A DNA stretch of 61,561 nucleotides from positions 1-61,561 of the forward strand of contig CALWVQ010000079.1 of assembly GCA_944385025.1 (NCBI GenBank), given 5' to 3'. The notes under the pieces were generated by a model, which saw only the letters and a list, made by a program, of their open reading frames with translations, was not told the origin of the DNA and did not search any database. Of the stretch, positions 1 through 61,561 are shown piece after piece (positions within the stretch are counted from its first letter, which is position 1; every line of letters begins with the position of its first letter). Position numbers and translations under genes: made by a program. The DNA comes from an uncultured Eubacterium sp. (GTDB lineage: Bacteria > Bacillota > Clostridia > Oscillospirales > Acutalibacteraceae).

Positions 1-342
1 AAACTTGATAAAGAAACAGACGAAATTAAGTCCCAGATTGCAAAACAGAAAGACTTTGATAATCTCCTTGTTGAAAAGGAAAATATCATATCAGATACAC
101 AAAAGTATATAGAAAATCTGCTGTCAGGAGGCGAGTGGAACGATATGTTCTATCGCAGACTGATTGATAAAATAGTTGTGTACAAGGACAGAAAAATGGA
201 TATACACCTGAGTATGCTCCCTGAAAAATGGCAAGGTCAGATTATAAAAGGCAAGCGTGAAATAGAGGCTTACGAGGCTGAAAGTGCTGCTTGTGATGCC
301 TCCACACCTATATCTGTCAGCAAACCTTTTAATTCAGCATAG
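1..342 (+). CDS. Large serine recombinase, C-terminal end only (cut by window edge)
   Basis: The frame is open from base 1 and encodes 113 residues ending at a TAG. It starts in a lysine/glutamate-rich, probably coiled-coil stretch, followed by the motif LIDKIVVYKDRKMDIHL, which resembles the end of the C-terminal domain of large serine recombinases (integrases/transposases of conjugative or skin-like elements). The N-terminal catalytic serine domain and zinc ribbon would lie left of the window. The last 13 codons (about 303-342) are the antisense of a cotJC gene on the other strand, so the original recombinase end has been replaced by host sequence at the insertion junction. Family identity is likely; the exact subfamily cannot be judged from this tail. 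Confidence 0.8.
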   Translation, partial: KLDKETDEIKSQIAKQKDFDNLLVEKENIISDTQKYIENLLSGGEWNDMFYRRLIDKIVVYKDRKMDIHLSMLPEKWQGQIIKGKREIEAYEAESAACDASTPISVSKPFNSA

Positions 343-491
343 GGCATTGAATAACGCTGGCTTAAATATCTTAAGCTTGCTCCCAGCTCGCCGTCCGGGC
401 CTCCGTATTGACTGATTATGATGGAGGCAGCCTTTGGGTTTGGATGTTTTATATTAATCGGATACTGTAATTTCTTTACGTAATTAAACAT
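270..491 (-). pseudogene. cotJC: cotJC (spore coat, manganese-catalase family), N-terminal fragment cut by insertion
   Basis: Reading leftwards from the ATG at 491, residues 1-64 match the start of CotJC proteins, including YVKKLQYPINI, QYGGPDGELGASLRYLSQRY and LLTDIG. CotJC is a di-manganese catalase-like protein of the spore coat, about 190 residues long. After residue 64 (near base 300) the family sequence, normally continuing EELAHLE, is replaced by nine unrelated residues and a stop, all lying inside the recombinase gene. The metal-binding helices are therefore missing. The start is supported by an AAGGAG site 8 bases upstream. There is no cotJA or cotJB next to it. The gene may be a true pseudogene, or split by an excisable element; the sequence alone cannot decide. 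Confidence 0.8.
294..306. other. Inferred junction (att site) between recombinase element and cotJC
   Basis: To the right of about base 300 the - strand encodes CotJC residues 1-64; to the left it does not, while the + strand frame becomes typical recombinase sequence. The crossover core should therefore lie in or next to the bases reading ggtgtggagg on the - strand. Only one end of the element is in the window, so the duplicated core cannot be delimited. The location is inferred from where protein similarity ends. Confidence 0.55.
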
Positions 492-517
492 AACTTCAAC
501 TCCTTAAATTCCTTGTA

Positions 518-546
518 TATTCTATGAAAAAAGGATTTTTGTGTTA
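518..546 (-). promoter_or_regulatory. Candidate sporulation (sigma-K-like) promoter of cotJC
   Basis: On the - strand, AACA (542-545) is followed by 15 bases and CATAGAATA (518-526). This fits the sigma-K pattern of an AC-containing -35 and CATANNNTA -10. It sits about 27 bases before the cotJC start. The same AACA-N15-CATA arrangement is found before the cysteine-rich gene at 37672. No sigma-A-like promoter was noticed here. Confidence 0.4.
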
Positions 547-555
547 CATTACGGC

Positions 556-586
556 AAAATAAAAGCCACTGCTTTTAGCAGTGGCT
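556..586 (-). terminator. Intrinsic terminator of the glycosyltransferase gene
   Basis: A perfect 9-base stem (AGCCACTGC at 64-72 of the 500s, GCAGTGGCT at 578-586) with a 5-base loop is followed on the - strand by TTTTATTTT. It lies just after the glycosyltransferase stop codon and separates it from cotJC. Confidence 0.85.
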
Positions 587-594
587 CAATAAGT

Positions 595-1773
595 TTATCT
601 GTTTTTAGAGTTGAAATCTTCAATTACCTTGTGGTAACGGTGAAATGCCTTGTCTACAGCATCTTCCCAACTGATATAAATTTCGTTTTGAGCGTTGTTA
701 CCCACAAAATTCAGTAATTCTTTATTTTCCATAATTGATGCCAAAGTTTTGGCTATGGAGTGGGAACTTTCCATACAGAGAAAGCCTGTTTTGCCGTCCT
801 CAATTCCTTCGGACGCACAGCTGTCCCTCACCAACAGGCTGGGAGTGGCACAGGCAGCAGCTTCTCTTACAACAAGTCCGTTAGTGTCGAAAACAGAAGG
901 GAAAAGCAGTATATCGGAAATGCCGTAGTATCCCTGAATTTCCTTTCTGTCAAGAATTTTACCTGTCCAAATAACGTAGTCCTTAAGACCGAGCTTGTTC
1001 ACTCTGCGCTTTATGGCGTTTTCGTCAGCGCCGAAGCCCAGCATTATAAGGCGAAATACTTTGCCGTCGCTTTTCAGCTTGGAGCATGCCTCAAGGATAA
1101 GTTCAATATTTTTATACCAAATCATTCTGCCTGTGTACAAAAATATAGGCATATTTTCGGGCACATTGTGTTTCCTTTTAATCATTGCAATATCTTCTTC
1201 AGACACATCGGTTTTAGGCAGGTCACAGCCGTTTGGCATTACAACGTAATCCCCTTGATATCCGATTTTACGAAGAGAATCTACCGTGCCTTCGCTTGTT
1301 ACCCAAACTTCGTCGGCGGCGTTGATGTTGTTTAAAAGAAAATGATATGCAAAATCCCTTGCAGGTTTTGTGGGAACACGCCTGTCAATATCATATTCGT
1401 ATTTGGTGTGATAAGTCAGCACAACAGGAATTGGCTTTTTCTCCACAACTCTTCTGAAATAATAACTTGTAGCAAGCGGTGCATGAGAGTGAAGAATATC
1501 AAAATTCATATCAATAATTTTTTGATGCAGTTCGTCCTTGAAAGGCCAGCCGATTGAATATCCTTCCTTTGAAGGAACCCACCAACTCTTGTATCTGAAT
1601 ATTTCGTAGTTGTATTTGTAGTCCAGTTGGTTAGGATTTTTAGGCGTTATGATAACTGCTTCTCCCAATCTTTTGTTTATTTCTGCGGCATAGTTTTGGG
1701 CAACGTTGCTGATGCCGTCAGTAGTAGGGGGAAAAGCGTCTGTTCCTATACCAACCTTGAGTGTTTTGTCCAT
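595..1773 (-). CDS. GT4-family glycosyltransferase
   Basis: A 391-residue protein with the two-Rossmann (GT-B) layout of family 4 glycosyltransferases. It has an N-terminal GTDAFPPTTDGIS loop, HSHAPLAT in the acceptor domain, MPNGCDL before the linker, YTGRMIWYKNIELILEA starting the nucleotide-sugar domain, and FPSVFDTNGLVVREAA as the EX7E-like sugar-nucleotide site, in which the first acid is Asp. Such enzymes transfer a sugar from a nucleotide donor to a lipid or glycan; the acceptor is unknown, and a diacylglycerol glucosyltransferase-like role is only a possibility. The ATG at 1773 has a GAGGG site 6 bases upstream. An in-frame TTG at 1803 lacks a ribosome site and lies at or before the predicted transcription start, so it was not used. 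It is transcribed alone, divergently from hprK. Confidence 0.85.
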   Translation of the reverse strand: MDKTLKVGIGTDAFPPTTDGISNVAQNYAAEINKRLGEAVIITPKNPNQLDYKYNYEIFRYKSWWVPSKEGYSIGWPFKDELHQKIIDMNFDILHSHAPLATSYYFRRVVEKKPIPVVLTYHTKYEYDIDRRVPTKPARDFAYHFLLNNINAADEVWVTSEGTVDSLRKIGYQGDYVVMPNGCDLPKTDVSEEDIAMIKRKHNVPENMPIFLYTGRMIWYKNIELILEACSKLKSDGKVFRLIMLGFGADENAIKRRVNKLGLKDYVIWTGKILDRKEIQGYYGISDILLFPSVFDTNGLVVREAAACATPSLLVRDSCASEGIEDGKTGFLCMESSHSIAKTLASIMENKELLNFVGNNAQNEIYISWEDAVDKAFHRYHKVIEDFNSKNR

Positions 1774-1806
1774 AATTTCCCTCAAATCAATGAATTTACT
1801 CAAAAC

Positions 1807-1835
1807 ATTTTATCACAAATCTGCATAACTGTAAA
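1807..1835 (-). promoter_or_regulatory. Sigma-A-type promoter of the glycosyltransferase gene
   Basis: On the - strand TTTACA (1830-1835), a 17-base spacer and TAAAAT (1807-1812). Transcription would start near 1800, leaving a 27-base leader before the ATG at 1773. Confidence 0.55.
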
Positions 1836-1883
1836 TATGCACTTTGCCTGTTTATTTTTAATTAATAAAATTTTAGAAAGAAC

Positions 1884-1912
1884 TTGATAATAATATTCTA
1901 ATATTTTATAAT
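1884..1912 (+). promoter_or_regulatory. Sigma-A-type promoter of hprK
   Basis: TTGATA (1884-1889), 17-base spacer, TATAAT (1907-1912), about 38 bases before the hprK start. It is the only clear promoter before the hprK-to-dnaE run. Confidence 0.75.
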
Positions 1913-1949
1913 AATTTTGTAATTCTATTTTCTTGCGGGAGGAAAAATT

Positions 1950-2912
1950 ATGAGCCAAACTTATTCGGTATCCCTTGAAAAAGTCATTAATAATCATAAT
2001 CTTGAGGTTGTGTATCTGCCAAAATCAGCCGATGAGATACTTATCGAAACGGCTGAAATTAACAGACCTGGGATTGTCCTGACAGGGTACACTGATTATT
2101 TTGATCCGCTTAGAATTCAAATTTTGGGTTGGACAGAAATGGGCTTTATGTATAATATGAGCGACGACGAACGTGAAAAAGCTCTTGGCTGCTGGCTCAG
2201 CCTGAAACCTGCGGCGGCAGTTGTTACAAGAGGGCTTGATATACCGGATTATTTTGAAAGCGCTTGTCGCAGGTATGAGGTTCCCCTTTTAAAAACAAAA
2301 GAGGAGACGTCACCGTTTCTTGCAGCGCTTATCGCTTATCTTAACAAGGAACTTGCTCCGCGAATCACAAGACACGGAGTACTTGTTGAGGTTTACGGTG
2401 AGGGAGTTCTGATTACCGGTGAAAGCGGCGCCGGAAAAAGCGAAGCTGCTATTGAACTTATAAAAAGAGGTCATCGTCTTATTGCTGATGACGCGGTGGA
2501 AATAAGAAAAATCAGCGACAAGACTCTTATGGGTAATTCTCCCAGCAATATTCGTCACTTTGTAGAACTGCGCGGTATCGGAATAATTGACGCTCGGCGG
2601 ATTTTCGGTATGGGTGCAGTTAAACCCAGCGAAAAGATTGATATGGTTATTCAGCTTGAGGCTTGGGACAGCACAAAAGCTTATGACAGGTTGGGGCTTG
2701 ATAATGAGTATGCAAGAATTTTAGACGTTAAAGTTCCTGCAATAACAGTTCCGATAACTCCCGGGCGAAATCTTGCGGTAATTGTTGAAACTGCCGCAAT
2801 GAATAACAGACAAAAGAAAATGGGATTTAATGCGGCAAAAGACCTTATGAAGAGCTTGGGAATGGATGAAATTATTCCCCAAGATAAAGAAGTAGAAATT
2901 TGGCAAAATTAA
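1950..2912 (+). CDS. hprK: HPr kinase/phosphorylase
   Basis: A 320-residue HprK, which phosphorylates and dephosphorylates Ser-46 of the phosphocarrier HPr and so links sugar supply to carbon catabolite repression. The N-terminal domain (about 1-130) precedes a catalytic domain with Walker A GESGAGKS at 157-164, the conserved His-142, DD at 180-181 and the family signature ELRGIGIIDARRIFG at 206-220. A GGGAGG site precedes the ATG. The stop lies 14 bases before the glucokinase start, so the two are probably co-transcribed, pairing glucose phosphorylation with its regulator. No ptsH or crh is in the window. Confidence 0.95.
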   Translation: MSQTYSVSLEKVINNHNLEVVYLPKSADEILIETAEINRPGIVLTGYTDYFDPLRIQILGWTEMGFMYNMSDDEREKALGCWLSLKPAAAVVTRGLDIPDYFESACRRYEVPLLKTKEETSPFLAALIAYLNKELAPRITRHGVLVEVYGEGVLITGESGAGKSEAAIELIKRGHRLIADDAVEIRKISDKTLMGNSPSNIRHFVELRGIGIIDARRIFGMGAVKPSEKIDMVIQLEAWDSTKAYDRLGLDNEYARILDVKVPAITVPITPGRNLAVIVETAAMNNRQKKMGFNAAKDLMKSLGMDEIIPQDKEVEIWQN

Positions 2913-2926
2913 TGGAGGATAAAAGA

Positions 2927-3880
2927 ATGTACACAATAGGAATTGACCTTGGAGGAACAAATATCGTATCAGCAGTTGTAAACGACGAATACGAAATTAT
3001 TGCTACCTCTAAAACCAAAACAAACAGTCCGAGAAGCGCTGAAGAGATTTTTGATGATATTGCAAAGGTAACACTGGAAGCAATTGAAAAAGCGGGACTA
3101 ACAATCAATGATATTGAATCGGTAGGATTAGGTACACCGGGAACAGTAAACGGAGAAGGTGTTATTGAGTTCGCCAACAACCTTGTTTTCAACAATGTGC
3201 CTGCAAAACAGATGCTTATAGACAGACTGGGAATCGAAAAGGTGTATATTGAAAACGATGCAAACTGCGCCGCTTTGGGCGAGGCTTATGCAGGTGTGGG
3301 AAACGGAGCAAAGGATTTTGTAGCCGTAACCCTTGGTACAGGTGTAGGTTCCGGTGTTATCGTTGGCGGCAAAATCGTAAACGGTGTAAACTATGCTGGC
3401 GGCGAGTGCGGACATATGGTAATTGTTGTAGACGGAGAACAGTGTACCTGCGGAAGAAAAGGCTGCTGGGAAGCCTATGCCTCTGCAACAGCTCTTATTA
3501 ATCAAACAAAAGCGGCTATGGAGGAGAATCCTGATTCTGTTATGCATAAAATCGCTGCAGAAGAGGGAAAAGTTTCAGGAAGAACGGCTTTCGACGCTAT
3601 GAGAAAAGGTGACATTGCAGGAATAAAAGTTGTTGACCAGTACATAAAATATGTTGCCTGCGGACTCATCAACATAATAAACGCTTTGCAGCCTGAAATT
3701 ATTTGCGTCGGCGGCGGAATCTGTAACGAAGGGGAAACTCTTATGAAGCCTCTTCGCAAGTATATTGAGGCTGAAAGATACTCTATTTACAGTAAGATTC
3801 AGACCAAAGTAGTTAAGGCACAGCTTGGTAACGACGCCGGTGTTATCGGAGCCGCTATCCTTAATAAAGTAAAAGACTAA
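2927..3880 (+). CDS. glcK: ROK-family glucokinase
   Basis: A 317-residue ATP-dependent glucose kinase of the ROK family. It has the phosphate loop DLGGTN (7-12), catalytic Asp in ENDANCAA (Asp-111), a zinc site formed by His-163 and the CTCGRKGC cluster (173-180), and a C-terminal VGGGI turn. The ATG at 2927 is preceded by GGAGG; an upstream in-frame TTG at 2900 overlaps hprK and has no ribosome site. It sits between hprK and murB in one tight operon. ROK kinases can also phosphorylate other hexoses, but sequence and context favour glucose. Confidence 0.9.
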   Translation: MYTIGIDLGGTNIVSAVVNDEYEIIATSKTKTNSPRSAEEIFDDIAKVTLEAIEKAGLTINDIESVGLGTPGTVNGEGVIEFANNLVFNNVPAKQMLIDRLGIEKVYIENDANCAALGEAYAGVGNGAKDFVAVTLGTGVGSGVIVGGKIVNGVNYAGGECGHMVIVVDGEQCTCGRKGCWEAYASATALINQTKAAMEENPDSVMHKIAAEEGKVSGRTAFDAMRKGDIAGIKVVDQYIKYVACGLINIINALQPEIICVGGGICNEGETLMKPLRKYIEAERYSIYSKIQTKVVKAQLGNDAGVIGAAILNKVKD

Positions 3881-3890
3881 CGGTGATTTT

Positions 3891-4790
3891 TTGAAAAAAA
3901 TAATTGAACTTTGTAAAGAAATGAATTGCCATTACCAGCTTAACGAGCCAATGAGCAAGCATACCACGTTTAAAATAGGCGGCGAAGCCTCTTTAGTTGT
4001 TTATCCCGAAAGCAGAGAGCAAATCAGCAGGCTTGTAAAAACTGCACGGGATGAAAATATACGGCTTTTGCCCATGGGCAACGGCTCAAATATGTTGGTA
4101 AGCGACGACGGAATTGATGCCTGTGTAATGATTTTAGATGACCATTACAGTGAAATCAAGTTGATAGACGAAGAAACAATCTACGCCGATTCGGGCGCTC
4201 TGCTTATAAGACTTTGCAGATTTGCGTATGAGCACGGATTAACAGGATTGGAATTTGCCTATGGTATTCCGGGTTCCTGCGGCGGCGGAGCCTTTATGAA
4301 CGCCGGTGCTTACGGCGGCGACATGAAGGATGTGCTTTACAGGTGCGACCATATAGATAAAGACGGCAATGAAGGTTTTTTAGAAAATAGTGACTTAAAA
4401 CTTTCTTACCGCCATTCGGCATATTATGAAAACGACTGTATAATAACGGGGCTTTATTTGAAATTGAAAAAAGGCAGTAAAGACGAAATCAAGGCAAAAA
4501 TGGACGACTTGATGAACCGCAGAAAAACAAAACAGCCTTTGGAGTTTGCGTCGGCAGGCTCAACCTTTAAACGCCCGCAAGGATATTTTGCAGGCGCGCT
4601 CATTGAGCAGTGCGGTCTTAAAGGCAAAAATGTAGGAGATGCGCAGGTGAGCGAAAAACACGCTGGATTTGTCATCAACAGAGGCAATGCAACTTGTAAG
4701 GATGTTCTTGAACTTTGTGATGAATGTGCCAAAACTGTTTTTGAAAAAACAGGTGTTAAGCTGGAAATGGAAATACGTGTTACGAAGTAA
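3891..4790 (+). CDS. murB: UDP-N-acetylenolpyruvoylglucosamine reductase
   Basis: A 299-residue FAD enzyme that reduces enolpyruvyl-UDP-GlcNAc to UDP-N-acetylmuramate with NADPH, the second committed step of peptidoglycan precursor synthesis in the cytoplasm. Visible features are HTTFKIGG near the start, the FAD loop GNGSNMLV (63-70), GIPGSCGGGAFMNAGAYG (about 125-142) and SAGSTFKRP carrying the catalytic serine. The length fits the short MurB type. Translation seems to start at TTG 3891, 10 bases after glcK, with only a weak GGTGA site, so expression may depend on coupling to glcK. Confidence 0.95.
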   Translation: MKKIIELCKEMNCHYQLNEPMSKHTTFKIGGEASLVVYPESREQISRLVKTARDENIRLLPMGNGSNMLVSDDGIDACVMILDDHYSEIKLIDEETIYADSGALLIRLCRFAYEHGLTGLEFAYGIPGSCGGGAFMNAGAYGGDMKDVLYRCDHIDKDGNEGFLENSDLKLSYRHSAYYENDCIITGLYLKLKKGSKDEIKAKMDDLMNRRKTKQPLEFASAGSTFKRPQGYFAGALIEQCGLKGKNVGDAQVSEKHAGFVINRGNATCKDVLELCDECAKTVFEKTGVKLEMEIRVTK

Positions 4791-4804
4791 TGAGGTAATA
4801 AGCT

Positions 4805-5677
4805 ATGGAGAATAAAGAAAAAGAATTAGTAGTTTTAACCGGTGTCAGCGGAGCAGGAAAGTCTACTGCAATGGGCTTTCTTGAAGATGTAGGGTATTAC
4901 TGTATAGATAATATGCCTCCGGAACTTATATCTACATTTATAGGACTTTTGGCAAACGGCAGCGGTTATGACCGAGTTGCACTTGTAACAGATGTGCGTT
5001 CAAACCGTATGTTTGAAAAGCTTCTTGAAAGTATTAAAAGTATAGAGCCTTACGGCTACAATGTAAGGTGCATTTATCTTGATGTTGACGATAAGGAAGC
5101 ACTCAAAAGGTACAAACTTACCCGCAGAAAGCATCCTTTTGCAGATAGATTTAATGGAAATATCAAGCAGGCAATTACGTATGAAAAGGAGCTTTTGGCT
5201 CCGCTGAGAGCACTTGCCGATCATATAATTGATACAACGGATACAGATAATCAAAAACTTAGAGCGAGACTGGCTCAAATTCTTTTGGGTAACGATAGTG
5301 ATGTTATGAATATTCACTGTGTTTCCTTTGGATTTAAGCACGGTATTCCTACAGAGGCGGATTTTGTAGTTGACGTGCGCTGTCTGCCAAATCCGTATTG
5401 GGTTGATGAATTAAAGAATAAAACAGGTCTTGATAAAGAAGTCAGGGACTATGTGTTTTCTTTTGACCAGTCAAATCAACTGCTTGCAAAGCTTATTGAC
5501 CTTTTGGATTTTTTAAATCCCCTTTACATAAAAGAGGGCAAAAGTCAAATAGTTTTTGCAATCGGTTGCACAGGAGGAAATCACAGAAGCGTTGCTTTTG
5601 CCGAAGCGCTTAAGGAACACTTTTCAAAAAAATGGGATAACGTATCAGTTAATCACAGAGATATAGACAGAAAGTAG
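4805..5677 (+). CDS. rapZ: RapZ/YvcJ-family nucleotide-binding RNase adapter
   Basis: A 290-residue protein with Walker A GVSGAGKS at 13-20 and the C-terminal RapZ region (DVRCLPNPYW, GCTGGNHRSV). In Escherichia coli RapZ binds the small RNA GlmZ and guides RNase E; in Bacillus the homologue YvcJ is a nucleotide-hydrolysing protein with effects on competence, and its RNA role is less clear. It lies 14 bases after murB and 10 bases before whiA. In many Firmicutes yvcK separates this gene from whiA; here it is absent. Confidence 0.93.
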   Translation: MENKEKELVVLTGVSGAGKSTAMGFLEDVGYYCIDNMPPELISTFIGLLANGSGYDRVALVTDVRSNRMFEKLLESIKSIEPYGYNVRCIYLDVDDKEALKRYKLTRRKHPFADRFNGNIKQAITYEKELLAPLRALADHIIDTTDTDNQKLRARLAQILLGNDSDVMNIHCVSFGFKHGIPTEADFVVDVRCLPNPYWVDELKNKTGLDKEVRDYVFSFDQSNQLLAKLIDLLDFLNPLYIKEGKSQIVFAIGCTGGNHRSVAFAEALKEHFSKKWDNVSVNHRDIDRK

Positions 5678-5687
5678 TTATGGGTAA

Positions 5688-6572
5688 ATGTCATTTTCAC
5701 AGGAAGTAAAAAACGAACTTTTAGAAATTGAATATGAAAAAAGCTGTTGTGAAAAAGCACTTCTTTACGGGCTTTGTATATTTTCAAAAAGTTTTTCTGT
5801 TTTAGGAATAAGCATACAAACGGAAAATGAACGTATTGCCCGTCTTTTTAGAAAACTGATAAAAAAATATTGTAATGTTAACTGCTTTATCAAGTCGTCC
5901 CCAAAGGGAAGAAGTTTTTCTGTAAATATTGATGAAAAAAGCCAGTGCGACAAGATTTTAGGCGTTTTCGGTCACAATGAAGTGGGAAGCCTGAAAATCA
6001 ATCATTCAAATTTTGACTGTACCGACTGTGTAAATGCATTTTTAGCAGGGGCATTTTTAGCCTGCGGAACTGTAAGCGACCCTAAAAAAGACTATCATTT
6101 GGAATTTACCGTGCCCTTTTCTAATCTTTCAAAAAGTCTTGTGACATTTTTGGAAGAGATGGAACTTACTCCTAAATTATCAAACAGAAAAGGCTACAAT
6201 ATTGTTTATTTTAAAGGAAGTCAGGCGATTGAGGATTGTTTGTATTTAATGGGCGCTTCTTCCGCAATGTTTGAAATGATGAATATTGAAATTGTAAAAG
6301 ATTTCAGAAATAAAGCTAACAGAACGGCAAACTGTGAAGCGGCAAATATTGAAAGAACGGTAAAAGCCAGCTTCGCCCATATTGAAGCTATTGAAAAAAT
6401 CGAAAAGATTAAAGGTCTTGATTATTTAAAAAAAGATCTTAAGGAAATGGCTGTTTTAAGAAAGGAAAATCCCGAACTTTCATTGTCTGAACTATCTAAA
6501 CTAAGCGGGCTGTCCCGTTCGGGAGTTAATCATCGGCTTAACAAAATTCTTGAAATAGCACAAAATTTGTAA
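5688..6572 (+). CDS. whiA: WhiA-family DNA-binding protein
   Basis: A 294-residue WhiA/YvcL protein. It combines an N-terminal LAGLIDADG homing-endonuclease-like fold without nuclease function with a C-terminal helix-turn-helix (LSLSELSKLSGLSRSGVNHR, about 263-282). In Bacillus it affects cell division and chromosome segregation; in Streptomyces it is a sporulation regulator. It has a weak ribosome site (GGGTA), and a short out-of-frame ATG at 5680 overlaps the start, which suggests modest or coupled translation after rapZ. Confidence 0.93.
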   Translation: MSFSQEVKNELLEIEYEKSCCEKALLYGLCIFSKSFSVLGISIQTENERIARLFRKLIKKYCNVNCFIKSSPKGRSFSVNIDEKSQCDKILGVFGHNEVGSLKINHSNFDCTDCVNAFLAGAFLACGTVSDPKKDYHLEFTVPFSNLSKSLVTFLEEMELTPKLSNRKGYNIVYFKGSQAIEDCLYLMGASSAMFEMMNIEIVKDFRNKANRTANCEAANIERTVKASFAHIEAIEKIEKIKGLDYLKKDLKEMAVLRKENPELSLSELSKLSGLSRSGVNHRLNKILEIAQNL

Positions 6573-6588
6573 AGGATGAAAAAGTAAT

Positions 6589-10050
<3,462 letters not shown>

Positions 10051-10084
10051 ATATATGTATAAATTGTAAATAATAAGTCAATAC

Positions 10085-10113
10085 TTGACATTTTGTCCCA
10101 GTAATATTACAAT
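10085..10113 (+). promoter_or_regulatory. Sigma-A-type promoter of pfkA
   Basis: TTGACA (10085-10090), 17-base spacer, TACAAT (10108-10113), with the pfkA ATG at 10157. It suggests pfkA is transcribed separately from dnaE. Confidence 0.8.
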
Positions 10114-10156
10114 ATTTTCTATGCTATTACAATAAGATTGCAGGAGGACACTTAAT

Positions 10157-11122
10157 ATGAAAACTATTGCAGTTTTAACAAGCGGCGGCGATGCTCCGGG
10201 AATGAATGCTGCAGTTCGTGCGGTTGTACGTACGGCGTGTGAAAACGGAATTAAAGTTTATGGTGTAATTCGTGGATATAACGGTTTGATTAACGGCGAT
10301 TTTATCGAGATGGATTTACGTTCTGTTTCCGATATTATTAACCGAGGCGGTACAATTCTTTATTCTGCACGTTCAGTTGAATTTGCTACTGAAGAGGGAA
10401 TGAGAAAGGCTATTCGCACTTGTCAGGAATATGGTATTGAGGGCGTTGTTGTTATCGGCGGTGACGGTTCATTCAGAGGTGCAAGGGATTTATCTGAAAG
10501 AGGAATCCCATGCGTTGGTATTCCGGGCACTATTGATAACGATATTGCCTGCTGCGACTATACAATCGGTTATGATACCTGCCTTAATACTATTATGGAG
10601 ATGGTTGACCGTCTTCGTGATACTGCCGAGTCTCACGACAGATGTTCGGTTATTGAGGTTATGGGCAGAAGAGCAGGATACCTTGCGCTTAATTCAGGCA
10701 TTGCCTGCGGCGCAACTTCTATCCTTATTCCTGAAGTGGAATTCGATATTGAAAAGCACGTAATTGAGCGTATGAAGAAAACACAGCGTACCGATAAAAA
10801 GCATTTTATTATTATTGTTGCTGAGGGCTGCGGAGTTGACGTTCACGAGCTTGCTGATGAAATCCAAGCTAAGACAGGCGTTGAGTCAAGAGCAACTGTT
10901 TTGGGTCATACACAGCGCGGCGGTTATCCTACTGTTAAGGATAGAGTTATGGCTACACGTATGGGTAACTATGCTGTTAAGCTTCTTATGAAGGACATAG
11001 GTAATCGTGTTGTTGCAGCTCAAAAAGAAGAGGTTGTTGATTTCGATATTTTTGAAGCTCTTAATATGAAAAAGTCTATTGATATGGAACTTTACAATAT
11101 TGCACACGAGGTTTCAATTTAA
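10157..11122 (+). CDS. pfkA: ATP-dependent 6-phosphofructokinase
   Basis: A 321-residue PfkA converting fructose 6-phosphate and ATP to fructose 1,6-bisphosphate, the committed step of glycolysis. It shows TSGGDAPGMN (8-17), GGDGS (101-105), with Gly at 104 where pyrophosphate-dependent enzymes have Asp, and the catalytic TIDND (125-129). The effector-site arginines and ALNSG are also present. A GGAGG site precedes the ATG. Its own promoter and terminator make it a single-gene unit; pyk, the usual partner in many Firmicutes, does not follow. Confidence 0.97.
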   Translation: MKTIAVLTSGGDAPGMNAAVRAVVRTACENGIKVYGVIRGYNGLINGDFIEMDLRSVSDIINRGGTILYSARSVEFATEEGMRKAIRTCQEYGIEGVVVIGGDGSFRGARDLSERGIPCVGIPGTIDNDIACCDYTIGYDTCLNTIMEMVDRLRDTAESHDRCSVIEVMGRRAGYLALNSGIACGATSILIPEVEFDIEKHVIERMKKTQRTDKKHFIIIVAEGCGVDVHELADEIQAKTGVESRATVLGHTQRGGYPTVKDRVMATRMGNYAVKLLMKDIGNRVVAAQKEEVVDFDIFEALNMKKSIDMELYNIAHEVSI

Positions 11123-11182
11123 CGCCTTTTACTGTTAAATTTAAGAATTTTACATAAAATTGAATATTTACTAATAATTTTT

Positions 11183-11214
11183 AAGGACATCGTTTTCGAT
11201 GTCCTTATTTTTTT
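11183..11214 (+). terminator. Intrinsic terminator after pfkA
   Basis: Perfect 10-base stem AAGGACATCG / CGATGTCCTT with loop TTTT followed by ATTTTTTTT. Confidence 0.92.
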
Positions 11215-11239
11215 GTCAATACTATTATCGGTGATTTAT

Positions 11240-12442
11240 GTGAAAAAATTAATTAGAATTACGGACGGCATATTAGCCGTTTTTCTTGTTGCTGTTTTAT
11301 CTCTTGTAAGCGCAGGAAATATATTTTTACCCGACCAAATATACACTTATTCGTCAAACACTATAACCTATAATAGTATTTATACAGTAGATGCAAATGA
11401 TTATTCTTTGGTGGATTATCAGGGAAATGAAAGAGTATCTCCGGACACAAAAGAAATTAAATTGCTGGGAATATTTCCGGTAAAGAAAGCTACTGTAACA
11501 AAAACTGAAAGTAAAAAGGTTTATATCGGAGGCGAAAGTTTCGGCATAAAGCTTTACACAGACGGCGTAATTGTTGTAGGCACAAAGGATGTTATTGTTG
11601 ACGGCGGAACCTGCAACCCCGCAAAAGAGGCAGGTATTGAAAAAGGCGACATAATAGTAAGTATAAATGGTGTAAAGACTACAACTTCGGATCAGGTAGA
11701 AGAGATATTTAACGACAATAACGGAAACGATTACAAAATAAAAGTAAAAAGAAACGGTAATTACAAAACATTTACTTTAAAGCCTGTTTATTATTCTGCT
11801 GAAGGCAAGTATAAAGTTGGAATATGGGTTAGGGATTCAACTGCGGGTATAGGCACAGTTACATTTTATAACCCTGAAAATTCCACGATTGCGGCTTTGG
11901 GACATCCTATAACTGATGTGGACACAAACGAAATTATGCCTATATTAAACGGTGAGGCAGTTAAGGCAAATGTTACAAAAATATATAAGAGCACAGACGG
12001 CGAAGCGGGTTCACTGAGCTGTGATTTTTCAAATGATACAATAGGCAGTTTAAGTCTTAACAGCAATTGCGGTATTTACGGAAAATACACAATAGATGTC
12101 AGTGATAAACAGTTATATGACGTTGCATTGTCTCAAGAAATAGAGAAGGGTGAGGCTCAAATTCTTTGTACTTTGGATGAAGACGGCCCAAAGCTTTACA
12201 GCGTTGAAATTGTAAAGATATATATGCGCTCAAATAATGATGAGAAAAACATGCTTGTCAAGGTAACCGACAAAGATTTGATTGAAAAAACGGGAGGAAT
12301 TGTGCAAGGAATGAGCGGCTCTCCCATTATCCAAAACGGCAAGCTGGTGGGAGCTTTGACCCACGTTGTAGTTGATAATCCTGAAAAGGGATACGGCATA
12401 TTTGCCGAAAAAATGATTGAAATGTCAGAAAGCGTCAACTGA
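11240..12442 (+). CDS. spoIVB: SpoIVB peptidase
   Basis: A 400-residue sporulation serine peptidase (S55). After a short cytoplasmic start it has one membrane segment (about 9-28), a PDZ domain (about 95-170, AGIEKGDIIVSINGVKT) and the peptidase domain with LGHP (His-222) and GMSGSP (catalytic Ser near 361). In known systems it is made in the forespore, secreted into the intermembrane space and cuts SpoIVFA, releasing the SpoIVFB protease that activates pro-sigma-K. The GTG at 11240 was chosen because it has a GGTGA site and the frame upstream runs into the pfkA terminator. Pairing with spo0A is conserved in Clostridia. Confidence 0.95.
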   Translation: MKKLIRITDGILAVFLVAVLSLVSAGNIFLPDQIYTYSSNTITYNSIYTVDANDYSLVDYQGNERVSPDTKEIKLLGIFPVKKATVTKTESKKVYIGGESFGIKLYTDGVIVVGTKDVIVDGGTCNPAKEAGIEKGDIIVSINGVKTTTSDQVEEIFNDNNGNDYKIKVKRNGNYKTFTLKPVYYSAEGKYKVGIWVRDSTAGIGTVTFYNPENSTIAALGHPITDVDTNEIMPILNGEAVKANVTKIYKSTDGEAGSLSCDFSNDTIGSLSLNSNCGIYGKYTIDVSDKQLYDVALSQEIEKGEAQILCTLDEDGPKLYSVEIVKIYMRSNNDEKNMLVKVTDKDLIEKTGGIVQGMSGSPIIQNGKLVGALTHVVVDNPEKGYGIFAEKMIEMSESVN

Positions 12443-12505
12443 ACGGAAATTTAAAACGAATTATAAGAAAAGTGAAAATAAATTACAAAATATTGTGAAA
12501 AAGAC

Positions 12506-12534
12506 TTGCATTTCAATTTCAAAAGTGGTAATAT
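12506..12534 (+). promoter_or_regulatory. Sigma-A-type promoter of spo0A
   Basis: TTGCAT (12506-12511), 17-base spacer, TAATAT (12529-12534), 29 bases before the spo0A ATG. The sigma-H promoter known from Bacillus spo0A was not recognised here. Confidence 0.65.
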
Positions 12535-12562
12535 GTGGAAGAAAACAAAAGGAGGTTTTTTA

Positions 12563-13333
12563 ATGAAGACCAATTTGAAGGTTCTTATTGCAGACGACAC
12601 ACAGCAGTTTGGCAAGGAATGTCAAAAGGAATTGAAAAATGCAGGATTTGACGTGGTGCTCACGGCAAAGGACGGTGCAAGAGTAATTTCCGTTATTGAA
12701 AGTCAGCATATTGATGTATTGGTTCTTGATGCGTTTATGTCAAACGGAGATGCTATTGATGTGCTTGATTATATCGATGCTTCTCTGGATGAGAAGCCTC
12801 TCGTTGTACTTATGTCGTCTATCAGCTCACAGGATTTTGAACAGCAGATGATTAAAGCAGGAGTAGACTATTACTTTATAAAACCCGTAAGTCCATTGGC
12901 AGTGGCAAAGCGTATTGTTCGCCTTGCGTCTTGGAAAACGGAAAAGAACAAAAGGGAGCTTGCCCCTATGCGTGACAGTGATATTGATATTGTTATTTCA
13001 AATATAATGAGGGAAATCGGCGTTCCTGCTCATATTAAGGGCTATCAGTATCTGCGTACAGCAATTAAGCTTTCGGTAAGCGACAGTGAAATGCTTGGCT
13101 CAGTAACAAAGCTTTTGTATCCTACTGTGGCAAAGGAATATAAGACCACGGCTTCCAGAGTTGAAAGAGCAATAAGACACGCCATTGAGGTTGCGTGGGA
13201 CAGAGGAGACGTAGATGTTTTATCATCATATTTCGGATATACTATTCAGTCCCAGAGAGGAAAGCCCACTAACAGTGAGTTTATTGCTATGATAGCTGAT
13301 AAACTGAAATTGTCTATGAAAACAAGTGCATAA
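12563..13333 (+). CDS. spo0A: Spo0A, sporulation master response regulator
   Basis: A 256-residue protein. The receiver domain (1-120) has Asp-11/Asp-12, phospho-acceptor Asp-56 (LVLDAFM) and Lys-107 (FIKPVS). A short linker leads to the Spo0A-specific DNA-binding domain (about 145-256) with the helix-turn-helix [17 protein letters not shown]. Phosphorylated Spo0A switches on sporulation genes. The ATG at 12563 follows an AGGAGG site; an in-frame upstream ATG at 12506 lies inside the promoter. The protein looks complete and functional, so the host should sporulate unless other genes are lost. Confidence 0.97.
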
Positions 13334-13349
13334 AACATTAAAACTATAT

Positions 13350-13399
13350 CTTGTGGTGCGAGCCGTAATTTACGTGCTTGTACCACAAGATTTTTATTT
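13350..13399 (+). terminator. Intrinsic terminator after spo0A
   Basis: Outer stem CTTGTGGT (13350-13357) / ACCACAAG (13382-13389), with inner pairing of AGCCGT and ACGTGCT around an AATTT loop, followed by ATTTTTATTT. Confidence 0.85.
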
Positions 13400-13478
13400 G
13401 TGCAAATATACAAAATTTTGGTTTTAAATTCGTTAAAAATACACAATGAAAATTTTTCAAAAAGTTTTAAAAAATGCC

Positions 13479-13507
13479 TTGACAACAGGGTATCTATAAT
13501 ATATAAT
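13479..13507 (+). promoter_or_regulatory. Strong sigma-A promoter of the S10-spc-alpha superoperon
   Basis: Consensus TTGACA (13479-13484), 17-base spacer and consensus TATAAT (13502-13507). It is the best promoter in the window and drives the ribosomal operon through a leader of about 320 bases. Confidence 0.92.
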
Positions 13508-13541
13508 AAGTGAGCTTGTGGAAATGGGCTTATTATATATT
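13498..13541. repeat. 13-base inverted repeat over the -10 box and start point of the S10 promoter
   Basis: AATATATAATAAG (13498-13510) is repeated exactly inverted as CTTATTATATATT (13529-13541), 18 bases apart. It covers the -10 hexamer and the expected start point near 13514. Both arms are AT-rich, so chance cannot be excluded; it could be an operator. Confidence 0.5.
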
Positions 13542-13832
13542 TTTATATATACTGTGTTCCCGTTATCCGCATTTAGATATGCGATGATGTATGAGGTTGC
13601 GTCTTAACCCAGGCGGTAATTCATACGGAGTATGTCCGATTTTAAACCGGGCGAAAATCACCGATAGGTAACTACTGTGCAACCAGTGACTTGCGAACAC
13701 TGGAACTATGTGCAAAACCTGTATGCCCGAATGTTCTTTTCATTCGGTTTTATTTACAGAGAGGGTTGAAACACACGGGCACGTGGTAATTTATTCGGCA
13801 GCTCGCACCATAATTTTTCAGGAGGAAATAAC
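13514..13832 (+). promoter_or_regulatory. Structured 5' leader of the S10 operon (candidate attenuation leader)
   Basis: This gap of almost 500 bases before rpsJ holds promoter, leader and little else. By eye I find hairpins at 13568-13583 (CGCAT/ATGCG) and 13614-13638 (CGG + CATAC/GTATG + CCG). A larger domain is closed by CGGGC (13648-13652) with GCCCG (13725-13729); inside it AUAGGU (13664-13669) pairs with ACCUGU (13717-13722), and CCAGTG (13683-13688) with CACTGG (13698-13703). The closing helix shares three bases with the 5' arm of the terminator at 13727, so the two are mutually exclusive. It does not match a riboswitch class I recognise; a ribosomal-protein-binding leader is the likeliest reading. 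Confidence 0.6.
13727..13755 (+). terminator. Intrinsic terminator inside the S10 leader (attenuator)
   Basis: Stem CCGAATG (13727-13733) / CATTCGG (13741-13747), loop TTCTTTT, then TTTTATTTA. It lies 78 bases before rpsJ and within its transcript, so it can only act as an attenuator for the operon. Confidence 0.75.
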
Positions 13833-14147
13833 ATGGCAGCAAGTAAGGTTAAGATTCGAATCAGACTCAAGGGCTATGACCACAGCTTAGTTGATCAGGC
13901 AGCTGAAAAGATTGTTGAAACAGCTAAGAGAACAGGCGCACAGGTTAGCGGTCCAATCCCACTTCCTACCGAAGTTGAGAAAGTAACTATCCTTCGTGCA
14001 GTTCATAAGTACAAGGACAGCCGTGAGCAGTTCGAGCAGAGAACACACAAAAGACTCATCGACATTCTCAGACCTTCAAACAAAACAGTTGAAGCTTTGA
14101 CAAGTCTTGAGCTCCCAGCCGGCGTTGAGATTGAGATTAAACTCTAA
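13833..14147 (+). CDS. rpsJ: 30S ribosomal protein S10
   Basis: A 104-residue S10 with the typical [10 protein letters not shown] start, the PLPTEV loop and [11 protein letters not shown]. It belongs to the 30S head and in other bacteria also acts with NusB in antitermination of rRNA transcription. First gene of the S10 operon, with an AGGAGG site 7 bases before the ATG. rpsL, rpsG, fusA and tuf do not precede it, so the str genes are elsewhere. Confidence 0.98.
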
Positions 14148-14207
14148 TCAAACAGGCTGAGGTCATGTTGGGGAAACTCAACCAATAACCAATAAGGAGG
14201 AAATAAA

Positions 14208-14840
14208 ATGAAAAAAGGTCTTATCGGCAAGAAAATCGGCATGACACAGATTTTTGACGAAAACGGAAAAGTAATTCCTGTAACTGTTGTTGAAGCCGGT
14301 CCTTGCACAGTAACACAGATTAAGACAATGGACAACGACGGCTATGAGGCTATTCAGGTTGGTTTCGGTGATGTTAAGGTATCTCGTGTAAACAAGCCAA
14401 TGAAGGGTCACTTCGACAAGGCAGACGTTGCTCCTAAGAAAACACTTAAAGAATTCCGTCTTGACAGCATCGACGGTATTGAGGTAGGTCAAATCCTCAA
14501 GGCTGACACATTCGAGGTTGGCGAAATCGTAGATGTTAAGGGAACAAGCAAGGGTCACGGAACATCAGGCGCAATTAAGCGTTGGAACTTCGCAAGACTC
14601 AGAATGACACACGGTACAGGTCCTAACCACCGTCACGCAGGTTCACTCGGCGCTTGTTCAAGTCCTTCAAGAGTATTCAAGGGCAAGAAGATGGCAGGTC
14701 ACTACGGTCACGAGACAGTAACAGTTCAGAACCTCAAGATTGCAAAGGTTGATGCTGAAAACAACCTCATCGCAATCAAGGGTGCAATCCCCGGTCCAAA
14801 GGGCGGAATTGTTGTAATCGCAGACGCAGTTAAAGCTTAA
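14208..14840 (+). CDS. rplC: 50S ribosomal protein L3
   Basis: A 210-residue L3 (starts [15 protein letters not shown]; contains the conserved [15 protein letters not shown] region). It helps nucleate 50S assembly and reaches the peptidyl-transferase centre. The 60-base gap after rpsJ holds a small hairpin with a GAAA loop (GTTGGG/CTCAAC near 14167-14182) just before the GGAGG site. Confidence 0.98.
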
Positions 14841-14857
14841 CGAAAGGAGAGAAAGTA

Positions 14858-15481
14858 ATGGCACAGGTTCAGGTTTATAACCAGGAAGGTAAGAAAACTT
14901 CAAAATTAGAACTTGCTGATTCAGTATTCGGCATTGAGCCAAATATGTCAGCAATGCATCTTGCAGTTGTTAGCTATCTTGCTAATCAGCGTCAGGGCAC
15001 ACAGTCAACTCTCACTCGTTCAGAAGTAAGCGGTGGCGGTGCAAAGCCTTGGAGACAGAAGGGAACAGGCCGTGCTCGTCAGGGTTCAACCCGCAGCCCA
15101 CAGTGGACACACGGCGGTGTTGCTCTTGGTCCAAAGCCAAGAAAGTACAAAGTAAACCTTAATAAGAAAGTTAAGAGACTTGCTATGAAGTCTGCACTTT
15201 CATCAAAGGTTGCTGCTGACGAAATGATGGTAATCAACAAGGTTGAGCTTGAGGCAATCAAGACAAAGGCTGTTATTGATATGCTTACAAAGCTTAAGGC
15301 AGCTAAAAAGACACTTATCGTTACTGCTGAAAGTGACGAGAAGATTTACAAGAGTGCTCGCAACATTGAGGGCGTTAAGGTAGTTACAGTAAACACTCTT
15401 TGTGTTTATGACATTCTCAACTGTGACTCATTTGTAGTTCTCAAGGACGCAGCAAAGAAAATCGAGGAGGTATATGCATAA
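14858..15481 (+). CDS. rplD: 50S ribosomal protein L4
   Basis: A 207-residue L4 with the extended tunnel loop (SGGGAKPWRQKGTGRARQGS region) that lines the peptide exit tunnel and influences macrolide sensitivity. In Escherichia coli L4 represses its own operon through the S10 leader; whether it does so here is unknown, but the structured leader makes it a candidate. Its stop overlaps the rplW ATG by one base. Confidence 0.98.
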   Translation: MAQVQVYNQEGKKTSKLELADSVFGIEPNMSAMHLAVVSYLANQRQGTQSTLTRSEVSGGGAKPWRQKGTGRARQGSTRSPQWTHGGVALGPKPRKYKVNLNKKVKRLAMKSALSSKVAADEMMVINKVELEAIKTKAVIDMLTKLKAAKKTLIVTAESDEKIYKSARNIEGVKVVTVNTLCVYDILNCDSFVVLKDAAKKIEEVYA

Positions 15482-15777
15482 TGAAAACAGCTCAGGACAT
15501 TATTCTTAAGCCAATCATCACTGAAGAATCAATGATGGGCATTATGGTTAAGAAGTATACCTTCAAGGTAGCTAAAGACGCTAACAAGATTGAAATTGCT
15601 AAGGCTGTTGAGGAAGTTTTCCCAGGCACAAAGGTTGCTAAGGTAAACACAATCAACGTAAGAGGCCGTCAGCGTCGTCAGGGTATGAACGTTGGCTACA
15701 CTCCATCTTGGAAGAAGGCAATCGTAACACTTACTGAAGATTCAAAGGAAATTGAATTCTTCAACGATATGATGTAA
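15481..15777 (+). CDS. rplW: 50S ribosomal protein L23
   Basis: A 98-residue L23 (starts DIILKPIITEESM; contains NTINVRGRQRRQG). It sits at the tunnel exit and docks trigger factor and the signal recognition particle. Translationally coupled to rplD by the one-base overlap TAATG. It is followed by an unusually wide 101-base gap before rplB. Confidence 0.97.
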   Translation: MKTAQDIILKPIITEESMMGIMVKKYTFKVAKDANKIEIAKAVEEVFPGTKVAKVNTINVRGRQRRQGMNVGYTPSWKKAIVTLTEDSKEIEFFNDMM

Positions 15778-15814
15778 TCACATACCTATTATATATAGTA
15801 AAGCAACAAAATGA

Positions 15815-15867
15815 TTTCGGATGATGAGGTATGAAAGGTGCCATCCTTTCGCAAAGTTATCCGGAAA
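15815..15867 (+). promoter_or_regulatory. Hairpin structure covering the rplB ribosome site
   Basis: TTTCGGAT (15815-15822) pairs with ATCCgGAAA (15859-15867, one bulged G). Inside, GAAAGG (15833-15838) pairs with CCTTTC (15845-15850). The outer 3' arm runs into the AAGGAG site of rplB, so folding would reduce access to it. Confidence 0.45.
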
Positions 15868-15878
15868 GGAGAAAAGAA

Positions 15879-16712
15879 ATGGCAATAAAGAATTACAAGC
15901 CGACCACTCCTTCAAGGAGAAATATGTCAGTAACTGATTATTCTTCTCTCTCAAAAGTTGCTCCTGAAAAGTCTTTGCTTGAGCCACTCAACAAGAAATC
16001 AGGTCGTAACTCATACGGAAGAATTACAGTTCGTCATCGCGGCGGCGGAAACAGAAGAAAGTATCGTATAATCGACTTTAAGAGAAATAAGTTTGATATG
16101 CCTGCTACTGTTCTTACAATCGAGTATGATCCAAACAGAAGCGCACATATCGCTCTTATTCAGTATGAAGACGGCGTAAAGAGCTACATCACTGCTCCTG
16201 AAGGCTTGAAAGTCGGAGCAACAGTAATGTCAGGCCCTAACGCTGATATTATCCCAGGTAACGCTCTTGCACTTAAGGATATGCCTGTTGGTACAATCGT
16301 ACACAACGTAGAGCTTTATCCCGGTAACGGTGCACAGCTTGCTCGTTCAGCAGGTAACAGCGCTCAGCTTATGGCACTTGAAGGTGCATATGCTCTTTTG
16401 AGACTTCCTTCAGGCGAGCTTAGAAACGTACCGAGAGATTGTATGGCAACAGTTGGTGTTGTTGGTAACACTGACCACGCAAACGTAAAAATCGGTAAGG
16501 CAGGCCGTAAGCGCAATATGGGCTGGAGACCTACCGTTCGTGGTTCTGTAATGAACCCCAATGACCACCCACACGGCGGTGGTGAAGGTAAGTCACCTAT
16601 CGGACGTCCGGGTCCTTGCACACCTTGGGGCAAACCTGCTCTTGGTTACAAGACACGTAATAAGAAGAAGGCATCTAACAGAATGATCGTTCGTCGTCGT
16701 AACGGTAAATAA
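15879..16712 (+). CDS. rplB: 50S ribosomal protein L2
   Basis: A 277-residue L2, a universal 23S rRNA-binding protein needed for subunit joining and peptidyl transfer. It has the N-terminal [11 protein letters not shown], the [12 protein letters not shown] region and the conserved C-terminal [18 protein letters not shown] that carries the essential histidine. The ATG at 15879, with AAGGAG upstream, gives the normal family N-terminus; the in-frame ATG at 15831 would add 16 atypical residues and lies within the leader hairpin. Confidence 0.98.
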
Positions 16713-16732
16713 GAAGAAAGGAGAAGATTAAT

Positions 16733-17005
16733 ATGAGTAGAAGTACTAAAAAAGGACCTTATGTAGAAGCAAGTCTTTACAAAAAGGTTGAAGCTCTCAA
16801 TGCTTCAGGCGACAAGCAGGTTATTAAGACCTGGTCAAGAAGTTCAACAATCTTCCCTGAATTCGTAGGTCACACATTTGCTGTTCACGATGGAAGAAAG
16901 CACGTTCCTGTATACGTTACAGAGGATATGGTTGGACACAAGCTTGGTGAATTCGCACCAACAAGAACATTTAGAGGCCACGCAGGCTCAAAGACATCTA
17001 AGTAA
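16733..17005 (+). CDS. rpsS: 30S ribosomal protein S19
   Basis: A 90-residue S19 (starts [11 protein letters not shown]; contains [16 protein letters not shown]). It lies in the 30S head near the A site and forms a dimer with S13, encoded further on. GGAG site; 20 bases after rplB. Confidence 0.98.
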
Positions 17006-17022
17006 TCGAAAGGAGAATAATT

Positions 17023-17361
17023 ATGGAAGCAACAGCAAAAGCAACTTACGTCCGTATCTCTCCTCGAAAGGTACAGATTGTTCTTGACCTTATCAGAAAT
17101 CAGCCTGCAGACAAGGCTATGGCTATTCTTCAGTACACACCAAAAGCTGCTTGCGAGCCTGTTATGAAGGTTCTCAAATCAGCAATGGCTAACGCTGAGA
17201 ATAACAACAATATGGACGTATCAAGATTAGTAGTAAGCTACTGCAACGCTACTCCTGGTCCAATTCTTAAAAGAATTCAGCCAAGAGCCCAGGGCAGAGC
17301 ATACAGAATCAATAAGAGAACATCACACATCACCATTACCGTTAAGGAAATGGAAGACTAA
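17023..17361 (+). CDS. rplV: 50S ribosomal protein L22
   Basis: A 112-residue L22 with the conserved VRISPRKVQIVLDLIR start and the beta-hairpin RIQPRAQGRAYRINKRTSHI that reaches into the exit tunnel beside L4. It is the other classic site of macrolide-resistance changes. Tightly placed between rpsS and rpsC. Confidence 0.98.
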   Translation: MEATAKATYVRISPRKVQIVLDLIRNQPADKAMAILQYTPKAACEPVMKVLKSAMANAENNNNMDVSRLVVSYCNATPGPILKRIQPRAQGRAYRINKRTSHITITVKEMED

Positions 17362-17379
17362 GCGAGGAGGAAAAGTTAA

Positions 17380-18066
17380 ATGGGACAGAAATGTAATCCA
17401 ACCGGTTTAAGAATCGGCGTTATTAAGAACTGGGACTCTCGCTGGTATGCAAAGAAGGGCGAGTTCGGCGATACACTTGTAGAAGATTACAATCTTCGTA
17501 AGTATCTCCTTGACACCCTTTACGGCGCAGGTGTTCCAAAGGTAGAAATCGAAAGAGACGCAAAGAGAGTAAGAATTAACATTCACTGTGCAAAGCCCGG
17601 TATGGTTATCGGTAAGCAGGGTGCAGAGATTGAAAAGCTTAAGGCTCTTTGTGCTAAGAAGTTAGGTAAGGATGCAAGCGAAGTTTTCATTAACATCGTT
17701 GAGATTAAGCAGCCTGACCTTAACGCAACATTAGTTGCACAGAGCATTGCTCAGCAGCTTGAAAGACGTGTATCTTTCAGAAGAGCTGTTAAGGGTGCTA
17801 TCAGAAATACAATGAGACTTGGCGCTCGTGGTATTAAGATTATGGTTTCAGGTAGAATCGGCGGTGCTGAAATCGCTCGTTCAGAAACTTATAAAGAGGG
17901 TACAATTCCTCTTCAGACACTTCGTGCCGACATCGACTACGGATTTGCAGAGGCAAAGACAACATATGGTAGAATCGGTGTTAAGACTTGGATTTACCAG
18001 GGCGAAGTTCTTCACGAATCTCGTAACAAGAAGAGATCAAATCGTAGAGAAGGAGGGAAAAGATAA
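17380..18066 (+). CDS. rpsC: 30S ribosomal protein S3
   Basis: A 228-residue S3 (starts [20 protein letters not shown]) with the KH domain motif [11 protein letters not shown] near residue 70. It forms part of the mRNA entry channel and its helicase activity. Its TAA overlaps the rplP ATG by one base (TAATG). Confidence 0.98.
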
Positions 18067-18491
18067 TGCTTTTACCTAAGCGTGTAAAACACAGAAAGCA
18101 GCACAGAGGTCGTATGACCGGTGTAGCTACAAGAGGTAATAAGGTAACTTATGGTGAGTATGGTCTTCAGACAACTGAGCCTGCATGGATTACAGCTGCT
18201 CAGATTGAGGCTGCCCGTATTGCGATGACTCGTTACACAAAGCGTGGCGGTAAAGTATGGATCAAAATTTTCCCTGACAAGCCTATTACAGCAAGACCTG
18301 CCGACACCCGTATGGGTAAAGGTAAAGGTAACGTTGACTACTGGGTAGCAGTAGTTAAGCCGGGCAGAGTTATGTTTGAGCTCGGCGGTGTTGACGAGAC
18401 AGTAGCTCGCGAAGCTATGCGTCTTGCAGCAAACAAGCTTCCTGTAAAGTGTAAGTTTGTTAAGAAAGAAGAAGAGGGAGGAGAGCAGTAA
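18066..18491 (+). CDS. rplP: 50S ribosomal protein L16
   Basis: A 141-residue L16 (starts [14 protein letters not shown]; contains [13 protein letters not shown] and [12 protein letters not shown]). It contacts the A-site tRNA and is a late-assembly protein. Overlaps both neighbours by one base, so it is translationally coupled to rpsC and rpmC. Confidence 0.98.
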
Positions 18492-18694
18492 TGAAAGCAT
18501 CAGAAATCAAGGCTCTTTCAGCAGATCAGAGAGCAAAGAAGCTTGCAGAGCTTAAAGAAGAGCTTTTCAACCTTCATTTTCAGCAGGCTATCAACCAGCT
18601 CGACAACCCTATGAGAATTAAAGCAGTCAAGAAAGATATCGCTCGCATCAAGACAGTTGAGAGAGAAATCGAACTTGAAAATGCTAATTCTTAA
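18491..18694 (+). CDS. rpmC: 50S ribosomal protein L29
   Basis: A 67-residue, mostly helical L29 (starts [18 protein letters not shown]; contains [17 protein letters not shown]). It sits beside L23 at the tunnel exit. Starts on the last base of rplP. Confidence 0.97.
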
Positions 18695-18712
18695 GAAGGA
18701 GGTAACTGAAGA

Positions 18713-18967
18713 ATGGAAAGAAACCTCAGAAAAACAAGAGTAGGTATTGTAACCAGCGATAAGATGGACAAAACAGTAGTTGTTACTATTAAGGATAAGG
18801 TTCGTCATCCGCTTTACAATAAGATTGTAAACCGTACTGTTAAGTACAAGGCACACGACGAGAACAACGAATGCGGTGTAGGCGACAAGGTTCTTATTAT
18901 GGAATGCCGCCCATACAGCAAGGATAAGAGATGGCGTGTGGTTAATATCGTTGAGAAAGCTAAATAA
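18713..18967 (+). CDS. rpsQ: 30S ribosomal protein S17
   Basis: An 84-residue S17 ([19 protein letters not shown]), an OB-fold protein binding 16S rRNA early in assembly. AAGGAGGT site. It is followed by a 96-base gap that interrupts the otherwise tight operon and holds a hairpin. Confidence 0.98.
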
Positions 18968-19014
18968 TCGTTGCGATTTACAGCTTTTTTATAATTTAGT
19001 CAATTAAAATAATA

Positions 19015-19045
19015 ACTGCAACTTAGCAAAGTGTTATTTTGCAGT
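19015..19045 (+). promoter_or_regulatory. Hairpin in the rpsQ-rplN gap
   Basis: ACTGCA (19015-19020) pairs with TGCAGT (19040-19045), and the adjoining ACTT (19021-19024) with AAGT (19029-19032), giving a nested stem with a 7-base bulge. It ends five bases before the rplN GGAGG. Upstream, TAAAT[aa]TCG / CGATTTA followed by CAGCTTTTTT looks like a weak terminator. The function is unknown. Confidence 0.35.
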
Positions 19046-19063
19046 ACGAAGGAGGAAATTGCT

Positions 19064-19432
19064 GTGATACAACAGGAAAGTCGTCTTAAAGTAGCCGACA
19101 ACACAGGTGCTAAAGAGCTTCTTTGCATAAGAGTTCTTGGCGGTTCAGGCAGAAGATATGCAAATATCGGTGATGTAATCGTAGCTTCAGTTAAGAAAGC
19201 AGCTCCTGGCGGCATCGTTAAAAAGGGCGAAGTTGTTAAAGCAGTCATCGTTCGTACAACTAAAGGTGTACGTCGTGACGACGGCCAGTATATTCGTTTT
19301 GATGAAAATGCTGCCGTAATTATCAGAGAGGATAAAACCCCTCGTGGCACTCGTATTTTTGGACCGGTAGCTCGTGAGCTTCGTGAAAAGGATTATATGA
19401 AAATCCTTTCTCTTGCTCCGGAAGTACTTTAA
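19064..19432 (+). CDS. rplN: 50S ribosomal protein L14
   Basis: A 122-residue L14, the standard length, starting [18 protein letters not shown] and containing the [16 protein letters not shown] region. It forms inter-subunit bridge contacts and is the docking site for the silencing factor RsfS. The GTG at 19064, 7 bases after GGAGGAA, gives the canonical N-terminus; an in-frame TTG at 19031 lies inside the upstream hairpin. Confidence 0.97.
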
Positions 19433-19447
19433 TGGAGGTGCAAGATT

Positions 19448-19750
19448 ATGAGTAAAATGTTTGTTAAAACCGGCGATACCGTAATGGTACTCAGCGGTAA
19501 ATCAAAGGGCGTTAAGGGCGAGGTTATCGCAGTTAGCCCAAAAGAGAATAAAGTAATCGTTAAGAAAGTAAACGTTGTTACAAAGCACGTTAAGCCAAGA
19601 AAGATGGGCGACCAGGGCGGTCTTGTTCAGGTTGAGTCTGCTCTTTACGCATCAAAGGTACAGCTTGTTTGTCCTAAGTGCGGTGAGGCTACACGTGTAG
19701 GTCACAACAACTCAAAGCGCGTTTGCAAAAAATGCGGTAACGAATTTTAA
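19448..19750 (+). CDS. rplX: 50S ribosomal protein L24, zinc-ribbon form
   Basis: A 100-residue L24 with the KOW motif near the N-terminus (KTGDTVMVLSGKSKGVKGEV), one of the assembly initiators of the 50S subunit. Unlike the Bacillus and Escherichia proteins it carries two CXXC pairs (Cys-75/78 and Cys-93/96), which should bind zinc. The adjacent region resembles the zinc form seen in other Clostridia and Thermotoga. Confidence 0.96.
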   Translation: MSKMFVKTGDTVMVLSGKSKGVKGEVIAVSPKENKVIVKKVNVVTKHVKPRKMGDQGGLVQVESALYASKVQLVCPKCGEATRVGHNNSKRVCKKCGNEF

Positions 19751-19769
19751 GTAAGGGAGGAACATAACA

Positions 19770-20312
19770 ATGGCAGCAATGCTTAAAGAAACATATAAGA
19801 ATGAAATTGCGCCGGCATTGATGAAGAAATTCGGATACAAGTCTGTTATGCAAATCCCAAAGCTTGACAAGATTGTAATCAATGTTGGTTGCGGTGAAGC
19901 AAGAGAAAATTCAAAGGTTGTAGACGCAATCACTAATGACCTTCAGATAATCACAGGTCAGAAGCCAGTTGTATGCCGTGCAAAGAAGTCAGTTGCTAAC
20001 TTCAAACTTCGTGAGGGCATGCCAATCGGCGTAAAGGTTACCCTTCGTGGTGACAGAATGTATGAATTCCTTGAGAGATTTTTCAATCTCGCTCTTCCAA
20101 GAGTTCGTGACTTCAGAGGTATCAACCCTAACTCATTTGACGGCCGCGGCAACTATGCTATGGGCGTTAAAGAGCAGTTGATTTTCCCTGAAATCGACTA
20201 TGACAAGATTGATGCTGTTCGCGGTATGGACATCATCATGGTTACAACTGCAAACACAGATGAAGAGGCTCGTGAGCTTTTGAAACTTATGGGCGCACCA
20301 TTTTCAGAGTAA
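19770..20312 (+). CDS. rplE: 50S ribosomal protein L5
   Basis: A 180-residue L5 ([21 protein letters not shown]-like [33 protein letters not shown]). It binds 5S rRNA and contacts P-site tRNA and S13 across the subunits. GGGAGG site. Confidence 0.98.
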
Positions 20313-20324
20313 GGAGGGATTATC

Positions 20325-20510
20325 GTGGCAAAAACATCTATGAAAGTAAAGGCTGCTAAGCCAGCTAAGTATTCAACAAGACAGTATAACAGATGCAAAA
20401 TCTGCGGTAGACCTCACGCTTATCTTCGTAAGTACGGTGTATGCAGAATCTGCTTCAGAGAGCTTGCTCACAAGGGCGAGATTCCTGGCGTAAAGAAGTC
20501 ATCTTGGTAA
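20325..20510 (+). CDS. rpsZ: 30S ribosomal protein S14, zinc form (type Z)
   Basis: A 61-residue S14 with two CXXC pairs (Cys-24/27 and Cys-40/43), which marks the zinc-binding short form as opposed to the longer zinc-free paralogue made under zinc starvation. Starts at GTG 20325 after GGAGGG. It lies in the 30S head near the decoding region. Confidence 0.97.
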
Positions 20511-20548
20511 GAACTGAGAATTGCTAATCTAATAAGGAGGAAATATCA

Positions 20549-20947
20549 ATGCATATTACAGATCCAATCGCTGATATGCTTACAAGAATTCGTAACGCAA
20601 ATTCAGCTAAACACGATACAGTAGATATTCCTGCGTCAAACATGAAGAAGGCAATTGCTCAGATTCTTGTTGATGAAGGATATATCAAAAACTATAAAAT
20701 CATTGAGGACGGCAAGCAGGGTGTTATTCGTGTAGCACTTAAGTACGGCGAGGGTAAGAGCCAGGTTATCACCGGTCTTCGCAGAGTATCAAAGCCAGGT
20801 CTTCGTATTTATTCAAATGTTGAGGAAATGCCAAAGGTTATGAAGGGTCTCGGTGTTGCAATCGTTTCAACTTCAAAGGGCATTATGACAGACAGAGAAG
20901 CTCGCAAGCAAAACGTTGGCGGCGAAGTTTTAGCATTCATTTGGTAA
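20549..20947 (+). CDS. rpsH: 30S ribosomal protein S8
   Basis: A 132-residue S8 ([16 protein letters not shown] start; [27 protein letters not shown] end), a primary 16S rRNA binder of the central domain. In Escherichia coli it represses the spc operon at the rplE site; no such target was recognised here. GGAGG site. Confidence 0.98.
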
Positions 20948-20962
20948 GGAGGAACAGTAGGC

Positions 20963-21505
20963 ATGTCACGTATAGGTTTAAAGCCAATTACAATTCCTGC
21001 CGGCGTTGATGTAAACATCGACGCAAACAACACTGTTACCGTAAAGGGTCCAAACGGAACTCTTACAATGGATGCTCATCCAAATATGGCTATCAGCGTT
21101 GAGGGCAGCGAAATCATCGTTAGCAGACCTAACGATCAGAAAGAAAACAGATCTCTTCACGGTCTTACACGTTCACTTATTGCTAATATGGTAACAGGTG
21201 TAACAGAAGGCTTTAAGAAGAATCTTGAGGTAAACGGTGTAGGTTACCGTGTTCAGATGCAGGGCTCAACCCTTGTAATGAACCTTGGTTTCTCACATCA
21301 GGTTACAATGGAAGCTCCTGAAGGCATTAAGATCGAATGTCCGTCAGCAAACGCTATCGTAATCAGCGGTGCTGACAAGCAGAAGGTTGGTCAGTTCGCA
21401 GCACAGGTTCGCGAAAAGAGACTACCGGAGCCTTATAAGGGCAAGGGTATCAAGTATGCCGAAGAGCATATCCGTCGTAAAGAAGGAAAAGCAGGTAAGA
21501 AATAA
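20963..21505 (+). CDS. rplF: 50S ribosomal protein L6
   Basis: A 180-residue L6 with its duplicated fold and the signature PEPYKGKGIKYAEEHIRRKEGK at the C-terminus (split here as PEPYKGKGIKYA and EEHIRRKEGK). It lies near the factor-binding site. GGAGGA site; 15 bases after rpsH. Confidence 0.97.
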   Translation: MSRIGLKPITIPAGVDVNIDANNTVTVKGPNGTLTMDAHPNMAISVEGSEIIVSRPNDQKENRSLHGLTRSLIANMVTGVTEGFKKNLEVNGVGYRVQMQGSTLVMNLGFSHQVTMEAPEGIKIECPSANAIVISGADKQKVGQFAAQVREKRLPEPYKGKGIKYAEEHIRRKEGKAGKK

Positions 21506-21523
21506 GGGAAGGAGTGAAATACA

Positions 21524-21883
21524 ATGGTTTCAAGACAGGATGCCAATAAGGCAAGAAAAAAACGCCACACAAGAGTACGTGGCAAGATCAGCGGTACTGC
21601 TGAATGTCCAAGACTTAACGTATATCGCTCTCTCAGCAATATTTACGCACAGTTAATCGACGACGTTGCAGGTGTTACAATCGCATCAGCATCAACAGTT
21701 GAGAAGGACTTCAAAGAGTACGGCGGAAACGTAGAAGCTGCAAAAGCAGTAGGTAAAACATTAGCAGACAGAGCCAAGGCAAAGGGCGTTGAAGAATGCG
21801 TATTTGACCGCGGCGGTTACGTATATCACGGTCGTGTGGCAGCAGTTGCTGACGGCGCTCGTGAAGGCGGACTTAAGTTCTAA
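21524..21883 (+). CDS. rplR: 50S ribosomal protein L18
   Basis: A 119-residue L18 ([20 protein letters not shown]; ending [20 protein letters not shown]). It binds 5S rRNA together with L5. The highly basic N-terminus is normal for the family. Confidence 0.98.
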
Positions 21884-21901
21884 CGAAGGAGGTAAATTTT
21901 T

Positions 21902-22402
21902 ATGGCAAAGATTGACGTATCTTCAATGGAGCTTGAAGAAAGAGTAGTAGCAATTAACCGTGTATCTAAAACTGTAAAGGGTGGTAGAATTTTCAAGTTC
22001 TCAGCTCTCGTAGTTGTAGGTGATGGTAAGGGTCTTGTAGGTTTCGGTATCGGTAAGTCAGGCGAAGTTCCTGACGCTATCCGTAAGGGAATCGAAGACG
22101 CAAAGAAAAACGCAATCAAGGTTGCTCTCAGAGGAACAACAATTCCTCACGAGATTAAGGGTAAGTTCGGCGCAGGCGAAGTTTTGCTTATGCCCGCTCC
22201 AAAGGGTACCGGTGTTATCGCCGGCGGTCCTGTTCGTGCTGTTGTTGAGACAGTTGGTATCAAGGATATCAGAACAAAGGCTATCCGTTCTAACAATCCT
22301 TACAACGTTGTAAGAGCAACAATCAACGGCTTAGGCCAGCTCCGTACAGCAGACGAAGTTGCTGCAGTTCGCGGCAAGGCTACAAAAGAAATTTTAGGTT
22401 AA
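21902..22402 (+). CDS. rpsE: 30S ribosomal protein S5
   Basis: A 166-residue S5 with the double-stranded-RNA-binding-like N-domain ([20 protein letters not shown]) and the [13 protein letters not shown] region. It forms part of the mRNA entry site and affects accuracy. GGAGGT site 8 bases before the ATG. Confidence 0.98.
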
Positions 22403-22415
22403 GGAGGGTGGAACT

Positions 22416-22595
22416 ATGGCAGACATTAAAATCAAGCTTACAAAGAGCTTAATTGGTAGCAAAGCTGACCAGATTGCCACCGCCCACTCACTTGGTCTTC
22501 GTAAAATAGGCAACGTTACAGTTCAGCCTGACAATGCACAGACACAGGGTAAAATCGCAAAGATTTCTCACCTTGTAACTGTTGTAGAAGAATAA
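22416..22595 (+). CDS. rpmD: 50S ribosomal protein L30
   Basis: A 59-residue L30 that is easily missed because of its length. It reads [20 protein letters not shown] and then [16 protein letters not shown], matching the family pattern of a short beta-alpha-beta protein whose conserved loop is LGL(RK). GGAGGG site 9 bases before the ATG; placed in the standard rpsE-rpmD-rplO order. Confidence 0.96.
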
Positions 22596-22609
22596 GGGGA
22601 GGTGCAGAT

Positions 22610-23053
22610 ATGAAATTACATGAACTTTCTCCTGCAGAGGGCTCAAAGAAGAGCGTAAAGAGAATTGGTAGAGGTACTGCTTCAGGTCAGGGTAAAACTT
22701 CAGGTAAAGGCCAGAAGGGTCAGAAGTCTCGTTCTGGTTACAGCAGAAGAGCCGGCTTTGAAGGTGGTCAGATGCCACTTCAGAGAAGAGTACCAAAGAG
22801 AGGTTTCAACAACATTTTTGCAACAGAGTATGCAATCGTAAACCTTTCATCACTTAACGACAGATTTGAAGACGGTGCAACCATAGATGCACAAAGCCTT
22901 ATTGAAGCAGGTCTTATCAAGAAGACACTTGACGGTGTTAAAGTTCTTGGCAGAGGCGAAATCACAAAGGCTCTTACCGTAAAGGTAGCAGCAATCAGTG
23001 AGTCAGCTAAAAATAAGATTGAAGCTGCAGGTGGTAAGGTGGAGGTGCTCTAA
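22610..23053 (+). CDS. rplO: 50S ribosomal protein L15
   Basis: A 147-residue L15 ([20 protein letters not shown]; glycine/arginine-rich extension with [29 protein letters not shown]). It has a long tail embedded in 23S rRNA. Its stop codon directly abuts the secY ATG. Confidence 0.98.
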
Positions 23054-24403
23054 ATGATTAAAACCATCTTGAATGCATGGAAAGTAGCAGAAATCCGTAA
23101 AAAGATTTTGTTTACTGCATTTATCATCCTAATTTTCAGAATAGGTTCAGTCATTCCGGTACCGTTCCTCAACATTGTAGATGAAATTGATGTTGGTAAA
23201 GGAAACACCATACTCACTTACTTGAGCTTGATGACAGGTAGCGCATTCACATATGGAACTATTTTCGCTATGTCAATCACTCCTTACATCAACGCATCAA
23301 TTATTATGCAGCTTCTTGCAGTTGCAATTCCTGCACTTGAAAGGTTGCAGAAAGAGGGCGAAGAGGGTAGAAAGAAGATCGCTTCTATCACCCGTTTCGT
23401 AACTGTTGCACTTGGTTTGCTTCAGTCCCTTGCATATTTCTTCTTCCTTCGTGCAAACAACTATTTGATGACCGATGTTAACGGTCAGGCTTTCACAGGC
23501 TTTGACGCAGTTTTCCAGGCAGTAGTTATCATTCTTGTTCTTACTGCTGGTACAGCGGTTATTATGTGGCTTGGCGAACAGATTACAATCAGCGGTATAG
23601 GTAACGGTATTTCCATTATCCTTTTCGCAGGTATCGTATCTCGTTTCCCAACCTTAATTAAGCAGTTATTCCAGTATCTTGACACTGGTAGACTTGTTTA
23701 CAGAATTCTTGTTCCTGTTGTATGCGTAATCTTCCTTCTTATGATTGCATACATCGTATTTATGGATAACTCAGAAAGAAGACTTCCTATTTCTTACGCT
23801 AAGCGTGTTGTAGGAAGAAAGATGATGGGCGGTCAGTCAACTCATATGCCGATTAAGGTAAATATGAGCGGCGTACTTCCTGTAATCTTTGCATCATCAA
23901 TTCTTTCTCTTCCGGGAACAGTTCAAATGTTCATTTCATCAAGCAAGTACGAAGGCACCTTCTGGGAAGACTTCTTCAACGCTTTCCAGGGCGATTCCTG
24001 GTGGTATGCAGGAATGTACTTCTTGCTGATAATCTTCTTTGCTTATTTCTACAGTACAATTCAGTACAACCCAATTGAAATGGCAAACAATCTTCGTAAA
24101 AACAACGGCGCAATTCCGGGTATCCGTCCCGGCAGACCTACATCAGACTACATCTTGAGAGTTCTTTCAAGACTTACTCTGATAGGTGCTTTGATGCTTT
24201 CAGTTATCGCTTTGTTCCCAATCGTATATTCACTTATATGCGATATGGCAATCAAACCTCTTACTGAGGGCGGCAGTGACGGCGGTATGACAATTTCTCT
24301 GGGCGGTACATCACTTATCATTATGTGCGGTGTTGCTCTTGAGACAGTACGTCAGCTTGAGTCACAGATGATGATGCGCCATTATAAAGGATTCCTTGAT
24401 TAA
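23054..24403 (+). CDS. secY: Preprotein translocase subunit SecY
   Basis: A 449-residue membrane protein with ten predicted transmembrane helices, forming the protein-conducting channel with SecE and SecG. Visible family features are the N-terminal amphipathic start, helix 2 (GSAFTYGTIFAMSITPYINA, the plug-to-TM2 region), and the cytoplasmic loops with RRLPISYAKRVVGRK and the PGIRPGRPT ribosome/SecA-binding loop. The start codon immediately follows the rplO stop and the GGAGGTG site lies within rplO, so translation is coupled. Confidence 0.98.
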   Translation: MIKTILNAWKVAEIRKKILFTAFIILIFRIGSVIPVPFLNIVDEIDVGKGNTILTYLSLMTGSAFTYGTIFAMSITPYINASIIMQLLAVAIPALERLQKEGEEGRKKIASITRFVTVALGLLQSLAYFFFLRANNYLMTDVNGQAFTGFDAVFQAVVIILVLTAGTAVIMWLGEQITISGIGNGISIILFAGIVSRFPTLIKQLFQYLDTGRLVYRILVPVVCVIFLLMIAYIVFMDNSERRLPISYAKRVVGRKMMGGQSTHMPIKVNMSGVLPVIFASSILSLPGTVQMFISSSKYEGTFWEDFFNAFQGDSWWYAGMYFLLIIFFAYFYSTIQYNPIEMANNLRKNNGAIPGIRPGRPTSDYILRVLSRLTLIGALMLSVIALFPIVYSLICDMAIKPLTEGGSDGGMTISLGGTSLIIMCGVALETVRQLESQMMMRHYKGFLD

Positions 24404-24421
24404 TTTATAAGGAGAAATATT

Positions 24422-25054
24422 ATGAAACTTATTCTTCTCGGTGCTCCGGGTGCCGGCAAAGGCACTCAGGCAGAAAAGATTGTTGAAAAATATGGTATTC
24501 CTGCAATCTCAACAGGAAATATAATCCGTGCGGCTCTTAAGGAGGGCACAGAGATGGGACTTAAGGCAAAGTCTTATATGGAGGCTGGCCAGCTTGTTCC
24601 TGACGAGGTTGTTATCGGTATAATTAAGGACAGACTTAAAGAAAAAGACTGCGAGAACGGTTTTATTCTTGACGGCTTCCCCAGAACAATTCCTCAGGCT
24701 CAGGCTCTGGAGGATATGGGTATCGAAATCGACAAGGTTCTCGATATCGAAGTTTCTGATGAAGCAATTACAAAGAGAATGAGCGGTCGCCGTGTATGTT
24801 CAAAGTGTGCAAACTCATATCATCTTGTATATAAAAAGCCTAAGGTTGACGGTGTTTGCGACGCATGCGGCGGTGAGCTTGTTCAGCGTAAAGACGATGC
24901 TCCTGAAACTGTGCAGGCAAGGCTTGCAGAGTATCACGAAATGACAGAGCCTCTTAAGGATTTTTACAAAAACCTTAACAAGCTTGTAATCGTTGAAGGT
25001 CAGGAAGAGGTAGAAGAAACTACCGCTCTCGTCTTTGCTGCATTGGAGGATTAA
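24422..25054 (+). CDS. adk: Adenylate kinase, zinc-containing long-lid form
   Basis: A 210-residue enzyme interconverting ATP + AMP and 2 ADP. P-loop GAPGAGKGTQ at 7-16; DGFPRT; and a long lid with a zinc site formed by Cys-126/129 and Cys-146/149, as in Gram-positive adenylate kinases. It lies between secY and map, the usual Firmicutes order. AAGGAG site 8 bases upstream. Confidence 0.97.
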   Translation: MKLILLGAPGAGKGTQAEKIVEKYGIPAISTGNIIRAALKEGTEMGLKAKSYMEAGQLVPDEVVIGIIKDRLKEKDCENGFILDGFPRTIPQAQALEDMGIEIDKVLDIEVSDEAITKRMSGRRVCSKCANSYHLVYKKPKVDGVCDACGGELVQRKDDAPETVQARLAEYHEMTEPLKDFYKNLNKLVIVEGQEEVEETTALVFAALED

Positions 25055-25055
25055 C

Positions 25056-25805
25056 ATGATAGTGCTTAAAAGCAGCCGTGAGCTTGAACTTATGAAAGAA
25101 GCTTGTCAAATATCGGCTGAAGCATTAATGGTAGCAGGAGAGGCTGTAAAGCCCGGCGTTTCCACCAAGGAAATTGACGAAATTGCATACAAGTTTATAA
25201 AAAAACACGGTGCAACACCGAATTTCCTTAACTACGGCGGATTCCCTGCTACTGCATGTATATCTATAAATGATGAAGTTATCCACGGTATTCCCAGTGC
25301 TGACCGTATCATCAAAGAAGGCGATATTGTCAGCATTGACCTTGGAGCTGCAAAGAACGGCTATAACGGCGACAATGCTGCCACATTTGCTGCAGGGACT
25401 TGCTCTCCCGAAGCAAAGCGGCTGATGGATACAACCCGTGAAAGTCTTTATATAGGCATAGAACAGGCTGTTCCAGGCAACAGAATCGGCGATATAGGCA
25501 ATGCTGTGCAGACCTACTGCGAGGAGCGCGGATACGGTGTTGTTCGTGACTTTGTGGGTCACGGCGTAGGCACTAAACTTCATGAAGAACCAAGCGTACC
25601 AAACTTCGGTCACGCAGGTCGTGGTATCAGACTGTTACCCGGAATGACATTGGCAATTGAACCAATGATAAATCTGGGAACCTATAAGGTTAAACAACTA
25701 TCAGATGGTTGGACGGTTAAAACAGCCGACGGCAAATTATCCGCTCACTTTGAGCATACGGTTGCCATAACCTCAAACGGTCCGGTTATTTTAACTAAAA
25801 TCTAA
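25056..25805 (+). CDS. map: Methionine aminopeptidase, type I
   Basis: A 249-residue metallopeptidase that removes the initiator methionine from new proteins. It has the conserved His in NDEVIHGIP, the metal ligands in DLGA / GDNAATF, GHGVGTKLHEEP and ending EPMINLG and EHTVAIT. The ATG at 25056 follows GGAGGATTAAC and lies one base after the adk stop; an in-frame TTG at 25035 inside adk has no ribosome site. Confidence 0.97.
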   Translation: MIVLKSSRELELMKEACQISAEALMVAGEAVKPGVSTKEIDEIAYKFIKKHGATPNFLNYGGFPATACISINDEVIHGIPSADRIIKEGDIVSIDLGAAKNGYNGDNAATFAAGTCSPEAKRLMDTTRESLYIGIEQAVPGNRIGDIGNAVQTYCEERGYGVVRDFVGHGVGTKLHEEPSVPNFGHAGRGIRLLPGMTLAIEPMINLGTYKVKQLSDGWTVKTADGKLSAHFEHTVAITSNGPVILTKI

Positions 25806-25857
25806 ATTAAATCAATTGGTGGCGAAAGCGCCGTAATGTGATTCCAGTTAATTTAAT
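25806..25857 (+). promoter_or_regulatory. Long hairpin in the map-infA gap
   Basis: ATTAAATcAATTGG (25806-25819) pairs with CCAGTTaATTTAAT (25844-25857): 13 of 14 positions pair, one as G-U. Inside, GGCG (25821-25824) and CGCC (25829-25832) form a small hairpin. There is no T-run, so it is not a terminator. It starts on the base after the map stop and could be a processing signal or protein-binding leader for the alpha-operon part. Confidence 0.5.
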
Positions 25858-25895
25858 AGCATCAATCGTAATTAATAATATTAGCGAGGTATAAG

Positions 25896-26114
25896 ATGTC
25901 AAAGTCAGATATGATAGAAGTTGAGGGTACAGTGGTAGAAGTATTACCTAACACAACCTTTAAGGTAACACTTCAAAACGGCCACATTATAACTGCCCAC
26001 ATCAGCGGAAAACTGAGAATGAACAACATTCGTATTCTCCCTGGTGATAAGGTAACAATTGAGATGTCACCGTACGACTTGACAAAGGGTCGTATCATTT
26101 GGCGCTCAAAGTAA
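25896..26114 (+). CDS. infA: Translation initiation factor IF-1
   Basis: A 72-residue single OB-fold protein ([45 protein letters not shown]). It occupies the 30S A site during initiation. GCGAGG site. The KOW-domain gene that often lies between map and infA in Bacillus is not present. Confidence 0.98.
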
Positions 26115-26134
26115 TATTTAGGAGGATATTCAAA

Positions 26135-26248
26135 ATGAAAGTCAGACCTTCTGTAAAGAAAATTTGCGATAAATGCAAAGTAATCAAGCGTAATGGAAAA
26201 GTAATGGTTATCTGTGAAAATCCAAAGCATAAACAGCGTCAGGGCTAA
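26135..26248 (+). CDS. rpmJ: 50S ribosomal protein L36, zinc form
   Basis: A 37-residue L36 reading [20 protein letters not shown] and then [17 protein letters not shown]. The zinc ligands Cys-11, Cys-14, Cys-27 and His-32 are all present, so this is the zinc-binding form. GGAGG site 9 bases before the ATG. It lies in the standard infA-rpmJ-rpsM order. Confidence 0.97.
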
Positions 26249-26280
26249 TCCTGAACTAACAATCGGAGGTAAACAGTAAT

Positions 26281-26649
26281 ATGGCACGTATTTCAGGTGT
26301 TGACTTACCTAATGACAAGAGAGTAGAATATGGCCTTACCTATATTTACGGTATCGGTCTTACTACTTCTAAGAAAATTCTTGCTGCAACAGGAATTGAC
26401 GCAAATACCCGTTGCAGAGATTTAACTGAAGACGATGTTAAAAAGCTCAGCGACTATATCACTAACAACCTTACTGTTGAAGGTGACCTTCGCAGAGATA
26501 CAGCTTTTGACATTAAGAGACTTATCGAAATTGGTTGCTATCGCGGTGTAAGACACAGAAAGGGCTTGCCTGTAAGAGGTCAGACCTCAAAGAACAATGC
26601 CCGTACACGCAAAGGTCCTAAAAAGACCATAGCAAATAAGAAGAAATAA
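26281..26649 (+). CDS. rpsM: 30S ribosomal protein S13
   Basis: A 122-residue S13 ([46 protein letters not shown] tail). It sits at the top of the 30S head, bridges to the 50S subunit and contacts P-site tRNA through its basic tail. GGAGG site. Confidence 0.98.
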
Positions 26650-26668
26650 GTAGGAGGATACAAATAGT

Positions 26669-27064
26669 ATGGCTACTAAAAAGACCACAGGCTCACGTAA
26701 ACGTCGTGAGAAGAAAAATATTGAGCGTGGTGCTGCCCATATTCAATCAACCTTCAACAACACAATCGTTACAATCACAGATGTAAACGGCAACGCTGTT
26801 TCTTGGGCATCTGCAGGTGAGATGGGCTTCAGAGGCTCAAGAAAATCTACACCGTTTGCAGCTGCTACAGCTGCTGAAACTGCTGCAAAGACTGCAGTTG
26901 ATTGTGGTATGAAGAGTGTAGATGTATATGTAAAGGGTCCCGGCTCAGGACGTGAATCAGCTATCAGAGCTTTACAGACAGCTGGTCTGGAAGTAAGTCT
27001 TATTAAAGATGTTACTCCTATTCCACACAATGGCTGTCGTCCACCAAAAAGACGTCGCGTATAG
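26669..27064 (+). CDS. rpsK: 30S ribosomal protein S11
   Basis: A 131-residue S11 ([48 protein letters not shown]). It forms part of the platform near the E site. AGGAGG site. Confidence 0.98.
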
Positions 27065-27087
27065 TATAAACTTGGAGGTTACTTGAT

Positions 27088-27714
27088 ATGGCAAGATATA
27101 CAGGACCTGCTTGTAAGCTTTGTCGTCGTGAGGGCAAAAAACTTTTCCTCAAGGGTGACAGATGCTACACAAGCAAATGTGCACTTGAACGCCGTTCATA
27201 TGCACCAGGCCAGCATGGTCAAAACAGAAAGAAGACTTCAGAATACGGTCTTCAGCTTCGTGCAAAGCAGTCTGCACGCCGTTACTACGGTATTGCAGAA
27301 AGCCAGTTCCACAAATATTTCCTTATGGCTGAACGTAAGGCTGGTGTAACAGGTTCAAACCTTCTCCAGATTTGTGAGAGCCGTTTAGATAATTTTGTTT
27401 ATACAGCAGGTTTTGCAAGCTCAAGAGCACAGGCTCGTCAGCTTGTAAATCACGCTCACTTTACTGTAAATGGTACAAAGGTTGATATTCCTTCATATCT
27501 CCTTAAAGCAGGCGATGTTGTAGCTGTTAAGGAAACAAGCAAGACTACTGACGAGTTCAAATCAATCGTTGAGTCTAACGCATCTCGCCCTGTTCCACAG
27601 TGGATTGACGTAAACAAGGACGCTATGGAAGCAAAGGTTGTTAAACTCCCTGAAAGAGACGAGATAGCAACTCCAGTAGAAGAGCATTTAATCGTTGAGT
27701 TCTACTCTAAATAA
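27088..27714 (+). CDS. rpsD: 30S ribosomal protein S4, zinc form
   Basis: A 208-residue S4 with four N-terminal cysteines (9, 12, 26, 31) marking the zinc-binding form, and the S4 RNA-binding domain ([20 protein letters not shown]) near residues 92-155. It is a primary 16S rRNA binder and in other bacteria an autoregulator and antiterminator. Its place inside the alpha operon is typical of Clostridia; in Bacillus it is elsewhere. Its stop codon is inside a 12-base-pair hairpin. Confidence 0.97.
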
Positions 27715-27736
27715 TAGCAATTAAGCTGTTATTTAG
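27707..27736 (+). promoter_or_regulatory. 12-base-pair hairpin over the rpsD stop codon
   Basis: CTAAATAATAGC (27707-27718), loop AATTAA, GCTGTTATTTAG (27725-27736), all twelve positions pairing (one G-U). It includes the rpsD TAA and is not followed by a T-run until the TTTTTT at 27761, so it is probably an RNA processing or stability element between rpsD and rpoA. Confidence 0.5.
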
Positions 27737-27773
27737 CGAAAACAAAATACAACATTTTTTAGGAGGCTTTTAG

Positions 27774-28730
27774 ATGATCGAAATTGATAAGCCTAAAATC
27801 GAGATTGTAGATGTATCTACTATCGGAAGCAGAAGCACAGGCAGATTTATTGTTGAACCCCTTGAGAGAGGCTTTGGTACAACATTGGGAAACAGTATGA
27901 GAAGAGTTCTTCTTTCATCTCTTCCCGGCTATGCTATCACTTCCGTAAAGATTGATGGTGTTTTACACGAATTTTCAACTATCCCTCACGTAAAAGAGGA
28001 CGTTACTGAGATTGTTCTTAACCTCAAAAACGTAATTCTTAAAATACACGATGACAGCCCCAAGACTCTCTATATTGAGGCTTCAGGTGAAGGCGAAATT
28101 ACTGCCGGCGACATTAAGCACGATGCAGATGTTGAAATTCTTAATCCTGACCTTCATATCGCTTATCTTGATGAAGGTGCAAATGTAGTTATGGAGCTTA
28201 CTGCTGACGGCGGAAGAGGTTACGTTACCTGCGACCGCAACAAGCAGTTAATGGAATTACCTATCGGCACTATTGCAATAGATTCAATCTATACTCCTGT
28301 GCTTAAGGTAAACTACACTGTTGAAAACACCCGTGTAGGTCAGCAGACTGACCTTGACAAACTTATTCTCGATATTGAAACAGATGGTACTATTCCTGCA
28401 GATGAGGCAGCTTCACTTGCTGCAAAAATTCTCAATGACCATCTTATGCTCTTTGTTGATCTTTCAGAAGAAATCGGCAATCAGGACATTATGGTTGAAA
28501 AAGACGACGACGGAAAAGAAAAGGTTCTTGAAATGACTATTGAAGAGCTTGACCTTTCAGTTCGTTCTTTCAACTGTCTTAAGAGAGCAGGTATTAACAC
28601 AGTAGAAGATTTGATCGGAAAATCAGAAGAAGATATGATGAAAGTCAGAAACCTTGGCAGAAAGTCGCTTGACGAAGTAGTTGCAAAACTTGCTTCTCTT
28701 GGTTTCGGACTCAGTCAAGAAGAGGACTAA
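27774..28730 (+). CDS. rpoA: RNA polymerase alpha subunit
   Basis: A 318-residue alpha subunit. The N-terminal domain (1 to about 228: [29 protein letters not shown]) dimerises and nucleates polymerase assembly. An acidic linker leads to the C-terminal domain (about 248-318: [22 protein letters not shown]) that contacts UP elements and activators. AGGAGG site; 59 bases after rpsD. Confidence 0.98.
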
Positions 28731-28744
28731 AGGAGGGAATTTCA

Positions 28745-29086
28745 ATGCCAGGTAGCAGAAAACTGGGCCGTCCTACTGATCACAGAAAGGCTATGCTCAG
28801 AGGTATGGTTACTTATCTTTTAGAAAACGGCAAAATTGAAACAACCGTTACAAGAGCTAAAGAAGTTCGTGCTATGACAGAAAAGATGATCACTTTAGGC
28901 AAGAACGATACACTTCACTCAAGAAGACAGGTTCTTTCTTATGTAACTAAGGAAGATGTTGTTAAAAAGCTTTTTGATGAAGTAGCTCCAAAGTATGCAG
29001 AAAGAAACGGTGGTTACTGCCGTATTATCAAAACAGGCCCTCGTCGCGGCGACGCAGCAGAGATGTGCATCATCGAGCTTGTTTAA
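28745..29086 (+). CDS. rplQ: 50S ribosomal protein L17
   Basis: A 113-residue L17 ([51 protein letters not shown]). Last gene of the ribosomal superoperon, closed by a terminator 22 bases on. The ecfA/ecfT-truA-rplM-rpsI genes that often follow rplQ in Firmicutes are not here. Confidence 0.98.
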
Positions 29087-29107
29087 GATAATAACTAAAT
29101 AAAATTA

Positions 29108-29140
29108 AAAGGGTAGTTTTAAACTACCCTTTATTTTTTA
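29108..29140 (+). terminator. Intrinsic terminator of the ribosomal superoperon
   Basis: AAAGGGTAGTTT / AAACTACCCTTT hairpin followed by ATTTTTTA. The flanking A and T runs mean it could work in both directions. Confidence 0.93.
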
Positions 29141-29161
29141 TGGCTTTTACACTTTTGTTAT

Positions 29162-29190
29162 TTGACTTATTATAAGTTATATATTATTAT
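29162..29190 (+). promoter_or_regulatory. Sigma-A-type promoter of the aromatic amino acid operon
   Basis: TTGACT (29162-29167), 17-base spacer, TATTAT (29185-29190), 38 bases before the tyrA ATG. No leader peptide or T-box fits in this short space. Confidence 0.65.
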
Positions 29191-29227
29191 AGTTATGATT
29201 ATACTTTACTATTCGGAGCGCTGAAAA

Positions 29228-30055
29228 ATGAACGTATTGATTGTCGGACTGGGTCTTATCGGCGCCAGCCTTGCTAAAACGCTTAAAAAGAATACAAATC
29301 ACAAGGTCCTCGGCTGGAACAGAACAGAGTCTGTTTCAAAAAGAGCTGTTGCCGAGGGCGTTATAGATGAAACAGGCTCTCTTGAGGAGCTGATACCACA
29401 GGCTGACGTTACTATTGTAAACTTTTATCCCAAGGCTATTGTACCATTTATTAAAGAACACAAAGACCTGTTTAAAAAGGACAGTATTGTTACTGATTCC
29501 TGTGGTATTAAAACCCAGATTTGCAATGAGCTTAAAGATGAAAAGTTTAATTTTTATTTTATAGGCGCCCACCCAATGGCAGGACGTGAGGTAAGCGGCT
29601 ATGACAATTCTCTTGCAACGCTGTTTGATAATGCGTCGTTTATCTGCACTCCCTACGATAACACGCCAAGGGCAAAAACAGACGCTCTTGTGGGTCTTGC
29701 GCAGGAAATGGGATTTGCAAGAACTGTTGTTACAACGCCTGAGCATCACGACGAAATGATTGCTTTTACTTCACAGATTGCCCACGTGCTTGCCTGCTCA
29801 TATGTTTTGTCACCTCTTGCACCACAGCACGCAGGTTATTCCGCAGGCAGCTACCGTGATGTGAGCCGTGTAGCAAGAATTAATGCAGATATGTGGACGG
29901 AGCTTTTTGTGGCAAACAAGGATGCTCTTGTGAGAGAAATTGACGACCTTGTTTCAAATCTTATGAAATTCAAATATTGCATAGTAAATGAAGACGAAAA
30001 ACAGCTCCACGATTTAATGGAAAAGGGCAACAGAATTAAAGAGGAAATCGGTTAA
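29228..30055 (+). CDS. tyrA: Prephenate dehydrogenase
   Basis: A 275-residue NAD(P)-dependent enzyme converting prephenate to 4-hydroxyphenylpyruvate for tyrosine. N-terminal Rossmann motif GLGLIGASLAK (7-17), the catalytic-His region GAHPMAGRE and the TPEHHDEMIAFTSQIAHV segment. It is the short form without an ACT domain, so tyrosine feedback is not obvious from the sequence. It is first in the operon and its TAA overlaps the aroB ATG by one base. Confidence 0.94.
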   Translation: MNVLIVGLGLIGASLAKTLKKNTNHKVLGWNRTESVSKRAVAEGVIDETGSLEELIPQADVTIVNFYPKAIVPFIKEHKDLFKKDSIVTDSCGIKTQICNELKDEKFNFYFIGAHPMAGREVSGYDNSLATLFDNASFICTPYDNTPRAKTDALVGLAQEMGFARTVVTTPEHHDEMIAFTSQIAHVLACSYVLSPLAPQHAGYSAGSYRDVSRVARINADMWTELFVANKDALVREIDDLVSNLMKFKYCIVNEDEKQLHDLMEKGNRIKEEIG

Positions 30056-31107
30056 TGAAAAAACTTACTGTTAATGTGAACGACAGCTATGACATTTTAA
30101 TTGAAAAAGGTCTTATAAATAAAACAGGCGAGCTTGTAAAGAGTGTTCTTGACTGTAACAAAATAACTCTTATAAGCGATGACAATGTTTATGCTTTGTA
30201 CGGCGACAATGTTAAAACACAGCTTGAAAAACAGGGATATCAAGTGTTTACATATGTTTTTAAGGCAGGCGAGGCGTCTAAAAAAACATCAACTGTAATA
30301 GATATGGTTGAGTTTATGGCGGACAAACAGCTTACAAGATCTGACGCAGTAGTAGCTTTAGGCGGCGGCGTTTGCGGCGATATGGCAGGATTTGCCTCTG
30401 CAATTTATCTTCGCGGTATTAGATTTGTGCAGATTCCTACATCTCTTCTTGCTCAGGTTGACTCGTCGGTAGGCGGCAAAACAGCAGTTGATTTGCCTCA
30501 AGGCAAAAATCTCTGCGGCGCTTTTCATCAGCCTTGCCTTGTAATTATCGACCCCAATGTGCTTGATACGTTAAGCGACCATTTCTTTAATGACGGAATG
30601 GGTGAGGTTGTAAAATACGGTTGTATCAAGTCAAAATCATTGTTTGAACGACTTGAAAAGGAAAATCCCAAGGATTTTATTGAAGATTTAATATACGAGT
30701 GTGTGGATATTAAAAGAGTAATCGTTGAAAACGACGAAAAAGAAATGGGCGAAAGGGCTCTTTTAAACTTTGGTCACACCTGCGGTCACGCCATTGAAAA
30801 ACTGTGGAATTTTGAAACGGTAAGTCACGGCGAGGCTGTGGCAATCGGTATGGTGATGATAAGTCAGGCAGGGGAAAGTGCAGGACTTACTGAAAAAGGA
30901 ACAGCCGACAGAATTGTCAACATACTGGGTAAAATGAATATGAAAATTGAAGACACTCATTCAACTAAAGAAATAGTTGACGCAATGAGCGCCGACAAGA
31001 AAAGAACGAATAAAGGCATAAAGCTTGTAATGCTTAAAGAGATAGGTGAAAGCTTTATAAAGCCTGTAACTATGGAAGAAACAGCAACGCTTTTCGGAGT
31101 AAATTAA
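30055..31107 (+). CDS. aroB: 3-dehydroquinate synthase
   Basis: A 350-residue AroB making 3-dehydroquinate from DAHP, the second shikimate step, with bound NAD and zinc. Features are GGGVCGDMAGFASAIYLRGI, VDSSVGGKTAVDLPQGKN, DGMGEVVKYG and the metal-binding HTCGHAIE. It overlaps both tyrA and aroA by one base. DAHP synthase, aroD, aroE and aroK are not in the window. Confidence 0.96.
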   Translation: MKKLTVNVNDSYDILIEKGLINKTGELVKSVLDCNKITLISDDNVYALYGDNVKTQLEKQGYQVFTYVFKAGEASKKTSTVIDMVEFMADKQLTRSDAVVALGGGVCGDMAGFASAIYLRGIRFVQIPTSLLAQVDSSVGGKTAVDLPQGKNLCGAFHQPCLVIIDPNVLDTLSDHFFNDGMGEVVKYGCIKSKSLFERLEKENPKDFIEDLIYECVDIKRVIVENDEKEMGERALLNFGHTCGHAIEKLWNFETVSHGEAVAIGMVMISQAGESAGLTEKGTADRIVNILGKMNMKIEDTHSTKEIVDAMSADKKRTNKGIKLVMLKEIGESFIKPVTMEETATLFGVN

Positions 31108-32309
31108 TGGGAATTGTTAAAATCGAAAACTCAATATTAAACGGTACGGTTACTGCTCCGCCTTCCAAATCTGCGGCGCACAGAGCCTTGATTTGCTCTT
31201 TTCTGGCAGGAGGCGGCTCCGTTTCCCCTATAATCAACTCCAAGGATATGCAGGCTACCACAGGGGTTATAGATGCTCTTAAAAGAGGCGACAGCACGCT
31301 TAACTGTATTGAAAGCGGCTCAACTCTTCGCTTTATGATACCTGTTGCGGCGTCGCTGGGCAAAAACGTTACTTTTACAGGTGAAGGCAGACTGCCTGAA
31401 AGACCTGTGGGCGAGTATCTCGAAATTCTGCCAAAGCATAATGTTAAGGTGGAAAGCAACGGATTTTTGCCCCTTTCAATTTCGGGAAAACTTACAAACG
31501 GTACATATGAGGCGGCAGGGGACGTGAGCAGTCAGTATATAACAGGCTTGCTTCTTGCCCTTGCAAATGTGGACGGTGACAGTGCAGTTATTCTTACCAC
31601 CAAACTTCAGTCAAAGCCTTATGTTGATATGACTGTCAAGGTAATGGCTGATTACGGTGTTTATGTTAAAGAAACAGAGTTTGGATATCTTATCCACGGA
31701 AATCAGCAGTTTAAAAAGCTTGATTATACGGTGGAGGGCGACTGGTCACAAGCGGCGTTTTTCCTTGTTGCAGGCGCAATAGGCGGCGATATTACGGTAA
31801 ACGGTCTTGATATGAACAGCACCCAAGGGGATAAGGAAATTGTTAATGTTATCAGGAATTTCGGCGGAAATATAACTGTTGATGATAATGAAATCAGGTG
31901 TTTCGGCGGTGAACTGAAAGGCACTGAAATTGACGCATCTGATATACCCGATTTAGTACCGATAATTGCAGTTTTAGCTGCTTTTGCAAAGGGAAAAACA
32001 GTTATCAAAGGCGCTGAAAGATTAAGATATAAAGAGTCCGACAGGATTGAAAGCGTAGTTCAAAACCTAAAGCTTTTAGGTGCGCAGGTGCAGGAGACTA
32101 CTGACGGAATGATAATTAACGGCGGAAAAAAGCTTAATTCAGCTAAACTGAAAGGTTTTAACGACCACAGAATAGTTATGGCGTTTTCGGTGGCTGGGCT
32201 TTATATTGACGGCACTGTTGAGATTGACGACGCAGAAAGTATTAACAAGTCGTATCCGTCATTTTTTGAAGATTATAACAGACTGGGAGGTAAGGCAGAT
32301 GTCCTCTAA
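31107..32309 (+). CDS. aroA: 3-phosphoshikimate 1-carboxyvinyltransferase (EPSP synthase)
   Basis: A 400-residue EPSP synthase, joining shikimate 3-phosphate and phosphoenolpyruvate. It shows the N-terminal KSAAHRALI, SGSTLRFM, the PERP segment, DPDLVP-like DIPDLVPI, and RYKESDRI. The length is slightly below the usual 420-440 but all motifs are visible. Its end overlaps the start of aroC by 11 bases. Confidence 0.96.
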   Translation: MGIVKIENSILNGTVTAPPSKSAAHRALICSFLAGGGSVSPIINSKDMQATTGVIDALKRGDSTLNCIESGSTLRFMIPVAASLGKNVTFTGEGRLPERPVGEYLEILPKHNVKVESNGFLPLSISGKLTNGTYEAAGDVSSQYITGLLLALANVDGDSAVILTTKLQSKPYVDMTVKVMADYGVYVKETEFGYLIHGNQQFKKLDYTVEGDWSQAAFFLVAGAIGGDITVNGLDMNSTQGDKEIVNVIRNFGGNITVDDNEIRCFGGELKGTEIDASDIPDLVPIIAVLAAFAKGKTVIKGAERLRYKESDRIESVVQNLKLLGAQVQETTDGMIINGGKKLNSAKLKGFNDHRIVMAFSVAGLYIDGTVEIDDAESINKSYPSFFEDYNRLGGKADVL

Positions 32310-33372
32310 TTTCGGAGAAAATATAAAACTTTCCATTTTCGGCGAAAGCCACGGCGAGGCAATAGGCTGTGTTATTGACGGACTGCCCCACGGCGTAGAG
32401 CTTGATATGGATAAAATCTATCTTGATATGTCAAGACGTGCGCCCGGCAAGGACAAAACTGCTACTCCACGACTTGAAAAGGATATACCTCATATTATTT
32501 CGGGAGTGTTAAACGGTGTAACAACAGGGGCTCCGCTGGCGATGATTATTGAAAACACAAATACAAAAAGCGGCGATTACGGCAATCTTATGACTGTTCC
32601 CCGTCCATCACACAGCGATTATCCTGCATATGTAAAGTATGAGGGTAAAAATGATGTACGCGGCGGCGGCCATTTCAGCGGTCGTCTTACAGCACCTCTT
32701 GTTTTTGCAGGCGCTGTTGCAAAGCAGATACTTGAGAAAAAGGGCATAACAGTAGGCGCTCACATTCTTAAAATCGGCTCTGTCTGTGACGAAGGCTTTG
32801 ATATGCTCAATGTGAATAAAGAAATGCTTGAAAGTGTTTCTAAAAAGAGTTTTTCAGTCGTTTCACCAAGGGCGGAAGAACAGATGAGAGCGGAGATAGA
32901 AAAGGCAAGACTTAATCAGGACAGTGTGGGCGGTATTGTAGAATGTGCAGTAACAGGCTTGCCTGTCGGCGTGGGAGCAAACATATTTTCCACCGTAGAA
33001 AGCAAGCTTGCGTCAATTCTTTTTGCAGTTCCTGCTGTTAAGGGCGTAGAGTTCGGCAAGGGCTTTGAATTCGGCGAAATGCTGGGCTCGCAGGCAAACG
33101 ATCAGTACTGTATTAAAGATGAAAAAGTAGCAATGCTTTCAAATAATAACGGCGGTATTTTAGGGGGAATGACAACAGGGGCGCCTGTGGTGGTTTCTGT
33201 GGCATTTAAGCCTACACCGTCAATTTCACAAAAGCAGAAAAGCGTTAATTTACAGACTATGAAAGAGGAAGAGCTTGTCATAAATGGCAGACATGACCCT
33301 TGTATAGTTCCAAGGGCAGTGCCGGTAGTAGAAGGTGCGGTTGCGTTTGCACTTCTTGATATGATGATATAG
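32299..33372 (+). CDS. aroC: Chorismate synthase
   Basis: A 357-residue FMN-dependent enzyme converting EPSP to chorismate. The signatures are GESHGEAIG near the start, RGGGHFSGRLTAP in the middle and GRHDPCIVPRAVPV near the end. The ATG at 32299 has GGAGG 10 bases upstream and gives the normal N-terminus; a longer frame back to 32206 lies within aroA and is not family-like. Together with aroB and aroA it covers much of the chorismate branch. Confidence 0.97.
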   Translation: MSSNFGENIKLSIFGESHGEAIGCVIDGLPHGVELDMDKIYLDMSRRAPGKDKTATPRLEKDIPHIISGVLNGVTTGAPLAMIIENTNTKSGDYGNLMTVPRPSHSDYPAYVKYEGKNDVRGGGHFSGRLTAPLVFAGAVAKQILEKKGITVGAHILKIGSVCDEGFDMLNVNKEMLESVSKKSFSVVSPRAEEQMRAEIEKARLNQDSVGGIVECAVTGLPVGVGANIFSTVESKLASILFAVPAVKGVEFGKGFEFGEMLGSQANDQYCIKDEKVAMLSNNNGGILGGMTTGAPVVVSVAFKPTPSISQKQKSVNLQTMKEEELVINGRHDPCIVPRAVPVVEGAVAFALLDMMI

Positions 33373-33385
33373 CAAAGGATAAAAA

Positions 33386-34519
33386 ATGGATTTATTGGAC
33401 CTTAGAAATGAGATAGACAAAATTGACAGCCAGCTTATCCCTCTTCTTATGAAGAGAATGAGCATTTCCGAGCAGGTGGCACAGTATAAAGTTGAAAATT
33501 CTATGCCTGTGCTTAATGAAAAGCGCGAGCAGGAAATACTTGAAAATGTGGCAAAGAAGTGCGGCGACAAGGGCGAGATTATAAAAACTGTATTTTCTGC
33601 AACTATGGACGCATCACGTGCGTTACAGCATAAAATAATCGGCGGAGGCAGGGAACTGCGTGAAAGTGTAACAAAGGCGCTGACTGATGAAAAACTTACT
33701 GCAAACGGCGGCAACATTGCCTGTCAGGGCGTTGAGGGAGCATACAGCGGAGTTACTGCCAACAAGATTTTTCCCGATTCCCCTATAAAGTTTTACACTC
33801 AGTTTGAAGATGTGTTTGAAGCGGTAAATAAAGGAGAGGCGGTTTTCGGCGTAATTCCTGTTGAAAATTCCACCGCAGGCTCTGTTCACGAATCATATGA
33901 TTTGATAATGAAGTACAGATTTTATGTTGTGGGTGCATATGATTTAAAGATAGAGCATTGTCTTTGCGCTAAAGAGGGAACAAAGTATGAAGATATTACA
34001 GATATTTATTCCCACCCTCAAGCCTTGTCCCAGTGCAGTAATTTTGTAAAGAATTTTGACTTTACAGGGGTAAACTACTCTAATACTGCTGCTGCGGCAA
34101 AATTTGTAGCAGAAAGCAGTAAAAAAAATATTGCCGTAATATGTTCGGAACTTGCTGCAAAAAAATACGGCTTGAAGATTTTAAAAAGAAATGTTCAGAA
34201 TAATAATAACAACAGAACGAGATTTATAGTAATTTCCAAAAAACTTATTATCAGCAGCGGAGCGGATAAAATTTCTCTTATTTTCTCAACTGCCGATAAA
34301 ACAGGCTCTCTTTACAGAGTTTTAGGCAGATTTTCAATGGCGGGGCTTAATCTTACGAAACTTGAGTCACGTCCTATTGAAAATGCAAATTTCAACTATC
34401 ACTTTTACGTTGATGTATCCGGAAGCGTACGCGACAACTCAACCATTGATTTAATGTGCGCTCTTTCGGATGAACTTCCGGAATTTGAATTTTTAGGGAA
34501 TTTTTACGAGCATCAGTAA
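33386..34519 (+). CDS. pheA: Bifunctional chorismate mutase / prephenate dehydratase
   Basis: A 377-residue fusion. Chorismate mutase of the AroQ type fills about 1-85 (LRNEIDKIDSQLIPLLMKRM). Prephenate dehydratase fills about 110-285 (GVEGAYSGVTANKIF; FGVIPVENSTAGSVHESYDL; YSHPQALSQC). An ACT domain follows at about 293-372 (DKTGSLYRVLGRFSMAGLNL, with ESRPI) and is expected to bind phenylalanine for feedback control. It takes chorismate to phenylpyruvate. With tyrA it supplies both phenylalanine and tyrosine arms. Confidence 0.96.
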   Translation: MDLLDLRNEIDKIDSQLIPLLMKRMSISEQVAQYKVENSMPVLNEKREQEILENVAKKCGDKGEIIKTVFSATMDASRALQHKIIGGGRELRESVTKALTDEKLTANGGNIACQGVEGAYSGVTANKIFPDSPIKFYTQFEDVFEAVNKGEAVFGVIPVENSTAGSVHESYDLIMKYRFYVVGAYDLKIEHCLCAKEGTKYEDITDIYSHPQALSQCSNFVKNFDFTGVNYSNTAAAAKFVAESSKKNIAVICSELAAKKYGLKILKRNVQNNNNNRTRFIVISKKLIISSGADKISLIFSTADKTGSLYRVLGRFSMAGLNLTKLESRPIENANFNYHFYVDVSGSVRDNSTIDLMCALSDELPEFEFLGNFYEHQ

Positions 34520-34539
34520 TTTGATTTGGGGATGACTTT

Positions 34540-35310
34540 GTGAAACAGCAAAAACGCCATCAGACAAATTTAATATCTACAATAGTAATGATAATAACGG
34601 CAAGTCTTATTACTTTTCTTGCGGTAGTGCTTTATTACCATTCAATGCTTGAAATCAGATTTGACGCCCTTATAAATTGGCTTAAAGAGGTTGATACAGC
34701 TATTGCAAATCTTGATTCGCAAACAGAAATCATTATCTGTATTTTTGCTCTTTATATTGCCAAATGCCAGTTGCCGATACCTATGGGATTTTTGTGTGTT
34801 ATTTCCGGTATCGTGTTTCCTTTGCCCCAGGCGATTGTTATAAATATTGCCTTTAGCTTTTTCTTCTTTGCAGTAAAGTATGTTGAGGGAAAATTTATCG
34901 GCGGCGGTTGGACGGGAATGATACTGGGCATAAAACAGCTTCATTTCGTCAGGGACTGGATACAGTTTAAGGGCACGGGCAATCCCTATGTGCTGTTTGT
35001 GTCGCGTCTTGTGCCGTCCATACCTTTGGGAATGGTGTCAAAATATTACGGCTCAATGCGCTACGACTTCCTTTACTATACATTGTTAAGTCTGCTGGGG
35101 CTTGCTCCGAGGCTTTACATCTATACAAGAATCGGTTCGGCAATTTATAATCCGTTTTCCGTTCAGTTTATTGTACTTTTAATGGTTATTGTTGCCTTTA
35201 CCGGCATTTCAATAATAGTGTTTAATGTTTTCTACGGCATTAAATCAAAGCAGATGAATCAGACTCTTCTGATTTATTCTGAAAAAGAAAAATACAGAAT
35301 TGTTTTATAA
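34540..35310 (+). CDS. VTT-domain (TVP38/TMEM64, DedA-like) membrane protein
   Basis: A 256-residue integral membrane protein with about six hydrophobic segments (first at about 13-32). The VTT-type core includes KCQLPIPMGFLCVISGIVFP, where DedA relatives have a helix-turn-helix re-entrant loop, and FVSRLVPSIPLGMVSKYYG with the conserved arginine. Members of this superfamily are lipid scramblases or transporters of undecaprenyl phosphate; the substrate here is not known. It starts at GTG 34540, 20 bases after pheA, with GGGGATGA upstream, so it probably rides on the aromatic operon. Confidence 0.8.
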   Translation: MKQQKRHQTNLISTIVMIITASLITFLAVVLYYHSMLEIRFDALINWLKEVDTAIANLDSQTEIIICIFALYIAKCQLPIPMGFLCVISGIVFPLPQAIVINIAFSFFFFAVKYVEGKFIGGGWTGMILGIKQLHFVRDWIQFKGTGNPYVLFVSRLVPSIPLGMVSKYYGSMRYDFLYYTLLSLLGLAPRLYIYTRIGSAIYNPFSVQFIVLLMVIVAFTGISIIVFNVFYGIKSKQMNQTLLIYSEKEKYRIVL

Positions 35311-35322
35311 GGAGAATACAAA

Positions 35323-36603
35323 ATGAAAGCCAGTGAAATTATTGCAAAGCTTGAAAGCGGCGACCTTAATGATGAACTTAAAAAGGTTTACGTTACAGAC
35401 AGCGCAGTTGAGGAACAAAAGCCTCGTTACATAAGTACTCTTAAAAAGTTTGTTGAGCTTTTCGGCGACGACAGACAGGTTATGGTATTAAGCGCTCCCG
35501 GCAGAACGGAGATTTGCGGCAACCATACCGACCATAATAACGGCAAGGTGCTTGCCGGCGCTATCAATCTTGACGCCATTGCAGTTGCCGCTAAAAGCGA
35601 TGAGATGGTAATTCACGAAAAATCAGAAGGTCACGGTATGAATACCGTTGATATTTCTGATTTAACACCTGATGAAAGTTGTTACGGCAAGTCAGCTTCT
35701 ATGATTAAGGGTGTAGCAGCAGGCTTTAAAAATAACGGATACGAAATCGGCGGCTTTGACGCTTGTACCACCAGCGACGTTATGGGCGGCTCTGGACTTT
35801 CCTCATCAGCCGCATTTGAGGTTCTTATCGGCACTGTTTTGTCTCATCTTTATAATGACGGACAGGTGGACCCTGTAACTGTTGCAAAGATTGCCCAGTA
35901 CAGCGAAAATGTTTATTTCGGTAAGCCGTCGGGACTTCTTGATCAGATGGCGTCTTCGGTAGGTACTTTTGTTACTATCGACTTTGAAAGCACAAAAAAT
36001 CCTGTTATCAAAAAGGTTCAGTATGATTTTTCAAAATCGGGTCACAGCCTTTGCATTGTTGATACCCACGGCAATCACAGCGACCTTACAGACGACTATG
36101 CCGCAGTAAGAGGCGAGATGGAATCAGTTGCACAGGCAATGGGTAAAAGCGTTCTTCGCGAGATAGAAGAAGATGATTTTTATAAAGAAATTCCACAGCT
36201 TACCAAAAAGGTAAACGACCGTGCAATTTTAAGGGCAAGCCACTTCTTTAACGAAAATAAAAGAGTTGACAATGCTGTTAAAGCTCTTGAAAGCAATAAT
36301 TTTGACGAGTTTAAAAATATTATTACAAGCTCGGGCTATTCATCATATATGTATAACCAAAACGTGTTTACACCGAAAAACCCCACAGAGCAAAAGCTTT
36401 CTCTTGCTCTTTGCGTAAGCCAGCAGCTTCTTGAGGGTAAAGGGGCGTGGCGAGTACACGGCGGCGGATTTGCAGGAACTATTCAAGCGTTTGTTCCAAA
36501 TGAAATTTTGGAGGAATACCGCAGTGAAATGGATGCAGTATTCGGCAAAGGTTCGTGTTATGTGCTTATAATCAGACCGGTTGGCGGCGCAAGAGTAATA
36601 TAG
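35323..36603 (+). CDS. galK: Galactokinase
   Basis: A 426-residue GHMP-family kinase phosphorylating galactose at C1. It has the galactokinase signature APGRTEICGNHTDHNNGKVL near residue 60, the ATP loop GGSGLSSSAAFEVLIG near 155, catalytic Asp in GLLDQMASSVG, and the C-terminal GGGFAGTIQAF. An N-terminal extension of about 35 residues makes it longer than the typical 390. It lies 12 bases after the VTT gene; no galT or galE is nearby, which is unusual for a Leloir enzyme. Confidence 0.93.
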   Translation: MKASEIIAKLESGDLNDELKKVYVTDSAVEEQKPRYISTLKKFVELFGDDRQVMVLSAPGRTEICGNHTDHNNGKVLAGAINLDAIAVAAKSDEMVIHEKSEGHGMNTVDISDLTPDESCYGKSASMIKGVAAGFKNNGYEIGGFDACTTSDVMGGSGLSSSAAFEVLIGTVLSHLYNDGQVDPVTVAKIAQYSENVYFGKPSGLLDQMASSVGTFVTIDFESTKNPVIKKVQYDFSKSGHSLCIVDTHGNHSDLTDDYAAVRGEMESVAQAMGKSVLREIEEDDFYKEIPQLTKKVNDRAILRASHFFNENKRVDNAVKALESNNFDEFKNIITSSGYSSYMYNQNVFTPKNPTEQKLSLALCVSQQLLEGKGAWRVHGGGFAGTIQAFVPNEILEEYRSEMDAVFGKGSCYVLIIRPVGGARVI

Positions 36604-36633
36604 TTTAAAGTTCTTTTCAAGAGGGGATATAAG

Positions 36634-37584
36634 TTGAAATACATATTTGTCATAAACCCTATTGCGGGTAATGATAATAAGAAAAAAATAATGTCAAGAA
36701 TTCAGTCTACATTTCGCCTTATTAATGATGAAATGATAATTGAGGAAACCAAGTCGGTTGGTGATGCTCAAAAAATTGCCGCAGATTATTCGGATAAATA
36801 CGGCAAAGACTGTGTAATAGTGTCCTGCGGCGGCGACGGAACAGTACACGAGATTGCCAATGGTTTGGCAGGAAAGGAAACTCCGCTTTTAGTTCTTCCG
36901 TTAGGAACAGGTAACGACTTTGCCAAGAAAATATATAAGACAAAAAACATCAAGGTAGAAAATGTTATTAAAGCCTTCGGTTTTTATAGCGGCAAAATTG
37001 CCTACGACATAATGCCTATTGACTTGATAGACTATAACGGTGAAAAATGTATCAACGTTATGAGTTACGGACTTGATACCAAAATAGAAACAATCGGACG
37101 TAAAATCGCGGCAAAAGTTCCTTTTTTGTCACAGCAGGCGTACAGCGTGGCTATTGTTCCCGCTCTTTGCCGGTCTCTCACTTACCATATTAATATAGAC
37201 CTTGACTGTGTGGACGAAAACGGCAACCGATATAAAATAAGGCAGGAACCTCTTGATTATACACTTCTTGCTATCTGCAATGCCAGCTATTACGGGGGAG
37301 GCTTTTGTCCTGCACCTAATGCAAAGCTTGACGACGGTCTTTTGGATTATGCGCTTTGCCATCCCGTAAATGTATTGCAGACACCGCCGCTTATTCCGAA
37401 ATACAGCAAGGGCGATATAGAAAATATTGACCACCTTGACACAGGATATGTTACAGGCGGCAGAATCTGGACGGCAGACGGAAAAGCCCTTTTAGGAAAC
37501 TGTGACGGTGAAAATTTCGACTATAAAGAGGTAATTTTCAAAGTGGACAAAAAGGCGCTTAACCTGTGTGTAATAAAAGGATAA
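36634..37584 (+). CDS. dagK: Diacylglycerol/lipid kinase family protein
   Basis: A 316-residue member of the DagK/YegS lipid-kinase family. The N-terminal nucleotide-binding domain contains SCGGDGTVHEIANGL and LPLGTGNDFAKK; the C-terminal beta-sandwich contains ICNASYYGGGFCPAPNAKLDDG. DagK recycles diacylglycerol to phosphatidic acid, but relatives act on other lipids, so the substrate is provisional. It starts at TTG 36634, 9 bases after AGGGG, 30 bases after galK. It is the last gene of this run. Confidence 0.85.
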   Translation: MKYIFVINPIAGNDNKKKIMSRIQSTFRLINDEMIIEETKSVGDAQKIAADYSDKYGKDCVIVSCGGDGTVHEIANGLAGKETPLLVLPLGTGNDFAKKIYKTKNIKVENVIKAFGFYSGKIAYDIMPIDLIDYNGEKCINVMSYGLDTKIETIGRKIAAKVPFLSQQAYSVAIVPALCRSLTYHINIDLDCVDENGNRYKIRQEPLDYTLLAICNASYYGGGFCPAPNAKLDDGLLDYALCHPVNVLQTPPLIPKYSKGDIENIDHLDTGYVTGGRIWTADGKALLGNCDGENFDYKEVIFKVDKKALNLCVIKG

Positions 37585-37601
37585 AAATCAAAATAAAATA
37601 T

Positions 37602-37630
37602 TAACATTTACAGCACTCCTTCATAGTATG
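37602..37630 (+). promoter_or_regulatory. Candidate sigma-K-like promoter of the cysteine-rich gene
   Basis: AACA (37603-37606), 15 bases, CATAGTATG (37622-37630), differing from CATANNNTA at the last base. It is the same geometry as the candidate cotJC promoter. The expected start point is near 37638, 34 bases before the ATG. Confidence 0.4.
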
Positions 37631-37665
37631 ATACTGAAGTTTACTTCAATATTTTATGAAGGAGT
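37615..37665 (+). repeat. 11-base inverted repeat joining the promoter -10 and the ribosome site
   Basis: ACTCCTTCATA (37615-37625) is repeated inverted and exact as TATGAAGGAGT (37655-37665). The right arm contains the AAGGAG ribosome site; the left arm contains the CATA of the candidate promoter. Nested inside is TGAAGT (37635-37640) / ACTTCA (37643-37648). If transcripts start upstream, the hairpin would hide the ribosome site; if they start at the candidate promoter, only the inner hairpin is transcribed. Confidence 0.6.
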
Positions 37666-37671
37666 TTTGTT

Positions 37672-38493
37672 ATGCCTGACAATTCTATTTTTGAAACAAA
37701 GGATAAAAGAATAAAAGAGGCAGTTTGCATAGACACAAAACGAATTTTTGACAGCTGTGTCAGCAAGGATTGTCTGGAAGATTTGAGAGTTACATTTTTT
37801 TCTCGAAGCCAAAGGCTGATTGATGAGGCAGTTACTGTTAAAACAAGAGACTGCACCATTGAAGAAGTAAGCATTGACGTAGAGGAAGTACCGTTTAACA
37901 GGGGCTTTTACAGCGTTGATATCACATTTTATTTTAAACTCTGCTTTGATACCTATGCAGCGCCCTGCACAACTCCACAAGTTGCAGTAGGCTTTGCACA
38001 GTTTAACAAAAAATGTATTCTTTACGGCAGTGACGGAAACGTTAAGGTATTTGTATCTAATCCTTCCTGCGAGGCTATAGATTGCCCTGAATCACCGCAG
38101 TATACAAATCCTGTTGCCAAGGTACAGGCAGTTGACCCTGTAATCCTTGCCACAGAGGTACGCGACTGCTGTGACTGCAATGTTTGCCTTTGCACTTCTT
38201 TCCCCCAGAGTATTCTTAAATCTGTTGAAGATACAATTCCATCCTGCGGCGCATCAAAAGCAGTGCTTGTAACATTGGGACTTTTCTCAATAGTTCAAAT
38301 GGAAAGAGACGCTCAGATTCTTATTCCTGCTTACGATTATTGTTTGCCGGACAGAGAGTGTAATTGCAACACCTCAAATCCTTGCGAAACATTCCAGTCG
38401 ATAGATTTCCCTGTTGAAGAATTTTTCCCTGTTGACAGAGAAAACGGCTGCTCTTGCTGTGAAGCGCCTGAAGAAAAGGAAAACTGCGACTAA
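37672..38493 (+). CDS. Cysteine-rich protein of unknown function, possibly spore-associated
   Basis: A 273-residue protein with no signal peptide and no membrane segment. It has 23 cysteines (8%), grouped as DCCDCNVCLC near 165-175 and a C-terminal cluster (DRECNC, GCSCC). Its N-terminal part is beta-rich (KRIFDSCVSKDCLEDLRVTF, then NRGFYSVDITFYFKLCF), suggesting a structural domain. I do not recognise a named family. The high cysteine content, cytoplasmic type and sigma-K-like promoter suggest a crosslinked spore-coat or exosporium protein; this is inference. It has its own terminator, so it is a single-gene unit. Confidence 0.6.
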   Translation: MPDNSIFETKDKRIKEAVCIDTKRIFDSCVSKDCLEDLRVTFFSRSQRLIDEAVTVKTRDCTIEEVSIDVEEVPFNRGFYSVDITFYFKLCFDTYAAPCTTPQVAVGFAQFNKKCILYGSDGNVKVFVSNPSCEAIDCPESPQYTNPVAKVQAVDPVILATEVRDCCDCNVCLCTSFPQSILKSVEDTIPSCGASKAVLVTLGLFSIVQMERDAQILIPAYDYCLPDRECNCNTSNPCETFQSIDFPVEEFFPVDRENGCSCCEAPEEKENCD

Positions 38494-38504
38494 ATGTTAA
38501 AAAC

Positions 38505-38535
38505 AGCCTCTGCTTTAAGCAGGGGCTTTATTTGA
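38505..38535 (+). terminator. Intrinsic terminator after the cysteine-rich gene
   Basis: AGCCTCTGC / GCAGGGGCT stem (one T-G pair) with TTTAA loop, followed by TTATTT. Confidence 0.8.
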
Positions 38536-38577
38536 TTTGAAAATCAGTAAAAAAGTCGCTTTGTTGCTAATTATTTC

Positions 38578-38606
38578 TTGCAAAATGGGAGAAAATAATA
38601 TATAAT
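38578..38606 (+). promoter_or_regulatory. Sigma-A-type promoter of pgk
   Basis: TTGCAA (38578-38583), 17-base spacer, TATAAT (38601-38606), 55 bases before the pgk start. Confidence 0.75.
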
Positions 38607-38660
38607 TATACAGGCAAAAATTATTTAGTTTAAAATATCATTATATAGAGAGGTAAAAAA

Positions 38661-39860
38661 ATGGACGCATTAAACAAAAAGACTATTGAAGATATTGACG
38701 TAAAAGGTAAAAGAGTTCTTGCCCGCTGTGATTTCAACGTTCCTCTTAAGGACGGAGTTATCACCAACGACAAGAGAATTGTTGCCGCTCTTCCTACAAT
38801 CAAGTATCTTATGGAAAACGGCGCAAAGGTTATTCTTTGTTCACACCTTGGCAGACCAAAGGGCGAATATAAGCCTGAATTCAGCCTTGCTCCTGTTGCA
38901 GCAAAGCTTTCAGAGTACCTTGGCAAAGAGGTTAAGCTTGCAGAAGATCCTGAAGTTGTAGGCGAAAATGCAAAGGCTATGGCTGCTGCTCTTAATGACG
39001 GCGACGTTATGCTTCTTGAAAACGTACGTTACAGAAAAGAAGAGACAAAGAATGAGGAGAATTTCTCAAAAGAGCTTGCTTCTCTTGCTGATATTTTTGT
39101 TAACGACGCATTCGGTACTGCTCACAGAGCTCATTGCTCAACAACAGGCGTAGCATCATACCTTCCTGCTGTTTGCGGTTACCTTATCCAGAAAGAAATC
39201 AAGTTTATGGGCGGCGCTCTTGCTGATCCTAAAAGACCTCTTGTTGCAATTCTCGGCGGCGCAAAGGTATCAGATAAAATCGGCGTAATTTCAAATCTTA
39301 TTGAAAAATGCGATACAATCATCATCGGCGGCGGTATGGCTTATACATTTATGAAGTATCTCGGCCACAATATCGGCGATTCTCTTCTTGAGGCCGATTG
39401 GATTGAAAAGGCAGGAGAAATGATGAAAACTGCCGAGGAAAAGGGCGTTAAATTCCTTATTCCTGTTGATAACAAGGTTGGTAAAGAATACGACGAAAAC
39501 ACAGAGTATATGGTAGTGAACAGCGACGAAATTCCTGACGGCTGGATGGGTCTTGACATCGGTCCTGAAACCGAAAAACTTTTTGCAGACGCTATTCAGG
39601 GCGCAGGCACTGTAATTTGGAACGGTCCTATGGGCGTTTCAGAGTGGGATAACTTTGCTTCAGGTACAATCACCGTTGCAAAGGCTGTTGCAGACAGCGG
39701 CGCTATTTCAGTTATCGGCGGCGGCGATTCAGTTGCAGCAGTTACAAAACTCGGCTTTGCTGATAAGATGAGCCATATTTCAACCGGCGGCGGTGCGTCA
39801 CTTGAGTTCCTTGAGGGTAAGGAGCTTCCGGGTATTGCCGCTCTTCAGGACAAAGACTAA
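38661..39860 (+). CDS. pgk: Phosphoglycerate kinase
   Basis: A 399-residue Pgk forming ATP from 1,3-bisphosphoglycerate. It shows [11 protein letters not shown], the HLGRPKG substrate loop, the [12 protein letters not shown] hinge region and the nucleotide site [18 protein letters not shown] near the C-terminus. Leads the lower-glycolysis run pgk-tpiA-gpmI; gap (GAPDH) is not here. Confidence 0.98.
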
Positions 39861-39891
39861 TTTGATATTTTGATAAAAAGAGGTATTTAAA

Positions 39892-40659
39892 ATGAATAAA
39901 GCATTAAGAAAAGCAGTTATCGCAGGTAACTGGAAAATGAACAATACTCCTGCACAGACTACTGCACTTATCAACGAGATGAAACCACTTGTTGCAGACG
40001 CAGACTGCGACGTTATCATCTGCGCTCCTTTTGTTGACCTTCAGGCTGCTCTTGACGCAACTGCAGGCTCAAACATTATGGTAGGCGCTGAAAACTGCCA
40101 CTGGGCTGAAAGCGGCGCTTTCACAGCAGAGGTTTCTGCTCCTATGCTTAAGGCTATGGGCGTTCCTTACGTTATTATCGGTCATAGTGAAAGAAGACAG
40201 TATTTCGGTGAAACTGACGTTACTGTAAACAAGAGAGTACGTGCCGCACTTGACAACGGCTTAAAGGTAATTCTTTGCGTAGGTGAGGTTCTTGAGCAGA
40301 GAGAGCAGGGCGTTACTTTTGAAGTTGTAGGTATGCAGACAAAGATTGCTCTTCAGGGCGTTACTGCTGAAGAACTTAAAAATGTAATTATAGCTTACGA
40401 GCCTGTATGGGCTATCGGTACAGGCAAGACTGCTACTGCTGATCAGGCTGACGAGGTAAACGGCTATATCAGAAAAGTAATTGCCGAGCTTTATTCACAG
40501 GAAGATGCAGACGCATTTGTTGTTCAGTACGGCGGTTCAATGAACGCTAAAAATGCAGATGAGCTTCTCTCTAAAGAGAATGTTGACGGCGGACTTATCG
40601 GCGGCGCTTCTCTTAAGGCAGAGGATTTTTCAATCATCGTAAAGGCTGCAAGCAAATAA
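39892..40659 (+). CDS. tpiA: Triosephosphate isomerase
   Basis: A 255-residue TIM barrel interconverting dihydroxyacetone phosphate and glyceraldehyde 3-phosphate. AGNWKMNNT at the start (catalytic Lys), GHSERRQYF (catalytic His), YEPVWAIGTGKTA (catalytic Glu and flexible loop) and YGGSMNAKNA. 31 bases after pgk, probably co-transcribed. Confidence 0.98.
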   Translation: MNKALRKAVIAGNWKMNNTPAQTTALINEMKPLVADADCDVIICAPFVDLQAALDATAGSNIMVGAENCHWAESGAFTAEVSAPMLKAMGVPYVIIGHSERRQYFGETDVTVNKRVRAALDNGLKVILCVGEVLEQREQGVTFEVVGMQTKIALQGVTAEELKNVIIAYEPVWAIGTGKTATADQADEVNGYIRKVIAELYSQEDADAFVVQYGGSMNAKNADELLSKENVDGGLIGGASLKAEDFSIIVKAASK

Positions 40660-40668
40660 AAAAATAAG

Positions 40669-40689
40669 TGGGTGGGTTTTACCCACCCA
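40669..40689 (+). terminator. GC-rich hairpin between tpiA and gpmI
   Basis: Perfect 9-base stem TGGGTGGGT / ACCCACCCA with a TTT loop. It is followed by TTAAATTTA rather than a T-run, so it may act as a partial terminator or an mRNA processing/stability element that tunes gpmI relative to pgk-tpiA. Confidence 0.5.
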
Positions 40690-40724
40690 TTAAATTTACT
40701 GTTATTACTTACGGAGGTATAAAT

Positions 40725-42260
40725 ATGAAAAAACCTGTTGTGCTTTGTATAATGGACGGCTTTGGTAAAAACGACAGTGATTACGGCAACGCCATTGCCT
40801 CTGCAAACAAAGTAAATCTTGATAAAATTATGGCTGAAAATCCTTATACCTATATCGGAGCATCGGGACTTGATGTTGGTCTTCCCGACGGTCAAATGGG
40901 TAACTCAGAGGTAGGACATACAAATATCGGCGCAGGACGTATAGTTTATCAGGAGCTTACAAGAATCACCAAGTCTATTGAGGACGGCGATTTCTTTGAA
41001 AATGAGGCTCTTAAAACTGCCGTTCAAAACGCTATTGATAACGGTACTTCACTTCACCTTATGGGTCTTATGAGTGACGGCGGCGTTCATTCTCATAATT
41101 CTCATATCTGGGCAATTGTTGAGCTTGCTAAAAGAATGGGACTTGACAGAGTTTATCTTCATTGCATTATGGACGGACGTGACGTTCCTCCCACCAGCGG
41201 TAAGGATTTTGTAGCAGAAGCTGCCCAAAAACTTAATGAAATCGGCGTAGGTAAGATTGCCACAGTTGTAGGCAGATACTACGCTATGGACAGAGATAAC
41301 AACTGGGACAGAGTTAAAAAGGCTTATGACGCTCTTGTATTCGGCAAGGGTATCCAGACAAACGACCCTGTTAAAGCTATTGAGGAAAGCTATGAAAAGG
41401 TGGACGCTGACGGTAAAAACGTAACAGACGAGTTTATCGAGCCTACTGTCTGCCTTGAAAATGAGGGCAGAATTGGCGCAAATGACAGCGTTGTATTTTT
41501 CAATTTCCGCCCTGACAGAGCAAGAGAGATTACAAGAACCTTTGTTGATGACGATTTCAAGGGCTTTGAGCGTGACAGATTCCCTGTAACATACGTTTGT
41601 ATGACACAGTATGACGCTACTATGCCTAACGTTCTTGTGGCATTTAAGCCACAGAGTCTTGCAAACACTTTGGGCGAGTATCTTGCTAAAAACAATATGA
41701 CACAGCTTAGAATTGCCGAGACAGAAAAATATGCTCACGTAACATTCTTCTTTAACGGCGGTGTAGAGGCTGTAAATGAGGGAGAGGACAGAATTCTTAT
41801 CCCTTCACCAAAGGTTGCAACCTACGACTTAAAGCCTGAAATGAGCGCTTACGAGGTTTCGGAAAAGCTTGACGAGGCTGTTTTGTCAGGCAAGTATAAC
41901 GTTATTATCGTAAACTTTGCAAACTGCGATATGGTTGGCCATACAGGTGTGTTTGACGCAGCAGTTAAGGCTGTTGAGGCAGTTGACAAGTGCGTTGGTT
42001 CACTTTACGATGCTGTCGTAAAAATGGGAGGCTGTTTGTTTATTACTGCCGACCACGGTAACGCAGATATGATGAAAGAGCCTGACGGTTCACCCTTTAC
42101 TGCTCATACTACAAACCCTGTACCTTTTGTTGCCGCTAACTGCGGAGAGGGTGTAGAGCTTCGTGAAGGCGGTAAGCTTTGCGACATTGCTCCTACAATG
42201 CTTAAAATGCTTGACCTTCCACAGCCTGAGGAAATGACAGGTCAGTCACTTATCAAATAA
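40725..42260 (+). CDS. gpmI: 2,3-bisphosphoglycerate-independent phosphoglycerate mutase
   Basis: A 511-residue manganese-dependent mutase interconverting 3- and 2-phosphoglycerate. VVLCIMDGFG opens the phosphatase domain, GQMGNSEVGHTNIGAGR carries the catalytic Ser, DGRDVPPTSG and the second metal cluster ADHGNADMM follow. The ATG at 40725 follows GGAGGTATAAAT; an in-frame GTG at 40668 sits in the preceding hairpin and was rejected. This enzyme form requires Mn and is typical of sporulating Firmicutes, where its pH sensitivity matters for spore 3-PGA reserves. Confidence 0.97.
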   Translation: MKKPVVLCIMDGFGKNDSDYGNAIASANKVNLDKIMAENPYTYIGASGLDVGLPDGQMGNSEVGHTNIGAGRIVYQELTRITKSIEDGDFFENEALKTAVQNAIDNGTSLHLMGLMSDGGVHSHNSHIWAIVELAKRMGLDRVYLHCIMDGRDVPPTSGKDFVAEAAQKLNEIGVGKIATVVGRYYAMDRDNNWDRVKKAYDALVFGKGIQTNDPVKAIEESYEKVDADGKNVTDEFIEPTVCLENEGRIGANDSVVFFNFRPDRAREITRTFVDDDFKGFERDRFPVTYVCMTQYDATMPNVLVAFKPQSLANTLGEYLAKNNMTQLRIAETEKYAHVTFFFNGGVEAVNEGEDRILIPSPKVATYDLKPEMSAYEVSEKLDEAVLSGKYNVIIVNFANCDMVGHTGVFDAAVKAVEAVDKCVGSLYDAVVKMGGCLFITADHGNADMMKEPDGSPFTAHTTNPVPFVAANCGEGVELREGGKLCDIAPTMLKMLDLPQPEEMTGQSLIK

Positions 42261-42273
42261 ATATACAAAAATT

Positions 42274-42310
42274 AAACTCCGATTAAGATTAGCTTAATCG
42301 GAGTTTTTGT
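42274..42310. terminator. Bidirectional terminator between gpmI and malQ
   Basis: Perfect 14-base stem AAACTCCGATTAAG (42274-42287) / CTTAATCGGAGTTT (42293-42306). T-run on the + side, A-run on the other, placed between two converging genes, so it should serve both. Confidence 0.93.
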
Positions 42311-42314
42311 TTTA

Positions 42315-43835
42315 TTAATCTTCAAAAACAGGGTACATACGCCTGTATAAAGCATTGATTTTTTTAAAATAGTCTCTGTCGATATTTCTTATGGTATCCA
42401 TTGTTGTTCTGAAACGCCAATTTTTTTCAGGCACGCCGGGAATATTCATTCTGGCGTCGCTGCCAAAGCCGCACATATCCTGAAAAGCTATAATAGCCAC
42501 GTTTGACGAGCTTTTCCACACAGTTTCAATTATCTTTCTGCAGGAGGGACTGTAATATCCGCCATCGCCCCAGTTGTCACCGTCAAAACCGCAGTAATCA
42601 AGGGCAAATCTGCGCTCGTCTTCACTTGCTTCCCACAGCCACCCTAAAAGAGTGTTGTTGTCGTGGGTGCCAAGGTAATTGATGCTGTTTTGAGTAGCGT
42701 TGTGAGGCAAATGAGAGGAGTCGCCGTTAGGGTCAAAACCAAACTGAACTACCTTCATTCCGGGAAAGCCTGTATCCTCTAAAAGCTTGATAACATCTTC
42801 ACCGAATGTGCCCAAATCTTCGGCGATTACAGGGGCGTTGGGGTATTTTTCAAACACCTTGTTAAACAGCTTCATTTTAGGTCCGTCTACCCATTTTCCC
42901 ACCTTGGCGGTGCTTGAATCAGCAGGCACTTCCCAGTATGATGCAAAGGCTCTGAAATGGTCAATTCTTACAGCGTCATAAGTCTTTAAAGCACTTCCTA
43001 TTCGGGAAATCCACCAGCTGTAATCGTCCTTTTCCATAGCTTCCCAGTCATAAATAGGGTTGCCCCAAAGCTGACCGTCCTCGCTGAAATAATCAGGGGG
43101 AACGCCTGCTACTTTTTCAACTTTCAGGTCCTTTTCGTCTATTTTGAACATAGACAGGTTTGACCAAACGTCCACGCTGTCCATCGCCACGTAAATAGGC
43201 ATATCACCTATAATCGCAATCCCTTTTTTGTTGGCATATTCCTTAATTTCAAACCATTGTTTAAAGAAAATATATTGAACAAATTTCCAAAAAGCCGCAG
43301 AGTTTTCATAGGAATAAATGTCCTTGATACATTCAAAATACTTTGCGTGTTCTTCACTCCACTGCCACCAAGGTTTCATATTTTCCTGCTCTTTAACAGC
43401 CATAAAAACGCTGTAATCAGTCAGCCAAGGGTTATTTATTTCAAATTCTTTTATTTCTTTTGCAAGGGCGTCGTTTATGTTTAAAAATGCCTTTTTTAAA
43501 GTTGCAAGGCGCTTTTCTCTTGCCCACTCATAGTCGGCGGTGTAAGGCGTGTCATTATAGATGTTTTCCTTCACATCTTCCTCGCCGATAAGTCCCATAT
43601 CCCTTAACCCTTCAGGGTTTATATAAATATAATTTCCTGCAAAAGCAGCAGGGGAGCAGTAGGGAGAATTAGCGTTGTCGGTAGGATTGAAAGGTAAAAC
43701 CTGCCAATAGGAAAACCCCATATCGCTTATAATGTCAATAAATTCTTTTGCGTTTTTGTCAAACACTCCCACGCCGTAGGGCGAGGGCATTGAACTGATG
43801 TGCAGGAGAACTCCTGCACCTCTTTTTTTGAGCAT
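42315..43835 (-). CDS. malQ: 4-alpha-glucanotransferase (amylomaltase)
   Basis: A 506-residue GH77 enzyme that moves maltosyl and longer glucan units between alpha-1,4-glucans, freeing glucose. It starts KKRGAGVLLHISSMPSPYGVG, with NSPYCSPAAFAGN, the nucleophile in VRIDHFRAF, the acid/base Glu in VIAEDLGTFG and the third acid in LGTHDNNTLLGW. The ATG at 43835 follows AGGTGAT; an in-frame upstream ATG at 43877 lies within the promoter. It is the only catabolic - strand gene here. Glucose released by it could feed glcK; that link is inference. Confidence 0.97.
   Translation of the reverse strand: MLKKRGAGVLLHISSMPSPYGVGVFDKNAKEFIDIISDMGFSYWQVLPFNPTDNANSPYCSPAAFAGNYIYINPEGLRDMGLIGEEDVKENIYNDTPYTADYEWAREKRLATLKKAFLNINDALAKEIKEFEINNPWLTDYSVFMAVKEQENMKPWWQWSEEHAKYFECIKDIYSYENSAAFWKFVQYIFFKQWFEIKEYANKKGIAIIGDMPIYVAMDSVDVWSNLSMFKIDEKDLKVEKVAGVPPDYFSEDGQLWGNPIYDWEAMEKDDYSWWISRIGSALKTYDAVRIDHFRAFASYWEVPADSSTAKVGKWVDGPKMKLFNKVFEKYPNAPVIAEDLGTFGEDVIKLLEDTGFPGMKVVQFGFDPNGDSSHLPHNATQNSINYLGTHDNNTLLGWLWEASEDERRFALDYCGFDGDNWGDGGYYSPSCRKIIETVWKSSSNVAIIAFQDMCGFGSDARMNIPGVPEKNWRFRTTMDTIRNIDRDYFKKINALYRRMYPVFED
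43800..43819. repeat. 9-base inverted repeat in the first codons of malQ
   Basis: GTGCAGGAG, AA, CTCCTGCAC: a near-perfect palindrome with a 2-base centre, covering malQ codons about 6-12. In mRNA it would need a larger loop than 2 bases, so as DNA it is more like an operator. Confidence 0.5.
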
Positions 43836-43867
43836 AGTATCACCTGTAAATTTTGTGTAACAGCACA

Positions 43868-43896
43868 ATTTTATCATTATTCACTGTAAAAATCAA
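43868..43896 (-). promoter_or_regulatory. Sigma-A-type promoter of malQ
   Basis: On the - strand TTGATT (43891-43896), 17-base spacer, TAAAAT (43868-43873), about 33 bases before the malQ ATG. Confidence 0.65.
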
Positions 43897-43960
43897 TCGT
43901 ATTGTGCATTGTGTTAATACAAAGCATAATTAATATTATTATTTTATTAATATTTATATA

Positions 43961-43989
43961 TTGAATATAAACTTTGATTTTGGTATAAT
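43961..43989 (+). promoter_or_regulatory. Sigma-A-type promoter of the miaB operon
   Basis: TTGAAT (43961-43966), 17-base spacer, TATAAT (43984-43989), 42 bases before the miaB start. It is divergent from the malQ promoter. Confidence 0.75.
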
Positions 43990-44030
43990 AGCACCTGTAT
44001 AATGTGTTATTGTATCCGGAGGTGACAGCT

Positions 44031-45467
44031 TTGAGCGAAACAGGCAGAAAAACGGCAGTTATAAGTGAAGAAGAGCTTGAAAATCAGAAGCAGTTTGCCC
44101 AAAAGGTAAACTCTGTAATTTCAGCAAGATATAATAAAAAACCACTTGCCTGCGTTATCACTTACGGCTGTCAGCAAAATGTGGCGGACAGCGAAAAAAT
44201 CAAGGGTATGCTTGATGAAATGGGTTACGATTTTACAGATAACAGGCTTGAGGCACAGCTGATAATTTTTAATACCTGTGCTGTAAGAGAACACGCAGAG
44301 GACAGAGTGTTCGGCAACGTAGGCTCACTGAAAACTTACAAGAGAGAGCATCCCGATGCAGTTATTGCTCTTTGCGGCTGTATGATGCAGCAAAAACATA
44401 TCGCAGATAAAATAAAACGCTCATATCCTTTTGTTGATTTAGTTTTCGGAACTCACGTTATTCATTGTCTGCCTGAACTTCTTTACAGAGCGATTACCGG
44501 CAGAAAGCGAGTTTTTGAGATTCCCGATATGGACGGCGCTATCGCAGAGGGCATTCCCGTTAAGCGCGATAACGATGCAAAGGCGTGGCTGCCTATTATG
44601 TACGGATGCAACAATTTCTGCACCTACTGTATTGTTCCTTACGTTAGGGGCAGGGAGAGAAGCAGAAGTCTTGAAAATATCGTCAGCGAATTTAAAGAGC
44701 TTGTGTCCCAGGGATATAAAGAAATTACCCTTTTGGGTCAAAACGTAAATTCCTACGGCAAGGACTTAATACCACAGGTAAGCTTTGCAGAACTTTTAAG
44801 AACACTTAACAGCCTTGACGGTGATTTCAGAATAAGATTTATGACAAGTCACCCTAAGGACTGCACCAAAGAGCTTATTGAAACAATGGCAAACTGTGAC
44901 AAGGTGGCGCAGCATCTGCACCTTCCTTTCCAAAGCGGTAATAACAGAGTCCTTAAAGCTATGAACAGGCATTATACAAGGGAGCAGTACCTTGAGCTTA
45001 TCAACTATGCTAAAGAGCTTATGGGGGACGAGCTTTCAATCACCAGCGATATTATCGTAGGTTTTCCGGGTGAAACCTATGAGGAGTTTAAAGACACTCT
45101 TTCTTTAGTGGAGGAGGTAAAAGCAACTTCGCTGTTTACTTTTATCTATTCACCAAGAAAAGGAACTCCTGCAGCGGAGATGGACGACCCTGTGCCCTAT
45201 GAGGAAAAGTCAAGGTGGTTCAAGGAACTCACCGATTTGCAGGAAAAAATCAGCGCTTCTCAAATGGCGCTTCATAAAGACAGAGTATATAAATGCTATG
45301 TCTACGGCAAAGGCAAGTTGAATGATAATTATGTTGCCGCAAGAAACGACGGCAATTTGATTATAGAATTTGAGGGAGACGAAAGCCTTATCGGCTCTTT
45401 TCAGAAAGTAAAAGTAATCGAACCTCTGACATTCGTTATGAGGGGCGAATTAGTAAAGGAGAAATAA
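44031..45467 (+). CDS. miaB: tRNA-2-methylthio-N6-dimethylallyladenosine synthase
   Basis: A 478-residue radical-SAM methylthiotransferase that adds a methylthio group to i6A37 in tRNA. N-terminal cluster cysteines in ITYGCQQN, NTCAVRE and ALCGCMM; radical-SAM cluster CNNFCTYC (Cys-193/197/200); C-terminal TRAM domain. The TTG at 44031 lies 8 bases after GGAGG; an in-frame upstream TTG at 44004 has no ribosome site. MiaA, which makes the i6A substrate, is encoded at the other end of the same cluster. Confidence 0.96.
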   Translation: MSETGRKTAVISEEELENQKQFAQKVNSVISARYNKKPLACVITYGCQQNVADSEKIKGMLDEMGYDFTDNRLEAQLIIFNTCAVREHAEDRVFGNVGSLKTYKREHPDAVIALCGCMMQQKHIADKIKRSYPFVDLVFGTHVIHCLPELLYRAITGRKRVFEIPDMDGAIAEGIPVKRDNDAKAWLPIMYGCNNFCTYCIVPYVRGRERSRSLENIVSEFKELVSQGYKEITLLGQNVNSYGKDLIPQVSFAELLRTLNSLDGDFRIRFMTSHPKDCTKELIETMANCDKVAQHLHLPFQSGNNRVLKAMNRHYTREQYLELINYAKELMGDELSITSDIIVGFPGETYEEFKDTLSLVEEVKATSLFTFIYSPRKGTPAAEMDDPVPYEEKSRWFKELTDLQEKISASQMALHKDRVYKCYVYGKGKLNDNYVAARNDGNLIIEFEGDESLIGSFQKVKVIEPLTFVMRGELVKEK

Positions 45468-45469
45468 TT

Positions 45470-45883
45470 ATGGGTATTGAATCAGCACTCAGAGAATTAG
45501 GCAAAGAAATTCAGAAGGACGAGCGTTTTATCGCACTTCAGGCTGCCGCAACAGCTAACGACGGCGACCAAGAGTTGCAGAATAAAATGCAGGAAATGCA
45601 GCTTATTTCACTTAAGTATCAGCAGGAAGCCGGCAAGGGCGAAGAGGCTTCACAGGACAAAATTGCTGAACTTCAGGAAGAATATCAGAAACTTTACAGC
45701 ACCATTATGGAAATGGAGAATATGCAGAAGTATTCGGCTGCTGCTTCTGAAATGGAACAGATGGCACAGTACATCAGCGGTATGATCGGTCTTTTCTTTG
45801 ACGGTCAGGACCCTGAAACCTGCGAGCTTCCTCAGGACGACGGATGCACTCATAACTGCTCAACCTGCGGCGGCTGTCACTAA
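45470..45883 (+). CDS. YlbF/RicA-family protein with C-terminal cysteine cluster
   Basis: A 137-residue, mainly helical protein (about 1-108) of the YlbF/YmcA family, directly after miaB as ymcA (ricA) is in Bacillus. The C-terminus holds five cysteines (118, 126, 130, 133, 136) ending CTHNCSTCGGCH. In Bacillus the RicA-RicF-RicT complex carries iron-sulfur clusters and affects RNase Y-dependent mRNA maturation, sporulation and competence. The cysteine tail here could ligate such a cluster alone. Two bases after the miaB stop. Confidence 0.8.
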   Translation: MGIESALRELGKEIQKDERFIALQAAATANDGDQELQNKMQEMQLISLKYQQEAGKGEEASQDKIAELQEEYQKLYSTIMEMENMQKYSAAASEMEQMAQYISGMIGLFFDGQDPETCELPQDDGCTHNCSTCGGCH

Positions 45884-45917
45884 TCAAAAATAATTACTGA
45901 AGAGGAGGAAAAACAAA

Positions 45918-48554
45918 ATGGCAAAAAACGACGGTAAACTGTCGCCTATGATGACGCAGTATTTTCAAATAAAAAATCAATACGACGACGCTATTTTGTT
46001 TTTCCGCCTTGGTGATTTTTATGAGATGTTTTTTGAGGACGCAAAAATAGCGTCACAGGAGCTTGATTTGGTTCTCACAGGCAGGGACTGCGGACAGGAG
46101 GAAAGAGCGCCAATGTGCGGCGTTCCTTTTCACAGTGCTGACAGTTATATTGCAAAGCTTGTTTCAAGAGGCTACAAGGTTGCAATCTGTGAGCAGATGG
46201 AGGACCCTGCAACAGTCAAAGGTCTTGTGAAAAGAGATGTCATAAGAATCATCACCCCGGGTACGGTTATTGAAAGCTCTATGCTGGAGGACGGCTCAAA
46301 CAACTACCTTTGCTCCGTTTATTACGGCGAAAAAGATTTAGGAGTTTGTTTTGCCGATATTTCCACAGGTGAGTTTCATATAACAAGCCTTCAGGGTGAA
46401 GATATGGAAAATAAGCTTGTTAATCAGCTTTCAACATATTCACCCAAAGAGATTATTATAAATAATAAAGCTCTTGACATTAATTCTCTGCAAAATTTTG
46501 CAAAGAGAATTAATGCCAGCGTAGAAATCCTTGACGACAGCGTGTTTGATTTTGAAAGTGCTTCATCGCTGATAATTGAAACTCTTGATAAGGACGAGAT
46601 TTCCTCCTTGAGTATCGGTCACAGTAAAAGCTGTGTGTCAGCTTTAGGGGCGGTAATCAGTTACCTCAAGGAAACTCAGAAGAAAAATGAAATCGAGGTT
46701 CCCTCTGAAATTGATTTTTACGACGAAGAACAGTATATGAACCTTGACATCAGCGCAAGGCGAAATCTTGAACTTACCAAGTCAATGATGACAGGGGATA
46801 AAAAACATTCGCTTTTGTGGGTGATCGACCTTACAAAAACCGCAATGGGCAAAAGAATGATAAAGTCTTGGCTTGAAAGACCGCTGATGTCCATTACCAA
46901 AATAACAAAGAGGCAGAATGCGGTAGGCGAGCTTGCTGACAGCCCAATGCTTCGTGACAGTGTTCGTGATGCACTGACAGGCATTAACGATATAGAAAGA
47001 CTTATGACCCGTATCGCTTACGGCACGGCAAATGCAAAGGAACTTAAATCCCTTCAAGCCACTATTGAAAAACTGCCCTGTTTAAAATCTGCTCTTTCAG
47101 ACACTTCATCAGGACTTTTAAAAGAGATATATTCTCACATTGATTTGCTTGAAGACGTCAGAGAACTTATTGATAACTCAATCGTGGACGAGCCTCCTTT
47201 CTCCGTTCGTGAGGGCGGAATGATTAAAGCGGGGTATAACGACGAACTTGACGCATTAAAATCAATAATGACCGACGGGGCAGGAGTTATCGCCTCTATC
47301 GAAAACGAACAGAGGGAACTAACAGGTATACCAAAACTCAAGGTTGGCTATAACAGAGTTTTCGGCTACTATATCGAGGTGTCAAATTCCTATAAGGAAA
47401 TGGTGCCTGAAACCTACATAAGAAAGCAGACACTGACAAACTGCGAAAGATTTATTACTCAGGAGCTTAAGGACCTTGAGGGCAAGATAATCGGCGCAAA
47501 GGACAGGAGTATTGCTCTTGAGTACGAGATTTTTTCATCTGTCAGAGATACAATTTCAGCAGAGGTTAAAAGAATTCAGTCAACGGCAAAGGCGCTTGCA
47601 GTGCTTGACGTGCTTGCTTCTTTTGCTCAAGTGGCTGTTAACAACAATTACGTTTGCCCGGTAATCTCTAATGACGGCGTTATTGAGATTAAGGACGGCA
47701 GACATCCTGTTGTAGAAGCGCTTCTTGACGGAGCACCTTTCGTTCCTAACGATACTCTTCTTGATTTGGAAGATAACAGGTGCTCTATTATAACAGGTCC
47801 TAATATGGCAGGTAAGTCTACTTATATGAGGCAGATTGCCCTTATTACCCTTATGGCGCAGATAGGCTCATTCGTTCCTGCAAAGAGTGCAAAAATCTCA
47901 ATAGTTGATGCTATATTTACAAGAGTAGGCGCCAGCGACGATTTGGCAACAGGTCAGTCAACCTTTATGGTGGAGATGAATGAAGTTGCCGAAATTCTTA
48001 AAAATGCCACTTCATCGTCTTTGATTATCCTTGACGAGATAGGCAGAGGAACATCAACCTTTGACGGTATGAGTATTGCAAGGGCTGTTCTTGAGTATGT
48101 GTGCAAAAAGAGAACGCTGGGGGCAAAGGCGCTGTTTGCAACTCACTACCACGAGCTTACCGATATGGAGGGACTCCTTGACGGCGTTAAAAACTATTCA
48201 GTCGCCGTTAAGAAAAGAGGAGACGATATTACCTTCCTTCGCAGAATTGTCCGCGGAGGCGCAGACCAGAGCTTCGGTATTGAGGTTGCAAAATTAGCAG
48301 GCGTGCCCGACGCTGTGGTTAAAAGGGCAAAGGTAATCCTTAAAGAACTTGAAAAAAATGCCGTTAAGATAGAGTTTAAGGCAGAGGAAAGCGTAATCGA
48401 AGAAGAGGAAAACGAAATTCAGTATAACTTTACAGCAAACGGTAAAGATGAAATACTTGAAATTCTTAAAACGGTGGACGTTAATACTTTAACTCCTATT
48501 GAGGCAATGCAGACGCTTTACGATTTAAAGAAGAAAGCTCAGGAGCTTTCATGA
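45918..48554 (+). CDS. mutS: DNA mismatch repair protein MutS
   Basis: An 878-residue MutS1. The mismatch-contacting FYEMF motif lies near residue 36; connector, lever and clamp domains follow; the ATPase has Walker A GPNMAGKS at 627-634, DEIGRGTSTFDG and the ATHYHEL switch. It recognises mispaired bases and recruits MutL, encoded next. GAGGAGG site. The C-terminal tail is acidic. Confidence 0.98.
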   Translation: MAKNDGKLSPMMTQYFQIKNQYDDAILFFRLGDFYEMFFEDAKIASQELDLVLTGRDCGQEERAPMCGVPFHSADSYIAKLVSRGYKVAICEQMEDPATVKGLVKRDVIRIITPGTVIESSMLEDGSNNYLCSVYYGEKDLGVCFADISTGEFHITSLQGEDMENKLVNQLSTYSPKEIIINNKALDINSLQNFAKRINASVEILDDSVFDFESASSLIIETLDKDEISSLSIGHSKSCVSALGAVISYLKETQKKNEIEVPSEIDFYDEEQYMNLDISARRNLELTKSMMTGDKKHSLLWVIDLTKTAMGKRMIKSWLERPLMSITKITKRQNAVGELADSPMLRDSVRDALTGINDIERLMTRIAYGTANAKELKSLQATIEKLPCLKSALSDTSSGLLKEIYSHIDLLEDVRELIDNSIVDEPPFSVREGGMIKAGYNDELDALKSIMTDGAGVIASIENEQRELTGIPKLKVGYNRVFGYYIEVSNSYKEMVPETYIRKQTLTNCERFITQELKDLEGKIIGAKDRSIALEYEIFSSVRDTISAEVKRIQSTAKALAVLDVLASFAQVAVNNNYVCPVISNDGVIEIKDGRHPVVEALLDGAPFVPNDTLLDLEDNRCSIITGPNMAGKSTYMRQIALITLMAQIGSFVPAKSAKISIVDAIFTRVGASDDLATGQSTFMVEMNEVAEILKNATSSSLIILDEIGRGTSTFDGMSIARAVLEYVCKKRTLGAKALFATHYHELTDMEGLLDGVKNYSVAVKKRGDDITFLRRIVRGGADQSFGIEVAKLAGVPDAVVKRAKVILKELEKNAVKIEFKAEESVIEEEENEIQYNFTANGKDEILEILKTVDVNTLTPIEAMQTLYDLKKKAQELS

Positions 48555-48582
48555 TTAACCTATACGAAAGGAGAGGACTTGC

Positions 48583-50505
48583 GTGGCTTACATTAACATA
48601 TTGCCAAAGGAAATATATCAGCTTATTGCAGCAGGCGAGGTTGTGGAGCGCCCCTCTTCTGTTGTAAAGGAAATGATAGAAAATTCTGTGGACGCAGGGG
48701 CAACAAGCGTAACGGTAGAAATCAAAAACGGCGGCTCAACCTATATCCGCATTACCGATAACGGCTGCGGAATTGAAAAAGAGCAGGTAAAAAAGGTTTT
48801 TGTTCCCCACGCCACAAGTAAAATTTCTGCCAAAGAGGACTTAAATGCAATCTTTACTTTAGGCTTTAGGGGAGAGGCTATGGCGTCTATCGCCGCAGTA
48901 TCCAAGGTAGAACTTCTCACAAAAGCAAAGGGTGAAGAATTCGGCACAAGGTACGAGATAGCAGGAGGCGAGGAAATTGCTTTTGACGAGGCAGGCTGCC
49001 CCGAAGGCACTACCATTGTTGTAAGAGACATTTTTTACAATACTCCTGCAAGGATGAAATTTCTTAAAAAGGACGTTACGGAGGGAAACGCAGTTGCCGC
49101 GGTGGTGGACAGAATGGCAATATCCCACCCTGAAATTTCTTTTAGATTTATCCGCGACGGCAAGCAGACCCTTATTACTTCGGGAAACGGCGAGTTGATT
49201 TCCACAATTTATTCCGTTTTCGGCAAAGAGGTCAGCGAAAGTCTGATAAGCGTTGATTACACTTATGAAAATATGCGCCTAACCGGCTACGTTTCAAAGC
49301 CTGTTGTTTCAAGAAAAAGCAGAGCGATGCAGTTTTTCTTTATTAACAAACGACTTGTAAAATCTGCAACTGCAATGGCTGCACTTGAGCAGGCTTATAA
49401 AAACACAATTATGGCAGGCAGATTTCCTATGTGCGTGCTTAATGTGGAGATTAATCCCAATTTAGTAGACGTTAATGTTCACCCTGCAAAAATTGAGGTT
49501 AGGTTTGCTAATGAAAAGCCCATATTTGACTTGATTTATTACGGTGTTAAAACTGCAGTGGAAAGTGACAGAACTGTTAAACAGGCAGAATTTAACGTAA
49601 AATCTGATTTTCCTGTTGAGCTTTTGGAAAAAAGCATAAAGCAACAGCAAAATAAAAAGACCATCGACTTCTTCAAAAAGAAGGACGACGCACCTGTTCA
49701 GCAGGTTTTTACCGCCAAACCAAAGGAAGATTTTTGGCAGGTGAAAAAGGCTCCTTTCAGTCTCAATATTGAGGTGAATGACGAGGACGAAATAAAGCCT
49801 GACCAAAAGGCTGTAAGAGATGTTGACAGCTCTGTTAATGAAAAACGAGAAAACGAACAGCAGGAAGATATTCAGGTAAAAATACAAAATCCGATACAGG
49901 AAACAGAGCCTGCTGTATGCGACGAAAACGAAAAGGAAGTTAAAAATTTCCGTCTTATAGGCGAGGCGTTTAAAACTTATTTGATTGTTGAAATTGACAA
50001 CGAACTTTATTTTATTGACAAGCACGCCGCTCACGAGAGAATGAATTACGAAAGATTAAAAGCACAGGAAACTGTGGAAACACAAATGCTTTTAGCTCCT
50101 GTTGTGGTAAGCCTTTCGCCTGACGAATTTAGTCAGATTGCAGCTAACAGCGAACTTTTGGAGCAGTGCGGTTTTGAGGTAGAACCTTTCGGTGAGCGAG
50201 AGGTAATTGTCAGAGCGGTGCCCTCCCTTGTGGGAGAAAGCAGTGTAAGCGATTTGATAATTGAAATTGCTCAAAAGCTTTTGGAACATAAAACCGACAT
50301 TACGCCAGATAAAATAGACTGGATATATCATTCTGCGTCCTGCAGGGGAGCAGTTAAGGCGGGAGACAATACATCGCCCGAAGAACAGGAATTGTTTGTT
50401 AAAAAACTTCTTTCAATGAGTGAAATTCGTTTCTGCCCTCACGGCAGACCCGTGTTTATAAAAATAACAAAGTATGACATTGAAAAGCAGTTTGGCAGGG
50501 TGTGA
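48583..50505 (+). CDS. mutL: DNA mismatch repair protein MutL
   Basis: A 640-residue MutL. N-terminal GHKL ATPase with ENSVDAGA, DNGCGI and GFRGEAMASIAAVS; a charged linker (about 345-450); a C-terminal domain with the endonuclease motif DKHAAHERMNYE at 479-490, ACRGAVKAGD and CPHGRP. The motif indicates a nicking MutL, as expected for an organism without MutH. Starts at GTG 48583 after AAGGAGAGG; 28 bases after mutS. Confidence 0.97.
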   Translation: MAYINILPKEIYQLIAAGEVVERPSSVVKEMIENSVDAGATSVTVEIKNGGSTYIRITDNGCGIEKEQVKKVFVPHATSKISAKEDLNAIFTLGFRGEAMASIAAVSKVELLTKAKGEEFGTRYEIAGGEEIAFDEAGCPEGTTIVVRDIFYNTPARMKFLKKDVTEGNAVAAVVDRMAISHPEISFRFIRDGKQTLITSGNGELISTIYSVFGKEVSESLISVDYTYENMRLTGYVSKPVVSRKSRAMQFFFINKRLVKSATAMAALEQAYKNTIMAGRFPMCVLNVEINPNLVDVNVHPAKIEVRFANEKPIFDLIYYGVKTAVESDRTVKQAEFNVKSDFPVELLEKSIKQQQNKKTIDFFKKKDDAPVQQVFTAKPKEDFWQVKKAPFSLNIEVNDEDEIKPDQKAVRDVDSSVNEKRENEQQEDIQVKIQNPIQETEPAVCDENEKEVKNFRLIGEAFKTYLIVEIDNELYFIDKHAAHERMNYERLKAQETVETQMLLAPVVVSLSPDEFSQIAANSELLEQCGFEVEPFGEREVIVRAVPSLVGESSVSDLIIEIAQKLLEHKTDITPDKIDWIYHSASCRGAVKAGDNTSPEEQELFVKKLLSMSEIRFCPHGRPVFIKITKYDIEKQFGRV

Positions 50506-50506
50506 A

Positions 50507-51448
50507 ATGGATAATAAGATAATTGTAGTTGCAGGGCCAACAGCATCAGGCAAAACATTCTTGGGTATAGAGATAGCAAGAGCGGTAAACGGTGAAATTA
50601 TTTCTGCTGATTCTATGCAGGTATACAAGGGAATGCCTGTTGCTACCGCTTGTCCTACAAAAGAGGAGCAGACTCTTGCAAAGCATCACCTTGTGGAATT
50701 CCTTGACCCTGACGATGATTTTTCAGTAGCGGCGTGGTGCACTCTTGCAAAAGAAAAAATAAACGACATTTTGAGCAGAAATAAAGTACCTGTTATCGTA
50801 GGTGGTACGGGACTTTTTATAGACAGCCTTGTTGATAATTTAGTCTTTGAAAATATTGAGGTTAATCAGTCTTTGCGTGACGAGCTTATGGAAAAGGACT
50901 GCGATTACCTTTATAATGAGCTTTTAAAGCTTGACAGCGAGGCGGCAAAGAATATACACAAAAACAACAAAAAAAGAGTTGTTAGGGCTTTGGAGCTTTG
51001 CTACGGCGGAGTGACCAAAACGGCTCAAAACGAAAACTCCAAAAAAGAGCCTTCCTCTTACGACTCACTTTACATCGTTCTTGACTACAATGACAGGCAA
51101 AAACTTTACGACAGAATAAATAAGCGGGTTGACATAATGCTTGAGCAGGGACTTGAAGACGAAGCACGGGCAAATATGAATTGCAAGAAGTCAACCTCGG
51201 CACAGGCGATAGGCCATAAAGAGCTTTATCCCTATATAAACGGCGAAATAAATCTTAAAGACGCCGTTGAAACCTTAAAACAAAAAACACGCAATTACGC
51301 TAAAAGACAGATTACGTGGTTTAAAAAAAGAAAAGACGCAGTTTTTCTTTCTCCCGATTTGATGACAGGAGAACAGTTAAGAGAAAAGGCAATTAAGCTT
51401 TGCGAGGATTTTATAAATGGACAATTCCAAAAAGGAAAAAGTGAATAA
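50507..51448 (+). CDS. miaA: tRNA dimethylallyltransferase
   Basis: A 313-residue enzyme that adds dimethylallyl to A37 of tRNAs reading UNN codons. P-loop GPTASGKT (about 9-16), DSMQVYKG, the GGTGLFIDSL segment and RQITWFKKRKD. The ATG at 50507 lies one base after the mutL stop with AGGG upstream; an in-frame start at 50474 lies inside mutL. Its 3' end overlaps the next gene by 32 bases. Product is the substrate of MiaB. Confidence 0.97.
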   Translation: MDNKIIVVAGPTASGKTFLGIEIARAVNGEIISADSMQVYKGMPVATACPTKEEQTLAKHHLVEFLDPDDDFSVAAWCTLAKEKINDILSRNKVPVIVGGTGLFIDSLVDNLVFENIEVNQSLRDELMEKDCDYLYNELLKLDSEAAKNIHKNNKKRVVRALELCYGGVTKTAQNENSKKEPSSYDSLYIVLDYNDRQKLYDRINKRVDIMLEQGLEDEARANMNCKKSTSAQAIGHKELYPYINGEINLKDAVETLKQKTRNYAKRQITWFKKRKDAVFLSPDLMTGEQLREKAIKLCEDFINGQFQKGKSE

Positions 51449-52682
51449 AAATCCCGAAAACAGCAAAAAGGACGTTATTGCAATTATAGTTGTTGTTGCA
51501 ATGATTTTTACCTATGTGTTTTACGAGTGCTACAAGATTACCAATGTTGATGTGGAAACCATAACTGCCGTAAATTCCACTGTGTATGAGTCTATTGACA
51601 CAAAGGCGCTTGTGATACGCGACGAAAAGGTTATCAACACTAATGCAAACGGCGTATCCGTAGCCGGTGCAGGAGACGGAGAAAAGGTAAAATTAGGCGG
51701 AATAGTGGCAATGACTTTTTCAAGCGAGGAAAACGCTAAGGCATATTCTACCCTCCAGGAACTGCACAGCCAGTTGGATTATTACATTGATATTGAAAGT
51801 AAATCTGCCGGAGTAGCCACCGATATTGAAACTGTTGACAGAGATATTTTAAACGATGTAAATGATTACATCAGGGAGATCAACAGCAGTGATTATAACG
51901 GCGTCTCCGACTGTGCAAAAGAGCTGAATGATAAACTGACAAGACGTCAGATTATGATAGGCGAGGATGTTGATTTTTCGGCGGTTAAAACCGAATTGGA
52001 AAATCAAATAAACAATATTAATACTTCCGCCTGTCAGCCTACTGCATATGTTAAGTCAGAGGAGTCGGGAGTGTTTTCTTCCTATACAGACGGGCTTGAA
52101 ACTGCTTTCGATTACAGCAAGGTAATGGATTTGGATGTTGAAACCTTGGAATCGTATATCAATCAAGCCAAAGAAAACAAGCAGGGCAACACTTCTTTCG
52201 GTAAGCTTATTACTTCTTACAAGTGGTATTTTTGTGCTGTTCTTGACGCTGATGACGTTAAAGAGATAAATAACGGCGACGTGCTTAATGTTTCACTTAA
52301 AGACAGCGACCAAATAATCGAATGTACCGTAGAAAGCGGAGCGGACGTTCAGCTTAACGACGAAAAAACAGTCCTCATACTTTCAAGCTCCCAGCTTGAC
52401 AGCGAGATAAGTTCAATGAGACTTGAGGATATAGAAATAAGATACAACGAGCATACAGGTTTTAAAGTTCCGTCGTCGGCTCTTCACGTGGATGATGAGG
52501 GCAACAAGTGCGTTTATGCTCTTGTTGCAAATCAAGTGGCGGAAAGAAAAGGAAATATAATTTATTCTACTGAAGATTATGTTATTTTTGAAAGCGGTCT
52601 GACTGAAGATAATTCAATTCGTTATTACGACCAGATTATTACGAAAGGAAAGGATTTGCACGATGGAAAAATTTACAGTTGA
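51417..52682 (+). CDS. HlyD-like membrane-anchored protein of the cell-division cluster
   Basis: A 421-residue protein with a charged lysine-rich start, one membrane segment (about 20-37) and a large extracytoplasmic part. ALVIRDEKVINTNANGVSVA and EESGVFSSY look like split lipoyl/barrel-sandwich halves around a helical hairpin (about 95-190), as in HlyD/RND adaptor proteins, and KVPSSALHVDDEGNKCVYAL resembles their C-terminal beta domain. No transporter partner is adjacent. It overlaps miaA by 32 and yggS by 20 bases, so it is translationally coupled. Its position before yggS-sepF-divIVA suggests an envelope role, but the function is unknown. Confidence 0.7.
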   Translation: MDNSKKEKVNKNPENSKKDVIAIIVVVAMIFTYVFYECYKITNVDVETITAVNSTVYESIDTKALVIRDEKVINTNANGVSVAGAGDGEKVKLGGIVAMTFSSEENAKAYSTLQELHSQLDYYIDIESKSAGVATDIETVDRDILNDVNDYIREINSSDYNGVSDCAKELNDKLTRRQIMIGEDVDFSAVKTELENQINNINTSACQPTAYVKSEESGVFSSYTDGLETAFDYSKVMDLDVETLESYINQAKENKQGNTSFGKLITSYKWYFCAVLDADDVKEINNGDVLNVSLKDSDQIIECTVESGADVQLNDEKTVLILSSSQLDSEISSMRLEDIEIRYNEHTGFKVPSSALHVDDEGNKCVYALVANQVAERKGNIIYSTEDYVIFESGLTEDNSIRYYDQIITKGKDLHDGKIYS

Positions 52683-53391
52683 TGAAGCGAGACTTAAAGC
52701 GGTTGAGGACAATTTCAAGTCAATAAAGGACAGAGTGATGGAAACTGCTGTAAAAGCAGGCAGAAATCCTGATGACGTAAGACTTATGGCTGTTACAAAA
52801 ACGGTAGAAAGCGTTTATATTAACAAGGCTATCGAGGTGGGTGCAGACCTTATCGGAGAAAACAGGGTTCAGGAGTATCTGGGCAAAAAGGACGAATTGA
52901 ACCTTGACGGTGTTGAAAAACACCTTATCGGTCATCTGCAAACAAACAAGGTAAAGCAGATAGTCGGCGAGGTTGATATGATTGAGTCGGTTGACAGTAT
53001 TAAACTTGCCAAGGAGATAAGCAGAGTATCTGTTAACAAGGGAGTAGACACAAATATTCTTGTTGAGGTCAATGTAGGAAAAGAGGATTCCAAAAGCGGT
53101 GTTTATATGGAACAGCTTGAGGAACTGCTTGTTCAGATTGCCGCCCTTGACAATGTTAAAATAAGGGGACTGATGACAATTCCTCCTATTTGCGACAGCG
53201 AAAAAGAAGTGGCAGAATATTTCAGCAAAATGTATCAATCTTTCATTGACATTAGAGATAAAAAATTAGATAATGTACGTATGGATATTTTGTCAATGGG
53301 AATGAGCGGCGATTTTGAAGCCGCTGTTGCCAACGGCTCAAATATAGTTCGTGTGGGATCGGCTATTTTCGGCGCACGAAAATATTTTTAA
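52663..53391 (+). CDS. ylmE: YggS/YlmE-family pyridoxal-phosphate homeostasis protein
   Basis: A 242-residue TIM-barrel protein that binds pyridoxal phosphate on a lysine (MAVTKTVESVYIN) and helps balance vitamin B6 and amino acid pools; no enzyme reaction is established. GENRVQEY, HLIGHLQTNKVK and SMGMSGDFEAAV are typical. It sits before sepF as ylmE does in Bacillus and actinobacteria. Its first 20 bases overlap the HlyD-like gene. Confidence 0.95.
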   Translation: MEKFTVDEARLKAVEDNFKSIKDRVMETAVKAGRNPDDVRLMAVTKTVESVYINKAIEVGADLIGENRVQEYLGKKDELNLDGVEKHLIGHLQTNKVKQIVGEVDMIESVDSIKLAKEISRVSVNKGVDTNILVEVNVGKEDSKSGVYMEQLEELLVQIAALDNVKIRGLMTIPPICDSEKEVAEYFSKMYQSFIDIRDKKLDNVRMDILSMGMSGDFEAAVANGSNIVRVGSAIFGARKYF

Positions 53392-53409
53392 GATTAAGGA
53401 GAGGCGAAT

Positions 53410-53919
53410 ATGAGTTTTTTAGACAAGATTAAGGATATTGTTTCCGACAATGACGACGATGATTTTGATGATTTTTACGACGGTTCCGGTCAGTCATCAT
53501 CTTCTTTCGGCATCGACCCTCCTAAAGAGAGAACGTCAAGACGTGAAAGATCTTTTTCAAGAGCAGAAAAAGAGGAATATTATACAGAACGTCCAAGAAC
53601 ACGCAGGCACGACAGCGACAAGGTGGTAAACATTCATACCACAACACAGCTTCAGGTTGTTCTTGTTAAGCCTGAAAGGTTTGAAGAGGCTGCCGCAATA
53701 GGCGATAATCTTAACGAGAGAAGAACAATTGTGCTGAATTTGGAAAACACAAATCGCGACGTGGCACGAAGATTGCTGGACTTTTTAAGCGGTGTTGCTT
53801 ATGCCAGCAACGGCCAGATAAAAAGGGTTGCCAACAGCACCTATATTATCACTCCTTATAATGTTGACATTATGGGTGATTTGATAGACGAGCTTGAAAA
53901 CAACGGAATGTTTATGTGA
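53410..53919 (+). CDS. sepF: Cell division protein SepF
   Basis: A 169-residue SepF: a membrane-targeting N-terminal helix (MSFLDKIKDIVS), a charged disordered linker (about 15-75) and the conserved core (QVVLVKPERFEEAAAIGDNL; NRDVARRLLDFLSGVAYA). SepF anchors and aligns FtsZ polymers at the division septum. AGGAG site. Next to divIVA, as expected. Confidence 0.96.
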   Translation: MSFLDKIKDIVSDNDDDDFDDFYDGSGQSSSSFGIDPPKERTSRRERSFSRAEKEEYYTERPRTRRHDSDKVVNIHTTTQLQVVLVKPERFEEAAAIGDNLNERRTIVLNLENTNRDVARRLLDFLSGVAYASNGQIKRVANSTYIITPYNVDIMGDLIDELENNGMFM

Positions 53920-53948
53920 TGAGAACTGAAAAAGGAGAATATATTGCT

Positions 53949-55211
53949 ATGATTACACCAAGTCAGATTCGTGAAAAGAAAATTTCAACCGTTGAAAGCG
54001 GAGGATATGACAGAGAGGAGGTTAATAACCTTTTGCTTGAGGTTATTGACTCTTACGAGGCTGTTCTTAACGAAAATAAAGAGCTTTATCGTAAAATGGA
54101 AATTCTCGCTAACCGCATTGAAGAATACAGAGCTGATGAGGACTCCATTAAATCTGCGCTGATTACTGCCGAAAAGATGGCGGCAAAGCTTACAAGCGAG
54201 GCAAAGGAAAAGGCAGAGGAAACTCTTTCAAACAGCGCAAAGTCTGCACAGCAGACAGTTGTTGACGCCAAGGCGAAGGCTGATAAAATTATCGGCGAGG
54301 CAAGAGAATATGTTGCAGGTCTTACAAAAGAAAAAGCACAGGCGGCAGATGAAATAATTAATGAGGCTCGTGTAAAAGCAAACGAGGCAATCGACAGTGC
54401 TAATGTTGTAGCCAACAACGCTTTGACTAATGCTAAAAAGCTGGCACAGGAAATTGTTTCAAAAGCAAAGGCTGAAAAAGAATATCACACCGAGATAGTT
54501 GCAAAACTTCGTGATGAGTCCAAGGGCTTTAGAACCACTCTTGTATCTCTTTATGAGGCGCAGCTTGACAAAATTAAGGATTTAGCTGCTATGGGCGATG
54601 AATTTTCACCTGAAAGCAGAGAAATAGATGAAATCGAGGAGGAACTCAACAAGCTTCTTGAAGGAATAGAAGATAAAGCAGAGGAAGAAAAAGAAGAACC
54701 ATCAGTAGTTGAAAATGAAACTGAAAACGCTGTTCAGCAGGAAGATGAGATTGACGAAACCCCTGCAGAGACTGAAGAGGAAAGCCAGTCAGAAGAGTTT
54801 GAACTTGATGAGGTAGATGATGCCGAAGAGAATGAAAACACCTTAACTCTTGAAGAAGAGCCTGTTAGCGATGAAGTTGACGAGATTATCGACCAGCTTG
54901 AGTCAATGGATAACAGCACCTTTGAGCCTGTTGAGGAAGAGGAGGATCAGCCACCGACTCAGGAAGAGGTAGAAAATGCGATTAATTCATTTTCTGCAGA
55001 CGAAATAACTCCCATTGATGAGAGTGTAAAATCAATTCCTGTAATTGATGATGAGCCTGAATTTGAAAGTGCAATGCCTTTTGAAAGTTATTTTGACACA
55101 AATAAAGGACATCAGGGAACTGACGAAGCAATTTCACTTATTCCGCCGGATGATGACGACGAGGATGAGGGAAATTCTAAATTCAAAGGATTTTTCAGAA
55201 AGAAAAAATAA
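53949..55211 (+). CDS. divIVA: DivIVA-family protein with long acidic tail
   Basis: A 420-residue protein. Residues 1-60 form the DivIVA membrane-binding domain (ITPSQIREKKISTVESGGYDREEVNNLL, given here in two parts: ITPSQIREKKIS and TVESGGYDREEV). A long coiled coil runs to about 215, rich in Ala/Lys/Glu. About 200 residues of mostly Glu/Asp low-complexity tail follow, ending in KFKGFFRKKK. DivIVA marks curved membrane at poles and septa. Typical Bacillus DivIVA is about 164 residues, so the tail is unusual. The ATG at 53949 gives the family start; AAGGAG lies 11 bases upstream, a long spacing. Upstream GTG/ATG at 53916/53919 are possible alternatives. Confidence 0.9.
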   Translation: MITPSQIREKKISTVESGGYDREEVNNLLLEVIDSYEAVLNENKELYRKMEILANRIEEYRADEDSIKSALITAEKMAAKLTSEAKEKAEETLSNSAKSAQQTVVDAKAKADKIIGEAREYVAGLTKEKAQAADEIINEARVKANEAIDSANVVANNALTNAKKLAQEIVSKAKAEKEYHTEIVAKLRDESKGFRTTLVSLYEAQLDKIKDLAAMGDEFSPESREIDEIEEELNKLLEGIEDKAEEEKEEPSVVENETENAVQQEDEIDETPAETEEESQSEEFELDEVDDAEENENTLTLEEEPVSDEVDEIIDQLESMDNSTFEPVEEEEDQPPTQEEVENAINSFSADEITPIDESVKSIPVIDDEPEFESAMPFESYFDTNKGHQGTDEAISLIPPDDDDEDEGNSKFKGFFRKKK

Positions 55212-55229
55212 CCCAAGGAGTATTTATAA

Positions 55230-58022
55230 ATGGACTATAACCAAACTTTAAACTTACCTAAAACCGATTTTCCTATGAGAGCAGGACTTCCTACACGTGA
55301 GCCGGAATTTCTTGCAAGATGGGAAGCTAATGACCAATACAGAAAGCTTATGAAGAACAACGAGGGTAAGCCCCTTTTCGTTTTGCACGACGGCCCTCCC
55401 TATGCTAACGGCGATATCCATATCGGTCACGCTCTTAATAAGACATTAAAGGACTTTATCGTTAGATATAAAAATATGACAGGCTTTCAGTCACCGTATG
55501 TTCCCGGATGGGATACTCACGGTTTGCCAACAGAGCTTGCCGCAAGAAAGAAAGCGGGCATCAGTGCAGAAACAAATATTTCTGACTTAGAGCTTAGAAA
55601 AATCTGCCGCGACACAGCTTTGGGCTTTGTGGATATTCAGCGTGAGTCTTTTAAAAGACTTGGCGCAATCGGTGAGTGGGATAATCCTTATATCACTCTT
55701 AACAAGGAGTTTGAGGAGGAGCAGATTAAAGTATTTGCCACAATGGCATCAAAAGGCTATATATACAAGGGCTTAAAACCTGTTTATTGGTGCCCTGACT
55801 GTAATACTGCTCTTGCAGAGGCAGAAATTGAATATGCCGACGATCCTTGCCACTCAATTTATGTTAAGTTTAATGTAACAGACGATTTAGGCAAGCTTAC
55901 CGCAATGGGCGCTGACCTTTCAAAAACATATTTTGTTATTTGGACTACAACTACCTGGACTCTTCCTGCAAACGTTGCAATCTGTGTAGGTCCTAACTAT
56001 GAGTATTCTCTCATCAAAGCAGGGGACGAATATTATGTAATGGCAACAGATCTTGCTCCTGCAGCTATGGAGGAAAAGGGCGTTACCGATTATGAAACAT
56101 TAGGTATCATCAGAGGCAGCGAGCTTGAATATATGAAGACACAGCATCCGTTTATTTACAGAACTTCACTTGTTATTGTGGGCGACCACGTAACTCTTGA
56201 AAGCGGTACAGGATGCGTTCATACAGCTCCCGGTCACGGTGTTGACGACTTTATCGTATGTAAGAAATATCCTGAAATTCCTGTTATCGTTCCTGTTGAC
56301 GCTAAAGGCAGATTGACAGAGGAGGCAGGCCAGTTTGCAGGTCTTACCACAGATGAGGCAAACAAGCCTATTGCTATGCACCTTGAGGAAACAGGCGCAC
56401 TCTTTGCACTTAAGAAGATTAATCACCAGTATCCTCATTGCTGGCGCTGCCACAAGCCTGTAATTTTCCGTGCCACAAGTCAGTGGTTCTGCTCTGTTGA
56501 CGATTTTAAGGACGATGCAGTTAAAGCCGCAGAGGACGTTAAGTGGTATCCTGAATGGGGAAAGGACAGACTTCAGTCGATGATTCAAGAGAGAGCAGAT
56601 TGGTGTATCTCTCGTCAGAGAAAATGGGGCGTTCCTATTCCTGTCGTTTACTGTCAGGAATGCGGTAAGGAAATTATCGACAACGACGTTATGATGAAAG
56701 TGTCAAAGATTTTCGGCAAGGAAGGCTCTGACGCTTGGTTTGCCCACGATGCAGAATATTTTCTTCCTGACGGTTTTAAATGTCCTCATTGCGGAAGTTC
56801 CAAGGGCTTTGATAAAGAAAAGGATATTATGGACGTTTGGTTTGATTCAGGCTCTTCGCACGCTGCAGTCTGCAAAAACAGACCTTACCTTAAGCGTCCT
56901 GCAGACGTATATCTTGAGGGTGCAGACCAGTACAGAGGCTGGTTCCAGTCATCACTTTTAACATCTGTTGCAGGGGGCAACGGTGCTCCATACGAGCAGA
57001 TTATCACTCACGGCTGGACTGTTGACGGCGAGGGTAAGAAGATGTCAAAATCTCTTGGCAACGGTATTGCTCCCCAGGAAATTATCAGTCAGTACGGCGT
57101 AGATATTCTTCGTCTTTGGGTTGCAAGCGCTGACTATCATCAGGATATTCGTATCAGTAAAGAGATTTTAAAGCAGATCTCTGATAATTACAGAAAACTT
57201 CGTAATACAGCAAGATACTGCCTCGGCAACCTTTACGATTTTGACCCTGACAAAGATATGGTGCCAAACGACCAGCTTGAAGAGCTTGATAAGTATGCTC
57301 TTATGAAGCTTGACGAGGTTATAGAGATTGCAAGAAAAGGCTACGAGGAGTACGATTATCATACAACTGCTCACGCTCTTCACAATTTCTGCGTAGTTGA
57401 TATGAGTAACTTCTACTTTGACGTTCTCAAGGACAGACTTTATACATCTGCTCCCGAAAGCGCAACAAGAAGAGCAGCACAGACAGTTCTTTACAAAGTC
57501 CTCGACGCTCTCACTCTTCTTCTTACTCCTATCCTTGCATATACTGCCGATGAAATTTGGCTTGCAATGCCTCACGAAAAGGGCAAAAACCCTGAAAGTC
57601 CGCTGTTTAACGATATTCCAAAGGCTGACTATATTGAGGCAGACGAGTCGTTTATCACTAAGTGGGACAGAATTCACGCAGTAAGAGTAGACGTTCAAAA
57701 AGCTCTTGAGCTTGCAAGAAATGAAAAAATCATCGGTAAGCCCCTTGAGGCAAAGGTAACTCTTCACGCACAGGGCGAACTTTATGATTTCCTCAAATCA
57801 GTTGAAAGTGCTCTTCCTGAAATCTTTATTACGTCATATGTTGACGTTGTTGATACAAAGGGCGAGTTTACAGGCGACGTTGAGGGTCTTTCCGTAACTG
57901 TTACTAAAGCAGACGGCGAAAAGTGCGAGCGCTGCTGGAAATATTCAAAGACAGTAGGTGAAAACAGCGAGCATCCAACCCTTTGCTCACGTTGCGCTGC
58001 TGTTATGAAAGAACTTGGCTAA
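55230..58022 (+). CDS. ileS: Isoleucyl-tRNA synthetase
   Basis: A 930-residue class I synthetase charging tRNA-Ile. HIGH at 64-67, CP1 editing domain (WTTTTWTLPANVAICVG; GTGCVHTAPGHG), KMSKS at 604-608, and a C-terminal zinc ribbon (CERCWKYSK; CSRCAAV). It is the bacterial type. Only 18 bases separate it from divIVA, so there is no T-box leader. Order divIVA-ileS-lspA-rluD matches other Firmicutes. Confidence 0.98.
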   Translation: MDYNQTLNLPKTDFPMRAGLPTREPEFLARWEANDQYRKLMKNNEGKPLFVLHDGPPYANGDIHIGHALNKTLKDFIVRYKNMTGFQSPYVPGWDTHGLPTELAARKKAGISAETNISDLELRKICRDTALGFVDIQRESFKRLGAIGEWDNPYITLNKEFEEEQIKVFATMASKGYIYKGLKPVYWCPDCNTALAEAEIEYADDPCHSIYVKFNVTDDLGKLTAMGADLSKTYFVIWTTTTWTLPANVAICVGPNYEYSLIKAGDEYYVMATDLAPAAMEEKGVTDYETLGIIRGSELEYMKTQHPFIYRTSLVIVGDHVTLESGTGCVHTAPGHGVDDFIVCKKYPEIPVIVPVDAKGRLTEEAGQFAGLTTDEANKPIAMHLEETGALFALKKINHQYPHCWRCHKPVIFRATSQWFCSVDDFKDDAVKAAEDVKWYPEWGKDRLQSMIQERADWCISRQRKWGVPIPVVYCQECGKEIIDNDVMMKVSKIFGKEGSDAWFAHDAEYFLPDGFKCPHCGSSKGFDKEKDIMDVWFDSGSSHAAVCKNRPYLKRPADVYLEGADQYRGWFQSSLLTSVAGGNGAPYEQIITHGWTVDGEGKKMSKSLGNGIAPQEIISQYGVDILRLWVASADYHQDIRISKEILKQISDNYRKLRNTARYCLGNLYDFDPDKDMVPNDQLEELDKYALMKLDEVIEIARKGYEEYDYHTTAHALHNFCVVDMSNFYFDVLKDRLYTSAPESATRRAAQTVLYKVLDALTLLLTPILAYTADEIWLAMPHEKGKNPESPLFNDIPKADYIEADESFITKWDRIHAVRVDVQKALELARNEKIIGKPLEAKVTLHAQGELYDFLKSVESALPEIFITSYVDVVDTKGEFTGDVEGLSVTVTKADGEKCERCWKYSKTVGENSEHPTLCSRCAAVMKELG

Positions 58023-58033
58023 TCAATAATTAA

Positions 58034-58064
58034 AGGCACATTGCCGCAAAAAAGCAATGTGCCT
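58034..58064 (+). terminator. Hairpin between ileS and lspA
   Basis: Perfect 11-base stem AGGCACATTGC (58034-58044) / GCAATGTGCCT (58054-58064). It is followed by AAAGTACTG rather than Ts, so termination would be weak; processing or an mRNA end are alternatives. Confidence 0.45.
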
Positions 58065-58094
58065 AAAGTACTGTAAAAAGGGAAGTGATTTTAG

Positions 58095-58577
58095 ATGCTT
58101 AAAAGTAAAAAATTCTGGTGCCCCGTGATGATTGTTTTGATTATCGCTTTTGACCAGCTTACAAAGTATCTGGCAAAATCATTCCTTTATCCCGATAATG
58201 CAGTAACTGTTATTAAAGGGTTTCTTGAATTCAGATATGCAGAAAATACAGGAATGGCTTTTTCAATGCTCAGCGGAGGAAGAATATTTTTTATCATTCT
58301 TACCGCAGTAGTGGTTGTTGGCTGTTTAATTTATATGTATAGCAAAAACTGCATTAATGATTTGTGGCTTTTTTGGACTTTAGGCGTTATCGTTTCGGGC
58401 GGTATAGGTAATCTTATCGACAGAATTTTTCAAGGGTACGTTGTTGATTTTATAAATCCTCTTTTTGTAGATTTTGCAATATTCAACATTGCCGACTGCG
58501 CTGTGACCTTAGGCACCGTCAGCCTTATTGCTTATCTCCTTGTTATGTGTTTTAAAAAGGAGAAAAAGAATGAGTGA
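58095..58577 (+). CDS. lspA: Lipoprotein signal peptidase (signal peptidase II)
   Basis: A 160-residue membrane protease with four predicted transmembrane helices that removes lipoprotein signal peptides after lipid attachment. The catalytic aspartates are in GGIGNLIDRI and NIADCAVTLG. FDQLTKYLAK near the start and AENTGMAFS are conserved. Its 3' end overlaps rluD by 8 bases. Confidence 0.96.
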   Translation: MLKSKKFWCPVMIVLIIAFDQLTKYLAKSFLYPDNAVTVIKGFLEFRYAENTGMAFSMLSGGRIFFIILTAVVVVGCLIYMYSKNCINDLWLFWTLGVIVSGGIGNLIDRIFQGYVVDFINPLFVDFAIFNIADCAVTLGTVSLIAYLLVMCFKKEKKNE

Positions 58578-59481
58578 AATTGTAAATCTAACAGTTGACG
58601 GCGAAAACTCTGATCTGAGGCTTGATAAATACCTCGTTTCACAGCTTGAGGACTTTACAAGAAGTGCTGTTTCAAAGCTGATAGAGGGCGGTCAGGTTAA
58701 AGTGAACGATAAAACTGCCTCAAAAAACTATAAGTGTAAAGCGGGGGACAGGGTGGAAATTGAAATTCCCGACCCTGTGGAGCTTGACGTAACTGCTGAA
58801 AACATTCCCCTTGATATTGTTTATGAAGACAGTGATTTGTTGGTCGTAAATAAGCCAAAGGGAATGGTAGTTCACCCTGCCGCAGGCAATTACAGCGGTA
58901 CTTTGGTAAACGCTTTGCTTTATCACTGTAAAGACAGCTTAAGCGGAATTAACGGCGTAATCAGACCCGGTATCGTACATAGAATTGATAAAGATACGTC
59001 GGGACTTTTAATAGTTGCCAAAAATGATACGGCTCATCTTGATTTGGCACAGCAGATAAAGGAACATTCCTTTCACCGAGCCTATCAGGCTGTTGCGTAC
59101 GGCAATTTTAAAGAGGATAATGGCACGGTTAATCAGCCAATCGGGCGTCACCCCAAGGACAGAAAGAAAATGGCTGTCACTTACAAAAACTCAAAAAATG
59201 CTGTGACACATTATGAGGTTATCAGCAGATATGAAAAATTCACTCATATCCGATGCGTGCTGGAAACGGGAAGAACCCACCAAATAAGAGTTCATATGGC
59301 ATATATAGGTCATCCCCTTGCAGGAGATGAGGTCTACGGGCCTAAAAAGGTAATTACAGAGCTTAACGGTCAGTGCCTGCACGCAGGGGAGTTAGGCTTT
59401 GTGCATCCCAGAACAAAGGAATATATGGAGTTTACTGCTCCCCTTCCTGAATATTTTACAAACTTTTTAAAAAAACTATGA
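58570..59481 (+). CDS. rluD: RluA/RluD-family 23S rRNA pseudouridine synthase
   Basis: A 303-residue enzyme. N-terminal S4 RNA-binding domain (LRLDKYLVSQLEDFTRSAVS), and catalytic domain with HRIDKDTSGLLIVAKN carrying the essential Asp, then GRTHQIRVHMAYIGHP. It resembles Bacillus YlyB and Escherichia coli RluD. The ATG at 58570 follows AAGGAG; upstream in-frame starts lie in lspA. The precise rRNA site cannot be read from sequence. Confidence 0.92.
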   Translation: MSEIVNLTVDGENSDLRLDKYLVSQLEDFTRSAVSKLIEGGQVKVNDKTASKNYKCKAGDRVEIEIPDPVELDVTAENIPLDIVYEDSDLLVVNKPKGMVVHPAAGNYSGTLVNALLYHCKDSLSGINGVIRPGIVHRIDKDTSGLLIVAKNDTAHLDLAQQIKEHSFHRAYQAVAYGNFKEDNGTVNQPIGRHPKDRKKMAVTYKNSKNAVTHYEVISRYEKFTHIRCVLETGRTHQIRVHMAYIGHPLAGDEVYGPKKVITELNGQCLHAGELGFVHPRTKEYMEFTAPLPEYFTNFLKKL

Positions 59482-59491
59482 GGAGAAACCA

Positions 59492-60361
59492 ATGGAAAAA
59501 ACTTTTGAAAACTGGCTTGTAGTTTCTGATATTGACGGAACACTTAACAATAAGTTCAGAAAACTCCCTAAAAGAAATTACGATGCAATAAAAAAATTTA
59601 CCGAACTTGGCGGTAATTTTACTCTCGCTTCAGGCAGACCTGTTTCAAGTCTAAAAAGAAATTATTTCAGAGTAACTCCAAACCAGCCTGCCGTTGTGCT
59701 TAACGGCTCGGGAATATACGACTATAAAAACGAAAAAATGCTGTGGCGCCAAACTATCGGACCAAAGGGCAGAGCGTTTGTAAAGGAAATCAGCAGACTT
59801 TTTGACGGCGTCGGTCACAGAGTGGATATAGGCATCTTTTTTGACGATTATGTTTATATCGTTAAAAAAGGACTCCTTTCAAGAGGTCAAATGTATTTTG
59901 ACAAAACTCATTACGAGGTAACTACTCTTGACAAAGTGCCTGAAGAGGGCTGGATGAAAGTTATTTTCTGGTCAAATCCTCTTACCATAAACGAACTTCA
60001 AAAGTATATTGACAAAAATGAAAATCCCGACGCAAACTTTATGGCGTCTTCTCTCTGGAGCCTTGAGATGCTTCAAAAGGATACCCATAAAGGTGTGGGC
60101 ATTATGCAGCTTGCAGACAGCCTCGGTATAGATAAAAGTCACGTTGCCGCAATCGGCGACTACTATAACGACTGGGATATGCTTAAAACCGTAGGACTTC
60201 CTGCTTGTGCGGGTCAGGCGCCTAAGCCTATACATAAAATATGCAAGTATGAGGCTTGTCATTGTAACAACGGCTGCGTAGGTGACTTGCTGGAGTACAT
60301 TATGTCAGGCAAGGCGGACGAAGCTATCGCAAAAGAAACATTAGAGGCATTAAAGAGGTAA
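59492..60361 (+). CDS. HAD-superfamily hydrolase, Cof type
   Basis: A 289-residue HAD phosphatase of the Cof subfamily (type IIB cap). Motif I is VSDIDGTLN (about 11-19), motif II is [12 protein letters not shown], the lysine precedes the cap's return, and motif III/IV is [16 protein letters not shown]. Such enzymes dephosphorylate sugar phosphates, nucleotides or flavin precursors; substrate unknown. AGGAG site, 10 bases after rluD. Confidence 0.9.
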
Positions 60362-60366
60362 TTAGT

Positions 60367-61197
60367 ATGCTTACAATCGGTGCGCATTTAAGCGCTTCAA
60401 AAGGATATACTGCAATGCTCAAACAGGCGCAGGAGATAGGCGCAAATACTTTTCAGTTTTTTACCCGTAATCCACGGGGCGGCAGTGCAAAGGCAATAGA
60501 TGAAAAGGACGTGGAAACCTTTTTGGAATTAATGAAAAGCGAGGGCTTTCCGGTTATACTTGCCCACGCTCCTTATACTCTTAACTGCTGCAGTGCGAAG
60601 CCGGAAACAAGGGAGTTTGCCATAAACACCTTCGCTGATGATTTAAAGAGAATGGAGTATACTCCAAATCAGCTTTATAATTTCCACCCCGGCTCCCATG
60701 TGGGACAGGGAGAGGAAACAGGTATAGAGCTTATCGCAGACGCTCTTAATCAAGTGCTTTTTGAGGATATGACAACTACCGTTTTGCTTGAAACTATGGC
60801 AGGCAAAGGTTCAGAGGTAGGCAAAACCTTTGAAGAGCTAAGAGCTATTATTGATAAGGTGGAGCTTAAAGATAAGTTGGGCGTTTGTCTTGATACCTGC
60901 CACGTAAACGACGCAGGTTATGACGTTGTAAATAACCTTGACGGCGTCCTTGAGGAGTTTGACAGGGTGGTAGGACTTGAACGCTTAAAGGCAATCCACC
61001 TTAACGACAGTAAAAATCCTTTTAACGCCCATAAGGACAGACATGAAAAAATCGGCGAGGGTTATATCGGTAAGGACGCTTTTGAGCGTATTATCAATCA
61101 CCCCGCATTAAGAAATTTACCGTTTTATCTTGAAACTCCTAATGAAATCGACGGCTATGCCAGAGAGATTGCACTTTTAAAGGAGCTTTATAAATAA
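60367..61197 (+). CDS. nfo: Endonuclease IV
   Basis: A 276-residue AP endonuclease with a TIM barrel and three zinc ions. It starts [15 protein letters not shown]; metal-ligand and active regions are [63 protein letters not shown] and GEGYIG. It cuts DNA at abasic sites for base-excision repair. Starts 5 bases after the HAD stop with a weak GAGGTAATT site, so it is probably coupled to that gene. Confidence 0.95.
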
Positions 61198-61205
61198 TTT
61201 GCAGG

Positions 61206-61234
61206 TTGACAAAACAATATCGTTTTGTTATCCT
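61206..61234 (+). promoter_or_regulatory. Sigma-A-type promoter with an inverted repeat in its spacer
   Basis: TTGACA (61206-61211), 17-base spacer, TATCCT (61229-61234). ACAAAAC (61209-61215) and GTTTTGT (61222-61228) form a perfect 7-base inverted repeat between the two boxes, a position where a repressor could bind. Confidence 0.65.
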
Positions 61235-61259
61235 AAAGAAAAATGAAAGGAATAAGGCT

Positions 61260-61355
61260 ATGTTTATTTTCGCTAATGAGCTTAATAACAGAAGACTTTC
61301 TATGCGTGACTATGCGTATGGAAATATTTTGCTGTGCTCATTTAGGAAAAAGTAA
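61260..61355 (+). CDS. Possible 31-residue peptide in the leader
   Basis: ATG at 61260, 6 bases after an AAGGAATAAGG site, TAA at 61353-61355. It encodes MFIFANELNNRRLSMRDYAY followed by GNILLCSFRKK. No run of a single amino acid suggests classic attenuation control, and I do not recognise it. It could be a real small protein, a leader peptide or chance; another frame from 61243 to 61440 crosses the terminator and is less likely. Confidence 0.25.
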   Translation: MFIFANELNNRRLSMRDYAYGNILLCSFRKK

Positions 61356-61385
61356 CCTTTTCTATTTTTTAGATAATGTTATCAA

Positions 61386-61422
61386 AACCGCTGATGAGCA
61401 TATCATCAGCGGTTATTTTTTT
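61386..61422 (+). terminator. Strong intrinsic terminator before the last gene
   Basis: Perfect 12-base stem AACCGCTGATGA (61386-61397) / TCATCAGCGGTT (61403-61414), 5-base loop, then ATTTTTTT. It is the strongest terminator in the window and lies just 14 bases before the next ATG. Confidence 0.95.
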
Positions 61423-61436
61423 AGGAGGATACAAAA

Positions 61437-61561
61437 ATGATTAAATTTCCCGATTATGACAGGAGCATATTGTCAGTAGCATCATCAGTTTTAAAACATT
61501 ACGGTGTTGCAGATTGTAATCACAAGTCACTTGAAGAACTCGATGCAATGCTTGATAAAAA
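61437..61561 (+). CDS. Start of a phosphatase-like gene (alkaline phosphatase family), cut by window edge
   Basis: 41 codons are visible from an ATG preceded by GGAGGAT. The N-terminus IKFPDYDRSILSVASSVLKHYG followed by HKSLEELDAML resembles the start of clostridial alkaline-phosphatase-superfamily (type I phosphodiesterase-like) proteins, where a DGMG motif soon follows. That motif would lie outside the window, so the call rests on recall of the first 40 residues. No function beyond a possible metal-dependent phosphatase should be assumed. Confidence 0.4.
   Translation, partial: MIKFPDYDRSILSVASSVLKHYGVADCNHKSLEELDAMLDK

What the first reader, a model, noticed from the sequence alone, without database searches (positions are those of the whole stretch)
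1..491. Serine-recombinase element inserted in the spore-coat gene cotJC
The sequence shows a cotJC gene that breaks off after residue 64, exactly where a recombinase gene comes in on the opposite strand. Insertions of recombinase-bearing elements into sporulation genes (sigK skin element in Bacillus and Clostridioides; other spore genes in related genera) are known to be excised in the mother cell so that the gene is rebuilt. Here the recombinase gene lies at the element edge, as in skin elements, and the gene around it is spore-coat type with a sigma-K-like promoter. A regulated intervening element in cotJC would be a good candidate for an undescribed developmental DNA rearrangement. An ordinary stable insertion is the alternative.
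Basis: partly seen in the sequence, partly recalled or inferred. Interest (0 to 1): 0.82.

Follow-up and report, generated by a model that had tools for sequence, protein, structure and literature searches.

The report
Spore gene split by excisable elements
In this gut-type bacterium, and in many of its relatives, a spore-coat gene is cut into two to four pieces by DNA elements that carry their own cut-and-rejoin enzyme, which suggests that the gene is stitched back together while a spore is being made.

Summary
The window is one whole contig. cotJC stops after residue 64, where the end of a large serine recombinase gene overlaps it. Both sides share GTGGAGG, and joining there gives an uninterrupted 199-aa CotJC. 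Among 300 genomes of the family, I hand-count 86 (of 100 examined closely) with cotJC pieces ending at three recurrent sites. Some genes lie in three or four pieces, in order, on one contig. Three recombinase clades each keep to one site; a fourth lineage also uses one of them. In congeners the separated halves are under strong purifying selection, and recombinase and halves have similar silent divergence. Stable gene death fits poorly; programmed excision fits well. Excision itself was not observed, and its timing in the mother cell is inferred. My searches of open-licence papers found no account of cotJC interrupted in this way. I class it as a new variant of skin-like sporulation-gene elements.

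The parts
300..491 (-). 5' part of cotJC (codons 1-64); the open frame runs on to 270 in element sequence
   Evidence: PF05067 profile 1-65, E 5e-18
1..342 (+). C-terminal 113 aa of a clade-B large serine recombinase; gene cut by the contig start; its end overlaps cotJC antisense by about 43 bp
   Evidence: 49% identity over 112 aa to a recombinase at the same cotJC site in a same-genus genome
299..305 (-). shared core GTGGAGG at the cotJC/element junction (attL); the other copy is on contig C60, bases 24-30 (attR)
290..307 (-). element-end inverted-repeat arm; matches 14 of 18 with the reverse complement of the element end on C60
518..526 (-). CATAGAATA, sigma-E/sigma-K-like -10 upstream of cotJC (name of the motif recalled)
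   Evidence: same box in L109, L113 and (as CATACAATA) G293; not in L108, L111, L115, G231

Best explanation
cotJC (a spore-coat Mn-catalase-like protein) is interrupted by a skin-like intervening element whose large serine recombinase gene lies at the element's edge. The recombinase recombines attL and attR, which share GTGGAGG inside codons of the (T/V)EELGHLE motif. This releases the element as a circle and restores cotJC as one 199-codon frame. By analogy with skin, gin and yin this happens in the mother cell during sporulation. That cell's chromosome is not inherited, so the element stays in the germ line while the coat protein is still made. In relatives the same logic is repeated at three sites, mainly by three recombinase clades, sometimes two or three times in one gene. 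Shown: the split, the shared core, the in-silico rejoined frame, the recombinase clades and their sites, selection on the halves, and presence of a sporulation gene. Inferred: actual excision, its timing, the accessory factor (a conserved small ORF upstream of clade-B recombinases), and that contig C68 belongs to this element.
For: The 3' half is on C60 with the shared core; the joined frame is 199 aa. C68 ends in the N-terminus of a clade-B recombinase, the only Resolvase match in the genome. Its best match and that of the window's C-terminus are the same site-B recombinases of G021 (73% and 49%). C68 also has the small ORF seen with clade-B recombinases. Pieces recur at three sites: 237 of 263 internal ends of partial matches fall in windows covering 32% of positions (the windows were set after seeing the data). 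In a tree of 27 recombinases each site is one branch, support at least 100/99; 2 label changes against a shuffled mean of 9.8 (one row of a fourth lineage left out). Clade-A recombinases at E 1e-120 or better lie within 1.7 kb of a cotJC piece in 38 of 42 hits, 24 of 28 without the 14 used to build the profile. dN/dS of the separated halves is 0.00-0.075 in 6 pairs, 5 of them congeneric. Recombinase dN/dS is 0.09-0.24 in 6 pairs; in the 4 pairs computed for both genes with unsaturated dS, the dS values are close. One of these recombinases was found in 0 of 51 named loci with intact cotJC against 17 of 29 with broken cotJC. SpoIVA is present in the own genome.
Against: No excised junction was seen; one attP pattern in viral contigs gave 0 matches. 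The middle of the own recombinase and the rest of the element are missing from the assembly, so its size and cargo are unknown. A scan for sigma-E/K-like sites upstream of recombinases was no better than shuffled (12 of 29 against a mean of 11.1). The same kind of scan upstream of cotJC was also weak family-wide, as expected where the gene sits behind a cotJB-like gene (25 of 26 5' pieces). Two genomes (G282, G401) have the pieces in an order that a simple insertion does not give. Site B is used by more than one recombinase lineage (L143, L145, L146). Some clade-A and clade-B recombinases are not seen at cotJC (4 of 42 and 6 of 26).
Confidence: 0.8

Rival explanations
1. Ordinary stable insertion: cotJC is just a favoured attachment site for mobile elements, the gene is dead, and any excision serves only the element's own transfer.
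For: Relatives of the clade-A recombinase sit in IMG/VR viral contigs, 22 of the 80 kept loci with a cotJC piece, so mobile elements do use this site. A few pieces have stops inside.
Against: Separated halves keep dN/dS of 0.00-0.075 at dS of 0.25 to saturation, and the recombinase has similar dS, so the gene stayed under selection while split. Pieces are retained even in genes cut two or three times (G106, G247, G327, G333).
Confidence: 0.12
2. The element leaves in any cell at a low rate (phage- or stress-like induction), not under a sporulation programme; cotJC is made only from the excised minority.
For: Viral-contig relatives. The yin paper reports excised forms at all time points in culture (PMC10747680, passages).
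Against: Small elements of about 2.3 kb (G119, G279, G213) carry, besides the recombinase, only a frame of about 160 aa and one of about 75 aa in the frames I saw; no phage genes were noticed by eye, but no phage library was run.
Confidence: 0.15
3. The halves are made as separate chains that assemble into a working protein, with no DNA rejoining.
For: Both halves are conserved.
Against: At site A the 5' part is only about 33 codons and ends in element-specific residues, and the shared DNA cores have no role in this reading.
Confidence: 0.03
4. Assembly artefact: two unrelated contigs that happen to end in cotJC.
For: The window and C60 are contig ends in an 81-contig draft.
Against: Single-contig genomes show the same design (G054, G152, G173, G007, G247, G279), as do named records not marked as MAGs: Papillibacter cinnamivorans DSM 12816 and Pseudoflavonifractor sp. 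An44.
Confidence: 0.02

Closest known systems
skin element in sigK (B. subtilis, C. difficile; as described in PMC10747680, passages)
   Same: Spore gene split, serine recombinase gene inside the element next to the 5' part, short att repeat, sporulating host
   Different: Different gene (coat enzyme, not sigma factor); here up to three elements per gene at three fixed sites; excision not yet shown
gin in gerE (B. cereus ATCC10987; PMC5595907, abstract and passages)
   Same: Element without phage genes; recombinase of similar size (GirC 58 kDa) plus a tiny partner (GirX 6.5 kDa); here a conserved small ORF lies upstream of clade-B recombinases
   Different: Different target; no evidence that the small ORFs are the same family as GirX; gin carries three recombinase genes
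yin in yabG (C. botulinum; PMC10747680, passages), vfbin in spoVFB and SP-beta in spsM (as listed there)
   Same: Element inside a spore gene
   Different: That paper calls yin unique to one strain; cotJC elements are spread over a family and an order
Interruption elements of heterocyst cyanobacteria (PMC4874684, passages)
   Same: Excised in a differentiating cell; several elements in one gene (10 of 87 interrupted genes; four in nifD of Rivularia); about half of the xis genes are serine recombinases
   Different: Unrelated hosts and genes; recombinase type of the multiply cut genes not checked

Membership tests
skin-like developmentally excised sporulation-gene element | Element splits a sporulation gene, both parts present | tested here: met
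   relatives. That cotJC is a sporulation gene is established knowledge, not tested
skin-like developmentally excised sporulation-gene element | Site-specific recombinase encoded within the element at its edge | tested here: met
   window C-terminus by homology; intact recombinases in relatives. The own gene is incomplete in the assembly
skin-like developmentally excised sporulation-gene element | Short repeat at both ends so that excision restores the frame | tested here: met
   GTGGAGG, joined 199 aa; 29 of 34 junctions scored open; of the other 5, four are middle pieces that run into the next element and one was cut at the wrong place by my script
skin-like developmentally excised sporulation-gene element | Recombination directionality factor | tested here: inconclusive
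   conserved small ORFs with clade-B and some clade-A recombinases; three of them have no Pfam match; function untested
skin-like developmentally excised sporulation-gene element | Excision during sporulation | not testable with these tools
   needs sporulating cultures
skin-like developmentally excised sporulation-gene element | Sporulating host | tested here: inconclusive
   SpoIVA_ATPase E 2e-119 in the own genome; other sporulation genes not searched and sporulation not observed
large serine recombinase | Resolvase + Recombinase + zinc ribbon domains | tested here: met
   5 of 5 relatives scanned; in the own genome only the N-terminal Resolvase part is held
CotJC / Mn-catalase | PF05067 match of both parts over cut-off | tested here: met
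   61.9 and 99 bits against a cut-off of 27
CotJC / Mn-catalase | cotJA-cotJB-cotJC operon context | tested here: not met
   In the window the gene upstream (595-1803) looks by eye like a glycosyltransferase. A cotJB-like end (PWPW motif, recalled) precedes 25 of 26 5' pieces elsewhere, not G293 of the same genus
prophage | Phage structural genes in the element | tested here: inconclusive
   own element not assembled; frames of small relatives viewed by eye only; IMG/VR viral contigs carry related recombinases, 22 of 80 with a cotJC piece

The most novel reading that the evidence does not exclude
In a whole order of spore-forming anaerobes cotJC is a routinely fragmented gene: one to three dedicated recombinase elements sit in it at three fixed sites, each over a conserved (recalled: metal-ligand) motif, and all must be removed by programmed DNA excision in the mother cell before the coat protein can be made. 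That would make it a bacterial gene in pieces, edited at DNA level once per spore.
Probability: 0.7. Interest if true: 0.9.

Novelty: new variant of a known kind. Interest (0 to 1): 0.8.

Why it matters
The spore-gene intervening elements named in the papers I saw sit one per gene. Here one gene is hit at three fixed sites by at least four recombinase lineages across a family and beyond, with up to four gene pieces in order. That gives a large natural series for asking why elements settle in spore genes, how several excisions are coordinated, and how recombinases choose sites. It would also mean that many cotJC genes that look truncated in gut bacteria are not. Two named records (P. cinnamivorans DSM 12816, Pseudoflavonifractor sp. 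An44) make it directly testable.

Tried and rejected
Promoter logic: sigma-E/K-like sites upstream of recombinases were not enriched (12 of 29 with CATA...T, shuffled mean 11.1). Upstream of cotJC they were not clearly enriched family-wide (CATA...TA in 2 of 57 and 2 of 27; shuffled means 0.8 and 0.3, maxima 4 and 2). Only near the own genus is a -10-like box shared. Own cargo: C68 proteins (XDH, binding protein, MobA-like) gave no match in the other fetched loci, so I cannot say whether they are cargo or flanking host genes. Excised circle: one exact pattern of the joined element ends gave 0 matches in viral contigs. Paper searches listed no paper on cotJC interrupted by an element. They cover only open-licence papers, and several listings were capped (for example 12 of 522 and 10 of 665), so print elsewhere is not excluded.

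A strict one-clade-one-site rule was dropped: a fourth recombinase lineage (like G106_11476) stands at site B in P. cinnamivorans and two other named loci. In G106 it lies in the same site-B interruption as a clade-B recombinase, so which of the two serves that site is open.

Faults in my own scripts: the pass flag used a wrong pattern and printed 0 of 23, and its G106 joins failed, so I rely for counts. In one search the rows 'own' and 'L153' are anchored one codon off (one search gives the 7- and 8-base cores), and the site-C rows G106c and G149c are cut at the wrong place. Counts were read off by hand. In one search, 48 of 50 genomes have a piece ending at a site (G231 is intact; G142 ends at 160, outside the windows). 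In one search it is 38 of 50, some of these single pieces at contig ends. The 100 genomes were chosen for weak or multiple matches or same genus, out of 229 with any match (own included); the other 128 were not examined. The windows were set after seeing the data. Dropped rows: paralogue rows ('with its neighbours in the frame') and own-family repeats left out; G106_11476 left out of the tree; a second recombinase-like frame of G293 dropped (on). In one search, hits of one fused recombinase-cotJC query frame (G247_45374) to cotJC itself were ignored, and many loci are shorter than 10 kb each side.

Full report
What is in the window. The window is the whole contig C79 of a 1.65-Mb genome in 81 contigs. 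On the minus strand, 491 to 300, lies the start of cotJC: 64 residues that match PF05067 (profile 1-65, E 5e-18). The frame then leaves the family. On the plus strand a frame of 113 aa enters from the contig start, ends at 342 and so overlaps cotJC by about 43 bp. It has no Pfam or NCBIfam match of its own, but it is the C-terminus of a large serine recombinase by comparison with a same-genus recombinase at the same cotJC site (49%, E 1e-38).

The missing half. A search of the own genome for PF05067 gave two places, the window and the first bases of contig C60 (profile 59-197, E 2e-28). C60 starts with 23 bases that are not cotJC, then GTGGAGG, then the rest of cotJC. GTGGAGG is also the last shared sequence in the window (299-305, minus). 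Joining there gives one 199-aa CotJC. The two element ends match 14 of 18 as an inverted repeat. Mismatched pairs of ends from the same site reach 14 or more in 15 of 480, so for this one element the match is suggestive, not decisive; over 34 junctions the mean is 13.6 against 10.4.

The recombinase. The own genome has one Resolvase match, at the very end of contig C68. That N-terminal part and the window's C-terminal part both match the site-B recombinases of the same-genus genome G021 best (73% and 49%). They are therefore probably the two ends of one gene whose middle is missing. C68 also carries, just upstream of the recombinase, a 54-aa ORF (L005:7936-8097). Related small ORFs lie upstream of clade-B recombinases in other elements; direct matches to the own one are in G215, G021, more weakly L174, and in one viral contig fetched with the clade-A query (L215). 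It is a candidate partner protein; it has no Pfam match. The link of C68 to the window is an inference.

How widespread. In 300 genomes of the same family (own included), 229 have a PF05067 match. I looked closely at 100 others of these, chosen mostly because matches were weak or several. Read off by hand, 86 of the 100 (48 of 50 and 38 of 50) have a piece ending at one of three places: about profile 33 (site A), 65 (site B) or 150 (site C). Of 263 internal ends of partial matches fall in windows at these places that cover 32% of positions (windows set after seeing the data). Many pairs lie on one contig, same strand and in order, including single-contig genomes. Some genes are in three or four pieces: G247 (A+B), G127, G106 (A+B+C, four pieces in order on C23), and outside the family G327 and G333. 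In 127 genomes of the order (8 of them own family) partial matches ending at these sites appear in 14 other families by hand count. Of 80 named loci, 51 have intact cotJC and 29 do not (3 of the 29 start at a contig end); one of these recombinases is in the locus in 0 of 51 and 17 of 29 (the query was the 3' half, so 5'-only cases cannot appear). Broken ones include Papillibacter cinnamivorans DSM 12816 (5.7 kb between the halves) and Pseudoflavonifractor sp. An44 (7.9 kb).

Sites and recombinases. At sites A and B the shared sequence lies in codons of QYGGPxGE and IGTEEL, at site C in AAEQ. That these hold the metal ligands of Mn catalase is recalled, not tested. A tree of 27 recombinases puts each site's recombinases on one branch (support at least 100/99; 2 label changes, shuffled mean 9.8). 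The rule is not strict: the recombinase of P. cinnamivorans, at site B, is closest to G106_11476, a fourth lineage that I left out of the tree (21-28% identity to the others), and so are those of L145 and L146. A clade-A profile over the 300 genomes gave 42 hits at E of 1e-120 or better, then a gap to 1e-78. By hand 38 of 42 lie within 1.7 kb of a cotJC piece, 24 of 28 without the 14 rows of the profile; exceptions are G002, G090, G100, G137. Clade B gave 26 hits at 1e-130 or better. Of these 20 lie within about 2.6 kb of a cotJC piece (13 of 18 without the 8 rows of the profile). The others are a second copy deeper in the G021 element and G006, G026, G036, G079, G136, where contig ends or unexamined matches leave it open.

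Selection. In six pairs of related genomes with site-A elements (five congeneric), dN/dS is 0.00-0.075 for the short 5' piece and 0.00-0.042 for the 3' piece, one 3' pair being saturated at silent sites. In the four pairs computed for both genes with unsaturated dS, recombinase dS (0.33, 0.76, 0.99, 1.21) is close to that of the halves (0.25-0.30, 0.74-0.91, 0.85-1.13, 0.81-1.41). Recombinase dN/dS is 0.09-0.24 in six pairs. The simplest reading is that the element was already there in the common ancestor and that both the split gene and the recombinase stayed useful since.

Mechanism. Serine recombinases join attL and attR precisely (established knowledge of the family). The anatomy is that of skin, gin and yin. 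The own genome has SpoIVA. A CATA(G/C)AATA box lies at similar distance upstream of cotJC in four of the eight upstream regions printed. No similar signal was found upstream of recombinases. Excision, timing and partner protein are inferred.

Mobile relatives. Clade-A relatives occur in IMG/VR contigs, and 22 of the 80 kept loci have a cotJC site-A piece in the locus, mostly right next to the recombinase. So contigs called viral and small elements share the site. Among other cargo I saw a Cas9 in the G271 element (L077).

Odd cases. G282 and the single-contig G401 have the 5' piece downstream of the 3' piece. If not assembly faults, recombination would restore cotJC on the other arc of the chromosome.

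Literature. Known elements listed in passages of PMC10747680: sigK, spsM, spoVFB, gerE, yabG. gin details from abstract and passages of PMC5595907. Several elements in one gene are known in heterocyst cyanobacteria (PMC4874684, passages). Searches listed no cotJC case in open-licence papers; some listings were capped.

Noticed in passing
L077 (G271:C4:68500-80700), minus strand 4521-8495: A cotJC element that carries a Cas9 gene (Pfam), followed by frames of about 292, 106 and 223 aa, the first two of Cas1/Cas2 size by eye only: a CRISPR system riding in a skin-like element.
   Followed up: partly
G282:C50:40895-41086 and 80992-81345; G401:C1:198620-198805 and 873266-873640: cotJC pieces on one strand but with the 5' piece downstream of the 3' piece, 40 kb and 675 kb apart; a simple insertion does not give this.
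   Followed up: partly
L083 (G247:C1), recombinase frame up to the cotJC 3' part: The site-B recombinase frame runs without a stop into the 3' part of cotJC (683-aa frame).
   Followed up: no
L099-L100 (G021:C4): Two clade-B recombinases 98% identical inside one cotJC site-B interruption, as if two elements lie in tandem.
   Followed up: no
L158 and L181: cotJC 3' part (from residue 29) with a clade-A-like recombinase downstream of the gene instead of in front of it.
   Followed up: partly
L005 (own contig C68) 1-7872: Xanthine-dehydrogenase-like genes, a binding-protein transporter set and a MobA-like gene upstream of the recombinase start; cargo or host genes not decided.
   Followed up: partly
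G137:C4:52161-53543, G090:C29:214280-215644, G002:C5:12569-13975: Clade-A recombinases not next to a cotJC piece; their target sites were not looked up.
   Followed up: no
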